From assembly GCA_021816695.1 (NCBI GenBank), contig JAKAXE010000008.1, positions 1 through 52,275 on the forward strand: DNA of 52,275 bases. The letters are read 5' to 3'. Origin of the DNA: a bacterium. Its GTDB lineage: Bacteria > Chloroflexota > Dormibacteria > Aeolococcales > Bog-877. Below are positions 1-52,275 of the stretch, one piece after another. Numbering within the stretch: position 1 is the first letter of the stretch; every line of letters starts with the position of its first letter. Made by a program: the position numbers and the translations under genes. The notes under the pieces were generated by a model. It had not been told where the DNA came from. It saw nothing but the letters and a program-made list of their open reading frames with translations, and did not search any database.

Positions 1-1
1 C

Positions 2-2041
2 TACGAGGACCCGGCGTCACTGGCCCGGGTCGGCTGGGTGGTGCTGGACGAGGTCCACTACATAGACGAGTTCCCCCGGGGCACGGTCTGGGAGGAGGTC
101 ATCGTCCAGGTGCCCCCTCACGTCCGGTTCATCGGGCTGTCGGCCACCATCACCAACGTGGACGACGTGGCGGCCTGGATGGAGGAACGCCGAGGGCCCA
201 CCGCGGTCGTGCTCAGGACCCAGAGGCCGGTGGAGCTGGTTACCTGGTTGGGGGTCGGCAACCGGCTGCTCCCCCTCTTGGGTCCGGACGGCAAGCTGGA
301 CCGCAGGACCCTGGAGGCGGCCGAACGCGAGGCCGAGGGAGACCGGCGGTTCGGCGGCAACCGGGTGGTGCTGGCGGCGGAAAACGACCTCCTGGCGATC
401 CTCCGGGAGCTGGCCGCCCAGCGGATGCTCCCGGCCATCTACTTCATCTTCTCCCGCAGGGGATGCCAGGAGGCGCTCTCCCGCTGCGCGACCCACGGCC
501 TGGACCTCAACTCCCTGGAGGAGAAATTCCTGGTCGACGACCTGCTGGCGGACCGGCTGAGCGCGGTGGATGACCCGGAGGAGGCGGCGGTCTACAGCTC
601 CTCGCTCAACATGAACATGCTCCGGGCGGGGATCGCTGTCCACCATGCCGGCCTTCTGCCGTATGTCAAGGAGACCGTGGAGCTGCTGTTCCAGCACGGC
701 CTCATCAAGGTGGTGTTCGCCACCGAGACGCTGGCGCTCGGCCTCAACATGCCAGCTCGGGCCTGCGTCATCTCCACCTTCACCAAGTTCGACGGCCAGG
801 GCTTCAGTCCGCTGCGCTCCGGGCAGCTCACGCAGCTCCTGGGACGGGCCGGGCGCCGGGGGATCGACGAGATCGGGCACGGGGTCATCCTCAGGGACCC
901 CGAGGTGGACCTGGGCGTGATCTGCGAGACCCTGCTGGGCAACGACATGGCCGTCGAGTCCAAGTTCGCCCCCACCTACAACATGACCCTGAACCTGCTC
1001 CGGAGGCGGAGCCCCGAGGAGGCGGAGGAGCTGCTGGAGCAGTCCTTCGGACAGTTCCAGCGCCTCAGGGCCCTGGAGAATGTCGCCCAGCGCCGACCCA
1101 ACCTGGAGGCCCGCCTCGAGGACCTGCGGCAAAGCCGGTTCCGACATCCCCGGGTGGCCTGTGACGAGCGCACCCTGAGCCGCTACCTGAGCGCTGAGCG
1201 GCAGGCAGCCTCGGCCCGGGCCGAGGCCCGCCTGCTGCGCCGACAGCACTTCCGTGACCGGCGTGAGGGGCGGTACGGCCGGGACGCACGGGACCCCGGC
1301 GGGCAGCTTGAGCGGGCCCGCCGCCAGCTGCGGGAGCAGGAGCACCGGATGAGCGCCCTCCCCTGCCGCGGCTGTCCCTTCCTTCCCGCCCACCGGGCGG
1401 CCCGCGAAGAGACCGGGGAGCTGACGGCCGCCATCTCGGGCGCGGAGGAGACAGCCGCCTCGCGGCGTGACGAATACCGGAGGCAGTTCCGCGCCTACCG
1501 TGAGGTGCTGGAGGAGACCGGCTTCCTGAAGGGGGACCACCCTACCCGGATGGGGCTTCTGGCGGCCGCCGTGTACGGCGAGAACACCCTTCTGGTCGCC
1601 CAGGCCGTCGCCGAGGGGTGGTGGACCGGCCTCTCCACCCCCGAGCTGTGTGGCGCTTTGGTGATGCTGGCCGGGGAGGACCGCAACCCGGACCGCGCGC
1701 CCCCACGCCGGCGCCTCCCCACCCGGCGGCTGGAGGAGATCGCTCGGCGGCTGTCCAAGGCGCAGGCGGAGCTGGCCCGACTGGAGGCGAGATGGCAGAT
1801 CCGGGAGTGCCGCCCCCCTTCCCTGGATCATGTGGGCTACGTGTACGAGTGGAGCCGGGGTGTCGCCCTGACCGCCCTCCAGCCGCCGCCGGGTGTGGAC
1901 CCCGGGGACGCCCTGCGCGCCACCAAGGCCTGCTTCACCCTGACCCGGCAGCTGGAGGGAGCGCTGGAGGGCTGGGACCTCCATGCCGACGTGCGGCAGG
2001 CACGGCAAAGCCTGGAACGCGATCTGGTCAGGCGGGTGTGA
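2..2041 (+). CDS. Ski2/Mtr4-like DEVH-box superfamily 2 helicase, 5' truncated by window edge
   Basis: Frame open from nt 2; VVLDEVHYIDEFPRG (DEVH box), FIGLSATITN (motif III), LLGRAGRRGID (motif VI), plus C-terminal DSHCT-like region. Confidence 0.93.
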   Translation, partial: YEDPASLARVGWVVLDEVHYIDEFPRGTVWEEVIVQVPPHVRFIGLSATITNVDDVAAWMEERRGPTAVVLRTQRPVELVTWLGVGNRLLPLLGPDGKLDRRTLEAAEREAEGDRRFGGNRVVLAAENDLLAILRELAAQRMLPAIYFIFSRRGCQEALSRCATHGLDLNSLEEKFLVDDLLADRLSAVDDPEEAAVYSSSLNMNMLRAGIAVHHAGLLPYVKETVELLFQHGLIKVVFATETLALGLNMPARACVISTFTKFDGQGFSPLRSGQLTQLLGRAGRRGIDEIGHGVILRDPEVDLGVICETLLGNDMAVESKFAPTYNMTLNLLRRRSPEEAEELLEQSFGQFQRLRALENVAQRRPNLEARLEDLRQSRFRHPRVACDERTLSRYLSAERQAASARAEARLLRRQHFRDRREGRYGRDARDPGGQLERARRQLREQEHRMSALPCRGCPFLPAHRAAREETGELTAAISGAEETAASRRDEYRRQFRAYREVLEETGFLKGDHPTRMGLLAAAVYGENTLLVAQAVAEGWWTGLSTPELCGALVMLAGEDRNPDRAPPRRRLPTRRLEEIARRLSKAQAELARLEARWQIRECRPPSLDHVGYVYEWSRGVALTALQPPPGVDPGDALRATKACFTLTRQLEGALEGWDLHADVRQARQSLERDLVRRV

Positions 2042-2095
2042 TCGTGCCGGCCTTCCGCTACGATCTCGACATCCGAGCGTTGAGGTGGGGGGATA

Positions 2096-2878
2096 GTGGT
2101 GCCTGAGGAGCGGATGGTGGGGTACCGGACGGCGGGTCATGTGGCGATGGTCACGCTGGATTCGCCTCAGAACCGCAACGCCCTTTCCAGCTCGCTCTTG
2201 CGCCAGCTCCGGACGGCGCTGCAGCGGGCCGCTGAGGACCCCCTGGTCCGGGTCGTGGTCCTCGGGCACACGGGGACCACCTTCTGTGCCGGGGCGGACC
2301 TCAGAGAGCAGGAGGAGGCCCGAGCCCGCACCGGCAGAAGTCCCGGGGCTGGAGCCCTGGCGCCCATCCTGGTGGCGATCCTCGACTGTCCCAAGCCGGT
2401 GGTGGCCGAGGTCGCGGGGGCGGTCCGCGGCGGGGGCATGGGGCTGGTCGCGGCCTGTGACCTGGCCGTGGCCGCCGACCCCGCCACCTTCGCCTTCAGC
2501 GAGGTACGGGTGGGGGTGGCCCCGGCCGTGATCGCCCACGTGGTGCTGGCCAGGATGACCCCCGCCTGGTCTGCGGAGCTGTTCCTGACCGGCCGTACCT
2601 TCAGCGCAGCGGAGGCTCTCAGCGCCGGCCTGGTGAATCGGGTGGTCCCGGCGGGCGAGCTTTCCGCCGAGGTGGCGAGGCTGGTCTCGGACCTGGTGGC
2701 CGGCGCCCCCGGGGCGCAGGCCGAGGTGAAGCGGCTCCTGGCCCGAGTGCCCAGGCTGGAACGCAGCCAGGCTCTGGAGGAGATGGTGGCCCTCTCAGAG
2801 CGCCTGTTCTCTGCCGAGGAGGCGCGCGAGGGGATCTCCGCCTTCAGGGAGCGGCGCCCTCCTTCCTGGTCAGGCTGA
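2096..2878 (+). CDS. enoyl-CoA hydratase/isomerase family protein
   Basis: VTLDSPQNRNALSSSLL, FCAGADLRE, AGAVRGGGMGLVAACDLAVA crotonase signatures. Confidence 0.9.
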   Translation: MVPEERMVGYRTAGHVAMVTLDSPQNRNALSSSLLRQLRTALQRAAEDPLVRVVVLGHTGTTFCAGADLREQEEARARTGRSPGAGALAPILVAILDCPKPVVAEVAGAVRGGGMGLVAACDLAVAADPATFAFSEVRVGVAPAVIAHVVLARMTPAWSAELFLTGRTFSAAEALSAGLVNRVVPAGELSAEVARLVSDLVAGAPGAQAEVKRLLARVPRLERSQALEEMVALSERLFSAEEAREGISAFRERRPPSWSG

Positions 2879-2886
2879 GGCGAGTC

Positions 2887-3381
2887 TCAACCGCGCAGCA
2901 CCAGACGGTGTTGGTCGCTCGCCAGCACCGCCACGGCCAGGCCGAACACTCCCAGATCGCGGGCCACGATGTCGGTGACCCCGCCGGTGAGGGAGAGGGA
3001 GATGACGATCTCGAGCAGCGCGAGCGCGCTGAGTGCCGCGGCCAGCCGGGTGGCGACCCCCAGACACAGGGCCACGCCGAGCACTGAAAGGGCCCAGCCG
3101 TGGGCCAGGACCAGGCCGAGGGCCAGGTGGGAGGTCGAGGGTATGACCGGCACGTAGCCGGTCCAGAGGCTGGGCTGGATGAGCTCGTGGATCCCAAACC
3201 AGAGCAGCACCAAGCCCAGGGCCACCCTCGCCACCACGGGCGCCCAGGGCTGGATCCGGTCCATCGCCTGGCCCGTCGGATGCGAGCCGGAAGCCACGGC
3301 TACGGGGGCTGGGGCCACCGGGGCCGACGGTCGCTCGGCGGCCCGGAGGGCGGCTCTAGCCATCCGGTTGCGGCGCGGCAC
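2887..3381 (-). CDS. DoxX-like small integral membrane protein
   Basis: Four hydrophobic segments, ARVALGLVLLWFGIHELIQPSLW DoxX-like start of membrane domain. Confidence 0.65.
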   Translation of the reverse strand: MPRRNRMARAALRAAERPSAPVAPAPVAVASGSHPTGQAMDRIQPWAPVVARVALGLVLLWFGIHELIQPSLWTGYVPVIPSTSHLALGLVLAHGWALSVLGVALCLGVATRLAAALSALALLEIVISLSLTGGVTDIVARDLGVFGLAVAVLASDQHRLVLRG

Positions 3382-3383
3382 CG

Positions 3384-3941
3384 TCAGCCGACCACGTGGC
3401 CGGAGGCGTCGGTCACCACCAGACCGTCGTCGCCGTAGTTGTACTCGGTGTTCTGGGCGTCGTCCCCGAAGCTGGCCTCGACGAAGTACACATGGTCGGA
3501 GGCGGGGTAGGTGTTGGTGATGGGAGCCTGGCTTCCGCCCAGGACGTTCAGGGTGAACACGATCGAGCTGCCCTCACTCTTCACCTTGTAGGAGAAGCCC
3601 GAGAGCGCCAGCCGGGCGGTCTGGCTCGGCGTCCCCGGGTAGAGCTGGTAGGTGTACGAGGCGTAGGAGGTGGAGGAGAGGAGTGGCCCGGGAGTGCCGG
3701 AGGCGGTGGGCTGAGCGCTCGGGCTGCTGCTGGGGCTGGCCCCCGGTGACGGCTGGGAGGATGGCGTGGGGGTGGTCGTGGGGGTGGTCGCGGCCGCCAG
3801 CGGCTTGCTCCCAGTGAGCGGCGCCACCCCGAGGCTGCCCGGACTGGAGTAGCCGTGCACCGCCAGGGCCGCGGCCGCCACCGCCGCCAGGGAGAGCGCG
3901 GCCGCCCCCCGTCTGCCGATCTCCTCGCCACCTATGCGCAT
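3384..3941 (-). CDS. secreted hypothetical protein with Thr/Pro/Ser-rich linker
   Basis: N-terminal hydrophobic segment, TTPTTTPTPSSQPSPGASPSSSPSAQPT linker, C-terminal folded region. Confidence 0.6.
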   Translation of the reverse strand: MRIGGEEIGRRGAAALSLAAVAAAALAVHGYSSPGSLGVAPLTGSKPLAAATTPTTTPTPSSQPSPGASPSSSPSAQPTASGTPGPLLSSTSYASYTYQLYPGTPSQTARLALSGFSYKVKSEGSSIVFTLNVLGGSQAPITNTYPASDHVYFVEASFGDDAQNTEYNYGDDGLVVTDASGHVVG

Positions 3942-4030
3942 GCTTCGATCACCTCAGATGCTCCCCGCGCCTCAGAGATTAACCAAATCCGCCCCCCCGG
4001 GTGGTCAAACCACCTCGAACAGCGGTCCTC

Positions 4031-5239
4031 TCAGGAGTTGACCTCCACCAGCGCCAGGTGATGGTGCTGCTGCAGGTAGGCCCGCACCGCCAGCAGCGCC
4101 GCGGCCCCCTCTCCCACCGCCGAAGCGAGCTGCTTGGTGGAGCCGGCACGAACGTCCCCGGCCGCGTAGACGCCGGGCATGGACGTGCGGTAGGCCAGAT
4201 CGGTGCTGACGAACCCCCAGCGGTCAAGCTCCACCACCCCACGCAGAACCTCGGAGTTGGGGGTGAGGCCGACGAATACGAAGACCGCGGCCGGGTGCCA
4301 CAGGTACTCCTCGCCGGTCTCGGAGTTCCGGGCGAGGACCTCCTCCACCCGGGTCTTTCCCCGGATCTCGGTCAGCTGGGTGGAGGTGTGGACCTCGAAC
4401 CGGGGGTCCGAGGCCACCTTGTCCTGCAGGAGCCTCGAGGCGCTGAGCTGGCCCTGGTTCTGCACCAGCCGGATCCGGCGCGCGAACTTGGCCAGGAACA
4501 GGCCCTCCTCCAGGGCCGCATTGCCGCCTCCCACCACCAGGATCTCCTCGGACCCCCGGTAGAAGGGGCCGTCGCAGGTGGAGCAGAAATGCACCCCCGC
4601 GCCCAGGAGTTGGTCCTCGCCGGGGATCCCCAGCCGGCGGTAGGTGGAGCCGGTGGCGAAGAGCACGGCGTGGGCACCCAGCAGCTGCCCCCCCGCCAGC
4701 GCCACCTGGAGGTCCTCACCGGAGGGCTCGATCGTGGCCACCCGGGCCCCGGCCACCAGCTCCACCTCGTAGCGACGGGCCTGCGCCACGAAGCGCTCCA
4801 TCAGTTCCGCACCGCCAACCCCGTCGGGGAACCCGGGATAGTTGTCGATGCGCTCGGTTACGCCGGCGTTGCCGCCCAGACCGCCGGAGTCTATGACCAC
4901 CGCCGAGATCCCCTCCCGGGCGGCGTAGATGGAGGCGGCCAGACCGGCCGGCCCCCCGCCCACGATGACCAGGTCATAGGCCCTGCGGCTGGCCTCCACC
5001 TGGATCTTGAGCTTGCGAGCCAGCTCCTCGTCGCTGGGCTCAAGCAGATGAGAGCCGTCGGGAAAGACGATGGTGGGAATGGTCCGACCGCCCCCCTGGA
5101 GCCTCTCCACGAACTCCAGGCCCTGCGGGTCCTGGTCGATGTCAACCCACCCGTACTCGATGCGGTGGGAGCTGAGGAAGGCCTTGCTGCGCTGGCAGTC
5201 CGGGCACCAGGGAGCGCCGTAAACAGTGATCTGGTCCAT
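4031..5239 (-). CDS. glutaredoxin-like domain fused to thioredoxin reductase
   Basis: N-term YGAPWCPDCQRSKAFL (CPDC), then VGGGPAGLAASIYAAREG, HFCSTCDGPFYRG redox centre, GVYAAGDVR. Confidence 0.93.
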   Translation of the reverse strand: MDQITVYGAPWCPDCQRSKAFLSSHRIEYGWVDIDQDPQGLEFVERLQGGGRTIPTIVFPDGSHLLEPSDEELARKLKIQVEASRRAYDLVIVGGGPAGLAASIYAAREGISAVVIDSGGLGGNAGVTERIDNYPGFPDGVGGAELMERFVAQARRYEVELVAGARVATIEPSGEDLQVALAGGQLLGAHAVLFATGSTYRRLGIPGEDQLLGAGVHFCSTCDGPFYRGSEEILVVGGGNAALEEGLFLAKFARRIRLVQNQGQLSASRLLQDKVASDPRFEVHTSTQLTEIRGKTRVEEVLARNSETGEEYLWHPAAVFVFVGLTPNSEVLRGVVELDRWGFVSTDLAYRTSMPGVYAAGDVRAGSTKQLASAVGEGAAALLAVRAYLQQHHHLALVEVNS

Positions 5240-5299
5240 CGGTGAAGTCTCTCACAGCGCGAGGCTTTCCGGCCAACCGGGACCGTACACTGGGGTCGC

Positions 5300-5833
5300 A
5301 TGGCCAGCGAATTCGCCCCCGCGACCGAGGACCGAGAGCTCCTGGAGATGGCGGTCCTGCGGGCAGTGCGGAGCCTGTCCGAGGCCATGCCCCAGCACAC
5401 CGTGGCCGCCGCCCACCACCTGGGGATGTCAGCCAGTGAGGTCCGCGCCCTCAATGTGGCGAGCAGCCACCGGGGCCTGACGGCCGGAGAGCTGGGAGCG
5501 GCACTGGGAGTCACCAGCGGGGGGATCACCGGGATCGTGGACCGGCTGGAGCGGGTCGGCCACCTGCGCCGAGAGCCGGACCGCGGGGATCGCCGGCGGG
5601 TGAAGGTCGAGGTGACCGAGGAAGCCGGACAGGTGGCTCGGGAGATGCTCTCGGGCCTCAACCGGGAGATTCGTCTTCTCCTCCAGGACCGGACCCCGGC
5701 GGAGCTCGTGCTCCTCGAGGACTTCCTGGTCCAGTTGGCGGCGGCCGTCCGCCGGGGTGCCCGGGAGCTGGCGGCCGCCCCACCGCGCTCCCGGACGCCC
5801 ACGCCGACCTCCGGCCCCGCCTCCCGGCGCTGA
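5300..5833 (+). CDS. MarR family transcriptional regulator
   Basis: LTAGELGAALGVTSGGITGIVDRLERVGHLRREPDRGDRRRVKVEVTEEG wHTH; leaderless-type promoter TACACT upstream. Confidence 0.88.
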   Translation: MASEFAPATEDRELLEMAVLRAVRSLSEAMPQHTVAAAHHLGMSASEVRALNVASSHRGLTAGELGAALGVTSGGITGIVDRLERVGHLRREPDRGDRRRVKVEVTEEAGQVAREMLSGLNREIRLLLQDRTPAELVLLEDFLVQLAAAVRRGARELAAAPPRSRTPTPTSGPASRR

Positions 5834-6027
5834 CCTCGGATTCCCTGCCCGCCCCGAGAACCGCGGAGCTCTCGACGTCCCGGGGCAACCTCCACCGCTA
5901 GCTCCCCCAGCACTCACCCGCCCGGTGAGCGTACGGTCCTGGGATCGGGCGGTCAGGAGAAGTGGCACCGCTGGAGCCGCCGGCTGCGGGTCAGAGTCAC
6001 CGGGACTCGGGACGACAGTGCGGGCGC

Positions 6028-6064
6028 TTGACATTTACCGCATAGTTATATAACCTGGCGGTTA
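6028..6064 (+). promoter_or_regulatory. arsR promoter/operator: TTGACA (6028-6033), TATAAC (6049-6054), palindrome GTTATATAAC (6045-6054)
   Basis: Read directly; flanking ACCGC...GCGGT inverted arms; start ATG 6064 only 9 nt after the -10. Confidence 0.65.
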
Positions 6065-6420
6065 TGTCCATTGAGGACCCGGTGAGCCGCACCTTCGCCG
6101 CGCTGGCCGACCCCACCCGGCGGTCGATCCTCGAACGGCTCGCCGGCGGCGAGTTGGGGGTCGTGGAACTCGCTCGGGGAACGGCCCTGACCCAGCCGGC
6201 CATCACCAAGCACCTCAGGGTGCTGGAGCAGGCAGGGCTGGTGAGCCGATCTCGGGCGGGGCAGCGGCGCCCTGCCCGACTCCGTACAGACGGCCTGGCC
6301 GCGGCGGATGCCTGGATGCAGCGCGCCCGGGAGGAGTGGACGGCTCGCCTGGACCGGCTCGAATCGCATCTCGCCAACTGGAACAGTCCACCTCACGCGG
6401 AGGAAGACCCCGATGCCTGA
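6064..6420 (+). CDS. ArsR family transcriptional regulator
   Basis: FAALADPTRRSILERLAGGELGVVELARGTALTQPAITKHLRVLEQAGLVSRSRAGQRR. Confidence 0.92.
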   Translation: MSIEDPVSRTFAALADPTRRSILERLAGGELGVVELARGTALTQPAITKHLRVLEQAGLVSRSRAGQRRPARLRTDGLAAADAWMQRAREEWTARLDRLESHLANWNSPPHAEEDPDA

Positions 6421-6931
6421 TCTTCATCTCCCCGCCGATCTTCGGCAGGCGCGCTCACGCCGGGAGCTGGTTGTCCGGCGCACCCTGAGGGCCAGCCCCG
6501 AGCGCGTGTTCGCAGCATTCATCGAACCGGAGCAGCTCCAGGAGTGGTGGTGGCCGAGCGGGTTCACCGCCCCCCGAGCCGAGGTCGACCTGCGTGTGGG
6601 CGGAACCTACCGGATCTACATGACCTGGCCGGAGTTCATCCCTGAGGAGTCCCAGTTCTCCCACTACATGGGCGGCGAGTACTACGAGATCGATCGGCCC
6701 CACCGGCTGGTGATGAGCGGCCGAGCGGTCAACGAGCAGCAGGGCGAGCTCTTCGCGACCCTGATCGAGCTGACCCTGGAAGAAGTCCCTGAGGGCACGC
6801 TGCTGACCATGCGCCAGACCTACTTCGACCCGATGCCTCCGAAGGCAGCTCTCGAGGGTGCCGAGCAGGGCTGGACGGAGCAGTTGGACAAGCTGGAGCG
6901 GCTGCTGGGAGCGGCGGGGGCCGACCGGTGA
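6413..6931 (+). CDS. SRPBCC/AHSA1 (activator of Hsp90 ATPase-like) family protein
   Basis: RTLRASPERVFAAFIEPEQLQEWWWPSGF and C-term GWTEQLDKLERLL; overlaps arsR stop. Confidence 0.9.
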   Translation: MPDLHLPADLRQARSRRELVVRRTLRASPERVFAAFIEPEQLQEWWWPSGFTAPRAEVDLRVGGTYRIYMTWPEFIPEESQFSHYMGGEYYEIDRPHRLVMSGRAVNEQQGELFATLIELTLEEVPEGTLLTMRQTYFDPMPPKAALEGAEQGWTEQLDKLERLLGAAGADR

Positions 6932-7809
6932 TCGCTTCCCAGACGCTGCGTATCCGGGGCGTCGACCTGGTGTACGACGTCCGCGGGCCGCTGCCCACGA
7001 GGGACGGAACGCCCCCCCTCCTGATGATCGGGCAGCCCATGGACGCCAGCGGCTTCGCTGCGCTGGCGTCGCACTTCCCCGACCGCACGGTGGTCACCTA
7101 CGATCCCCGCGGCATCGGCCGCAGCACGCGCTCGGACGGTCGGGTGGATCACGATCCGGTGGTCCAGGCGGAGGACCTGCACCAGCTGATCGCCGAACTG
7201 GGCTCCGGCCCGGTCGAGATGTTCGCCAGCAGCGGAGGCGCCGTAACCGCCCTGGCCCTGGTGGTGGCCCATCCGGAGGACCTCCGGGTGCTGGTGGCGC
7301 ATGAGCCGCCGATCCTGGGGGTGCTCCCCGACCGGGACGCCGCCGAGAGAGCGATGGGCCGGGTCCTGGCCGCCTATCAGGCGGGCGGACCAGGCGCGGG
7401 CATGGCGGCCTTCATCGCCATGACCTCGTGGCCTGGCGAATTCACTGAGGAATACTTCGCCAGGCCGCTGCCGGAGCCCGCGCAGTACGGGATGCCGGCC
7501 GAGGACTCAGGGGACCAGGACGACCCGCTACTCTCCGGGCGCTCAGCCGCCGTGACGGCCTACCTTCCTAACCTTGCCGCCCTGGAGGCCTCGCCCACCC
7601 GAATCGTCATCGCCGTGGGTGAGGAGTCGGCGGAGCTACTGACCGCGCGCTCGGCGGCCGTCATCGCCGCGCGCCTCCATCAAGTGCCGACCATCTTCCC
7701 CAGCCACCACGGCGGCTTCGTGGGCGGCGACCATCCCTTCGCCGGAAAGCCAGAGGCCTTTGCGCGGCGGCTCCGGGCCGTCCTCAGCTCGGGTGGATCG
7801 AACACGTAA
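6928..7809 (+). CDS. alpha/beta hydrolase
   Basis: YDPRGIGRSTR, MFASSGGAVTALALV nucleophile elbow, HHGGF; GTGA-coupled to upstream gene. Confidence 0.85.
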   Translation: MIASQTLRIRGVDLVYDVRGPLPTRDGTPPLLMIGQPMDASGFAALASHFPDRTVVTYDPRGIGRSTRSDGRVDHDPVVQAEDLHQLIAELGSGPVEMFASSGGAVTALALVVAHPEDLRVLVAHEPPILGVLPDRDAAERAMGRVLAAYQAGGPGAGMAAFIAMTSWPGEFTEEYFARPLPEPAQYGMPAEDSGDQDDPLLSGRSAAVTAYLPNLAALEASPTRIVIAVGEESAELLTARSAAVIAARLHQVPTIFPSHHGGFVGGDHPFAGKPEAFARRLRAVLSSGGSNT

Positions 7810-7854
7810 GTCCTCGCCTGCCCGCTGGCCGGAGGCGCCGTTCGGGACCAGAAG

Positions 7855-8910
7855 CTAGCGGTCCACCAGCGGGCGGGCACCGGCTCCCACGAGCTCTGAG
7901 GCCGCAGGCGGGGCCGTCGCGGGCTCTTCCGCCACCGCCCCTCGGTGGAGAAGCCGGCGGCCCTTGAGGCCGAGCCAGCCGATCCCGCCCTCGGGCAGGG
8001 CGACCAGGAGGTCCATCACCTGGATCTCCAACCCAAGGGTGAGGGCGGGGCCGATGGCCAGGCCGGCCAGCGCCAGGCCCGCACCCCACCAGACCTGGGA
8101 GGTCCCGAACCCCCCGACCCCCTGGATGGGTAGGGCGAAGAGGAGCGTCCGCACGGCGAGCGCCAGCCACACCTGCCAGAACGTCACGTGCGCCCCCAGG
8201 GCCAGGAAGAGGCAGAGGTACTCGAGGGCGGCCAGCACCCGCGCCCCGGCAGTGGTGGCCAGAAGGCCGACCGCCACTCGCCAGCTGCTCAGCTCTCCGA
8301 GGGCGGTCTCGGCACGCGCTGCGAGCCGGCCCACAAAGCGGACGCCTTCCACCCGCCTGAGCAGGGGCTGGCGCAACCGTTCGATGAAGAGGGCAGCGAT
8401 GACCAGGAGGAGCGCCACCGCCAGAGCGACGGCACCCACCCGCAGAGAGCGGGGCAGCCGGGCCCCGGCCAGGTCCGCAGACACCAGCAGGATCACCGCC
8501 AGGCTGGCGAAGTCGAAGAGTCGCGCCACCACCGCCGCCCCCGTTCCCCGGGGGATCGAGGCCCCCAACTCCCGGCGAGCGAGCCAGATGAAGGCGGCAT
8601 CCCCACCCGGGCCGGGAAGTACCTGACCGGCCCCCCAGCTGGCTGCGGTCACGCCGAGGACCGCCGGGGAGGAGCCGCCACCTAGCAGCAGCCGGTAGCG
8701 GAGGGCCCGCATGGCCACGTAACCGGCGGCCAGGAGAGCCGCCAGCAGTACCAGGGGCGGCGAGACGTGCCCCAGGGCGTGCCCCACCGTCGCCAGGGAG
8801 ACCTTGTGCAGGACCAGGAACAGCAGCACCACAGCCACCAGAACTCCCAGGCCCGCCCGGGACCAGGGGCGCCCGGCCCATCTGGCCAGCGCGGAGATGC
8901 GGGTGCTCAT
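7855..8910 (-). CDS. lysylphosphatidylglycerol synthase-type transmembrane protein (UPF0104-like)
   Basis: Multiple TM helices; WGAGQVLPGPGGDAAFIWLARRELG; PIQGVGGFGTSQVWWGAGL. Confidence 0.75.
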   Translation of the reverse strand: MSTRISALARWAGRPWSRAGLGVLVAVVLLFLVLHKVSLATVGHALGHVSPPLVLLAALLAAGYVAMRALRYRLLLGGGSSPAVLGVTAASWGAGQVLPGPGGDAAFIWLARRELGASIPRGTGAAVVARLFDFASLAVILLVSADLAGARLPRSLRVGAVALAVALLLVIAALFIERLRQPLLRRVEGVRFVGRLAARAETALGELSSWRVAVGLLATTAGARVLAALEYLCLFLALGAHVTFWQVWLALAVRTLLFALPIQGVGGFGTSQVWWGAGLALAGLAIGPALTLGLEIQVMDLLVALPEGGIGWLGLKGRRLLHRGAVAEEPATAPPAASELVGAGARPLVDR

Positions 8911-8988
8911 TTCATCCCCATTCTGAAGGGACCGGCGGGCAGGGGGCTGAACCGCGGCTGAGAGCCCCGACGCGACGCCTTCTCGGCG

Positions 8989-11706
8989 TCAGCCGCGCTC
9001 CACCGCGAAGCGCTTGGCGCCCACTGGCAGCGACGGCGGAGGTGCCTCGATCCTCGCCCGGGAGTCCACCACGTACGCCCCCTTCTCGGTCACCACCACC
9101 GGATTGCACTCCACCTCCGCCAACGCCGGATGCTCCTCGGCCAGGGCGGCCAGGGCGGCGAGCGTCCGGACCGCAGCCTCCACGTTGACCGGCGGGGCGC
9201 CGCGGAAGCCCGTGAGGAGGGGGTAGGTGCCCAGCTCCCTGAGCATCTCGCCGGCATCTGTGAGTGAGACCGGAGCCAGCCGGACCGAGGTGTCGTGGAG
9301 CAGTTCGACCGCGGTTCCGCCGGCCCCACAAGCCACCACGGTTCCGAACTGGTGATCCCGCACGGCTCCCATCAGCAGTTCGACCCCGCCCTCCAACTGG
9401 GGCTGGACCAGGAACGACTCCACCTCTATCTCCTGGTCGTGCAGCCTCTTGGCCATCTCCCGAGCGGCCTCCGCGACCTCGTCCTCGGAGCGGAGGCCGA
9501 GCCGAACCGCTCCCAGTTCAGTCTTGTGGAGGATCGCCCGCCCCGCCCCCTTCAGCACCACGGGAAAGCCCAGCTCCGAGGCTAGCCGGGCGGCACCCTC
9601 GGGGTCTGCGGCCCGTCGGGTGGGCAGGACCTGGATGCCGTACTCCTGGAGGAGGTTGTCCGTCTCCTCATTTCGGAGCCATCGGGGCCCACCACGAAGC
9701 CAGTCGGACAGCAGGGCAGCCACCCGGAGCTGCTCCGGCGCCGGGGTTCCCTCCTCGTCCGCCTCGGGCCGCTCCCGCCACCGCCTGAGGCGCAGCGCCG
9801 CGGCCAGCACCCGCGCAGGATTCTCGGGGAATGGGTACGAGGGCACCTGCACATCCCCGGAACGGAGCTGCTCGGGAACCCCCTCGCTGGTCATGAACAC
9901 GGTGACCACGGGGATGCGGCGCGGCAGGGACCCAGTGGCCTCCCGGATGGCCGCGGCCACATCCTCAGCCCGGGTCACCAGGGGAGGGGTGAAGATCACC
10001 ACCAGGGCGTCCACCCCCGGATCCGAGCTCACCACCTCGATCGCGCGCCGGTAGTCGTCTGCCGAGGCGCTGGCGATCATGTCGACCGGGTTCCCGGTGG
10101 CGGCCTCTGGCGGGAGGAAGCTCTGCAATTGCTCCCGGGTCGGCGGCTGCAGCTCCGCCACTGTGAGGGAGTTGGCCTCCAGGGCGTCAGAGCAGAGGAT
10201 GGCTGGCCCGCCGGAGTTGGTGATGATGCCTACTCTCGGCCCCTGCGGCAGGGGCTGGGTGGCGAGCATGGAGAGCAGGTCGAAGAGGTCGGAGAGGGTT
10301 TCGGTGCGCAGTACCCCGGTGTGCTTGAAGAGAGCGTCCACGGTGGCGTCCGACGCAGCCACCAGGGAGGCGGTGTGCGAGGCGGCGGCCCGGGCCCCGG
10401 CCTTGCCCCGTCCGCTTCTGACCGCCACTATGGGCTTGCGCCGCGACACCCGGGAGGCGATCTGGGCGAACTTGCGCGGGTTGCCGAAGGATTCCAGGTA
10501 CAGCGCCACCAGCTCGGTGCGGGGGTCGTTCTCCCAGTAACAGAGAAGGTCGTTACTGCTGAGGTCGGCCTTGTTGCCCACCGAAACGAAGCTGCTGAGG
10601 CCCAGCCCCAGCGTCCTGGTGCTCTCGATGATGGCAAGCCCCAAGGCGCCGCTCTGGGAGAGGAAGCCGATGGTCCCCGGCCACGGTGTGGAGGGGGCGA
10701 AGGTGGCGTTGAGCCGGACCTCCTCGGCGGTGTTGAGGACCCCCATGCAGTTGGGCCCCACCAGCCGCATCCCCGACTCTCCACAGATGCGCAGCAGCTC
10801 CCGCTGGCGCTCCTGTCCCGCCGGGCCGGCCTCCGCGAAACCGGCGGAGATCACCACCAGCGCCCGCACCTGCTTGTCCACACACTGGCGGGCGACGTCG
10901 TTGACAGCCTTGGCGGGAACACAGACGACGGCCATGTCCACCGGGCCTGGTATCGCGGTCACCGAGCGGTAGGCGGGCACCGACTGGACCACCGAGGCGG
11001 CGGGGTTGACCGGATACACCGGGCCCTGGAACCCGTACTGCAGCAGGTTGTGGAAAACCTCCCCGCCGATGGTGCCGCGGTCCCGGCTGGCTCCCACCAC
11101 CGCGACCGAACGGGGCTCCAGGACGGCTGCGACCGCGGCCGCCGCCGCCTGGCTCTCCCGCTCCAGGAACCGCTGGATGGCCCCCTTGGTGATCTCGGTG
11201 GGGAACTCGACGGCCACCGACCCCGGTTGGGAATCGGTGTGCAGGGCGAAGCCGCTGTTGGCGAAGACCTCGATCATGGCCGCGTTCTCCGGCAGCACCG
11301 AGGCCTCGAAGACGCCGATCCCCAGCCGGTTGGCCGCCTCGGCCAGCTGGGCCAGCATGATCGAGGCCAACCCCTGCCCCTGGTATTCGTCCACCACGGT
11401 GAAGGCGACCTCGGCCCGGCCCGGAGAGGTGGCGATGCAGATGGCGTGGGCCAGCGGACGCGGAGGGTCCCCCTGAAGCGCCAGCAGCCCGAAACTCCGA
11501 CTGCCGTCCACCTGGACCAAAAGATCTGAGGTGGCCTCAAGGTCGACCGCACCGGAGAAGAAGCGCGTGGCCAGCGCCCGCTCGGAGAGGCTGGCCAGCA
11601 GCTGCCGGACCAACTGCCCATCCGCTGGCGTGAGCTCGCGGAGCCGGGCCGTGGACCCGTCCCGGAGCACGACCTCGCTCGCATGGAGAAGCGCCTCGTC
11701 GACCAT
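8989..11706 (-). CDS. GNAT acetyltransferase fused to NDP-forming acyl-CoA synthetase/ATP-grasp (protein acetyltransferase-like)
   Basis: N-term GNAT (VDEYQGQGLASIMLAQLAEAANRLG), then CoA-binding SVAVVGASRDRGTIGGEVFHNLL, SQSGALGLA, C-term ATP-grasp GFPVVLKGAG. Confidence 0.9.
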   Translation of the reverse strand: MVDEALLHASEVVLRDGSTARLRELTPADGQLVRQLLASLSERALATRFFSGAVDLEATSDLLVQVDGSRSFGLLALQGDPPRPLAHAICIATSPGRAEVAFTVVDEYQGQGLASIMLAQLAEAANRLGIGVFEASVLPENAAMIEVFANSGFALHTDSQPGSVAVEFPTEITKGAIQRFLERESQAAAAAVAAVLEPRSVAVVGASRDRGTIGGEVFHNLLQYGFQGPVYPVNPAASVVQSVPAYRSVTAIPGPVDMAVVCVPAKAVNDVARQCVDKQVRALVVISAGFAEAGPAGQERQRELLRICGESGMRLVGPNCMGVLNTAEEVRLNATFAPSTPWPGTIGFLSQSGALGLAIIESTRTLGLGLSSFVSVGNKADLSSNDLLCYWENDPRTELVALYLESFGNPRKFAQIASRVSRRKPIVAVRSGRGKAGARAAASHTASLVAASDATVDALFKHTGVLRTETLSDLFDLLSMLATQPLPQGPRVGIITNSGGPAILCSDALEANSLTVAELQPPTREQLQSFLPPEAATGNPVDMIASASADDYRRAIEVVSSDPGVDALVVIFTPPLVTRAEDVAAAIREATGSLPRRIPVVTVFMTSEGVPEQLRSGDVQVPSYPFPENPARVLAAALRLRRWRERPEADEEGTPAPEQLRVAALLSDWLRGGPRWLRNEETDNLLQEYGIQVLPTRRAADPEGAARLASELGFPVVLKGAGRAILHKTELGAVRLGLRSEDEVAEAAREMAKRLHDQEIEVESFLVQPQLEGGVELLMGAVRDHQFGTVVACGAGGTAVELLHDTSVRLAPVSLTDAGEMLRELGTYPLLTGFRGAPPVNVEAAVRTLAALAALAEEHPALAEVECNPVVVTEKGAYVVDSRARIEAPPPSLPVGAKRFAVERG

Positions 11707-12362
11707 GCTCTAAGGTTTAGCGCAACTAATCCCTGGGCGGCGCGGGTGATTCCCACCGCTGGGCGCGGCAACTTCACCCGAGCGTGGTTCCACTCGCTCC
11801 GCTCCCCGTGGTAACACCCTGCCCCACCGGAGCCGGCGGCGGGATGATCAGCTCATGGCGGCAGGGTTGCGCTCGGCTATGCGGAAGATGGAGGGGGCTC
11901 CGGCGGTAACGGTCCGCCTTAGGCCAGTGGCCGAAGGCAGGGGCCGGGCCTGGCGGGAGATGATGGCACTGCTCCCGCAAGTGGAGCCGGTGTGGCTCTC
12001 ATCCGAACAGCAGACTTGCACCGAATGCGACTCCGTGCCTGGGCTGACGACCCTGCCGCCTGATTGCTACATCGGCTGACATTCCCGGTCCCAGGGGCCC
12101 GCGCCTGGCAGCACCTGGGGGCTGAACCCGCGTGCGGTGCATGGCCATGGATCCGGCGGTACCGGAGTTGAGCAGCGCGCCCCACCGGGAGGAGTCGGCG
12201 CAAATCCAGCTTGGTCGTGCCCATGCCCACCAGGCGGCGAAGGGGGAGTCCGGCCGACCCGGGTCAGGCGACGTCCTGGGGCTCCGCTAGGTTCCCCCCC
12301 AATGCTCGGCGGACTACCGACGTCTCCCACCCCCTGATCCAGAGGGGGGCGGTTGGCCGGCC

Positions 12363-13007
12363 TCAGTCCTCGGTCGGCAGGTGGACGAACATGGTCTGGA
12401 TGCCCACCCGACCCGGGCCGCGGAGTCTGTTGAACACCAGCCGGCCCACCCCGGCGAAGATCCCGGTCCGCAGGCCGTAGACGGTGGGGCGCATGCGCAC
12501 TTGGGGGTCCATGTACACCCATCCCCCGGGCTCCACATCTATCTCCTCCCCCGCCTCGAGCTCCTTCTCCAGGACGTTGCCGTACCCGTGGAGCCAGACC
12601 ACCCCGTCCCCCTCCCGGGCCTCAAAGCGGTCGACCCAGAACCCGTTGTCCCCGAAGAGGTTGTTGGAGATCCCCCGGATCCGCGTGGCGCTGTACCGGG
12701 TCGAGGCGGTGGCGGCCAGGAACTGGTGCTCGCGGACCAGGATGGCGGCTCCGCGGGGAAGCTCGAGGGGGAAAACGTGCCCCGGAGCGTCTCGGGAGAA
12801 GGCGATCTCTCCTCTCCCCCGGGCCTCGGTGAGGAAGACCTCCCGCCCGGCCACCAGCCGCCGAGCGGCTCCCCGAACCGCAGCCAGCCGGATGTCCACC
12901 TGGGGGTCCTTCCAGAGGACCACGTGGTGCTCAAAGTACAGCGGCATCGACCCATCCAGGTGGCAATGGAGCAGGGGGACCAGCTCCCCCTGGATGCTGT
13001 ACTCCAC
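12363..13007 (-). CDS. AIM24 family protein
   Basis: GRGEIAFSRDAPGHVFPLEL and LVREHQFLAATAS...LFGDNGFWVDRFEAREGDGVVWLHGYGNVLEKEL; start placed at GTG 13007 because the longer ORF has no family-like N-terminus. Confidence 0.8.
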   Translation of the reverse strand: MEYSIQGELVPLLHCHLDGSMPLYFEHHVVLWKDPQVDIRLAAVRGAARRLVAGREVFLTEARGRGEIAFSRDAPGHVFPLELPRGAAILVREHQFLAATASTRYSATRIRGISNNLFGDNGFWVDRFEAREGDGVVWLHGYGNVLEKELEAGEEIDVEPGGWVYMDPQVRMRPTVYGLRTGIFAGVGRLVFNRLRGPGRVGIQTMFVHLPTED

Positions 13008-13126
13008 CCCCGGTCCCTGCCCGCCGCGCAGGGCGGTGGGTAGCAGGTGTGGAGGGTTCAAGGCGCCTGATGGGTGACGGTCATGAGCGGAATGTACGTC
13101 CGGTGGGAAACCGGGTGCGCGCCGGG

Positions 13127-13993
13127 TCAGAGATGGATGGTCGGGACACCACCCGCCGTCACCGTGAAGGAGGCCCACATTCCCAGACCCTCGTGCCCTG
13201 GCACCAAGCAGGCGATCCGGTAGGAGCCCACGGCTGAGGCCACGAAGGAGAAGGTGAGGCTCCCGCCCGGGTTCAGCCCCACCGTGGGATCAGGGCTGCT
13301 GGCGCCGGGGAAAACCGGGCTGGTGCCCGTGGGCGTCACCACGACCGCGGAGTGGTTGATGGTGGCGGCGTTGCTGAAGTCCACCACCACCGTCCAGCCC
13401 ACCGGCACCGAGACCGCCAGCTGGCCATTGGAGTACCCGTCGTAGCTGAGGCCGCGGTTCACACCCTTGTAGCCGGCGACCAGCTTCAGGGTGGCGGAGC
13501 GGGCGGCGGGGTCGTAGCTGAGCCACTGGTCGAGGGTGACACTGGTGGGAGTCGGGGTGGGGCTGGGCCGGACCTTGGGGGTTGGCGTGGGGGTGGGCTT
13601 GGGCGGGACGAAGAACTGGGGACTGGCGGTTATGAGCCCATCGGCGGTGACGGTCACTGAGGAGGCGACCGAGGTCTGACCGGCAACCGTCCAGGAGACG
13701 AAGGGGTTGGTCGTGGGGTTGGTCGGCTCCGCGGTGAGGGTCGCCTGCTGCCCGCAGCTGAGGGGGATGGTGGTGGTCCCGAGGTCCAGGCGCCGGGTGG
13801 TGCCTCCGACCCGCGCCTCCACCGTCCCCAGCAGCCCTGAGCTCGAGGCTGGGATCTGGACAGTGACCGAGCAACCGACTCCCTCGGAAGGCGAGTTCAG
13901 CGGGCCCCTGGCGCACCCCACCAACAGGAGGCCGCCGGCCGCAAGTACCGAGAGAGGAGCTGCGGCCAAACGGATGGGCGCACCACGAGTCAC
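13127..13993 (-). CDS. putative lipoprotein with cupredoxin-like C-terminal domain
   Basis: LSVLAAGGLLLVGC lipobox; KPTPTPTPKVRPSPTPTPTS linker; C-term SFVASAVGSYRIACLVPGHEGLGMWASFTV resembles a cupredoxin Cys-loop-His-Met pattern. Confidence 0.65.
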   Translation of the reverse strand: MTRGAPIRLAAAPLSVLAAGGLLLVGCARGPLNSPSEGVGCSVTVQIPASSSGLLGTVEARVGGTTRRLDLGTTTIPLSCGQQATLTAEPTNPTTNPFVSWTVAGQTSVASSVTVTADGLITASPQFFVPPKPTPTPTPKVRPSPTPTPTSVTLDQWLSYDPAARSATLKLVAGYKGVNRGLSYDGYSNGQLAVSVPVGWTVVVDFSNAATINHSAVVVTPTGTSPVFPGASSPDPTVGLNPGGSLTFSFVASAVGSYRIACLVPGHEGLGMWASFTVTAGGVPTIHL

Positions 13994-14099
13994 CCCCGGT
14001 AATCTCCTGGCACCATCGCCCTCAGAGTACCGGATCGGCCCATCGCCCCGGCCCTCCGACGGCTGCGCGCCGCGCCCGGCCGCGGTAGGGTATGCGCGT

Positions 14100-14390
14100 A
14101 TGGCAGCCGTGCAGCCGGTCGTCACCCACGGCACCGGGCACTCCGCGAGCGAGGAGCGGGACCGCCCCTGGCAGGTGGTGGTCTGGAACGACCCTGTGAC
14201 CCTCATGAGCTACGTGGTGGTGGTGTTCCGGCGGCTGTTCGGGTACGACCTGGAAACCGCGACCCAGCTGATGTTGAAGGTCCATGTGGAGGGCCGCGCG
14301 GTGGTCGCGACCGAGCCCCGTGAGCGCGCCGAGGTGTCAGTGGCGCAGCTCCACGCCCACGGTCTCCAGGCGACCCTGGCTCGCGACTGA
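14100..14390 (+). CDS. clpS: ATP-dependent Clp protease adaptor ClpS
   Basis: PWQVVVWNDPVTLMSYVVVVFRRLFGYDLETATQLMLKVHVEGRAVVATEPRERAE; leaderless TAGGGT box at 14086. Confidence 0.95.
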   Translation: MAAVQPVVTHGTGHSASEERDRPWQVVVWNDPVTLMSYVVVVFRRLFGYDLETATQLMLKVHVEGRAVVATEPRERAEVSVAQLHAHGLQATLARD

Positions 14391-14392
14391 GC

Positions 14393-14836
14393 TTGGCGGA
14401 GATCCGCCGCGAAGGCGATCTGACGGTCTTCCAGCTCGAGCCGAAGGAGCGGCAGGTACTGCTGGAGATCGTGGACCGGATCGAGCCGATGCTGGACAGC
14501 TCCCATTGGGTGTCCCCCCGCGCCTACGGGGACGAGGAGTTGGAGCGCGAGTTCCACCGCCTGGCCGGGGAGGATCTGGAACGCGCCCGTGAGGCGGACC
14601 TGGCGACCCTGAGGGAGGGACTCTCTGGCCCGTTGCCGGTCCGGCTCGGAGACCCGGAGGTCTGGGGTTGGGTTCGCGCCCTCAACTTCCTGAGGCTGGC
14701 TCTGGCGGAACAGTTGGGGATCTCCGAGGACGGCTGGGAGGAGGCGTACTCCCCCCGCCAGCACCGCCGCCCCCCCCTGGCCACCCTCCACCTGCTCAGC
14801 TGGTTGCAGGAGGAGCTCATCGACTCTCTGGCCTGA
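14393..14836 (+). CDS. DUF2017 family protein
   Basis: Conserved partner downstream of clpS; PEVWGWVRALNFLRLALAEQLGI, LSWLQEELIDSL. Confidence 0.85.
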   Translation: MAEIRREGDLTVFQLEPKERQVLLEIVDRIEPMLDSSHWVSPRAYGDEELEREFHRLAGEDLERAREADLATLREGLSGPLPVRLGDPEVWGWVRALNFLRLALAEQLGISEDGWEEAYSPRQHRRPPLATLHLLSWLQEELIDSLA

Positions 14837-14886
14837 TCCATCCCTCGGGTGGGTCGGTCGCCAGGCGGGAGCGGGCTGCGCCTGCG

Positions 14887-14906
14887 GGCGCGATAGTCAT
14901 CGCGCC
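14887..14906. terminator. GC-rich hairpin GGCGCGAT-AGTC-ATCGCGCC downstream of DUF2017 gene
   Basis: Perfect 8-bp stem with 4-nt loop; no U tract. Confidence 0.35.
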
Positions 14907-15049
14907 TGCGCGCTTGACGCCGCTGCTCCGTGGTGTCGCACCGCGGTGGGCGCGACAGCGGGGACTGTCTCGGCGGTGCCCTTGCCGGCGAGTTGCGGAT
15001 CGGGGCCAGGGGTCAGCCGAGGGCCACGAGAGGCGTGCGCTGTCCCGTC

Positions 15050-15355
15050 CTAGGCCGAATCGCCTGACTTGAGCCAGAGCCACCACCGCTGGACGCTCGT
15101 GATGGTGAGGACCGTGCCCCGCCAGGGATCCTGGGCGAGAGCGCTGTGCACATCGGACTCGTCGTCAGCCATCACCACCAAAAGGGCGTCTCCCGCGTCC
15201 ACGTCGTCGCCGATCGGGCCGCCGAGCAGGATGCGGCCCCGGTCGACCAGTGCATCCATGAACGCGGCATGCGCTCCGAAGCCCTCCTGGGCGCGACGGG
15301 GGAGCGTTGGGTCCCAGGCAGGTCCTTGGCCCAGGCGCACTAGGTAGTGGGGCAC
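15050..15355 (-). CDS. YCII-related domain protein
   Basis: HYLVRLGQGP...HAAFMDALVDRGRILLGGPIGDD..DALLVVMADDESDVHSALAQDPW. Confidence 0.85.
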   Translation of the reverse strand: MPHYLVRLGQGPAWDPTLPRRAQEGFGAHAAFMDALVDRGRILLGGPIGDDVDAGDALLVVMADDESDVHSALAQDPWRGTVLTITSVQRWWLWLKSGDSA

Positions 15356-15662
15356 CGGACAAGGGTACCGGTGGGAGTGGCGTGGCGCGGGCCGAGGAGG
15401 AGGCGTGGTCGCAAAGTTCGGGCCAGGTCCGGCGCTCCCTCTGTGTCCCCGACCGCGTCGGGCGGACAGTGCTGCTCCCGGTGTGGGACCCCGAGGCGTG
15501 CCTTATGCCCGATCGTGGCGGGGTGCCGCCAGCCGGAACCGGAATCGTCCTGCCGAGGTCTCGCCTCGGCCAACTCCTCCCTGCGCAGACCTCCCGCGCA
15601 TTCCCGGTGGTCAGGGGTGCCCCGCCAGCCCGGGACACGACCTCCGCAGAACCAGATCGCCG

Positions 15663-17117
15663 CTAGCTCTGGCCCTCGGCCCAGACCTCGGCCATCCAGG
15701 CCTCCAGCTCGTCCGCCCGCGAGGGAAGCGCTGCGCTGAGCACCCGGCAGCCGTCGGCGGTCACCACCACGTCGTCCTCGATCCTAACCCCGATCCCCCG
15801 CAGCTCCGCGGGCACGGTGCCGTCATGCGGTTGGAAGTAGAGTCCGGGCTCCACGGTGAGCACCATTCCCTCCACCAGTGGGCCCTTGGGATAGAGCTCC
15901 TGGGCGGCGTGGGCGCAGTCGTGGACATCCAGGCCCAGCATGTGGCTGACTCCGTGCAGGGTGTATCGCTGGTGCAGCTGGCTGTCGGGAGCCAGCGCCT
16001 GTTCGGCGCTCACCGGTAGGATCCCCAGCTCCTCCAGTCCCCGCGCCAAAACCTGCTGCGCCGCCCGGTTGGGGGCCTGGAAGTCGTTCCCCGGACGCAT
16101 CTCCGCGAAGCCGGCCTGCTGGGCGGCCCACACCAGCTCGTACACCCGGCGCTGCTCCCTGGTGAAGCGGCCGTTGATGGGCAGGGTGCGAGTCACGTCA
16201 GCGGTGTAGAAGCGCTCGGTCTCCACCCCGGCGTCCAGAAGAAGCAGTTCGCCCGGACGCAGCTTCCCGGTGTTGTGGCTCCAATGGAGGATGGTGGCGT
16301 GCGCTCCGGCGGCGGCGATGGTGGGGTACCCCGTGTCATAACCTCCGGTGCGCGCCCGGCGGAAGAACACTGCCTCGACGTCCCTCTCAGATCGGCTCGC
16401 GGGCAGCTCGCGGACCACATCACGAAAAGCGGCCACTGTGAGGTCCACGGCTTCCTGCAGGAGGTCGACCTCCAACCTGTCCTTGAGGAGCCGCATCTCC
16501 GAGAGCCGCGCCTGGAAGTCCTCGTCCGGCCCTGCGATGTCCGCCGCCAGCCGGTCGACGCTGGGATCCAGCCCCCGCAGCACCGCCCCCCGATCGTGGG
16601 CGGCGAGGACCCGAGGCAGCTCGGCAAGCGCCCGCGCCTCGAGGCCAAACCTCGACGCCGTCGCCCTCAGGCCGCGCCGGGGCCCGACCCAGAAGACACC
16701 CTTGGCCCTATCCGTGAAAAATTCCGACCGTGTGAAGTCGGCCTCGGGTTCGCAGTAGAGGCGGGCCGAATGGCCGCCTCCCTCCTGCGGCTCCAGCACC
16801 AGGACCTCATCCGGTTCCCCCTCCCCGACCAGGTACAGGAAGTCAGTTCCAGGGCGGAAGCGGTATTCGGTGTCATTGGAGCGGACCCGACCCACTCCGC
16901 TGGGGACGACCAAGAGCTGGCCCGGGAACATCTGCGAGATCCGGCGGCGGCGCTCCTGATAGAGCTCCAGCCCACTGATGGGGCTCACCGCCTCAGCTGG
17001 AAGCGCCTCCCACCCCTGGGTCATGAACTCCAGCAGGGCGGAGGGGGGAATCCGGTCGTAGTTGGTGCGTGCGCCCTCGCTCTCCGCGGCGCCCTGCTCC
17101 TCCCCCGGCTCGCTCAC
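15663..17117 (-). CDS. Xaa-Pro aminopeptidase (M24B)
   Basis: LLLDAGVETERFYTADVTRTLPING metal ligands; LHGVSHMLGLDVHDCA; VLTVEPGLYF; RIEDDVVVT. Confidence 0.95.
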   Translation of the reverse strand: MSEPGEEQGAAESEGARTNYDRIPPSALLEFMTQGWEALPAEAVSPISGLELYQERRRRISQMFPGQLLVVPSGVGRVRSNDTEYRFRPGTDFLYLVGEGEPDEVLVLEPQEGGGHSARLYCEPEADFTRSEFFTDRAKGVFWVGPRRGLRATASRFGLEARALAELPRVLAAHDRGAVLRGLDPSVDRLAADIAGPDEDFQARLSEMRLLKDRLEVDLLQEAVDLTVAAFRDVVRELPASRSERDVEAVFFRRARTGGYDTGYPTIAAAGAHATILHWSHNTGKLRPGELLLLDAGVETERFYTADVTRTLPINGRFTREQRRVYELVWAAQQAGFAEMRPGNDFQAPNRAAQQVLARGLEELGILPVSAEQALAPDSQLHQRYTLHGVSHMLGLDVHDCAHAAQELYPKGPLVEGMVLTVEPGLYFQPHDGTVPAELRGIGVRIEDDVVVTADGCRVLSAALPSRADELEAWMAEVWAEGQS

Positions 17118-17563
17118 ACGACGATCTTAACCGCCCCGGTCTCACCCGTACTCGGAGCTGGAATCGGCGGCTCAGGCCACCCGCAGCGGCGGTGCCACTC
17201 GAGGTCGAGCAACTCGGCCAGCCGGGTGTGGACCAGGGGCCCCAGGCGACGGGAGCGAGCAGCGCCCTGGTCCCCGAGGCGCATTGCCTCCTCGTAGGCC
17301 CAGGCATCGAAGATCGCCGCCAAGAGCAGGAGGCCCGGGGCCATGAGGGGATGCGCCCAGAACCGCCGCCGGGACATCGCGACACCCACCAAGCACCCCT
17401 CCCGCGCCGGACCCGGCCCCTTCCAACCCAGGTCGGCTCGCCGTATGGGCAGCCCGGCGGCGAGATGAGCGCGCGCCCGGTCCAGCGAGGCGTCGTCCAG
17501 GGCACGCAGGCCCTGGAGCAGGTGGCGATCGTGTGCTCTCAGCACAGGTGGCGCAGCGGGCAT
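17114..17563 (-). CDS. hypothetical protein (DUF309-like)
   Basis: Coding-like frame overlapping start of M24 gene; LEWHRRCGWPEPP; no confident family. Confidence 0.5.
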   Translation of the reverse strand: MPAAPPVLRAHDRHLLQGLRALDDASLDRARAHLAAGLPIRRADLGWKGPGPAREGCLVGVAMSRRRFWAHPLMAPGLLLLAAIFDAWAYEEAMRLGDQGAARSRRLGPLVHTRLAELLDLEWHRRCGWPEPPIPAPSTGETGAVKIVV

Positions 17564-17670
17564 AGAGGCCTCACCGAAAGGCGCTTCTTGTGGCTCTTGG
17601 GCCAGTTTAGACCCGCCCGCGGAGAGAGGCGTGGGGATGGAAGGCGGCCCGGCCGGTAACCTTGTGGGCC

Positions 17671-19974
17671 GTGCGCAGTGTCGAGACGTTTGAGGTGCAG
17701 GCGGTGACGCCGGCGGCCGGAGATCCCGGCCGTGCAGAGGCGATGCCCAAGGTGGCCTACTTCTCGCCCGAGTTCGGGGTGAGCGAAGACCTCCCCCAGT
17801 ACTCGGGGGGCTTGGGGGTGCTGGCGGGTGACTACCTCAAGGTCGCCGCGGCCGAGGGGCGTCCCCTCGTGGGGGTCGGCCTCTTCTACCACCTGGGGTA
17901 CTTCCACCAGCGGCTCGGCCGAGAGGGCTGGCAGGAGGAGGTGTATGAGGAGCTCGACCCCGCTGGGCGCGGGCTGGAGCCGGTCCCGGGCCCCGGGATC
18001 GAGGTGGAGATGGGCAACCTCTCCGTACAAGCCCTGGTCTGGCGGCAATGGGTGGGAAGAGTCCCGCTTTACCTCCTGGACACCACCGGGGCGGGTAACT
18101 CCGAAGAGGCACGCCAGATCACCGACCGCCTCTACGGAGGCGACGTCGAGCACCGTCTCCTGCAAGAGATACTGCTGGGCGTCGGCGGGGTCCGGGCACT
18201 CCGGGCCGCTGGTGAGGAGCCGACCCTCTTCCACAGCAATGAGGGGCACGCCGGCTTTCTGGTCCTGGAGCGGCTGCGGGAGCTGGTCCAGGACCGAGGT
18301 CTGGGCTTCGACGAGGCCGTTGAGCTGGTTCGGGCAGGGACGGTCTTCACCACCCACACCCCGGTCCCGGCTGGCATCGACCACTTCCCACGGGAGTTGA
18401 TGGAACGGTACCTCGGCGGGTTCTGCGCCGACCTGGGAATCCCCCTGGACCGGCTGATGGCCCTCGGGCACCTCCCCGGTGAGGAGCCGGGGGCGCCGTT
18501 CAACATGGCGGTCTTCGGCCTGAGGATGTCCGGAAGGGCAAACGCGGTCTCCGAACTCCATCGAAAGGTCAGCCAGGAGATGTTCCGCCAGCTGTGGCCG
18601 GGGCTGGGCGCGAGCGAAATCCCCATCGCCGCGGTCACCAACGGCGTGGACGTGCGCTCCTGGGCCTCGCCGGAGGCGGCCGCCCTGCTGGACAGCCGGC
18701 TCGGGCCAAGCTGGGACCGGGCGGGCGAGGCGGACTTCTCCGAGCTCCTCTCGGTGCCCGGAGCCGAGCTCTGGGAGATGCGCCGGCCGGGTCGCCAAAG
18801 GCTGATCAGTGCAGTTCGGGAGAGGTTGCGCCACTCCCTGCGCAGGCAGGGTGTTCCGGATTCCGAGCTGGAGTGGACCGACCGGGCGCTGGACGAGGAC
18901 GCCATCCTGGTCGGGTTCGCCCGCCGGGTGGCGACCTACAAGCGGGGAAACCTGCTTTTCACCCAGCCCGAGCGGCTGCGGCGGCTGCTGCTCGATCCCC
19001 AGCGCCCGCTGCAGCTGGTGTTCGCCGGCAAGGCGCACCCCAAGGACGAGGAGGGCAAGCGCATCATCCAGCAGCTGGCCCAAGCCGCGGGGGATCTTGA
19101 ACTGCGCTCCCGCCTGGTCTTCCTCGAGGACTACGACCTGGCTCTGGCCCGGCTGATGTACCAGGGAGCCGACGTGTGGCTCAACACGCCAAGGCGCCCC
19201 ATGGAGGCCTGCGGCACCAGCGGGCAGAAGGCTGCCGTGAGCGGCGCCATCAACCTGTCCATCCTGGACGGCTGGTGGGACGAGGGATACCAGGAGGGCA
19301 ACGGGTTCGCCATCCCCTCGTTCGAGGACCAAACGGATCTAGCGACCAGGGATCAGCTGGAGGCCGAGGCGCTGTTCCAGCTTCTCGAGGACGAGGTGCT
19401 CGCAGCCTTCTACGACCGGGGGCCCGACGGGCGGCCGGAGAGATGGCTGGAGATCCTGCGGCGGTCAATGGCCACGGTGACACCCCTGGCGCTGGGATCG
19501 CGGATGCTCGAGGATTACGTGCGCCGCCTCTATCTGCCCGCGGCCACCTCCAGGGGGCTTTTGGAAGCGGGCGACGGGCGTGGCGCGCTGGCTCTGGCCG
19601 GGTTCCGGGCCCAGGTCCGCCGCAACTTCAGGAACGTCCGCCTGGCCGCTCGCAGCCGCCCAGCCGTCCCCGGAGGCGACCGGCTGGTGGAGGTCGTGGC
19701 AGAGCTCGGGGAACTTCGCCCACACCAGGTCGAGGTCCAGCTGCTGCACGGGCCGGTCACCGAGGACGGGCAGCTGGCGCCGGCCGCGGTGGAGACCATG
19801 CTCCTCGACCAGACCGCCTCCAACGGCCGCGCTCACTACCGGGCCCGGCTCTCCCCGATGGCGGCCGGACGGTACGGGTTCGCCGTCCGGGCCCTGGCCG
19901 CTCCGCCGCTCCCGGAGCCGGTTGCACCCGACTCGCCGGTGGTCATGGCGGAGCCTCTGCGCCTGCGTCGATGA
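17671..19974 (+). CDS. glgP: alpha-glucan phosphorylase (GlgP family, short form)
   Basis: AYFSPEFGVSEDLPQYSGGLGVLAGDYLK; FAGKAHPKDEEGKRIIQQL; VWLNTPRRPMEACGTSGQKAAVSGAINLSILDGWWDE; start 17671 GTG chosen because TAACCT lies 8 nt upstream. Confidence 0.93.
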   Translation: MRSVETFEVQAVTPAAGDPGRAEAMPKVAYFSPEFGVSEDLPQYSGGLGVLAGDYLKVAAAEGRPLVGVGLFYHLGYFHQRLGREGWQEEVYEELDPAGRGLEPVPGPGIEVEMGNLSVQALVWRQWVGRVPLYLLDTTGAGNSEEARQITDRLYGGDVEHRLLQEILLGVGGVRALRAAGEEPTLFHSNEGHAGFLVLERLRELVQDRGLGFDEAVELVRAGTVFTTHTPVPAGIDHFPRELMERYLGGFCADLGIPLDRLMALGHLPGEEPGAPFNMAVFGLRMSGRANAVSELHRKVSQEMFRQLWPGLGASEIPIAAVTNGVDVRSWASPEAAALLDSRLGPSWDRAGEADFSELLSVPGAELWEMRRPGRQRLISAVRERLRHSLRRQGVPDSELEWTDRALDEDAILVGFARRVATYKRGNLLFTQPERLRRLLLDPQRPLQLVFAGKAHPKDEEGKRIIQQLAQAAGDLELRSRLVFLEDYDLALARLMYQGADVWLNTPRRPMEACGTSGQKAAVSGAINLSILDGWWDEGYQEGNGFAIPSFEDQTDLATRDQLEAEALFQLLEDEVLAAFYDRGPDGRPERWLEILRRSMATVTPLALGSRMLEDYVRRLYLPAATSRGLLEAGDGRGALALAGFRAQVRRNFRNVRLAARSRPAVPGGDRLVEVVAELGELRPHQVEVQLLHGPVTEDGQLAPAAVETMLLDQTASNGRAHYRARLSPMAAGRYGFAVRALAAPPLPEPVAPDSPVVMAEPLRLRR

Positions 19975-21674
19975 GCCCGCCCCCCGCCCGGCGACTCCCA
20001 CTCCGCCCCCTCTGGCCGGAGTCTCCGGCCGAGCCGCCTGGGCGTGACCGGGTGGAGCTCTACACCCGGACCTTCCTGACCGTGCTGCGCTCCTCTGGCG
20101 AGGTGCGCGCCCGGGTCCTGGAACGGGCCCACCTGGAGATGGGGTCGTCGCTCCACCCGCTGGCGGAGTCGGACCAGATCGACACCGGGGCCCTCCTCTA
20201 TTCGCTGCAGCGGCTGCCGCCAGTGGTGCCCCACCTCGAGCGGGTGGTGATGGGACAGTCTCCCTCGGAGATGGTGGGCGGGGGAGGTTGGGTCCCGATG
20301 ACCGCTCCGGGACGCAGGCGGAGGTGGTGGTGGAGCCAGGAGAGCCGGACCCTGGCAGCGGCCCTGGCGAGCAGCTCAGACCTCGACGACCTTGTGCCGA
20401 TGCTGGTCGCGGTCCAGATCGAGTGGAACAAGGCTCACCGGCGGCTTCGCCGGGTAACCGGCGACCTTATGCGGGTGGCCCGGTCCCGCCTGGGGATAGG
20501 CGCTGACGACTGGGGCCGGTTGGAGGCCCTCTTCCGCGAGCGGATGCCGGAGTTCCTCGGCGAGGTCCGCCGCCGCCCGATGGATCTGCGTCTCAGGCTG
20601 GTCGGTGGGACGCAGGTCGGCTACGCTCGGGCGACGCGGGAGTGGTGGGGCCCGGTCGGCGAGGTCCTCACCCGGGAGGGGCTGCGCCAGCGGCCCCTGG
20701 TATTCGTGAGCAGCAACGCCCACTCCTTGGTCAACCTCCTGTCCGGTGTCGCCCGGCGCCATGAGAAGGAGATCCTGGCCTGGGCTGCGGGCTCTCCGGA
20801 CCACGAGCTGCGCGGACTGCTCGCGGAGAGCCGCTCGACCGGCTCCCAGATCTCCCGGGACAACCTGCTGTACTTCGCCGCTCGGATGTGGTTCGCGGCG
20901 CACCCGGAAGCCCGGGCCCGAAGGGCCGCGGAGGAGCGACTGGAGGGGATCTTCCACGTGGAGGCCAGGTCCGGCACCGCGGTCGCCGCCCAGGTCATGG
21001 TTCTGGACCGGCTCTCCTGGGAGCACCTCGACCCGCGCCTGGGGCTGGGGGCATCTCATGCGCCCGCGCTCGGTCGCGCTCCCCACGTGATCCTCAACAT
21101 CCAGTACCCGCTGGGGCTGGGCGCGTACCACACCCTCCGCCAGATCCTGGAGGCCACCGATCGGGTGGAGGGGGTATACGTCCTAGGCAAGGCCGCCACC
21201 CTGAACGCCGACGTCGGCGACGTCATGATCCCCGACGTGGTTCACGATGAGCACAGCTCCAACACCTACTGGGTGGACAATTGCTTCTCCTTCGGAACCG
21301 TCGCCCCGTATGTCACCTCGCGCTCGGTGCTGGACCGCCAGCGGGCGGTCTCGGTGCGCAGCACCTTCCTGCAGAACCGCGCCTATCTGGACTTCTACTA
21401 CCGCAACGCCTACACCGTGGTGGAGATGGAGAGCGGACCCTACCTGGGGGCGGTGTACGAGGCCGGGGACAGCTCTCGCTACCCCACCGGCGAGCAGGTG
21501 GACCTGACCCGCCCGGCGATGGACGTCGGCATCATCCACTACGCCTCGGACACCCCCTACACCCAGGCGAGGACCCTAGGCGCCAGGGGGCTCCGGTTCG
21601 AAGGGATGGAGGCGACCTACGCGGGAGCGCTGGCGATCGCGCACCGCGTGCTGCAGCGGGCGGAGGTGCTTTGA
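19971..21674 (+). CDS. conserved hypothetical with nucleoside phosphorylase-like C-terminal domain
   Basis: ATGA overlap with glgP stop; YVLGKAATLNADVGDVMIPDVVHDEHSSN and YTVVEMESGPYLGAVYEA resemble PNP/MTAN-fold motifs. Confidence 0.7.
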   Translation: MSPPPARRLPLRPLWPESPAEPPGRDRVELYTRTFLTVLRSSGEVRARVLERAHLEMGSSLHPLAESDQIDTGALLYSLQRLPPVVPHLERVVMGQSPSEMVGGGGWVPMTAPGRRRRWWWSQESRTLAAALASSSDLDDLVPMLVAVQIEWNKAHRRLRRVTGDLMRVARSRLGIGADDWGRLEALFRERMPEFLGEVRRRPMDLRLRLVGGTQVGYARATREWWGPVGEVLTREGLRQRPLVFVSSNAHSLVNLLSGVARRHEKEILAWAAGSPDHELRGLLAESRSTGSQISRDNLLYFAARMWFAAHPEARARRAAEERLEGIFHVEARSGTAVAAQVMVLDRLSWEHLDPRLGLGASHAPALGRAPHVILNIQYPLGLGAYHTLRQILEATDRVEGVYVLGKAATLNADVGDVMIPDVVHDEHSSNTYWVDNCFSFGTVAPYVTSRSVLDRQRAVSVRSTFLQNRAYLDFYYRNAYTVVEMESGPYLGAVYEAGDSSRYPTGEQVDLTRPAMDVGIIHYASDTPYTQARTLGARGLRFEGMEATYAGALAIAHRVLQRAEVL

Positions 21675-21675
21675 G

Positions 21676-21993
21676 ATGGCCAACTTGAGCAGTGAGCGCT
21701 GCCAGCCAGGGGCCCTGGCAGTCGCCGGGGAGGAGGCCGCTGAGCTGCTGACAGGCCTCAGCCCCGATTGGCGGTCAGAGGAGGGGCGGCTGCGGCGAGA
21801 GTACCGGCTCCGAGGGTTCGGGGAACCGGTGGCGCTGGCGGTCCGGATCGCTCTGCTGGCGGAACGGGAGGACCATCACCCCGAGCTGCGGCTGGGGTAC
21901 GGCCACCTGGAGGTGGAGCTCACCACGCACTCCGCCGGGGGACTCACTCGCAACGACTTCATCCTCGCGGCCAAGATCGACCAGCTGGGCTGA
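21676..21993 (+). CDS. pterin-4a-carbinolamine dehydratase
   Basis: EGRLRREYRLRGFGEPVALAVRIALLAEREDHHPELRLGYGHLEVELTTHSAGGLTRNDFILAAKID. Confidence 0.93.
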   Translation: MANLSSERCQPGALAVAGEEAAELLTGLSPDWRSEEGRLRREYRLRGFGEPVALAVRIALLAEREDHHPELRLGYGHLEVELTTHSAGGLTRNDFILAAKIDQLG

Positions 21994-22008
21994 GGGCGTC
22001 CCGCACCC

Positions 22009-22389
22009 TCATCCCACCTCGTCGTCGGCCTCGGGGGTGCTGGATCCCAGCAGCCTCGCCCTCCCCTCGTCGGGGGCGAACACCAGGCCGCAATCCGGGC
22101 ACTGCAGCTCGAGGTCGGCCTCCACCCCGGTGGGGGCCAGCAGCGTGACACCGCATCCCGGGCAGGTCAGCTCCTCCTCCAGGGGCACGGGGGACTGGCG
22201 CCGCAGGGCCCGCTCCGCCGCGGCCAGGTCCACCGCCACCGCTCCGCACATGGCGCAGGAAAAGGTCGCCACCTCCGTCTCATGTCGGAGGCAGTGGCCG
22301 GCCGAATCGACCAGCACCCTGCCGCCCAGCAATTCGAAGGCACCCCCAGGACAGGAGTTGGGGCAGACGAGGTGGCGTGCCCCAGCCAT
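22009..22389 (-). CDS. zinc-ribbon hypothetical protein
   Basis: Three Cys pairs: FSCAMCG, LTCPGCG, LQCPDCG; ORF trimmed to MAGARHLVCPN start at 22389. Confidence 0.6.
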   Translation of the reverse strand: MAGARHLVCPNSCPGGAFELLGGRVLVDSAGHCLRHETEVATFSCAMCGAVAVDLAAAERALRRQSPVPLEEELTCPGCGVTLLAPTGVEADLELQCPDCGLVFAPDEGRARLLGSSTPEADDEVG

Positions 22390-22394
22390 CCCCG

Positions 22395-23438
22395 TCAGCC
22401 CTCCCCAGAGCTGAACTCGGGCCGGTGCCAGCCCTGGGGACCCTCTCCGGCCGCCAGGATCTCCTCGTACATCTCGTCGAGGTCCTCGGCCCCCTCGAGT
22501 TCGGCCACCCGGGCCCGCAGCCGGGCCGCGCCAGCGCAGCCCTTGATGGCCCACACCACGAATTTGCGCGCCAGCCGCACTCCGCGCCGCTCCCCGTGGA
22601 ACTCCACCATCCGGTTCCAGTGCTCTCGGGCCAGGGTGAGCCGCTCCTGAAAGGTGGGCTCGGCCCCCGGGTCTCCCTGGCGGAGCTGGGCAACGGTCTG
22701 CCGCAGCAGGTGCCAGTCCCCCATCATCCCCCGGGCGATCACCACCCCGTCCACCACCCCAGCGCGGATCCGGCGCTCCACCTCACGGGGGTCGCGAACG
22801 TCCCCGGAACCGAGTACTGGGATGGCCTGCACCGCCTCCTTGACGCGGGCTATCTGCTCCCAGTCGGCGAATCCGGTGTATCGCTGGCAGCGGGTGCGAC
22901 CATGAACCGTGACCCCAGCCACCCCCACAGACTCCAGCACCCGCGCCAGCTCCGGAGCGTTGATGGTGTCGTGATCCCACCCCAGGCGCATCTTGGCGGT
23001 CACCGGGACCGGCACCGCCGAGACCATCGCCCCCAACACCTCCGCGGTGCGATCGATCTCGCGCGCCAGAGCCGCTCCGGAGCCGAGACGCACCACCTTG
23101 GGGACGGGGCAGCCGAGGTTCACGTCCACGATGTCGGCCCCCATGGCGACGCAGATCTGAGCGGCATCCGCCATCATCTTGGGGTCGTTGCCCACCAGCT
23201 GCGCAGCCACCGGGTGCTCGTCCGGGGCCAGGTCCAGGACCCGCTCCAGACTGTTCTCCGGCGCACGCACCAGGGCGGCGGCTGCGGTCATCTCGCTGCA
23301 GGTGAGGCCAGCCCCCAGCTCCCGAGCCATGGACCGGAAGGGACGATCGGTGATCCCAGCCATGGGGGCGATGAAGATCGGATTGGCAAGCTCCACGGAG
23401 CCGATGCGGAGGGAGCTGGCGCTGAGCGTGGCGGGCAA
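22395..23438 (-). CDS. dus: tRNA-dihydrouridine synthase
   Basis: NPIFIAPMAGITDRPFRSMARELGAGLTCSEM; DIVDVNLGCPVPKV; TVHGRTRCQRYTGFADW; GSGDVRDP. Confidence 0.95.
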   Translation of the reverse strand: MPATLSASSLRIGSVELANPIFIAPMAGITDRPFRSMARELGAGLTCSEMTAAAALVRAPENSLERVLDLAPDEHPVAAQLVGNDPKMMADAAQICVAMGADIVDVNLGCPVPKVVRLGSGAALAREIDRTAEVLGAMVSAVPVPVTAKMRLGWDHDTINAPELARVLESVGVAGVTVHGRTRCQRYTGFADWEQIARVKEAVQAIPVLGSGDVRDPREVERRIRAGVVDGVVIARGMMGDWHLLRQTVAQLRQGDPGAEPTFQERLTLAREHWNRMVEFHGERRGVRLARKFVVWAIKGCAGAARLRARVAELEGAEDLDEMYEEILAAGEGPQGWHRPEFSSGEG

Positions 23439-23539
23439 GACACACCGTCCTTGGGGTTGACTCTCTCCGGTCAGTATCTCCCACCCGCGACCCGGCTATA
23501 GTCCGGCTTGGCCGGACCGGCCCGATCTGAGGAGGGATC

Positions 23540-24307
23540 TTGGTGCTGCTGGCGCTGGACGCGGGCAACTCCAACCTTACGGTGGGGGTATTCGAGGAAA
23601 ACCGGCTCCTCGCCCACGGGCGTTTCGCCACCCACCGGGATGCCACCCCGGACGAGCTCGGAGGTCAGCTCCTGCAGCTGCTTGCCCACCGGGGCATCGC
23701 GCCTGAATTCCGCCAAGTGGCGATCAGCTGCGTGGTCCCTCCCCTGAACCAACCTCTGCGGGAGGCCAGCCGGGAGTACTTCCACCGCGAGCCGCTCCTG
23801 ATCGGGCCCGGGACCGTCACCGGGATGCGGGTCAAATACGACCCGCCGCGCGACGTGGGCGCAGATCGGATTGCCACCGCCGTGGGGGTGCGCCACCGCT
23901 ACGGGGCCCCGGCGATCATGGTCAGCTTTGGCACGGCGACGGTGTTCGATGCCATCGACCAAGGTGGGGACTATCTGGGCGGGGCGATCGCACCGGGTTT
24001 GCAGATGTCGGTGGATGCGCTGTTCGCGCGGGCCGCCAGGCTCCCTCGGGTCGACCTGGTGGCTCCGGAACGGGTCCTGGGAACCAACACCGTCTCATCC
24101 ATGCAGGCGGGGATCATGTTCGGGGCCGCAGCCCAGGCGGAGGGGCTGCTGCGCCGGATCCGGGCGGAGCTGGGAATGCCGGCACAGGTCGTCGCCACCG
24201 GGGGACTCGCCGAGCTGGTGGCGCCCATGGTGGACGGCGTCGACGTGATCGACCCCTTGGTGCTCCTGGAAGGCCTGCGGGTGCTGGCGGAGCTCAATCC
24301 CCAGTAG
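23540..24307 (+). CDS. coaX: type III pantothenate kinase
   Basis: LLALDAGNSNLTVGVFEENRL; VGADRIATAVGVRHRYGAPAIMVSFGTATVFDAI; GGAIAPGLQMSVDALFARAARLPRV. Confidence 0.95.
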   Translation: MVLLALDAGNSNLTVGVFEENRLLAHGRFATHRDATPDELGGQLLQLLAHRGIAPEFRQVAISCVVPPLNQPLREASREYFHREPLLIGPGTVTGMRVKYDPPRDVGADRIATAVGVRHRYGAPAIMVSFGTATVFDAIDQGGDYLGGAIAPGLQMSVDALFARAARLPRVDLVAPERVLGTNTVSSMQAGIMFGAAAQAEGLLRRIRAELGMPAQVVATGGLAELVAPMVDGVDVIDPLVLLEGLRVLAELNPQ

Positions 24308-24310
24308 GGC

Positions 24311-24343
24311 AAAAAAAAGGGCGCCCCCCGAAAGGGACGCCCC
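24311..24343 (-). terminator. Rho-independent terminator, minus orientation
   Basis: Minus strand GGGCGTCCC-TTTC-GGGGGGCGCCC followed by TTTTTTTT; convergent intergenic region. Confidence 0.85.
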
Positions 24344-24559
24344 GAGAGGGGGGGGCGACATGAATCCGGGGACCTGCCCCGGGGCACGCGGTTAGCCTAA
24401 CACCACCCACCTCCTGGAGCAAATTGCGAACTGGTGAAGGTCTCGCTACAGACTCGTGCGATCGGCGTCACTTGAGACGGCGTCACCCCGTTCCGGAACT
24501 GATCCCAGCGAGCACGGGCGGGCAAGAGCGGATCTGCCGCCCTAGACTGCCGGCCAGCC

Positions 24560-25357
24560 CTACCGCTTCTGGGCGAGCAGCGAGTAGCTGAGGGGCAGCC
24601 GGGGCCAACCGGGGGGCAGCCTCCAGACACCCGGCTCAGCGGCGACCAGCTGGGGGAAGCGGGCAAAGAAGATCTCGCTGCGTTCGCGGAGAAGGCGAAT
24701 CTCCAGCCCTGCCTGCGCCAAGCAGCTCACCACCTCCCCGAGAGGGTGGACCATCTCATGGGTCCGATTGCTCTTGGTGACTGCATCCGGGACCGCGTAG
24801 TCCCCCGGTTCATCCCACGAGGTGGCCTCAGGGTCGACGTAGTCCAACTCGAAGTTCGGCGTCTCCCCCATGCAATCGATGAGCGGATGGGACTCCACCA
24901 GATAGAGCAGCCCACCCGGTCGCAGCAGATGGTTCACGACCTCGGCCCAGGAGCTCAGGTCGGGCAGCCAGGGGAGCGCCCCCTTCCCGGTATAGACGAT
25001 GTCGAACTGCCGCTTCAGGGCGGAGGGAGCGTCCGCCACGCTGGACAAGGTGAACTGGGCTGTGACGCCGTCCTCCTCGGCCAACCGGCGGGCGGCGGCA
25101 ACCGCCCCCGGAGAGTAGTCGATGCCTGTGACCCGGGCTCCGAGCCGGGCCCAGGAGATGCTGTCCAGCCCGACGTGACATTGCAGGTGGAGGAGCTCCT
25201 TGCCCTCAACCTCGCCCAGCTCCTCCAGCTCGTACGGGAAGAGCGAGCTGCGACCGGCTTGGAATGAGGGCAGGTCGTAGAAATCGGAGCCCAGATGGAG
25301 CTCGACCCGCTCCTCCCACCAGGCGAGGTTATCTCGATCCCAGCTCTCGTCGACCAT
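24560..25357 (-). CDS. class I SAM-dependent methyltransferase
   Basis: EGKELLHLQCHVGLDSISWARLGARVTGIDYSPGAVAAARRLAEEDG; TAGCAT box 8 nt upstream of ATG. Confidence 0.9.
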   Translation of the reverse strand: MVDESWDRDNLAWWEERVELHLGSDFYDLPSFQAGRSSLFPYELEELGEVEGKELLHLQCHVGLDSISWARLGARVTGIDYSPGAVAAARRLAEEDGVTAQFTLSSVADAPSALKRQFDIVYTGKGALPWLPDLSSWAEVVNHLLRPGGLLYLVESHPLIDCMGETPNFELDYVDPEATSWDEPGDYAVPDAVTKSNRTHEMVHPLGEVVSCLAQAGLEIRLLRERSEIFFARFPQLVAAEPGVWRLPPGWPRLPLSYSLLAQKR

Positions 25358-25622
25358 GACCGGCCATGCTACCCGGGCCTAGAGGGCCCCGCTTTGGCGC
25401 CACGGCGGGTGAAGTCCAGCCTGAGGGGAGAGCGAGGCCCGGCCCCACCCACGCAGCCCTCCGGCCGGACCGCGACCCGGGGTCGATCGCCGCCCGGCAC
25501 CAAGGCTCGACTTGTCACTTGGGCACTAGTCGGGTAGACTTCCCATCCCGGCCCACGCCTCATGAAGACCTCGAAGGCGGGCCACAGACGCCGGCTGCGG
25601 CCGGCAGGGAGCCAGTACAAAG

Positions 25623-26087
25623 ATGCAGGACAAGCCAGTTCCCCTAACTCCCGACGGCCTGCGCCGCCTGCAGGAGGAGCTCGAGCACCTGGTCAGCCAG
25701 CGCCGCCCCGAGATCGCCCAGCGGATCAAGCACGCCAAGGAGTTCGGCGACCTGAGTGAGAACGCCGAATACGAGGATGCCAAGAACGAGCAGGGCTTCG
25801 TCGAGGGCCGGATCCTGACCCTGGAGCAGATGATCCGCAACGCCAGCCTGATCGGCGAGGCAGCCGCGGACGGTTCGGTCCGACTCGGTTCCACAGTGAC
25901 CGTCCAGGACGAGTTCGGCACCAGCAGCTACACGATCGTCGGGCCTGCGGAGGCAGACGCGGCCTCCGGCAGGATCTCCCTGGAGTCGCCGGTGGGCAAG
26001 GCCCTCATCGGCCGCGAACCGGGAGAGGAGGTGGAGGTGGAGACTCCCGGCGGCGCCCGGCGGGTGCGGATCCTAGAGCTGGCGTGA
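25623..26087 (+). CDS. greA: transcription elongation factor GreA
   Basis: RRPEIAQRIKHAKEFGDLSENAEYEDAKNEQGFVEGRI; SPVGKALIGREPGEEVEVETPGG. Confidence 0.97.
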   Translation: MQDKPVPLTPDGLRRLQEELEHLVSQRRPEIAQRIKHAKEFGDLSENAEYEDAKNEQGFVEGRILTLEQMIRNASLIGEAAADGSVRLGSTVTVQDEFGTSSYTIVGPAEADAASGRISLESPVGKALIGREPGEEVEVETPGGARRVRILELA

Positions 26088-27568
26088 CCGAGGAGCCACC
26101 GGCCGCGGGTGGCTCCCTGGCCCAGATCCTGGAGGAGCGCAGGCGCAAGGCCGCCCTCCTGACAGCGTCCGGCGTGCGGCCATGGGGCGTCGACTTCACC
26201 CCCGACCACAGCTGCAAGGAGGCGGCCGAAATGGCGCCGTCCGAGGAGGGAGTCAAGGGAGCGCGGGTCGCGGTGGCGGGCCGGATCCTCCGCCTCAGGC
26301 CCAGCGGTGGGATCACCTTCGCCGACATCTTCGACGCCAGCGGGCGGCTGCAGCTGCTGGCCTCGGCCGATGGGGCCGATCCGAAGCTGGTGCAGCGGCT
26401 GGAGGAGATGGACCTGGGCGACATAGTCGGCGCCCAGGGCGTGCTTATCAGAACCAGACGCGGTGAGCCATCCCTGGAGCTGTCGGGCCTCTTACTGCTG
26501 GCCAAAGCGCTCCGACCGCCGGCGGGCAAGCACACCGGGGTGGTGGACACCGAGCTTCGCTACCGCCGCCGCTACCTGGACCTGCTCACCACCCCAGAGC
26601 ACCGGGTCGCCTTCCGGCAGCGATCCGCGGTGATCGGAGCACTGCGCCGGACCCTGGACGAGCGGGGGTTCCTGGAAGTGGAGACCCCCGTCCTCCAGCC
26701 CATCCCTGGAGGTGGGGAGGCCCGCCCCTTCAGCACCCACCACAACTCCCTTGGGATAGACCTCTACCTGCGCATCGCCCTGGAGCTGTATTTGAAGCGG
26801 CTGCTGGTGGCGGGCTTCGAGCGCGTGTACGAGGTGGGGCGCGTCTTCCGCAACGAGGGGCTCTCCCCGCGCCACAATCCCGAGTTCACCCTCCTGGAGG
26901 CCTATCAGGCCTACGCGGACCGAGCCTCGATGATGGCCCTCTGCGAAGGCCTGGTGGCTGGCGCGGCAGCGGCAGCAGCTGCCGCCGGACCGCTCTCTGA
27001 GTCCGCCCGGGACCTCAACCCCCCGTTTCCCCGCAGAACCATGGTTGACCTGGTCGGCGCCCGGCTGGGAGTGGACCCGCTCTCGCTCTGGGCCGAGCCC
27101 GGCGAACTGGCCGCGACGGCTCGGGCAGCCGGTGCGACCGGGCCCCTCCCGGACACATCGGGTGAGCTGCTCTTCGCGCTCTACGAGCAGTTGGTGGAAC
27201 CCACTATAGAGGCCCCGACGTTCGTCACCGACTACCCGGTCGAGGTCTCCCCGCTGGCCCGCCGCTCCGCCGATCCGCGCTTCTGCGAGCGGTTCGAACT
27301 GGTGGTCCGAGGGCGTGAGCTGGCCAACGCCTTCTCCGAGCTCAACGACCCGGTGGAGCAGCGACGCCGCTTCGAGGACCAGGCCCGGCGCCGAGCTCTC
27401 GGCAACCTCGAGGTGCCGCCGTTCGACGAGGACTTTGTCGAGGCGCTGGAGCATGGCATGCCCCCTGCCGGGGGGATCGGGCTCGGGGTGGACCGGCTGG
27501 TGATGCTCCTGGTGGGGGCGCCCAGCATCCGCGACGTGGTCCTCTTCCCCACGCTGCGCCCGGAGTAG
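26084..27568 (+). CDS. lysS: lysyl-tRNA synthetase (class II)
   Basis: RYRRRYLDLLTTPEHRVAFRQRSAVIGALRRTLDERGFLEVETPVLQPIPGGGEARPFSTHHNSLGIDLYLRIALELYLKRLLVAGFERVYEVGRVFRNEG; GIGLGVDRLVMLL. Confidence 0.97.
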   Translation: MTEEPPAAGGSLAQILEERRRKAALLTASGVRPWGVDFTPDHSCKEAAEMAPSEEGVKGARVAVAGRILRLRPSGGITFADIFDASGRLQLLASADGADPKLVQRLEEMDLGDIVGAQGVLIRTRRGEPSLELSGLLLLAKALRPPAGKHTGVVDTELRYRRRYLDLLTTPEHRVAFRQRSAVIGALRRTLDERGFLEVETPVLQPIPGGGEARPFSTHHNSLGIDLYLRIALELYLKRLLVAGFERVYEVGRVFRNEGLSPRHNPEFTLLEAYQAYADRASMMALCEGLVAGAAAAAAAAGPLSESARDLNPPFPRRTMVDLVGARLGVDPLSLWAEPGELAATARAAGATGPLPDTSGELLFALYEQLVEPTIEAPTFVTDYPVEVSPLARRSADPRFCERFELVVRGRELANAFSELNDPVEQRRRFEDQARRRALGNLEVPPFDEDFVEALEHGMPPAGGIGLGVDRLVMLLVGAPSIRDVVLFPTLRPE

Positions 27569-27570
27569 CC

Positions 27571-27590
27571 GGGTGGGCTGAGCCCACCCC
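27571..27590. other. intergenic inverted repeat GGGTGGGCTGAGCCCACCC between lysS and serS
   Basis: Perfect 9-bp dyad GGGTGGGCT/AGCCCACCC; possible terminator or attenuator hairpin. Confidence 0.4.
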
Positions 27591-27610
27591 GGTTGCGTAA
27601 CCTAGAACCC

Positions 27611-28894
27611 GTGCTGGCCCTCAGCTATATCCGTGACCATCCCGACCTGGTCCGGGAAGGAGCACGTCTCAAGGGTGAGGATGCCCCGGTGGACGAGGTC
27701 CTGCGGCTGGATCGCGAGCATCGATCTGCCCTGACCCAGGTGGAGACCCTGCGGGCCGAGCTCGGCCAGCGTTCCGCAGACCTCGGACGGCGAGCCCGGG
27801 AGGAGCCGTCGGGCGCCGCGGAGGAGCGCTCCGAGCTGGCGGAGCTGAAGCGCCGGATTGGGGAGCTGGACGCCCAGCGCCGGGAGGTTTGGGAGGAGCT
27901 GCAGCGGCTTCTCCTGGCGATCCCCAACCCACCCCACCCCTCGGTCCCCTTCGGCGTCGGGGACGAGGACAACCAGGTGGTGCGCACCTGGGGGGAGACG
28001 CCCACGTTCGACTTCGAGCCGCTGACCCACTACGACCTCGGGGAGCGGCTGGGCATCTTCGACTTCGAGCGGGCGGTGAAGGTGGCGGGCAGCCGGTTCG
28101 CGCTGCTCAAGGGGCCCGGGGCCAGGTTGGAGCGCGCCCTCACCTGGCTGATGCTCGACCTGGCCGCCGGCGATCACGGCTACGAGGAGGTTTCGCCCCC
28201 CTACATGGTGAGCCGGGAATGCATGGTGGGTACCGCCAACCTTCCCAAGTTTGAGGACGAGGCCTTCCACGTGGCAGAGGGCGACCGCTTTCTGATCCCC
28301 ACCGCCGAGGTCCCGGTGACCAACCTCTACCGGGAGGAGGTGCTGGACGCCGACCGGCTTCCCATCCGGCACGTGGCCTGGACGCCCTGCTGGCGGAGTG
28401 AGGCCGGGGCTCCGGGGAAGGACACGAGGGGGTACATCCGCCTGCACCAGTTCAGCAAGGTGGAGCTGGTCAAGTTCGTGCGGCCTGAGGATTCCCTGGA
28501 CGAGCTGGAGTCCCTGGTGCGCGACGCGGAGTCGGTTCTCCAGGCGCTCGGCATCCACTACCGGGTGCGGCTGATGTGCTCGGGGGACATGGGCTTCGCC
28601 CAGTGGAAGAAGTACGACATCGACGCCTACGCTCCCGGGCTGGGCCGCTACCTCGAAGTCTCGTCATGCTCCGCCTTCGGGGACTTCCAGGCCCGGCGGG
28701 CCAACATTCGCTTCAGGCCTCCCGGGGGGAAGCCCGAGTTCGTGCACACCCTCAACGGGAGCGCCCTTGCCCTGCCTCGCACCTTCGACTGTCTGGTTGA
28801 GACCTACCAGACGAAGGGGGGCGGGATCCGCGTGCCCGAGGCGCTCCGTGGCTACCTGGGCGGCATTGAGGAGATTGGCCCCCCGGAGTCTTGA
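27611..28894 (+). CDS. serS: seryl-tRNA synthetase
   Basis: [103 protein letters not shown] 7 nt upstream of GTG 27611. Confidence 0.97.
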
Positions 28895-28942
28895 CAGCAG
28901 TCTCTCGAAGCATTACTCTCGAAACTCCACTCGCCAATAGGA

Positions 28943-30193
28943 GTGCCCGAGTTGCCCTGGTCCCTCCGCCTCCCCGGAATCCTCAGAGAACGACGGTTTC
29001 TGATCTTCGCCGGCGGCCAGGGGGTGTCGGCCATCGGGGACGGGGTCTACCTCGTGGCCCTGGCCTGGACCTCGCTGCAGCTCACCCGCTCCCCGGTCTA
29101 CCTGGGGCTGCTGCTGACCACCTCGGCCCTCCCGAGGGCGATCCTCATGCTCGCCGGCGGGGTGGTGGTCGACCGCCTCGGCCCGCGACGGGTGATCCTG
29201 GGAAGCGACCTGAGCCGGGCGCTGCTCATCAGTGGGGTCGCGGCGGTGGTCCTCCTGGGCCATCTGTCAGTCCTGCTGCTCTTCCTGATCGCCGCCATCT
29301 TCGGTGTCTTCGACGCCCTCTTCTACCCCGCGACGATGACCCTGGTGCCGGCGCTGGTCAGCCCCGAGCGGCTGTCCGCCGCCAATGGCGTTTGGCAGCT
29401 GGCGGTGGAGGGGACCATGATCATCGGCCCGCCGCTGGGTGGGCTGGTGATCGGGCTGGCCGGGCCGGGGCCGGCGTTCCTCGTGGACGGGGGGAGCTTC
29501 CTGGTGGCGTTCGCCGCGCTCCTGGTGGTCCGGGCCACTACCGCGCCCGGTCCTACGTCCCAGCCCAGGGAGAGCGGTTGGGCCTCCCTGACGGCAGGGG
29601 TGCGCACCAGCCTTGCCAACCCCCTTCTGCGGGCACTCATGCCGCTCACGGCGGTGCTGAACCTGGCGGCGGGCGGGCCGCTCAATGTGGGAATCCCGCT
29701 GCTCGCGCGCGCCCACGGCTGGGGACCTGCGGGATATGGCCTCATCGAAGGGGGCCTGGGAGCTGGGATTCTGGTGGGCGGGGCAGCTATGGGAGCCGGC
29801 CTCCGATTGCCGCGGCCTGGGCTCAGTGTGCTCGGGATGGCCGCGGCCCTCGGGGTGCTGACGGTCCTCCTGGGGAGCGCGCCGATGCTGCTGCTGGCGA
29901 TGTTGCTGGCCCTGGTGATGGGGAGCCTCATCAGCGCGACCAACGTGGCGGTGGTGTCCCTGGTGCAGCAGAAGACCCCTGCCGAGGTGCTGGGACGGGT
30001 TATGAGCGTCCTTATGTTCTCCAGCATGAGCCTGACCCCCATCGCCTACGCCGTCTCTGGAGGGGTAGCGCGAGGGATCGGAGTCTCTGGACTCTTCGCC
30101 GCTGGAGGGGTGCTGGTGGTGATCACCGCCGGTGCCGGTTTCCGAGCCCGGGCGGTGCGCGAGTTTGGAGTGGCCGAGCCCTCTCCGGCCTGA
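28943..30193 (+). CDS. MFS transporter (multidrug-efflux-like)
   Basis: 12-TM-like hydrophobic pattern; GDGVYLVALAWTSLQLTRSPVYLGLLLTTSALPRAILMLAGGVVVDRLGPRRVI. Confidence 0.88.
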   Translation: MPELPWSLRLPGILRERRFLIFAGGQGVSAIGDGVYLVALAWTSLQLTRSPVYLGLLLTTSALPRAILMLAGGVVVDRLGPRRVILGSDLSRALLISGVAAVVLLGHLSVLLLFLIAAIFGVFDALFYPATMTLVPALVSPERLSAANGVWQLAVEGTMIIGPPLGGLVIGLAGPGPAFLVDGGSFLVAFAALLVVRATTAPGPTSQPRESGWASLTAGVRTSLANPLLRALMPLTAVLNLAAGGPLNVGIPLLARAHGWGPAGYGLIEGGLGAGILVGGAAMGAGLRLPRPGLSVLGMAAALGVLTVLLGSAPMLLLAMLLALVMGSLISATNVAVVSLVQQKTPAEVLGRVMSVLMFSSMSLTPIAYAVSGGVARGIGVSGLFAAGGVLVVITAGAGFRARAVREFGVAEPSPA

Positions 30194-30220
30194 GCCAGCG
30201 CCCGGTCCAACGTTGCGTGG

Positions 30221-30238
30221 CCCACCGTGCTCGGTGGG
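30221..30238 (+). terminator. GC-rich hairpin CCCACCG-TGCT-CGGTGGG after MFS gene
   Basis: Perfect 7-bp stem, 28 nt after stop; no U tract. Confidence 0.5.
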
Positions 30239-30260
30239 ATCATGAGGGTGGGCGCCACCC

Positions 30261-30350
30261 GGAGGGATGGCAGAGTGGTTGATTGCGGCGGTCTTGAAAA
30301 CCGCTGAGGCGGCAACGCTTCCGGGGGTTCGAATCCCTCTCCCTCCGCCA
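30261..30350 (+). tRNA. tRNA-Ser (anticodon TGA), CCA encoded
   Basis: Acceptor GGAGGGA/TCCCTCC, anticodon arm GCGGT-CTTGAAA-ACCGC, long variable arm, T loop GGTTCGAATCC, GCCA end. Confidence 0.95.
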
Positions 30351-30435
30351 GTTTGATCTCAAATGGGCCACTGCCGAGGCCGCCACAGCCCGGCCGCCTG
30401 GCCTTGTAAAGTGGCCCCGTACAGCAAAAGGTTCG

Positions 30436-31560
30436 CTAGCCGCCTCGGGCGATCTCGTCGAGGATGTCGGCGGCGGACCTGTGCATTGGCTCTGTCGAGT
30501 GGGAGTACAGGTCCAGGGTGATCGCCACCGTCGAGTGGCCGAGCATGTCGGCCGCGACCTTCGGGTGCACCCCGCGGCTGAGCATGAGGGTCGCGGCAGT
30601 GTGTCGGAGATCATGGAAGCGAATCCGAGGAAGGTCGGCTTGGGTCAGGAGCCGGCGGAAGTGACGGAGCAATTCAGACGGGTCGAGCGGCCCTCCAGAT
30701 TCGGTCGTGAACACGAGGTCTGGGTCTTGCCACTTGGGCCCGGCTAAGAGCCGCTCACTCACCTGCTCGGTACGGCGCTGCTGCAGGGCCGCGACAGCCA
30801 AGTCCCCAAGCATGATTCGCCGCTGAGATCGCGCCGTCTTCGGCGCCTCTCGGACCATCCCTCCGCTACTCCTTGATCGCTGAAGGGTCCCGGTGACCTG
30901 CAATGCCCTCCGGTCGAGGTCAAGGTCCCCCCATCGCAGTGCGAGCAGCTCGCCCTGGCGCATTCCAGTCGTGACGGCCAGCAGCCACAGGGCGGCGAGA
31001 CGGTCCTCTGAGGTGATCGTGAGAAGCTGCCGAACTTGGATGTCGTTTAGAGTCGCCATGTCGTGGTGGGCCATCCGTGGAGCATCGACGAGGTCGGCCA
31101 CGTTCCGCGACACCATCTCCAGCCTCAGGGCTTGGCCCAGCGCCCGGTGGATGACCATATGCACGTGGTGGACCGTCGTTGGGGAGAGGTTGGTGCCCAA
31201 GAGCTTTGAGTAGAGCGACTGCAAATCTCGCGGCTGGAGGGCCTTGAGAGCCTTCTTCCCCAAGGTTGGCTGTAGGTGGACTCTGACCAACTGCTCGTAC
31301 CGCACCCAGGTCCGCTCCCGGACCTGGGGCTTGGCCATCTCGAGCCACTCGTCAAGGAAGTGAGCCACGGTCTCTCTCCCTGACGGGATCGGCACCCCCT
31401 CGTGTCGCGAGTGCAGGGCCGTGTTGAGCTTCTCAGCCGCCTCGTGCCTGGAGTGTGCATAGAAAACTTGCCGGCGTCCGTTGGGTAGGGTGATCGCCGC
31501 GGCCCACAGCTTGTCATTGTGGCGGTATACCGAGCCCTCACCGTGACCTCGCCGGGTCAC
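30436..31560 (-). CDS. tyrosine recombinase/integrase
   Basis: VTTGMRQGELLALRWGDLDL; RIRFHDLRHTAATLMLSRGVHPKVAADMLGHSTVAITLDLYSHS (R..H-x-x-R..H..Y); start taken at GTG 31560 (TRRGHGEGSVYR). Confidence 0.96.
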   Translation of the reverse strand: MTRRGHGEGSVYRHNDKLWAAAITLPNGRRQVFYAHSRHEAAEKLNTALHSRHEGVPIPSGRETVAHFLDEWLEMAKPQVRERTWVRYEQLVRVHLQPTLGKKALKALQPRDLQSLYSKLLGTNLSPTTVHHVHMVIHRALGQALRLEMVSRNVADLVDAPRMAHHDMATLNDIQVRQLLTITSEDRLAALWLLAVTTGMRQGELLALRWGDLDLDRRALQVTGTLQRSRSSGGMVREAPKTARSQRRIMLGDLAVAALQQRRTEQVSERLLAGPKWQDPDLVFTTESGGPLDPSELLRHFRRLLTQADLPRIRFHDLRHTAATLMLSRGVHPKVAADMLGHSTVAITLDLYSHSTEPMHRSAADILDEIARGG

Positions 31561-32411
31561 TGGGGGATGGTCCCTTCTGCATGACCAACAGGCATCCTCT
31601 TGAAGCTCCTGAGCCCGAATGGATAGCTTCGAACTGGAGGTGCCACGAGAGACTCCGGATGGGGCATAACGTACGTGGTCCCCCCGGACGCCGAGTGGAC
31701 TTCGACGGGACTCCCAACCACCCACCCATCGCCACCCGGATTTCGGCGCAACGGGGCAGCGCGAAGGTCGAACCGTATTCGGTCAACTGCCCCTCCACCA
31801 CCGGCTGGGCGCACTTCCAAGACTCGGGAGACCGAGCGAAGTGCCAGCGGGGAACCAGACGGCTCGCTCGCGGATGCCGTGCCCCAGAACGCCACAGTGG
31901 CGCCCAAGGTGATTTGGAGGCGCGAGATGGAGCGTGCAGGCAGCAGGTAGCGGCCCGGGCCGAGGGGGAGAGGGGACATCTTGGTGAGATCGCCTAGCGG
32001 AGCAACGGGCCCTACGGAGTCAAACGAGACCTCTCTCTGGAACGTGCCGATGGCGTCGTTCACGTCTGCGACCCAATCCAGCAACTCAAATTTGTCCCAC
32101 GACGTAGATCCGGCCACTTCGAGCATTTCAATGGTCGCTGCCCGAGGGCCATCGTTCAGGACCGCGCCAGAGGCGCGGACCAGGAGCAACTGGGCGCTGC
32201 CGTCGCGGTCGGTGAAGAGGTCCCCGGCCGCTACAGGGCTCGGCGGCTGACTTGCGAAGGCCGGCGGCTTCAGTGGGGTGTCGCGAGGCGCATCGAGGAT
32301 GAGAGCCACCGCCGGCTGCGTTGCATCAACTCGAGTGTGGTATGCCTGCACCGCGAGAATGACGGTCGCCACCGCCAGGGCGAGGGTCCCCGCTCCTACG
32401 AGCCACTCCAT
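31557..32411 (-). CDS. membrane-anchored hypothetical protein
   Basis: Single N-terminal TM (LVGAGTLALAVATVILAVQAY); overlaps the integrase start; TACCCT box 8 nt upstream of ATG. Confidence 0.7.
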   Translation of the reverse strand: MEWLVGAGTLALAVATVILAVQAYHTRVDATQPAVALILDAPRDTPLKPPAFASQPPSPVAAGDLFTDRDGSAQLLLVRASGAVLNDGPRAATIEMLEVAGSTSWDKFELLDWVADVNDAIGTFQREVSFDSVGPVAPLGDLTKMSPLPLGPGRYLLPARSISRLQITLGATVAFWGTASASEPSGSPLALRSVSRVLEVRPAGGGGAVDRIRFDLRAAPLRRNPGGDGWVVGSPVEVHSASGGTTYVMPHPESLVAPPVRSYPFGLRSFKRMPVGHAEGTIPQ

Positions 32412-32540
32412 GGCCTGTCAGGGTACGACCTCAGGTTCTACTTGCGGCCAGGTTGACGGTGGTGAGATGACCAATGGTTCGGCACGTTGTGATGGCGTCC
32501 GCACGCACGTGGCCGGAAGTGGGACGTAGGATTGGCCGGC

Positions 32541-33242
32541 ATGGGGCTGGATAGCGCGGACAGCGCCGCAGCGCTCAATAGCCAAGGAATTGCCAGGTCG
32601 AGCGGACTGCCGACCGCCCAACTGAAGCACTCACTGTGGGCCACTTGGAGTGAACTCGCGATAGAGCACGAAGCTGCTGCGTGGGGAGCCCGGTCGCGGG
32701 CATTGAGTGCGTCAGGTCCGGCCGACCGCAGCGAACCGATGGAGGATGAATTCAGAGCCTCCCTCCAAGCCGTGACTACAGCGGCCTTTGCTCTGGACGC
32801 GCTCCACGTTCCTGTGAAGGCAATTGCCGAGAGAGATGGAGCAGGCCAAGCGGGGTCGGGTCCTGGGCGAGGCGCTCGCCGAGAGGCCATCCTCAGAGAA
32901 GCGCTGAAAGCAGTCTTCTTGGTGGGCCGGCTAAACAACCGTTGGGTCCGGGAGTTCAAGTGGCTGTTTAACTTGCGGGGTGGCGCCGTTCACTATGGGG
33001 AGTCGGCTGAGGACCCCGCGCCACACCCACTTGGGTTGAGTGTGTCCAAGGCCCACAGCACCTACCGCGCAGAGGCCGCCACACGGGCGGTCGATCTCTT
33101 GATGGAGGTACTGCACTCGGCCGCTGAGCAGCCCAGGCCGAATCTCAAAGACGCGGTCAAATGGTCGGCAGATATTAAGCCTTCCGTGCGGAAGTTGGAC
33201 GAACTGAGGGCTCGCAGCCAGCAGACAACTGACTCAAGCTAG
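32541..33242 (+). CDS. hypothetical protein with HEPN-like R-x4-H motif
   Basis: All-helical composition; WLFNLRGGAVHYGESAEDPAPHP contains R-x4-H; TAGGAT box 8 nt upstream of ATG 32541. Confidence 0.65.
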   Translation: MGLDSADSAAALNSQGIARSSGLPTAQLKHSLWATWSELAIEHEAAAWGARSRALSASGPADRSEPMEDEFRASLQAVTTAAFALDALHVPVKAIAERDGAGQAGSGPGRGARREAILREALKAVFLVGRLNNRWVREFKWLFNLRGGAVHYGESAEDPAPHPLGLSVSKAHSTYRAEAATRAVDLLMEVLHSAAEQPRPNLKDAVKWSADIKPSVRKLDELRARSQQTTDSS

Positions 33243-33779
33243 GTCCAGGGGCGACCCGTCGCCGATCTTATTCAGCCAGCGCTCGATCCGGTCTATATGC
33301 CGCGGCGTCAGGCCTACTTTCTTCTCGGGGTGTACGAGCAGGTGCGGCGTCCGTACGGTTCGGGCCCACCTCATCCCGCTGGAGACCATGCGGGGATCAT
33401 CGTCGACCCAAATGAAGGGCCGGTCCGGCTGTGAGCGCAGGTACTCTTGGACTGCCACCAGTTTGTCCCACGGGCGGACCGGGGCAGGAAGCTTCAGGTA
33501 TGGCTGCCCGGCCCAGCCAAGGTCCTTCGAGAGCCCGTAGGTGTCAACTTCCTTCTCCCAGGTGGAGCACCAGACCCGCTCGACTGGCAGTTCCGTAAGG
33601 CGGGCCACCAGGTTGGGCGCGAAGAAGACGGGCATGTGGATAGAGGGCGACCGGACCCAGGCTGGCCAGCAGGCGGGGAGTGGCCCCATGTGCTCTCCCG
33701 CCACTGGGGAGATCACCCCATCCACGTCGAGGAAGAGGAGTGGGAGAGCGGCGGGGACTGATGCGTTGGCGACAGTCAC
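33234..33779 (-). CDS. HAD-superfamily phosphatase of the Swiss-Army-Knife RNA-repair (HAD_SAK) type
   Basis: LLFLDVDGVISPVAGEH (DxD), VWCSTWEKEVDTYG, RPFIWVDDDPRM, LLVHPEKKVGLTPRHIDRIERWL. Confidence 0.75.
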   Translation of the reverse strand: MTVANASVPAALPLLFLDVDGVISPVAGEHMGPLPACWPAWVRSPSIHMPVFFAPNLVARLTELPVERVWCSTWEKEVDTYGLSKDLGWAGQPYLKLPAPVRPWDKLVAVQEYLRSQPDRPFIWVDDDPRMVSSGMRWARTVRTPHLLVHPEKKVGLTPRHIDRIERWLNKIGDGSPLDLA

Positions 33780-33893
33780 GAGATCAGGGTAGGCCCTTGG
33801 GATCACCAGCGGTCGGGCACGTACAGTCAGTGCCCATGCCCGGCCCCCGTCGCGGACTAACAGTCACCTCCCACCCAGTCGGCGCCGCGGCGA

Positions 33894-34436
33894 TTAACTC
33901 TGGGCGATCTGGTCAACGATGCGATCGATCACCTCAGCCCAATCCACGGACTTGCCGTCGGCATCGACCGTGTGGATGATCCTACGGCCGTAGAACATCG
34001 CCAATCGCGGCCACGCCGCCTGAATGTTGGTCATCTGTCGGTCAAGGGCATCTACCGTGACCGTTCCCCTGTCAATGAAGTGGCGCCGGGCGACCGCCCG
34101 ATCCCCGTCGAACCACCAGGCATCCACGCCAGCCGAGCACAGGGCCTCGACGAACGGCAAGCTGCTCGGCGGGTAGCCCCAGTCAAGTGCGACGGGTCGG
34201 TGAAGCGCGTGGAGAGCTGCCACCAGCCCCGCCTGCCTTCCATGGCTAACGGCTTGGTCCCATTCGGACTGGAGTCCAAGCCGTGCCAACCCGCCGCGCT
34301 CCACGTCCGCAGCGAGAAAGCCGCGATTCTCAGCGAGCCACCTGGCAAAGGTGGACTTGCCCGTCGCCGGCACCCCTGAGATCAGTAGAAGGGGCGAGGG
34401 TGCGGGCCGGTCCGTTGGTGTGGGCTCTCGGTCCAT
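33894..34436 (-). CDS. P-loop kinase (AAA_33/polynucleotide-kinase-like)
   Basis: LLISGVPATGKSTFARWLAENRGF Walker A; TACGAT box 7 nt upstream of ATG. Confidence 0.75.
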   Translation of the reverse strand: MDREPTPTDRPAPSPLLLISGVPATGKSTFARWLAENRGFLAADVERGGLARLGLQSEWDQAVSHGRQAGLVAALHALHRPVALDWGYPPSSLPFVEALCSAGVDAWWFDGDRAVARRHFIDRGTVTVDALDRQMTNIQAAWPRLAMFYGRRIIHTVDADGKSVDWAEVIDRIVDQIAQS

Positions 34437-34469
34437 CGCAGTGATCGTAGGGGTCGGCGCCCACCTCGC

Positions 34470-34907
34470 CTACCGACGCCGGCTGCGCTGCTTCGTCTCA
34501 GCCAGGATCGCGTCGCGGAGTTCTGACCAGCCTGCCCTCCCCTCTCGAAGCCGATCCACCGCCACCCTGACGACATCCGCCTCGCTCACCCGGACCCCAT
34601 CCCGGAGCCCATCGGCCACAATGCGGTGGAGCCACTCCTCCTGCTCAACTCGGAGCTGGACTTGGAGCTTGCGGGCAGCGAAGCTCGGGCGCCCGCCACC
34701 TCCCTTCATCGCCACCTTGGTACGTCGGAGAGCGGTCACCGCCTTATGTGGGGAGGTAGGCACGTCAAGAGATGAGGACGACTCGACACCCCCACCTGCA
34801 TAGGTCGGAGTGTCGGCATTCCCCCGGCGTCCCCCTGCCATAGAAGGAGTCACGCGGCGGGGCCGCTGGATCATCTCCTCAAGGGTGTCCAGCCCATCGT
34901 CAGCCAT
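34470..34907 (-). CDS. putative ribbon-helix-helix partition/regulatory protein
   Basis: Disordered N-terminus, C-term LQVQLRVEQEEWLHRIVADGLRDGVRVSEADVVRVAVDRLREG resembles RHH; overlaps parA. Confidence 0.6.
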   Translation of the reverse strand: MADDGLDTLEEMIQRPRRVTPSMAGGRRGNADTPTYAGGGVESSSSLDVPTSPHKAVTALRRTKVAMKGGGGRPSFAARKLQVQLRVEQEEWLHRIVADGLRDGVRVSEADVVRVAVDRLREGRAGWSELRDAILAETKQRSRRR

Positions 34908-35667
34908 GAGTTGCCTCCAAGACTTCGGCTTGCTTCTGGAGCTCTGGCGCCTCCACGGCCAATGCCTGCTCCACCTTGTGAGCGAGTGACCGAAAGTCGG
35001 CAGCCGCGGCGGCCACGGCTCGGCCCGGGTTCGGAGTCAGGACCAGGGCGGACCGACGACGGCGACGAGGAAGCCAGGGGTAGTCCCCGACGGGTGGGGC
35101 AACCGCGACCCCATAGGTCCGCGCCATGTTCACCAGCGCCTTCAGCTGCGGCCGGATCACGGCTCGATCCCGTACGCGGTTTGGAGCGAGGATGAGGGTG
35201 AATGCAGTGGCCCGCTCGGCCAGCAGGCCTTCCAATGCCCTCAGCTCGGGCCATGCAATACCCACAGGGACCACCACCACGTCAGCCGCTGCCCACGCCG
35301 CGTCGGTCATCGGCACCGCCCCAGGGTGGGTGTCTATGACCACCGGACGGCCCCAAGCCTCGGCCCAGTCCCGCAGACGGCCGGCAACGATGGCAGGGTC
35401 ACCGATCCACTCCGCCAGGCCAGCGGAACTCGGTACCAGGTCGGGCCTCCCCGGACGCCGCAGAGGCCGGGGAGGACTGTCCCGAAGGAGGGCGCGCAGG
35501 AGGCGGCCATCGGACAGCGCGGCTCCCCAGGACCCTGAGGCTCCGCCCCTGTCCCAATCGCAGTCCACCAGGATGGCGCCGAGCGCTCCGGCCAGCTCCA
35601 TAGCCACGGTCGTCTTGCCGACACCGCCCTTGTAGGCGCTGACCGTGACTATGTGTGTGGTATTCAC
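34900..35667 (-). CDS. parA: ParA family partition ATPase
   Basis: IVTVSAYKGGVGKTTVAMELAGALGAILVDCDWDRGGASGSW deviant Walker A; TACCAT 6 nt upstream of GTG 35667. Confidence 0.92.
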   Translation of the reverse strand: MNTTHIVTVSAYKGGVGKTTVAMELAGALGAILVDCDWDRGGASGSWGAALSDGRLLRALLRDSPPRPLRRPGRPDLVPSSAGLAEWIGDPAIVAGRLRDWAEAWGRPVVIDTHPGAVPMTDAAWAAADVVVVPVGIAWPELRALEGLLAERATAFTLILAPNRVRDRAVIRPQLKALVNMARTYGVAVAPPVGDYPWLPRRRRRSALVLTPNPGRAVAAAAADFRSLAHKVEQALAVEAPELQKQAEVLEATHG

Positions 35668-35727
35668 GTCCCCATGGTAACACGTCGGGACGTGAGGAGG
35701 TACGTCTATTAGGACGTGTGGACGTGC
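35665..35727. promoter_or_regulatory. cluster of ACGT-core repeats in the parA promoter
   Basis: CACGTCC, CACGTCGGGACGTG, TACGTC, GGACGTGTGGACGTGC within about 60 bp over the -10/start. Confidence 0.6.
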
Positions 35728-35906
35728 GGCAAGACTAGCGCGGGTGGACGCCGCGCTGGCCGGGCCCAAACCACACTGTCGGGCCACTGTTCCTCACTCG
35801 ACGAGCGGGGCACTGGCTACCTCAGTACCTCACGAGTTGGCGGCGTCTGCACTATCCCTGGGTTGAGTAATGATCGCGTGGGTCAGCCGGGTAAACTGGT
35901 GCCGCC

Positions 35907-36137
35907 ATGAAGTTCCCAGGCTTCGGGAGACAGAAGGGCCAGCCTCGGTTCGTGTTCGTGGACCCTACAACTGGAGACAAGTTCACGGTGAGGGGCGGGG
36001 AGGTCAACGATGACCCATCCACCCCTTCGATCGAGGTGGTGGCCGATCCTGCGGGCGTTGGCATGATGGGCTTCAGGATTCGGCCCGGGCGAGTTGCCGA
36101 TGCTCGGCTTGTCGAGAAGGGCCGAACTCCGAGGTAG
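35907..36137 (+). CDS. small hypothetical protein (76 aa)
   Basis: TAAACT box 9 nt upstream of ATG and a hairpin 11 nt after the stop support a real gene. Confidence 0.55.
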   Translation: MKFPGFGRQKGQPRFVFVDPTTGDKFTVRGGEVNDDPSTPSIEVVADPAGVGMMGFRIRPGRVADARLVEKGRTPR

Positions 36138-36147
36138 TCAACTTCCA

Positions 36148-36170
36148 GTGGCCGGCCCAGCTCCGGCCAC
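36148..36170 (+). terminator. hairpin GTGGCCGG-CCCAGCT-CCGGCCAC
   Basis: Perfect 8-bp stem immediately after the 76-aa ORF; no U tract. Confidence 0.5.
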
Positions 36171-36445
36171 CGTGGTAAGAGGCGCAGGGCCGGACCGCGC
36201 GGGCAGCGGGGCCGCTAGAGCCCGGATGGCCGGCTTTCCGTGGGCAGGTGGAGGGTCCCTCTCAACCGCCAGGGTGGGCTCAGCGTGCCGGCTGCTCCAC
36301 AAGTGGCCGTGGACCAGCTCCCCTTCCCACTTGAGGAAGGAGAGAGGCCGCACGGAGCGTCCAGCGCCCGCCTTCAGTGAAAGGACGGAACCCCTGCCAT
36401 AGTCATGACAGCGTTACGTACCCAGGTACGGCTATGCGTATCTCG

Positions 36446-36474
36446 AGACGTAGGGACGTGCTAACATATAGTCA
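36446..36474 (+). promoter_or_regulatory. operator/promoter of small-gene cassette: AGACGTAGGGACGTGC + TAACAT + ATG
   Basis: 16-mer matches 13/16 to the parA-promoter repeat GGACGTGTGGACGTGC; TAACAT 6 nt before ATG. Confidence 0.55.
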
Positions 36475-36791
36475 TGAACATAGCCACCCGGGCGGCAGGC
36501 GCTCGGACGATCCTTCGACAGATCGGCGATGGCACACTCCAAAGTCTCGGAGCCCGACAGATCGTGGACCGCGGCAACGGGATCCACTTCTCGGTGGGCC
36601 GGTCGGCGGGACGAACTCTCCGCAAGGTCGTCGTTCTGCTCGCCGCTGACGACACCTACACCGTCGAGGCTATGAAGTTTGACCGCTGGACCTTCGGGAC
36701 CACCACCACCTACGAGATCGGGGACGTCTACGCCGAGAGCCTCGCCCTTGTGGTCAGGATCGCCGGTCAGTCCATGGGGGTGTTCGGATGA
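36474..36791 (+). CDS. hypothetical protein, cassette gene 1
   Basis: ATG after -10 box; ATGA overlap with next gene. Confidence 0.7.
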   Translation: MNIATRAAGARTILRQIGDGTLQSLGARQIVDRGNGIHFSVGRSAGRTLRKVVVLLAADDTYTVEAMKFDRWTFGTTTTYEIGDVYAESLALVVRIAGQSMGVFG

Positions 36792-37084
36792 GGGCCACTC
36801 GGAACGCCCAGGACCCAGAGCGCACCGCGCGGGCTCTGTCGCTCTACTGGTCGGAGGATGGGCCCAAGGGCGGCCGCTACCGGCCGACCTGGTACGAGCT
36901 GATGCTCATGGTCAAGGACTCCGCCGGCTGCGACTTCGAGACGGCTGGTGAGGCCGTGCTGGAAGTGATCGACTGGACCGACGCCAATGACTGGCTCCCG
37001 AAGCGGGCGTGGGAGCCGAGCTTATCTTCGCCACCGCCCGCACAGCTGACCCTGGCCTTCGAGACCACGGAGGAACTGAGATGA
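36788..37084 (+). CDS. hypothetical protein, cassette gene 2
   Basis: ATGA overlaps at both ends. Confidence 0.7.
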   Translation: MRATRNAQDPERTARALSLYWSEDGPKGGRYRPTWYELMLMVKDSAGCDFETAGEAVLEVIDWTDANDWLPKRAWEPSLSSPPPAQLTLAFETTEELR

Positions 37085-37395
37085 GGATCTGGAGACGCCG
37101 GCCGTTCGGCCCGGCCATCCCTCGGCGAGACTTTGACTTCGAGCGAGCGGCAGATCCGTCCGCTAGCACTGGCGAGCTGGTGGAGCTCAGTCGTCACCCG
37201 GACCCGCTCGTGCGCTTGCAGGTGGCCATGAACCCCAGCACGGACAACTGGACTCTTGAGCTGCTCGACGCCGACGACGAGGTAGAAGCCATCCGTTCCG
37301 GCTTTGGGGATGGCCGCCAGGAACGAGCCGCTCGGGCTGGGACCTGGCCGTGGTACGTGCCGGGCGACTTCGACGGACTTAGGAGGCTGGGATGA
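37081..37395 (+). CDS. hypothetical protein, cassette gene 3, with variant leucine-rich-repeat-like motif
   Basis: ELVELSRHPDPLVRLQVAMNPSTDNWTLELLDADDE resembles LRV-type repeat; ATGA overlaps. Confidence 0.7.
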   Translation: MRIWRRRPFGPAIPRRDFDFERAADPSASTGELVELSRHPDPLVRLQVAMNPSTDNWTLELLDADDEVEAIRSGFGDGRQERAARAGTWPWYVPGDFDGLRRLG

Positions 37396-37685
37396 CCATC
37401 GAACAGCGCAACCTCGGCGAACTCAAGGCCGCCTACGAGACAGCCAACGAGGCCGTGAAGAAAGCTCACTCCGAGTACGAGCGGCTCTGGCCGATCTACT
37501 GGGATGCCAGGACCGCGTACCGGAATGCCTTGGCCGAGGCGAAGGGGGAACCCACGGAGGAGGAGGTGCAAGCCCAGGAGGGCCTGTTGGAGACCATCTT
37601 TGGACCCCTCGCACCGATCACCGAACGGGAGAACGGGGAGGAGGCGAGCCCCAACAGCATTGAGAAGGGTCCAGCTGCGGAGTGA
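37392..37685 (+). CDS. hypothetical coiled-coil protein, cassette gene 4
   Basis: ELKAAYETANEAVKKAHSEYERLWPIYWDARTAYRNALAEAKGE heptad-like; ATGA overlap. Confidence 0.65.
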   Translation: MTIEQRNLGELKAAYETANEAVKKAHSEYERLWPIYWDARTAYRNALAEAKGEPTEEEVQAQEGLLETIFGPLAPITERENGEEASPNSIEKGPAAE

Positions 37686-37776
37686 GAGTCCGGAGCTAGG
37701 TGCCCCATGACCTACCACAAAGGCCCCACCCCCGGATCGCGGCGGGAGAGGCAAGCGCCGCGCCACTGGACGCCCT

Positions 37777-38070
37777 ATGCCCATCCCCCTTGTCGCAGGC
37801 CGGACCTAACGCCGGGCTCGGAAAGGGGTGCCCCAGATCGGACCGTACGTCGAATGCCCACCTCGCTCGCGCAGACCAGGTGGCTTGAGCGCATGTTCCT
37901 ACCGATAATGCCCCACCCCCTCTGGGGGTTGAGTTCGCCCGCATCCCTCCCGCGGTGCCAGGATGGGCACTGAGCGTCTGGACTTGGGTTCAGCAGCGGC
38001 GTCCCGAGGTACGGGGATGGGCATTCGACGTACGGATCTGGCCGGGGCATGTCCAGCGGGTGGGGCATTG
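37777..38070. repeat. dyad-symmetric repeat region
   Basis: Perfect 18-bp inverted repeat CCGTACGTCGAATGCCCA (37843-37860) / TGGGCATTCGACGTACGG (38018-38035); additional ATGCCC(C)A motifs at 37777, 37854, 37908 on + and around 37965, 38018, 38064 on -; central CCCCCTCTGGGGG 37916-37928. Confidence 0.75.
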
Positions 38071-38089
38071 GAGGTATGAAGCAGGGATC

Positions 38090-38734
38090 ATGTCCACGGT
38101 GAACACGGAGATCCGATCCCGGGCCGAGTTGCCTTGGGTGAGCCACAGGCGCTTCCTTGACCACCTCGATCGCACCTGGCTGATCTCGGACACCCACTGG
38201 GGCCACCGAAGGCTGCGAGAGGTACTCGCCCCTGGCGTCCGCCCGGCCGACGTCGATACCCTCATGGTCCGGCGATGGTGGGAGGTAGTCGGGCTGGAAG
38301 ACCCCGTGCTTCACTTGGGCGACGTGTTCCTTGGCGACCTGACCGCAGCCGACTTGCCCGACCACTTCCCCACTCTCCCGGGTCACGTCTTCCTCGTGCC
38401 GGGCAACCATGATGGGCTGGACAAGCTGGCGGCACTGGCCTCGATCGGCTGGCTGATGGTGGAGCCCTTCGCGTTCGAGTACCAGGGGTGGACGGTCCGC
38501 TTCAGTCACCAACCGCTGGAGGGCCTGGCCGAAGGCGAGCTGAATGTCCACGGCCACATCCACCAGAACCCGGCGCCGATGGCCCGGCACTTCAACGCCT
38601 CGGTGGAGCAGCTCGACTACCGGCCCATCCGCCTGAAGCAAGCCGTAGACGAGCTAGTCAGTGCCAACAGCGGGCCGCGGGCTTGGGCTGGCCAGAGATC
38701 ATTGCAATCTGAGCGACGGGGCCGCGAGCCATGA
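38090..38734 (+). CDS. calcineurin-like metallophosphoesterase
   Basis: WLISDTHWGHRRLRE, VLHLGDVFLGD, LVPGNHDGLDKL, FSHQPLE, NVHGHIHQNP. Confidence 0.93.
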   Translation: MSTVNTEIRSRAELPWVSHRRFLDHLDRTWLISDTHWGHRRLREVLAPGVRPADVDTLMVRRWWEVVGLEDPVLHLGDVFLGDLTAADLPDHFPTLPGHVFLVPGNHDGLDKLAALASIGWLMVEPFAFEYQGWTVRFSHQPLEGLAEGELNVHGHIHQNPAPMARHFNASVEQLDYRPIRLKQAVDELVSANSGPRAWAGQRSLQSERRGREP

Positions 38735-38991
38735 CCACCGAAGTTCCAGGCACCCTCCCCCTGGGAGTTCTCTCGATCACGGAGGCACGGGCTCAGCTCC
38801 CGGGCATTCTGGCCCGCTTCCGGGAGGCAGGGCCGGCCGCTCAACCCGTGGTGCTCGGCCGGAGGCGCCGTGCCGAGGCGGTCTTGGTGCACTACGAGCG
38901 GTACCGGTCGACGGTGGACGAGCTGGAGGCGGCACAGGCATGGATCGCCGACTTCCGGAGGGCGGCTGACCTATCAAGGATTCCTCGGTAG
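38731..38991 (+). CDS. Phd/YefM-type antitoxin-like protein
   Basis: LSITEARAQLPGILARFREAGPAAQPVVLGRRRRAEAVLVHYERYRSTVDELE; ATGA overlap with the metallophosphoesterase. Confidence 0.8.
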   Translation: MTTEVPGTLPLGVLSITEARAQLPGILARFREAGPAAQPVVLGRRRRAEAVLVHYERYRSTVDELEAAQAWIADFRRAADLSRIPR

Positions 38992-39201
38992 TTGCCCCTA
39001 GGTAGATCGTCAGCGCCCGAGCTCCGGTCGGCCACCGGTTGGCAAGGTGGTGGAACTGAGTTCTCAAAGTAGTTCCCAGACCGCCAACCGGGGGTAGACT
39101 TCACGAGTCGCTGGCCCCGCGCCCGCGCCACACCTCCACCGTTCCCAGGGGTATGAGCGCGCCTTGGGCGACCACCCTGGTGACTGGCAGGAGGTAGTGG
39201 T

Positions 39202-40473
39202 GTGGCCGTTCGCCGAGTCTCGGACCTCCCATGTTCCGGTTGTGGGGTGCTTCACCCTACCCTCGCCCCGAGCGACTGTCCTCTCGCTCGACGCGCTGCC
39301 GAGGAGATGCGGGCACCCGTGGTGGCGCTCAAGGCGACACCCACTGCCACCGAGCAGCGACCTTCCCCACCGCATCGGACGGTAGCTCTGGCTGATGCGG
39401 CTCGAGAGGCGGTTGCGACGGCCTCGGCTGCGGTTCAGGCGGAGGTGGAAGCCGTGGCCGAAGTGGTCGAGGCGAGCGATGACGAGTACACCGTCCGCCG
39501 CCAAGAGGCCTGGCTGCGGGTGATCGCGGCCTTGCCATGGGGCCCGACCCCAGAGAAGGGGGCGCCGGCGAGCACTGCCGCGGCCCACCGCGTGCTAGAC
39601 CGAACCCACGGCGGGCACGATGGAGTGAAGAGGATCCTCACCGACCGGGTAGCCTCCATGTCTCACATCGAGCGCCGGCGCGGGGACCACCGGATGCGAC
39701 CCTTGCTCCTGGTGGGTCCGCCCGGCACCGGGAAGACCACCCTGGCCAGCGCGATGGCCACAGCGCTCGGCATGCCATGCGAGGTGATCAACGTGCCCGT
39801 GGCCGCCGTGGACGAGTGCTATCTGGCGGGTGCGGATCGAGTGTGGGCGGGGTCGGAGCCCGGGGCGATCATCCGGGCCGTGCGCCGGGCTGGCACGGCC
39901 CGCCTCCTTCTCGTGCTCGACGAGCTCGACAAGGTGGCCGTTGGTCACTGGCAGGGCGCCTCTCCGACGGCGTGGCTGCTGGAACTGCTCGGGTCCGCCA
40001 GCTGGTCAGACAGGTATCTGGGTGTCCCATACCCCACCGCAGCGATGAGCTTCGTGGCGACGGCCAATGACCTCACCCCCATCCCTGCCCCGCTCCTCGA
40101 TCGCTGCGAGGTGGTGGAGGTGCCGGGCCTGTCGGCGGAGCAGCGAGTGGAGGTGGCTCTCTCTCACGTGTGGCCCCGGCTCCTCACGGCCTACGGCGTG
40201 GCGGCGGCATCGGTCCCACTCCCACCGGATGGGGTCAATGCTCTGGTGACCGATTACGCTGCCTCGGAGGAGGCCGGGCTGCGGTCGGTGGAGACCAGGA
40301 TGGAGGCGGTCATACAGCGGGCGATCGCCCACGGCGCTCCCCGGCAGAGGGTGTGGATCACCCCCGAGTTCGTGGCCGAGCGGCTCGGCACCAAGCCCAG
40401 GGGCCGCAGGGCGGCAGGGTTCGCGCGGGAGCTTCCCGCTTCTGCAGTGGGGGCGGCGACCGGACCCAGCTAG
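39202..40473 (+). CDS. Lon-like AAA+ ATPase lacking a protease domain, with N-terminal Cys motif
   Basis: CSGCGVLHPTLAPSDC; QEAWLRVIAALPWG; AHRVLDRTHGGHDGVKRILTDRVASM; LLLVGPPGTGKTTLASAMATALGMP; LLLVLDELDKVAVGHWQG; protein ends after the AAA lid. Confidence 0.85.
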   Translation: MAVRRVSDLPCSGCGVLHPTLAPSDCPLARRAAEEMRAPVVALKATPTATEQRPSPPHRTVALADAAREAVATASAAVQAEVEAVAEVVEASDDEYTVRRQEAWLRVIAALPWGPTPEKGAPASTAAAHRVLDRTHGGHDGVKRILTDRVASMSHIERRRGDHRMRPLLLVGPPGTGKTTLASAMATALGMPCEVINVPVAAVDECYLAGADRVWAGSEPGAIIRAVRRAGTARLLLVLDELDKVAVGHWQGASPTAWLLELLGSASWSDRYLGVPYPTAAMSFVATANDLTPIPAPLLDRCEVVEVPGLSAEQRVEVALSHVWPRLLTAYGVAAASVPLPPDGVNALVTDYAASEEAGLRSVETRMEAVIQRAIAHGAPRQRVWITPEFVAERLGTKPRGRRAAGFARELPASAVGAATGPS

Positions 40474-40488
40474 GCGGTCCATGGGCGC

Positions 40489-40514
40489 GTCTGCCGGGCG
40501 TTCCTCCGGCAGAC
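40489..40514. other. perfect inverted repeat GTCTGCCGG-GCGTTCCT-CCGGCAGAC
   Basis: 9-bp stem in the 350-bp gap between the Lon-like gene and the relaxase; terminator or oriT candidate. Confidence 0.5.
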
Positions 40515-40832
40515 GAAACGACCGTGGCGGACAGCCCGCGGGAATAACGAACCGGCCGTCGGGAGCTCGCTCGGCCTGGGCCGCGCGCCGACCGAAAGGG
40601 GGGCGGCGAAGACTGCACCTGCTGCCGGCGGTTCCTCGGATGGCGGCTCTCTCGGGTCGGTGGGCTTCCTGCGTAGGGGGCGCTGGCCCTCCTCTCGGTC
40701 GGCTCAAGCGCGGGCCCGTCGCCAGTGTCGGCCAGCGTGGGTGCCAGGGCTCGGCTCCTCCTGGGCTTGCTCGCGGCGGTGGCGGCGGAGGGTGCCTAGC
40801 ACATTTGCATCAGGGATGCTACGATGGCGGCC

Positions 40833-43800
40833 ATGCTCAAGGTCTGGCCCGTGATGGACATCGACTACTGGCTCCGGCAGGTCGCTGGCATCCGCGCTGA
40901 GGAGGGCCGCGGCCGCGTGCTCCAGTACTACGCCGAGGCGGGCGAGAGGCCCGGCGTCTTCCTCGGGCGCGGCGCCGTCGCCCTCGGCCTCGACGGCCGG
41001 CGGGTCAGCTACGACGAGAACGCCGAGGCCTTCCGGCGGCTGATGGACGGCCAGCTCCCCGATACCGGTGTGCAGGTCGTCCACGGTCCCAAGACCGGCA
41101 ACCGGGTCAAGGGTTGGGACGCGCTGTTCTCCGCCCCAAAGACCGTCTCCACCGCGTGGGGTCTTGGCGACGAGGCCCTCCGCGGGCGTATCGAAGCCGC
41201 CCACGACGCCGCCTCAAAGTTGGCTTTCGCACGGTTCGCCGAGCTCGTCGCCTACGGCCGGCGGGGGCACAACGGACTACGGCAGATAGGGACCGAGGGC
41301 CTCATCGCGGTGGCCTTCCCCCACAGGTGTTCCAGGTGCTCGGACCCCCACCTGCACACCCACTTCCTGATCGCCAACATGGTCAGGGGCACGGACGAGC
41401 GGTGGGGAGCCCTCGATGCCCGCATGGCTCACGACTACGCCTTGGCGCTCGGCTACCTCTACCAGGCCGAGCTCCGGGTCCAACTGTCCCCCTCCTGGGA
41501 GAAGGGCGGCATTGGGGGCGGCTGGACCGAGGTGGTCAATGGAGTCGCGGAGCTGGTCGGAGTGCCCGCTGGGCTGGCCAAGCTCTTCTCCAAGCGGCAG
41601 GAAGAGATCGCCGAGGACCTGGCCGCCAGGGACGTCGAACCGACGATTGCAGCCCGGACCGTGGCTCAGCGCCGCACCCGGCAGGCGAAGGAGTCGGGCA
41701 AGACCACCGCCGAGCTTGTCGCCGAGTGGCGAGCCGAGGCGGAGCAGGCCGGGTACGACGTGGACCCGGCCGCGCTGGCCAGGGCCATCCAGGAAGGGGG
41801 GCGGCGGGTCGCCGCCCGTCCCTCGGTCATGACCCCAGGGTCGCGGCGCCGCCTCGCCCTGGAAATCACGAAGATGACCAACACCTTCGGAGTCCGTGAT
41901 GTTGTGATGGCGATCGCGTCGGACTTCCGAGGCGGGATCTCCGTCGCCGACGCTACCCGGCTGGCCGATGAGTTCCTGGCGAGCGACGCGGTGGTGAAGC
42001 TGGGCGAGGCCCAGGAACTGCGGACCGGTGATGGCATCACTCTCAGGAACGGCAAGCACATCCCTGCCCCGGGCGTGGACACCGCCGTCTACTCCGCTCC
42101 CGCCGTGGTGGCGGCAGAGAAAAGTGTCATCGACTGGGCCCTGGCCCGTCTCGACGCCGCTGTCGGCGTGGTCCGCCCCGACGCCTTGCGCAAAGCCATC
42201 GCCGCAGCGCAGGCTGGTGCGAAGCCGCTCAGCCCGGAGCAGGTGGCGATGGTCAAGGGCGTTTCCACCGATGGGCAGGGGGTGAGCGTGGTCCGAGCCC
42301 CGGCCGACTCCGGCAAGACTTTCAGCCTCCGCCCGGCCATTGAGGCCTGGAAAGGGAGTGGGTACGACGTGATTGGTATGGCCGCGGTGACCAGGAATGC
42401 AGAGTCCCTCGGCAAGCTGGGGATCCGCACCACCAACATTGATGCCATCCTGACCCTCCTCGAGGGCCGGGAGGCGTCTATCACCGGGGAGCCTGGACGC
42501 CCGTGGGTTCAGTTGGGGTTCGACCGGACCGTCATCATTGTGGATGAAGCTGAGCGGATGAGGCTGGACCACTGGGCCAGGCTCTGCCACCAGGTTGGGT
42601 TGTCGCGCGACTGCAAGCTGGTGGTCATCGGCGACGAGAAGCAGAAGGGCGCCGTTGGGATCCAGGGCCCCTTCCGCCGCCTGTCCCGCGAGGTCGGATC
42701 CTACAAACTTCCCTACAGGGGCGATCGGCTGCCCAACAAGGAGGACCGGTGGGAGCGGGCGGCGCTCTCTCTGCTCAGGGAAGCGGGACCCGACAACCCT
42801 GAGGCGGCACTTGCGGCGCTGGAGGAGTATGAGCGTCACGGCCGGGTCCAGTACCCCGCCGCAAAGGGGCCCAAGGCGAGGCAGGCGCTTCGAGAGAAGA
42901 TGGTCACAGATGCTTTGGCTGCCCGCGCGGAGGCTCGGGCAGAGGGGGACGACGTCCTGATCCTCGCCGACCGCCGAGCGGAGCGAGACCGGCTGAACCA
43001 GATAGTCCGCAGCCGGTTGGTCGCCGAGGGAGACATCGCCGTCGACCTGGGGCGCACCTACGCTGGGCTGGACGTGGCTCCGGGCGACGAGATCCAGACT
43101 CAGCGGCAGGCGACGAGAGATGGGATCGCCAATGGCTGGGTGCTTCGGGTGGTGGAGTGCGAGGCCAAGGGCATCAAAGCTGAGCGGATCGATCCAGGGG
43201 AGGATGAGGGCGAGGTTGTGTCGATTCCCGCCTGGTACTTTGCCGAGCATGGGTCTGGTTCCGACCGGCGGCGAGGCATCGAATACGGGTGGGCCCGTAC
43301 CGTCAGCAAGGAGGTCGGGGCCTCGACTAGGGATGTCTACGTCTTCGGCGACCTCTCGTCCATCGACCACGCGAGCGTCTACACCGGCGGCTCTCGTGGC
43401 CGCTGGCACTGGTACGTGGCGGGCAGGCCGGAGCCCAGCGAGGACTACGACATGCCCAGGCCGCGAGAGGGAGACCATCAGGCTGAGCGCGAGCGGGAGG
43501 CGCTGCTGCGGGGCATGATCCGCGACCGGGAGACCAGGCTGGCGCTGGACGTGATCGACGAACTCGCCTACGACAACGTGCGAGCTGCAGACGCGCTACT
43601 CACCGCCGAGGCGGAGAGGACCTTTGCCAAGGGCGGCTTCCCGCTTTCGCCGGCGGCGCCGGTCACCCCGGCGCCCGAGGTACCAGCTCACCAGGCGGGG
43701 CTGGAGGCGGTCTCTGCGGAAGACGTTACCGCCCGCAACCGGCCCCCGCTACCCGCCCTGGACCCCGAGGGGAGCGCAGCAGCCTTGGCCCGTGCCCAGG

Positions 43801-43928
43801 CTAAGGATCGGTCTGCGGCACGTGAGGCGGAGCGAGACCGCGAGCTGGCTCGGGAGCAGGATCGCCAGCGCCGGTCAGCGCAGCAGCAGGGCGACCAAGA
43901 GCAGCGAGAACCCGGGCTGAAGCCCTGA
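40833..43928 (+). CDS. MobF family relaxase/helicase (TrwC/TraI-like)
   Basis: WDALFSAPKTVSTAWGLGD; SDPHLHTHFLIANMV HUH-type His triad; VVRAPADSGKTFSLRPAIEAW; VIIVDEAERM; TACGAT 7 nt upstream of ATG 40833. Confidence 0.95.
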   Translation: MLKVWPVMDIDYWLRQVAGIRAEEGRGRVLQYYAEAGERPGVFLGRGAVALGLDGRRVSYDENAEAFRRLMDGQLPDTGVQVVHGPKTGNRVKGWDALFSAPKTVSTAWGLGDEALRGRIEAAHDAASKLAFARFAELVAYGRRGHNGLRQIGTEGLIAVAFPHRCSRCSDPHLHTHFLIANMVRGTDERWGALDARMAHDYALALGYLYQAELRVQLSPSWEKGGIGGGWTEVVNGVAELVGVPAGLAKLFSKRQEEIAEDLAARDVEPTIAARTVAQRRTRQAKESGKTTAELVAEWRAEAEQAGYDVDPAALARAIQEGGRRVAARPSVMTPGSRRRLALEITKMTNTFGVRDVVMAIASDFRGGISVADATRLADEFLASDAVVKLGEAQELRTGDGITLRNGKHIPAPGVDTAVYSAPAVVAAEKSVIDWALARLDAAVGVVRPDALRKAIAAAQAGAKPLSPEQVAMVKGVSTDGQGVSVVRAPADSGKTFSLRPAIEAWKGSGYDVIGMAAVTRNAESLGKLGIRTTNIDAILTLLEGREASITGEPGRPWVQLGFDRTVIIVDEAERMRLDHWARLCHQVGLSRDCKLVVIGDEKQKGAVGIQGPFRRLSREVGSYKLPYRGDRLPNKEDRWERAALSLLREAGPDNPEAALAALEEYERHGRVQYPAAKGPKARQALREKMVTDALAARAEARAEGDDVLILADRRAERDRLNQIVRSRLVAEGDIAVDLGRTYAGLDVAPGDEIQTQRQATRDGIANGWVLRVVECEAKGIKAERIDPGEDEGEVVSIPAWYFAEHGSGSDRRRGIEYGWARTVSKEVGASTRDVYVFGDLSSIDHASVYTGGSRGRWHWYVAGRPEPSEDYDMPRPREGDHQAEREREALLRGMIRDRETRLALDVIDELAYDNVRAADALLTAEAERTFAKGGFPLSPAAPVTPAPEVPAHQAGLEAVSAEDVTARNRPPLPALDPEGSAAALARAQAKDRSAAREAERDRELAREQDRQRRSAQQQGDQEQREPGLKP

Positions 43929-44020
43929 ACCTTCGGCCAGTTCGTTCTCTACCTCCACGCGAAGGTGGTCCTGAGCCAGAGCGTGGTGATCGTCGGCAGC
44001 GCGAACCTCACCGACGGGGG
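43929..44020 (+). pseudogene. phospholipase D-family C-terminal remnant
   Basis: Reading in frame after the relaxase stop: TFGQFVLYLHAKVVLSQSVVIVGSANLTDGG (HxK...GSxN) with no start or N-terminal domain. Confidence 0.65.
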
Positions 44021-44092
44021 CCTCCCAGTGGTCCGGCTCAGCGCCCGGGTGCCCCGGGTGAAGCCCGCCGACTTTGAGGCGTACATCGAGGA

Positions 44093-45226
44093 TCATCGCA
44101 AGGAGCACCTGCGCGTGGAGCGATCAGGGCGCCGGCCGGGTGAAGTACGCGACCATGTCGTCGATCCGGGGGGTGTCAGGGTCGCATAGCGCTCGCCGAT
44201 GCGGGCACGGTTGAGGAGCGTGGCGGCGTGCTTCTCGGTCACGACCACATCACAGTAGGCGGCGGATACGCTGAGATGCTCCACATCGTAGACGTCGTTG
44301 GGCTGCCAGGGACGCTCGAGATTGCGGAGGTTGCCCCCCCGGAGCGCGGTGTCGGTCTGGATGGTCGGCATCCGCTCCAGCACGGCGACCATGGCTGTCT
44401 TGCCCTCGTCAACGAGCTCGTCGAAGGTGTGGCCGATGGTGTCCAAGGCAGGCAAGAGGTCGTTGATCAGCTCCCAGACGTACATGTAGGCGCCGAGAAG
44501 ATCCTCGTATCGCCGCTTGTCCTTGGGGCGCTTCTCGAGCTCCACGACGATCCGCTGATGCCGGTTGACGATCTCCTTTACCGCGTCCTGGATTTCCTCC
44601 GGCTTGTATCCATAGCGGGTCCGTAGCTCCCGCTCCTCGGCACCTGGTCGCGGACCCCGAAGCTGGATGAACTGGCCGACCTCGTTGAATGCCGCAGTGA
44701 CACGGGCGACAGGATCCGCAATCGGCGAATCGAAATGCCAGCCGCCGCCGATGAGGCGCTCAAGCATCGCGATCAACTTCGGCGCCGCATCGGCCCACTC
44801 CTCCTCTGAGGCCGTGTCGGCACCCTCGATGTAGCCGCTCCCGCAGGCTTGGCCGCAGGCATATGCGAAGCCGTAGCCAACCACGACCGGCAGCTCCGGG
44901 TTGGTGGCGACACCGAACTGCTCCGCCAGCGACCGCACGAGTTCCGCTCGGCGGATGACCGATCGGTTGACCAGGGTCCGGTAGCCCGAGAGCTCGGCCA
45001 TGGTGAGGGCGAGGTCGTTGCGCTGATCGAAGTCCTTGATCTTGCGGACCTCGTCGTAATGGGCCGCCGACAGGGGGATGACGACCCGGCCGTCTGCGAC
45101 CGCCTGTCGGAGGAGGCCGAGCGCCGCGGCATGCGCGGCCCCCTCGGGGTGCCCGACTCGCGCTTGGGCGAGGTGCACCCAGTGGTTGAGATCGAGGTAG
45201 ATAGTAGCGGGGGCCGTCTGGGGCAT
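44093..45226 (-). CDS. hypothetical protein with PIN-like N-terminal signature
   Basis: IYLDLNHWVHLAQARVG, acidic/aspartate-rich core, C-term YCDVVVTEKHAATLLNRA. Confidence 0.6.
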   Translation of the reverse strand: MPQTAPATIYLDLNHWVHLAQARVGHPEGAAHAAALGLLRQAVADGRVVIPLSAAHYDEVRKIKDFDQRNDLALTMAELSGYRTLVNRSVIRRAELVRSLAEQFGVATNPELPVVVGYGFAYACGQACGSGYIEGADTASEEEWADAAPKLIAMLERLIGGGWHFDSPIADPVARVTAAFNEVGQFIQLRGPRPGAEERELRTRYGYKPEEIQDAVKEIVNRHQRIVVELEKRPKDKRRYEDLLGAYMYVWELINDLLPALDTIGHTFDELVDEGKTAMVAVLERMPTIQTDTALRGGNLRNLERPWQPNDVYDVEHLSVSAAYCDVVVTEKHAATLLNRARIGERYATLTPPGSTTWSRTSPGRRPDRSTRRCSLR

Positions 45227-45467
45227 GGCTGCTTGGTGAGGAACATACCTGAAGCCATGCCCCAGACGAGTCCCATCGACAGGCTCGTGATCTGATCGAA
45301 GGGGGGCAAGAAGACCACTCCGCAGGGATGTAGGCGTCTCTGACCTCCATCAATGAGTGAGCCGTGCCGCCAGTTGCGAACGGGGAGCGCTCGGCGTCAA
45401 CGGACCGTGGAGAGCGGTCGAGGATGTTGCGACAAGGGTTGAGTAGGCCCAGCGGGCCCCGGGGCAG

Positions 45468-45863
45468 GTGTCCGAGGGGCAGAGCCGCGGGTGGGTGGCG
45501 ACCGGCAAGCTCCTAGTCATCACCAACTACGCGACCTCTTATGTGGTGCAGGACGCCCTCGCCGCCGATGCCGCTCGAGGGGTGACGGTCGACGTTCTTC
45601 TCAATCCCCTGGGCTACGGGGCCAAGGGCGCCGCCTCCTGGCTATCGAACCATCGAGTTCATGTCCGCTGGGCCCCGGACTCCCCCTACCTCCACGCCAA
45701 GGTGATCCTCTCCTCCACCGAAGGACTTGGGGGGAGTGCCAACTTCAGCTACCACGGGCTGAGCATCAACCGAGAGATGGACGCGATGGTGCCCGCCTCG
45801 CTGCTCCCCGCCGCCTGGGCCTGGGGTACCGCCCTCTGGGCCAAGGGGACGCCGGCGGGCTGA
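45468..45863 (+). CDS. single-domain phospholipase D-like nuclease (possibly truncated)
   Basis: SPYLHAKVILSSTEGLGGSANFSYHGLSINREMDAMV (HxK, GSxN). Confidence 0.75.
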   Translation: MSEGQSRGWVATGKLLVITNYATSYVVQDALAADAARGVTVDVLLNPLGYGAKGAASWLSNHRVHVRWAPDSPYLHAKVILSSTEGLGGSANFSYHGLSINREMDAMVPASLLPAAWAWGTALWAKGTPAG

Positions 45864-45983
45864 GCTGCCGGGCGCCTCATCGCTTCCGGCCAGCGGCCCA
45901 CCACTCCCAGAACTCGTCGCGAGAGACGCCTAGGTCGTGGTACGGTCGCCGTGGCGGTTAGGCCGAAGGCCGAACGTCACATC

Positions 45984-46009
45984 CTATGGCTGCCCGTAGG
46001 CAGCCATAG
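45984..46009. terminator. bidirectional hairpin CTATGGCTGCC-CGTA-GGCAGCCATAG
   Basis: Perfect 11-bp stem between convergent genes. Confidence 0.6.
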
Positions 46010-46091
46010 TTGCGTCTGGGGCGGCACTGCATATCTGTTTCATAGACGAGTCCGGTAGGTTTGAGGCGTCAGCACCCTCGGCAGGCCAAGG

Positions 46092-46706
46092 TCAGCGCTT
46101 AAGGCCTCCGGGGGCGCGCGGCCCGCAGTTCCTGCCCCTGGAGTCCGAGGCGTCTCGAATGCCGGCGGGCCCCTCCATTGGCGGTGGTCCATATTCCAAG
46201 CGTCCCAGCTCGATGAGCTGGTCAAGGTCCGCCAACTCGGGCTCCTGCAGCACACGGCGCGCCACGGTGCGCACCGCCTCAATGGTGATGGCGTCTTGGT
46301 GGCCGAGCATGCGCGCGATGTCGCCCGCGTCCGTCGTCCGCCCCGCGATCATCTTCAGGATGACGAGGTGAGGCAGGGACGCCATCGGGAGACCGTCCGC
46401 CCGGTTGGCCATGGCGGAATCGACCAACGCTCCACCCCATCGTCCGGGCACGATGGTGACGTCGACCGGCTGGTCGTCGGCGCTCTGCCACGCGACCCCG
46501 GCGAGCGGCGGACGCACGACCAGTTCATGCTGCATGCGCCAACCGGCTCCGCGAAGCGTTTCGGCGGCTACGTCCACATCGCGCTGGGCGATCGCAAAGT
46601 CGATGCCCATGGTCTGGCGGGCGGGCATGAATCGATTGGCGGCGACCGCCCCGATGATGGCGTGTGGCACAGAGCCGAATGCGGCGTCAAACTCCTCGAT
46701 CCCCAT
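46092..46706 (-). CDS. nucleotidyltransferase-like protein (AbiEii/MNT-type)
   Basis: GAVAANRFMPARQTMGIDFAIAQRDVDVAAETL, QPVDVTIVPG, LPHLVILKMIAGRTTDAGDIARML. Confidence 0.75.
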   Translation of the reverse strand: MGIEEFDAAFGSVPHAIIGAVAANRFMPARQTMGIDFAIAQRDVDVAAETLRGAGWRMQHELVVRPPLAGVAWQSADDQPVDVTIVPGRWGGALVDSAMANRADGLPMASLPHLVILKMIAGRTTDAGDIARMLGHQDAITIEAVRTVARRVLQEPELADLDQLIELGRLEYGPPPMEGPAGIRDASDSRGRNCGPRAPGGLKR

Positions 46707-47050
46707 CACCTCGACACCCGCTCGGGCAGCAGCCCCCATAGGTCGCTCCCCGATCCTGGGGCCCGGCGCCGCCACGCCATGGCCGTGATCAGGTGCAGGG
46801 GGGTCGCCACCTCGGGGCGCGGCCGGCACTGCCACTGAGGCGGACGACCCTTCGGCAGCACAACTCCGCGCTGAGCGAGCGCACGGCTCACCGTGGACGG
46901 ATGCCAGCGAAGCCCTTGGAAAGGGGCCGGGACCCCCACACGCTCAAGCACCGCCGCGATGTCTCGAGCGGCCAGGCCATAGCCTCGACTCATCTCCACC
47001 AGACGATCGGCGAGTTCGGCGGACAAGGCGGGGGGACGACCACGACTCAT
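46706..47050 (-). CDS. small HTH protein resembling the recombinase-domain HTH
   Basis: AELADRLVEMSRGYGLAARDIAAVLERVGVPAPFQGLRWHPSTVSRALAQRG; ATG/TGA overlap with nucleotidyltransferase; TACAAT 9 nt upstream. Confidence 0.7.
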   Translation of the reverse strand: MSRGRPPALSAELADRLVEMSRGYGLAARDIAAVLERVGVPAPFQGLRWHPSTVSRALAQRGVVLPKGRPPQWQCRPRPEVATPLHLITAMAWRRRAPGSGSDLWGLLPERVSR

Positions 47051-47211
47051 TTCTGCAACATTGTACTGCCAGCGGCCTCCGCAGAAGAGCGCTGACGGTC
47101 GCCTTTCGCCAGGTGGCTCGGGCATCCGCATCACGAATGGCCCGGGTCGCCCCTATAGAATCCCTTACTGGGCACCGGAACGCCCACCCAAGACTACAGG
47201 AGGTGCTCTCA

Positions 47212-47553
47212 ATGAACCGTCGCGAACTGGCCAAGACCTTGCAAGCCCAGCTGCTCTACGATGGCGACCCGAGCGATCCCGTCTTCTCGAGCTTCAGCTT
47301 TGCCGACGAGACGCTCCAGATGATCTTCGGGCTAATCGGCCAGAAGCTCGAGGCGGGCGAAGACGTCAGCATCGCCGGCTTCGGCCACTGGAAGATCAAT
47401 GAGAGCCCGGGTGGGATGCGGCGCAACCCAAGGACTGGGGCTCCGGTTAAGGTAGCCCCTTCCAAGAAGGTCCGCTTCTACCCGGCCAGCGCTCTCAAGA
47501 TGGCTGTCGCCAGCAAGCCGGTCCGCCGGCGCACGACCCGGCGACCGGGCTAA
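47212..47553 (+). CDS. HU/IHF family DNA-binding protein
   Basis: VSIAGFGHWKINESPGGMRRNPRTGAPVKVAPSKKVRFYPASALK; AGGAGG SD upstream. Confidence 0.93.
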   Translation: MNRRELAKTLQAQLLYDGDPSDPVFSSFSFADETLQMIFGLIGQKLEAGEDVSIAGFGHWKINESPGGMRRNPRTGAPVKVAPSKKVRFYPASALKMAVASKPVRRRTTRRPG

Positions 47554-47605
47554 GCAACTAGTCGGACAACCTCGGCCGGGCGCAACCTAGTCCCGCGGGG
47601 TAGCC

Positions 47606-48589
47606 TCAGCCGCGGTCGAGCCTCTGCTGGAGTTCCTCTTCCGTCGGCCCCGTCGCGGGTCCAATGGCCTGTATCGCCAGCGCAGCGGCAGCGTTTGCGG
47701 CCCGGGCCGCGGCCAGGAGACTCGCACCACGTCCGAGCCAAGCAACCAGCGCACCGGTGTGGGCATCCCCAGCTCCAGTCGTATCGAGGACCTCTGGCAC
47801 CGGGTAGGCAGCAACGTGGGAAAGAGCCCCACCGTTCCAGACCCAGGCCCCCGAGGCGCCCTTACGGAGGATGACCGCGCCTCGCGAGCTGATAAGCGTT
47901 GCAAGCGAAGTTGCCATGGCATCGGGACTCGACTCGCCGGTCAACAACTGTCCCTCGCGCCAGTTCAAGGTGAGGAGATCAGTCCGCCTCAATACTTGCG
48001 TCGCGATTGGCGGCGGGATGTCCGCCACAGGAGGACCCGGGTCGAAGACACACCATACGTCGGGCAGAAGTGTGCCCGCCCATTCTCCGAGCGCCGATGC
48101 AGACGCCCGGCCCATTGCGAGGTCATAGCCTGAGAGATAGATGAGATCGCCAGGCTCCAATGCGATGCTCGCCAGGTCCTCGGGGGTGATCTCGGCCTCG
48201 ACACCCGGGGCTCCTATATACCGGCTCTCTCCTCCTGCCTCAACCAGCCCGACGTCGAAGCCAGAGTCCCGCCCATTTGCTGCCGCCACAAGCGAGCCGA
48301 TGCCCTCGCTCGCCAATCGTTCGTGTATGAGGCGCCCGTTGGGGCCAGAGCCCACCTTGCCCGCGTAGTAGGTCGACATGCCTAGCCGCGCCGCTGCGGC
48401 GGCGACGTTGAACGAGCCCCCCACCTGCGTCACCGTGCGTGTCGCGATGCAGCTCCCACCTCGCTCGGGCACGGTGGACACGTACATCAGCACATCCACG
48501 AGAGCCTGCGCGGCGACGATGAACCGGTGCTGCCCAACGGGAAGCCACGTGCCGGACTCGTCCAGGCCTCCGTACGGCGTCGGCTCCAC
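47606..48589 (-). CDS. PfkB family carbohydrate/nucleoside kinase
   Basis: QVGGSFNVAAAAARLGMSTYYAGKVGSGPNG; DTTGAGDAHTGALVAWLGRGASLLAAARAANAAAALA. Confidence 0.93.
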   Translation of the reverse strand: MEPTPYGGLDESGTWLPVGQHRFIVAAQALVDVLMYVSTVPERGGSCIATRTVTQVGGSFNVAAAAARLGMSTYYAGKVGSGPNGRLIHERLASEGIGSLVAAANGRDSGFDVGLVEAGGESRYIGAPGVEAEITPEDLASIALEPGDLIYLSGYDLAMGRASASALGEWAGTLLPDVWCVFDPGPPVADIPPPIATQVLRRTDLLTLNWREGQLLTGESSPDAMATSLATLISSRGAVILRKGASGAWVWNGGALSHVAAYPVPEVLDTTGAGDAHTGALVAWLGRGASLLAAARAANAAAALAIQAIGPATGPTEEELQQRLDRG

Positions 48590-48632
48590 CGTTAGCTATC
48601 CGACCGCGCTCTTTCGGATCGTTGGCTACACC

Positions 48633-50081
48633 TCACGATCCGGTTGCTCCTGGTTGCGCCGCCACTTTGCGGAGAGCAAGGCCCGACCATGCGCCGTACA
48701 CGGCTGCCGAGACTCCCATGCAGACGAAAATCTCAAGGCTCGACGTGGCGAAGATGCCCTTCGCGAGGGGGCCCACGAACAACGGCGAGTCTGTAACCAA
48801 GAGGCCACAAACGGCCCCTGCGAACCACGCCACGAGGGCAGGCACATTCCACCCGCGCCGGGTTAGCCCCTGGCTGCCAGACGGATCGTAGAGAACGCTA
48901 TCGCCGTACCCCCCAACGCGCGATCGCACGAAGATCTGGTCAACCAAGAAGATTGCCGCCCAACTCGCGAGGCCAACACCGACGATCTCAAGGAAGGACT
49001 CGAAGGGGCTGAAGAAGTTCTTGGCGATGATGACCACATAGACCGTCGCCACCACCATCACTACGGAGTCGACGGCAACGCTCTTGTAGCGCTGGATCTT
49101 CACCCCCAGGCTGAGCAGGTTCAGACCCGACGAGTAGAGACTCAGATCTGCCTCCACGATCAATCCGACCACCGCAGTCAAGACGAAAGGCATCCCCATC
49201 CAGCCCGGCAGGGCCGACTCGATCACTCCAATCGGATTCCCCGTAGACGCCAAGCTCGGCTCCCTGGTAGTCAGCAACATGCCGGCGCTGATCAGCACGA
49301 GCAGAGGAATCGCGGCCCCGAGCGTGGAGCCCCAAACGATGGAGCGCCTCGATGAGCGCTTGGGCATGTACCGGCTGTAGTCGGCAGCCGCGTTCGCCCA
49401 TCCAATGCCCGTGCCAACGGCGATGATCGTGAAGGCTGGTATGAACCCGTTCGTCCAGGAGCCAGCTGGCAGGGAAAGCACCGCGTGCCACTTGGTATCC
49501 GTGATCAAGAAGCCGACCACGATGAGAGTCAAGAGACCGAATATGTAGCTCGCCCAGGTCTGTACCACGACGAGCGTCGCTTGCCCTAGCAGGCCGATCG
49601 CGACCACCAGGCCTCCGACTAGAACGATCGAGACAAGTGCCAGTGGGACTGTGCCGATGGGAAGGATGCGCCCCAACAAGGGGATCAGGGCTAGTGTGCT
49701 CAGAATGACCGAGATGCTTTCCCAGCCCAGGAAGGATATCCAACTGACAAAGTTGGGGACCCGGTTCCCATGCATTCCGAATACTGCGCGAGACAAGGTG
49801 AACATCGGGGCGCCTCCGTCCCTGCCGGCGACGCTGAAGATGCCAACGATGAGGAACGACAGGACGACTCCGGCCACGGCGCAGAGTAGGCCTTGCCAAA
49901 GGTTCAGGCCGAACGCAAGCAGGATGGCTCCGTAAGGGATTGCGAGGATCCCGATGTTTGCTGCGAACCAAACCCAGAAGAGATCGCGCGCGCGGCCCGT
50001 GCGCTCTGAATCGGGAATCCGGTTAATGCCGTTGGTCTCGATCTTGAAGGCTTCGTTGGTGCCCCGGATCGTGTCGTCCAT
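48633..50081 (-). CDS. NCS1 family purine/cytosine permease
   Basis: 12-TM pattern; LFWVWFAANIGILAIPYGAILLAFGLNLWQG; FIGW/NFVSWISFLGWESISV; GWANAAADYSRYMPKRSS. Confidence 0.9.
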   Translation of the reverse strand: MDDTIRGTNEAFKIETNGINRIPDSERTGRARDLFWVWFAANIGILAIPYGAILLAFGLNLWQGLLCAVAGVVLSFLIVGIFSVAGRDGGAPMFTLSRAVFGMHGNRVPNFVSWISFLGWESISVILSTLALIPLLGRILPIGTVPLALVSIVLVGGLVVAIGLLGQATLVVVQTWASYIFGLLTLIVVGFLITDTKWHAVLSLPAGSWTNGFIPAFTIIAVGTGIGWANAAADYSRYMPKRSSRRSIVWGSTLGAAIPLLVLISAGMLLTTREPSLASTGNPIGVIESALPGWMGMPFVLTAVVGLIVEADLSLYSSGLNLLSLGVKIQRYKSVAVDSVVMVVATVYVVIIAKNFFSPFESFLEIVGVGLASWAAIFLVDQIFVRSRVGGYGDSVLYDPSGSQGLTRRGWNVPALVAWFAGAVCGLLVTDSPLFVGPLAKGIFATSSLEIFVCMGVSAAVYGAWSGLALRKVAAQPGATGS

Positions 50082-50100
50082 GTCTGATACACTCTCCTCG

Positions 50101-51183
50101 TCAATTCGATTGGCGGATCCGCAGCAACCTCTCTGCCTGGTCCGCAAGGTGCAAGTGATTGACCGCCTCGAGCTGGGCGACCACTTGGGCGGGGAACACC
50201 GCGCTTCCCATGAGTGCCCCGCCCATGGCTCCGGCTATGGCGGCGATGGTGTCAGAGTCTCCGCCCGCATTTGTGGCGTCGACGATGGTCCGCCAGGGGT
50301 CGCCATCCCTGAGGCATAGGAATCCAACCGCCGCGGGGACTGCTTCCTGGGTCTGCACCCCTGTCCCGATCTCGTCCGCAATCTGGGCAACTACGCGCTG
50401 GACCGCGTCCTCGTCCCCATGATCGACGCTGTTGGCCAGCGCCACAGCTCGCCTCGTCCGAGAGGAAACCAGAGCGCCGGCGACGTAGTGGCCTCGTCCA
50501 TAGGCAGCCTCCGCTGCCTCGACCCCCCGCGCGATGCAGGCGGCGAGGTCTGCGCCATCGAGCGCCTCAGACACCACGGTGGCCACCAGGGCGGCGCCGC
50601 TCATGGCCAATCCGGTGTGATGGGTTGGTAGTGAGACTGCCTCGACCACGTCCAGCAGCCGGACGCCCGGGCGACACGCGATGCCGACCGGGGGGATGCG
50701 CATGCTTGCGCCGTTAGTGTCGCCCCATCGGCCAGCGGTCTCAATACTCTCTCCACGCTCGATCGCCGCGATGGCAGCGCGCGAACTGGGGCCGAGAAAG
50801 TCCTGGCCCTTCCGGCGGTTGTTGGCCGCCCATCGCACTAGCCCATTGGCAACCAGGGAGCTCAAGTACGAAGAGTCAGAGTCGCGTCCCTCATCGTGCG
50901 CTTGGGCGAGCGCATCGATGATCACGAACGCTTGCTCCGTATCGTCAGTGACTGTCCCTGGAGCCTCGCCTTGCGCAATCCAGTTCTCTTCAGGCGGGCT
51001 CGCAAACCCGGCGACGAGACCAAACCGGGCCCTGACCGCTGCCACCGGCATCATCTGGGTTGCCATGCCCATGGCATCGCCTGCGGCCATACCAAGGAGA
51101 CAGCCGAGTGCCCGGTCTCGCTGGCCCCCAGTCGCCCCGCCGCTCGCCTCCAACCTCTGTGTCCCACCTGCGCTCTCTGGCAC
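50101..51183 (-). CDS. ADP-ribosylglycohydrolase family protein
   Basis: RALGCLLGMAAGDAMGMATQ; TDDTEQAFVIIDAL; NGASMRIPPVGI; ATNAGGDSDTIAAIAGAMGGALMG. Confidence 0.95.
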   Translation of the reverse strand: MPESAGGTQRLEASGGATGGQRDRALGCLLGMAAGDAMGMATQMMPVAAVRARFGLVAGFASPPEENWIAQGEAPGTVTDDTEQAFVIIDALAQAHDEGRDSDSSYLSSLVANGLVRWAANNRRKGQDFLGPSSRAAIAAIERGESIETAGRWGDTNGASMRIPPVGIACRPGVRLLDVVEAVSLPTHHTGLAMSGAALVATVVSEALDGADLAACIARGVEAAEAAYGRGHYVAGALVSSRTRRAVALANSVDHGDEDAVQRVVAQIADEIGTGVQTQEAVPAAVGFLCLRDGDPWRTIVDATNAGGDSDTIAAIAGAMGGALMGSAVFPAQVVAQLEAVNHLHLADQAERLLRIRQSN

Positions 51184-51191
51184 CAATCGGT

Positions 51192-51962
51192 TCACCTCCT
51201 TGTCGTTGACTCTGGTGCACCGTGCGATCGTCTCGAAGCGGGAATAGGCTTGACCGGATTCGGCCCAAAGTGCATGTGGAAGAGGTCTGGATCCAGGATG
51301 CTCTCGACGTGCTCGATTGGGCGGCCACTTGAAACCCGCGTCACCCGCCGTACTAGCAGACACGCGTCTCCAGGGTGGCGCCTCAAGAGCGAGCCTTCCT
51401 CAGCGTCCACCCTATGTATGTGGACCCATTCCTCACTCAGGGAAGCTAGTTCTCCCGCCTCTCGCAGAGCAGATGTCAGTGACGCGGCAGAGAAATCCAT
51501 CCGGAGGAACGGCTCGGTCCGCGGGGTCAGAGGCATCCGGCTCCTGTCCAAGCCGATCGGGACGCCCGACTCCAAGAGACGTATCCGGTCCAGCGCCACG
51601 AATTGGGCAGTCTGGGACCCCAGGCCGGCGGCCAGGTCCGGAAGCTCCACAACTTCCAGCCGGAGGACTCTGGACCTGATCGTTGTGCCCATGGCCGCAA
51701 GAGCCGCCGTCCAACCTAGCGCGTACTCAAGCCTCTCGCGGCCGAACTCAACATAGCTCCCAGCACCAGGGTGGGTCCGAATCAACCTCTTGCGGACCAA
51801 TACTCCAAGTGCCTGGCGCACGGTCCCACGGCTGACATCAAACTCCTTGGCGAGTTCGTGCTCTCCCGGGATCCGGCGTCCCGGCTTCAGCCTCCCGGTG
51901 CGGATCTGGCCTTCAAGGGCATGGGCGACGGAAAGGTACTTTGGGGCAGCTAATTCCAACAT
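51192..51962 (-). CDS. GntR family regulator with UTRA domain
   Basis: LEGQIRTGRLKPGRRIPGEHELAKEFDVSRGTVRQALGVLVRKRLIRTHPGAGSYV. Confidence 0.95.
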   Translation of the reverse strand: MLELAAPKYLSVAHALEGQIRTGRLKPGRRIPGEHELAKEFDVSRGTVRQALGVLVRKRLIRTHPGAGSYVEFGRERLEYALGWTAALAAMGTTIRSRVLRLEVVELPDLAAGLGSQTAQFVALDRIRLLESGVPIGLDRSRMPLTPRTEPFLRMDFSAASLTSALREAGELASLSEEWVHIHRVDAEEGSLLRRHPGDACLLVRRVTRVSSGRPIEHVESILDPDLFHMHFGPNPVKPIPASRRSHGAPESTTRR

Positions 51963-51999
51963 GTATATACATGTTAGGTCAGATGGTCACTAAAGTCAA
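51958..51999 (-). promoter_or_regulatory. gntR promoter and operator
   Basis: Minus strand TTGACT (51999-51994), 17-bp spacer, TAACAT (51976-51971); perfect 18-bp palindrome AACATGTATATACATGTT (51958-51975) spanning -10 to start codon. Confidence 0.85.
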
Positions 52000-52275
52000 T
52001 GGTCCTCGGAAGGCCACTGACGTGGGATAGGGCCTGCACCAAGGGTTGGTGAGTAGAGTTGGAACACACGTCCCTACCCAGACCAGATCGCCACGCGCTG
52101 GTCAGGTCAACTGCCCTGACGCATCGTCCGTGCCATGCCGTCTACGATGTCGCGGGGCAGGTACCTGGCATGGCCATCCCGAAGGCGACACACGGATCGA
52201 CTGAGGCTTCGATGGTCGTGGCCTGGCCAACCTCCACGTCGGGCCGGCTGAAGGCCACCGTCGCGCCGGGTTCCA

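Follow-up and report, generated by a model that had tools for sequence, protein, structure and literature searches.

Within a 52,275-nucleotide stretch of DNA (hereinafter the window), which is contig C38 of a Dormibacterota MAG of 2.49 Mb and 89% completeness, three small genes lie side by side near the integrase end of a mobile element: a candidate HEPN-like RNase (P0002), a HAD phosphatase (P0003) and a P-loop kinase (P0004). The arrangement raises the question of whether the three work together, the first cutting RNA and the other two healing the ends, as the original prediction proposed, or whether they are neighbours brought together by exchange of cargo. All four open reading frames of that prediction, including a membrane-anchored protein (P0001), lie where it had placed them (Table 1).

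Table 1. Features of the element in the window and of related elements
Feature	Position	Strand	Remarks
tRNA-Ser	30261-30350		Integration site of the element
Likely attL	30293..30353	+	tRNA-Ser 3' end, 61-bp exact repeat
Tyrosine integrase	30436..31560	-	Phage_integrase, 3e-27
P0001, N-terminally anchored protein	31557..32411	-	Element backbone
P0002, HEPN-like candidate	32541..33242	+	R146-x4-H151; slot-specific cargo
P0003, HAD_SAK_2 phosphatase	33234..33806	-	PF18143; resident gene of the slot
P0004, small P-loop kinase	33894..34436	-	Upstream of the HAD gene, 87 bp apart, same strand
145-aa protein and ParA	34470..35787	-	Backbone on the slot's other side; 89% and 91% identical in G036
Calcineurin-like phosphoesterases by the HAD gene	L016:3408-4397, L017:1047-2204, L015:9458-10456		Three related elements

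The mobile element and its cargo slot

The element encodes a tyrosine integrase, ParA, an AAA ATPase and a MobF relaxase, and is an integrative conjugative or mobilizable element of the MobF type located at tRNA-Ser. The 61-bp repeat recurs exactly on another contig of the genome, C15 (L145 about 9499-9559, G000:C15), where no tRNA was found; the two copies are likely the attL and attR of the element. The integrase probably starts at the GTG at 31560, and the start position is identical in G036 and G046, two genomes that carry the same element family with the same tRNA-Ser end and the same adjoining MFS gene; serS is visible too in G046. Together with G034 these form a comparison set of three related elements, all on draft MAG contigs, where a gene missing from a contig counts for less than one missing from a genome.

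P0001 had been predicted as a membrane-anchored protein within the accessory DNA. The protein stands, and its assignment to the accessory DNA does not: because its gene and the start of the integrase gene share 4 bp (TCAC, 31557-31560) and its place is kept in G036 and G046 at 77% and 80% identity, respectively, sequence comparison assigns P0001 to the element backbone, with the integrase and not with the cargo.

Between P0001 and the integrase on one side and the 145-aa protein and ParA on the other lies a cargo slot (32430-34470). When the window is aligned with G036 at the DNA level, the backbone on either side and the HAD gene match, and P0002 and the kinase are left unaligned. P0003 is 76-80% identical in G036, G046 and G034 (3/3 related elements), and in all three a calcineurin-like phosphoesterase gene lies downstream of the HAD gene, with a small ORF between the two in G034. 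No trace of a phosphoesterase is left in the slot of the window, where P0002, on the opposite strand, occupies its place. The recurrent pair of the slot is HAD and phosphoesterase; HAD and kinase occur together occasionally, and HAD and P0002 were seen once. The HAD gene would then be the stable resident around which other genes are exchanged, and the slot of the window would hold two additions, the P-loop kinase upstream of the HAD gene and the HEPN-like P0002. The locus as a whole resembles the usual exchange of cargo genes in mobile elements, and separating the stable genes (the HAD gene and, in the relatives, the phosphoesterase) from the swapped ones indicates which partners merit joint testing. 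A cargo slot holding a kinase-HAD pair and a separate HEPN-like effector is the best explanation overall, and one that we regard as moderately probable.

P0002 as a candidate HEPN-like RNase

Position-specific GC contents of 0.66/0.54/0.68 for P0002 and 0.59/0.67/0.64 for an antisense ORF (32438-32959) suggest that the P0002 frame is the better coding fit, albeit less sharp than the backbone genes. The protein contains a single R-x4-H motif (RGGAVH, residues 146-151), which by itself does not exceed chance, being present in 45% of shuffles of P0002. What lends the motif weight is solely its retention, within the best conserved segment, in a homolog of 41% identity. This homolog, in the actinobacterium G702 (E 1.4e-31), came from a search of 346 actinobacterial genomes and carries the canonical form of the motif (LRDGAVHPG, compared with LRGGAVHYG in P0002); segment 135-191, which includes the motif, is 58% identical between the two proteins, compared with 40% and 25% for the two preceding blocks. 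A conserved R-x4-6-H is thus found in both P0002 and its only known homolog, a comparison of two sequences.

G702 supplied the only real homolog in a search of plasmids, phages, and viral and genome contigs, with about 1,300 genome look-ups in which some genomes were repeated; the large-sample genome searches scored 7-8 candidates per genome, and absence there is weak evidence. Within the class, P0002 was found in the window only. Weak matches in G050, G468 and G464 were spurious (an ABC substrate-binding gene and TetR regulators), that in G462 is interrupted by stop codons, that in G736 sits in a sugar-transport locus, and that in G816 was put aside at 33% identity over 57 residues.

HEPN domains, the R-x4-6-H RNases, carry the motif between the third and fourth helices (PMC3710099). 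The single-sequence model of P0002 is all helical and likewise places R-x4-H at the end of the third long helix, between the third and fourth, with an insert between the second and third long helices as in the superfamily; its pLDDT of 43 is, however, too low for the model to count as a fold. P0002 also differs from known HEPN proteins in matching no entry in Pfam, NCBIfam, PHROGs, PADLOC or PDB sequences, in having a glycine and not a polar residue after the arginine, and in having no MNT or other known antitoxin adjoining. Many HEPN domains have an E-x3-[KR] motif, which the alignment of P0002 with the G702 protein does not reveal. The missing matches, the glycine, the E-x3-[KR] result and the frequency of R-x4-H in shuffles speak for P0002 being an unrelated helical protein in which R-x4-H is accidental or structural, a possibility that we rate as real but the lesser one: the G702 homolog keeps both the arginine and the histidine, with the usual polar aspartate after the arginine, and conservation is highest around the motif.

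The HEPN call of the original prediction is thus plausible, strengthened by the retained motif and the predicted helix order and weakened by the missing family and PDB matches and an unusable model. We consider it reasonably probable that P0002 is a HEPN protein, and plausible from its sequence that it is a HEPN-like RNase of an unlisted family; if so, the family was missed by the four libraries used. P0002 would be transcribed independently, and motif and helix order make it most likely that the protein is a metal-independent RNase with the role of a toxin or defence effector.

In G034, a 523-aa protein near the HAD and phosphoesterase genes (L015:10604-12175) contains LYEARSAVVHG, an R-x4-H in a HEPN-like context. 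It has no Pfam match, and BLASTP of P0002 against it returned nothing.

The HAD phosphatase and the P-loop kinase

Counted from its GTG at 33806, P0003 is 190 aa long; the ORF had been predicted correctly, and the 181 aa given for it were counted from a later start. P0003 matches HAD_SAK_2 (PF18143) in Pfam over nearly the whole model (E 3e-11, 44.2 bits against a curated cut-off of 27.5), and D27, D29, K115, D135 and D136 are invariant in 37 sequences. Structure modelling, named in the original prediction as a check, gave a HAD fold for P0003 at a pLDDT of 87 but established none for P0002. Among solved structures, the P0003 model matches the HAD domain of Legionella Lem4 best (E 0.028); polynucleotide kinases match it weakly and one chain of the Pnkp1/Rnl/Hen1 structure only at E 0.45. 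The best viral match of P0003 is a hydrolase from Arthrobacter phage TripleJ (E 9e-11). Family match, intact catalytic motifs and model together bear out the HAD_SAK assignment, and the HAD match, as judged from sequence, exceeds chance. P0003 differs from the family's Swiss-Army-Knife proteins in standing alone and not inside a multidomain protein.

P0004, predicted as a separate P-loop kinase, proved to be real: its P-loop (GVPATGKST) is, at the sequence level, beyond chance and conserved in relatives, although all its family matches (to P-loop families) are sub-threshold. Relatives of P0004 match PNK-3'Pase with E values of 0.006 and 0.04, which fall far short of the family cut-off. A kinase precedes the HAD gene in 1/3 related elements, namely G034, where a copy 52% identical to P0004 lies directly upstream of the HAD gene with the order kept.

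T4 Pnkp joins the same two fold types, kinase P-loop and HAD phosphatase. The locus resembles T4 Pnkp and Pnkp1-Rnl-Hen1 in having a P-loop kinase beside a HAD phosphatase, and differs from them in its separate genes, in that no ligase was found among the proteins scanned, and in the lack of Hen1 and of a significant family match. From family and motif, the kinase and the HAD protein would most likely form a split kinase-phosphatase pair that processes the phosphate groups of nucleic-acid or nucleotide substrates. The HAD protein may instead act with the phosphoesterase of the relatives, or alone, the kinase being an unrelated passenger of small-molecule type; we give this a little less than an even chance. 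The HAD-phosphoesterase pair in 3/3 relatives speaks for such a passenger, as do the frequency of HAD genes without a kinase and a P0004 relative in G005 that adjoins a recombinase with no HAD gene there. Against it, two elements, with kinases that have drifted apart to 52% identity, have the kinase directly upstream of the HAD gene and on its strand. The kinase-HAD pair is thus weakly supported, by these two elements.

The kinase relative in G005 (L020:7499-11842) is flanked by a tyrosine recombinase and by a SIR2_2-like protein, the latter below the Pfam cut-off.

Whether the three genes form one module

P0002 and the HAD gene overlap tail to tail by 9 bp (33234-33242), as had been predicted. 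P0002 is convergent to the HAD gene and therefore cannot share its operon. It is absent from the HAD-keeping elements of G036, G046 and G034, and, within the class, from 7/7 other HAD-bearing genomes, one of which has the kinase with the HAD gene. Neighbourhood conservation, which the original prediction had named as a check, thus speaks against it: the three genes do not co-occur in relatives. The G702 copy of P0002 lies on a 5.4 kb contig, where it adjoins a transposase and where relatives of the HAD, kinase and phosphoesterase genes were not found.

The HAD gene is common in Actinomycetota outside the related elements. Flanks of up to 7 kb at 102 HAD loci, taken from genome and viral contigs and mostly from Actinomycetota, contain no relative of the kinase, the phosphoesterase or P0002, and on three plasmids the annotated HAD neighbours are unrelated. 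The 145 HAD-gene neighbours searched against Pfam are diverse; the 25 families listed include neither a HEPN family nor a ligase nor a polynucleotide kinase, in a listing that omits families with fewer members and leaves room for single cases. The scan of window proteins, which covered part of the element's ORFs, turned up no RNA ligase.

A joint RNA cleavage and end-repair module of the three genes is not supported by these data. The original prediction had P0002 cut RNA to 2',3'-cyclic phosphate and 5'-OH ends, which the kinase and the HAD phosphatase would heal as a toxin with its repair. The three genes do lie next to one another, the name HAD_SAK_2 comes from predicted RNA repair proteins, and HEPN RNases leave cyclic phosphates (PMC3710099); set against the convergent orientation, the absence of P0002 from the other HAD-bearing elements and genomes, the solitary G702 copy, the 102 HAD loci and the ligase that was not found, this proposal is highly improbable. 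It is also very unlikely that P0002 founds a new HEPN RNase family while a split, Pnkp-like kinase-HAD healing device shields the element or its host from P0002 or similar nucleases.

Elsewhere, in G015, a genome of the same order, a DUF6602 gene (L018:7968-8756) directly adjoins a HAD gene of 52% identity and is encoded on the other strand.
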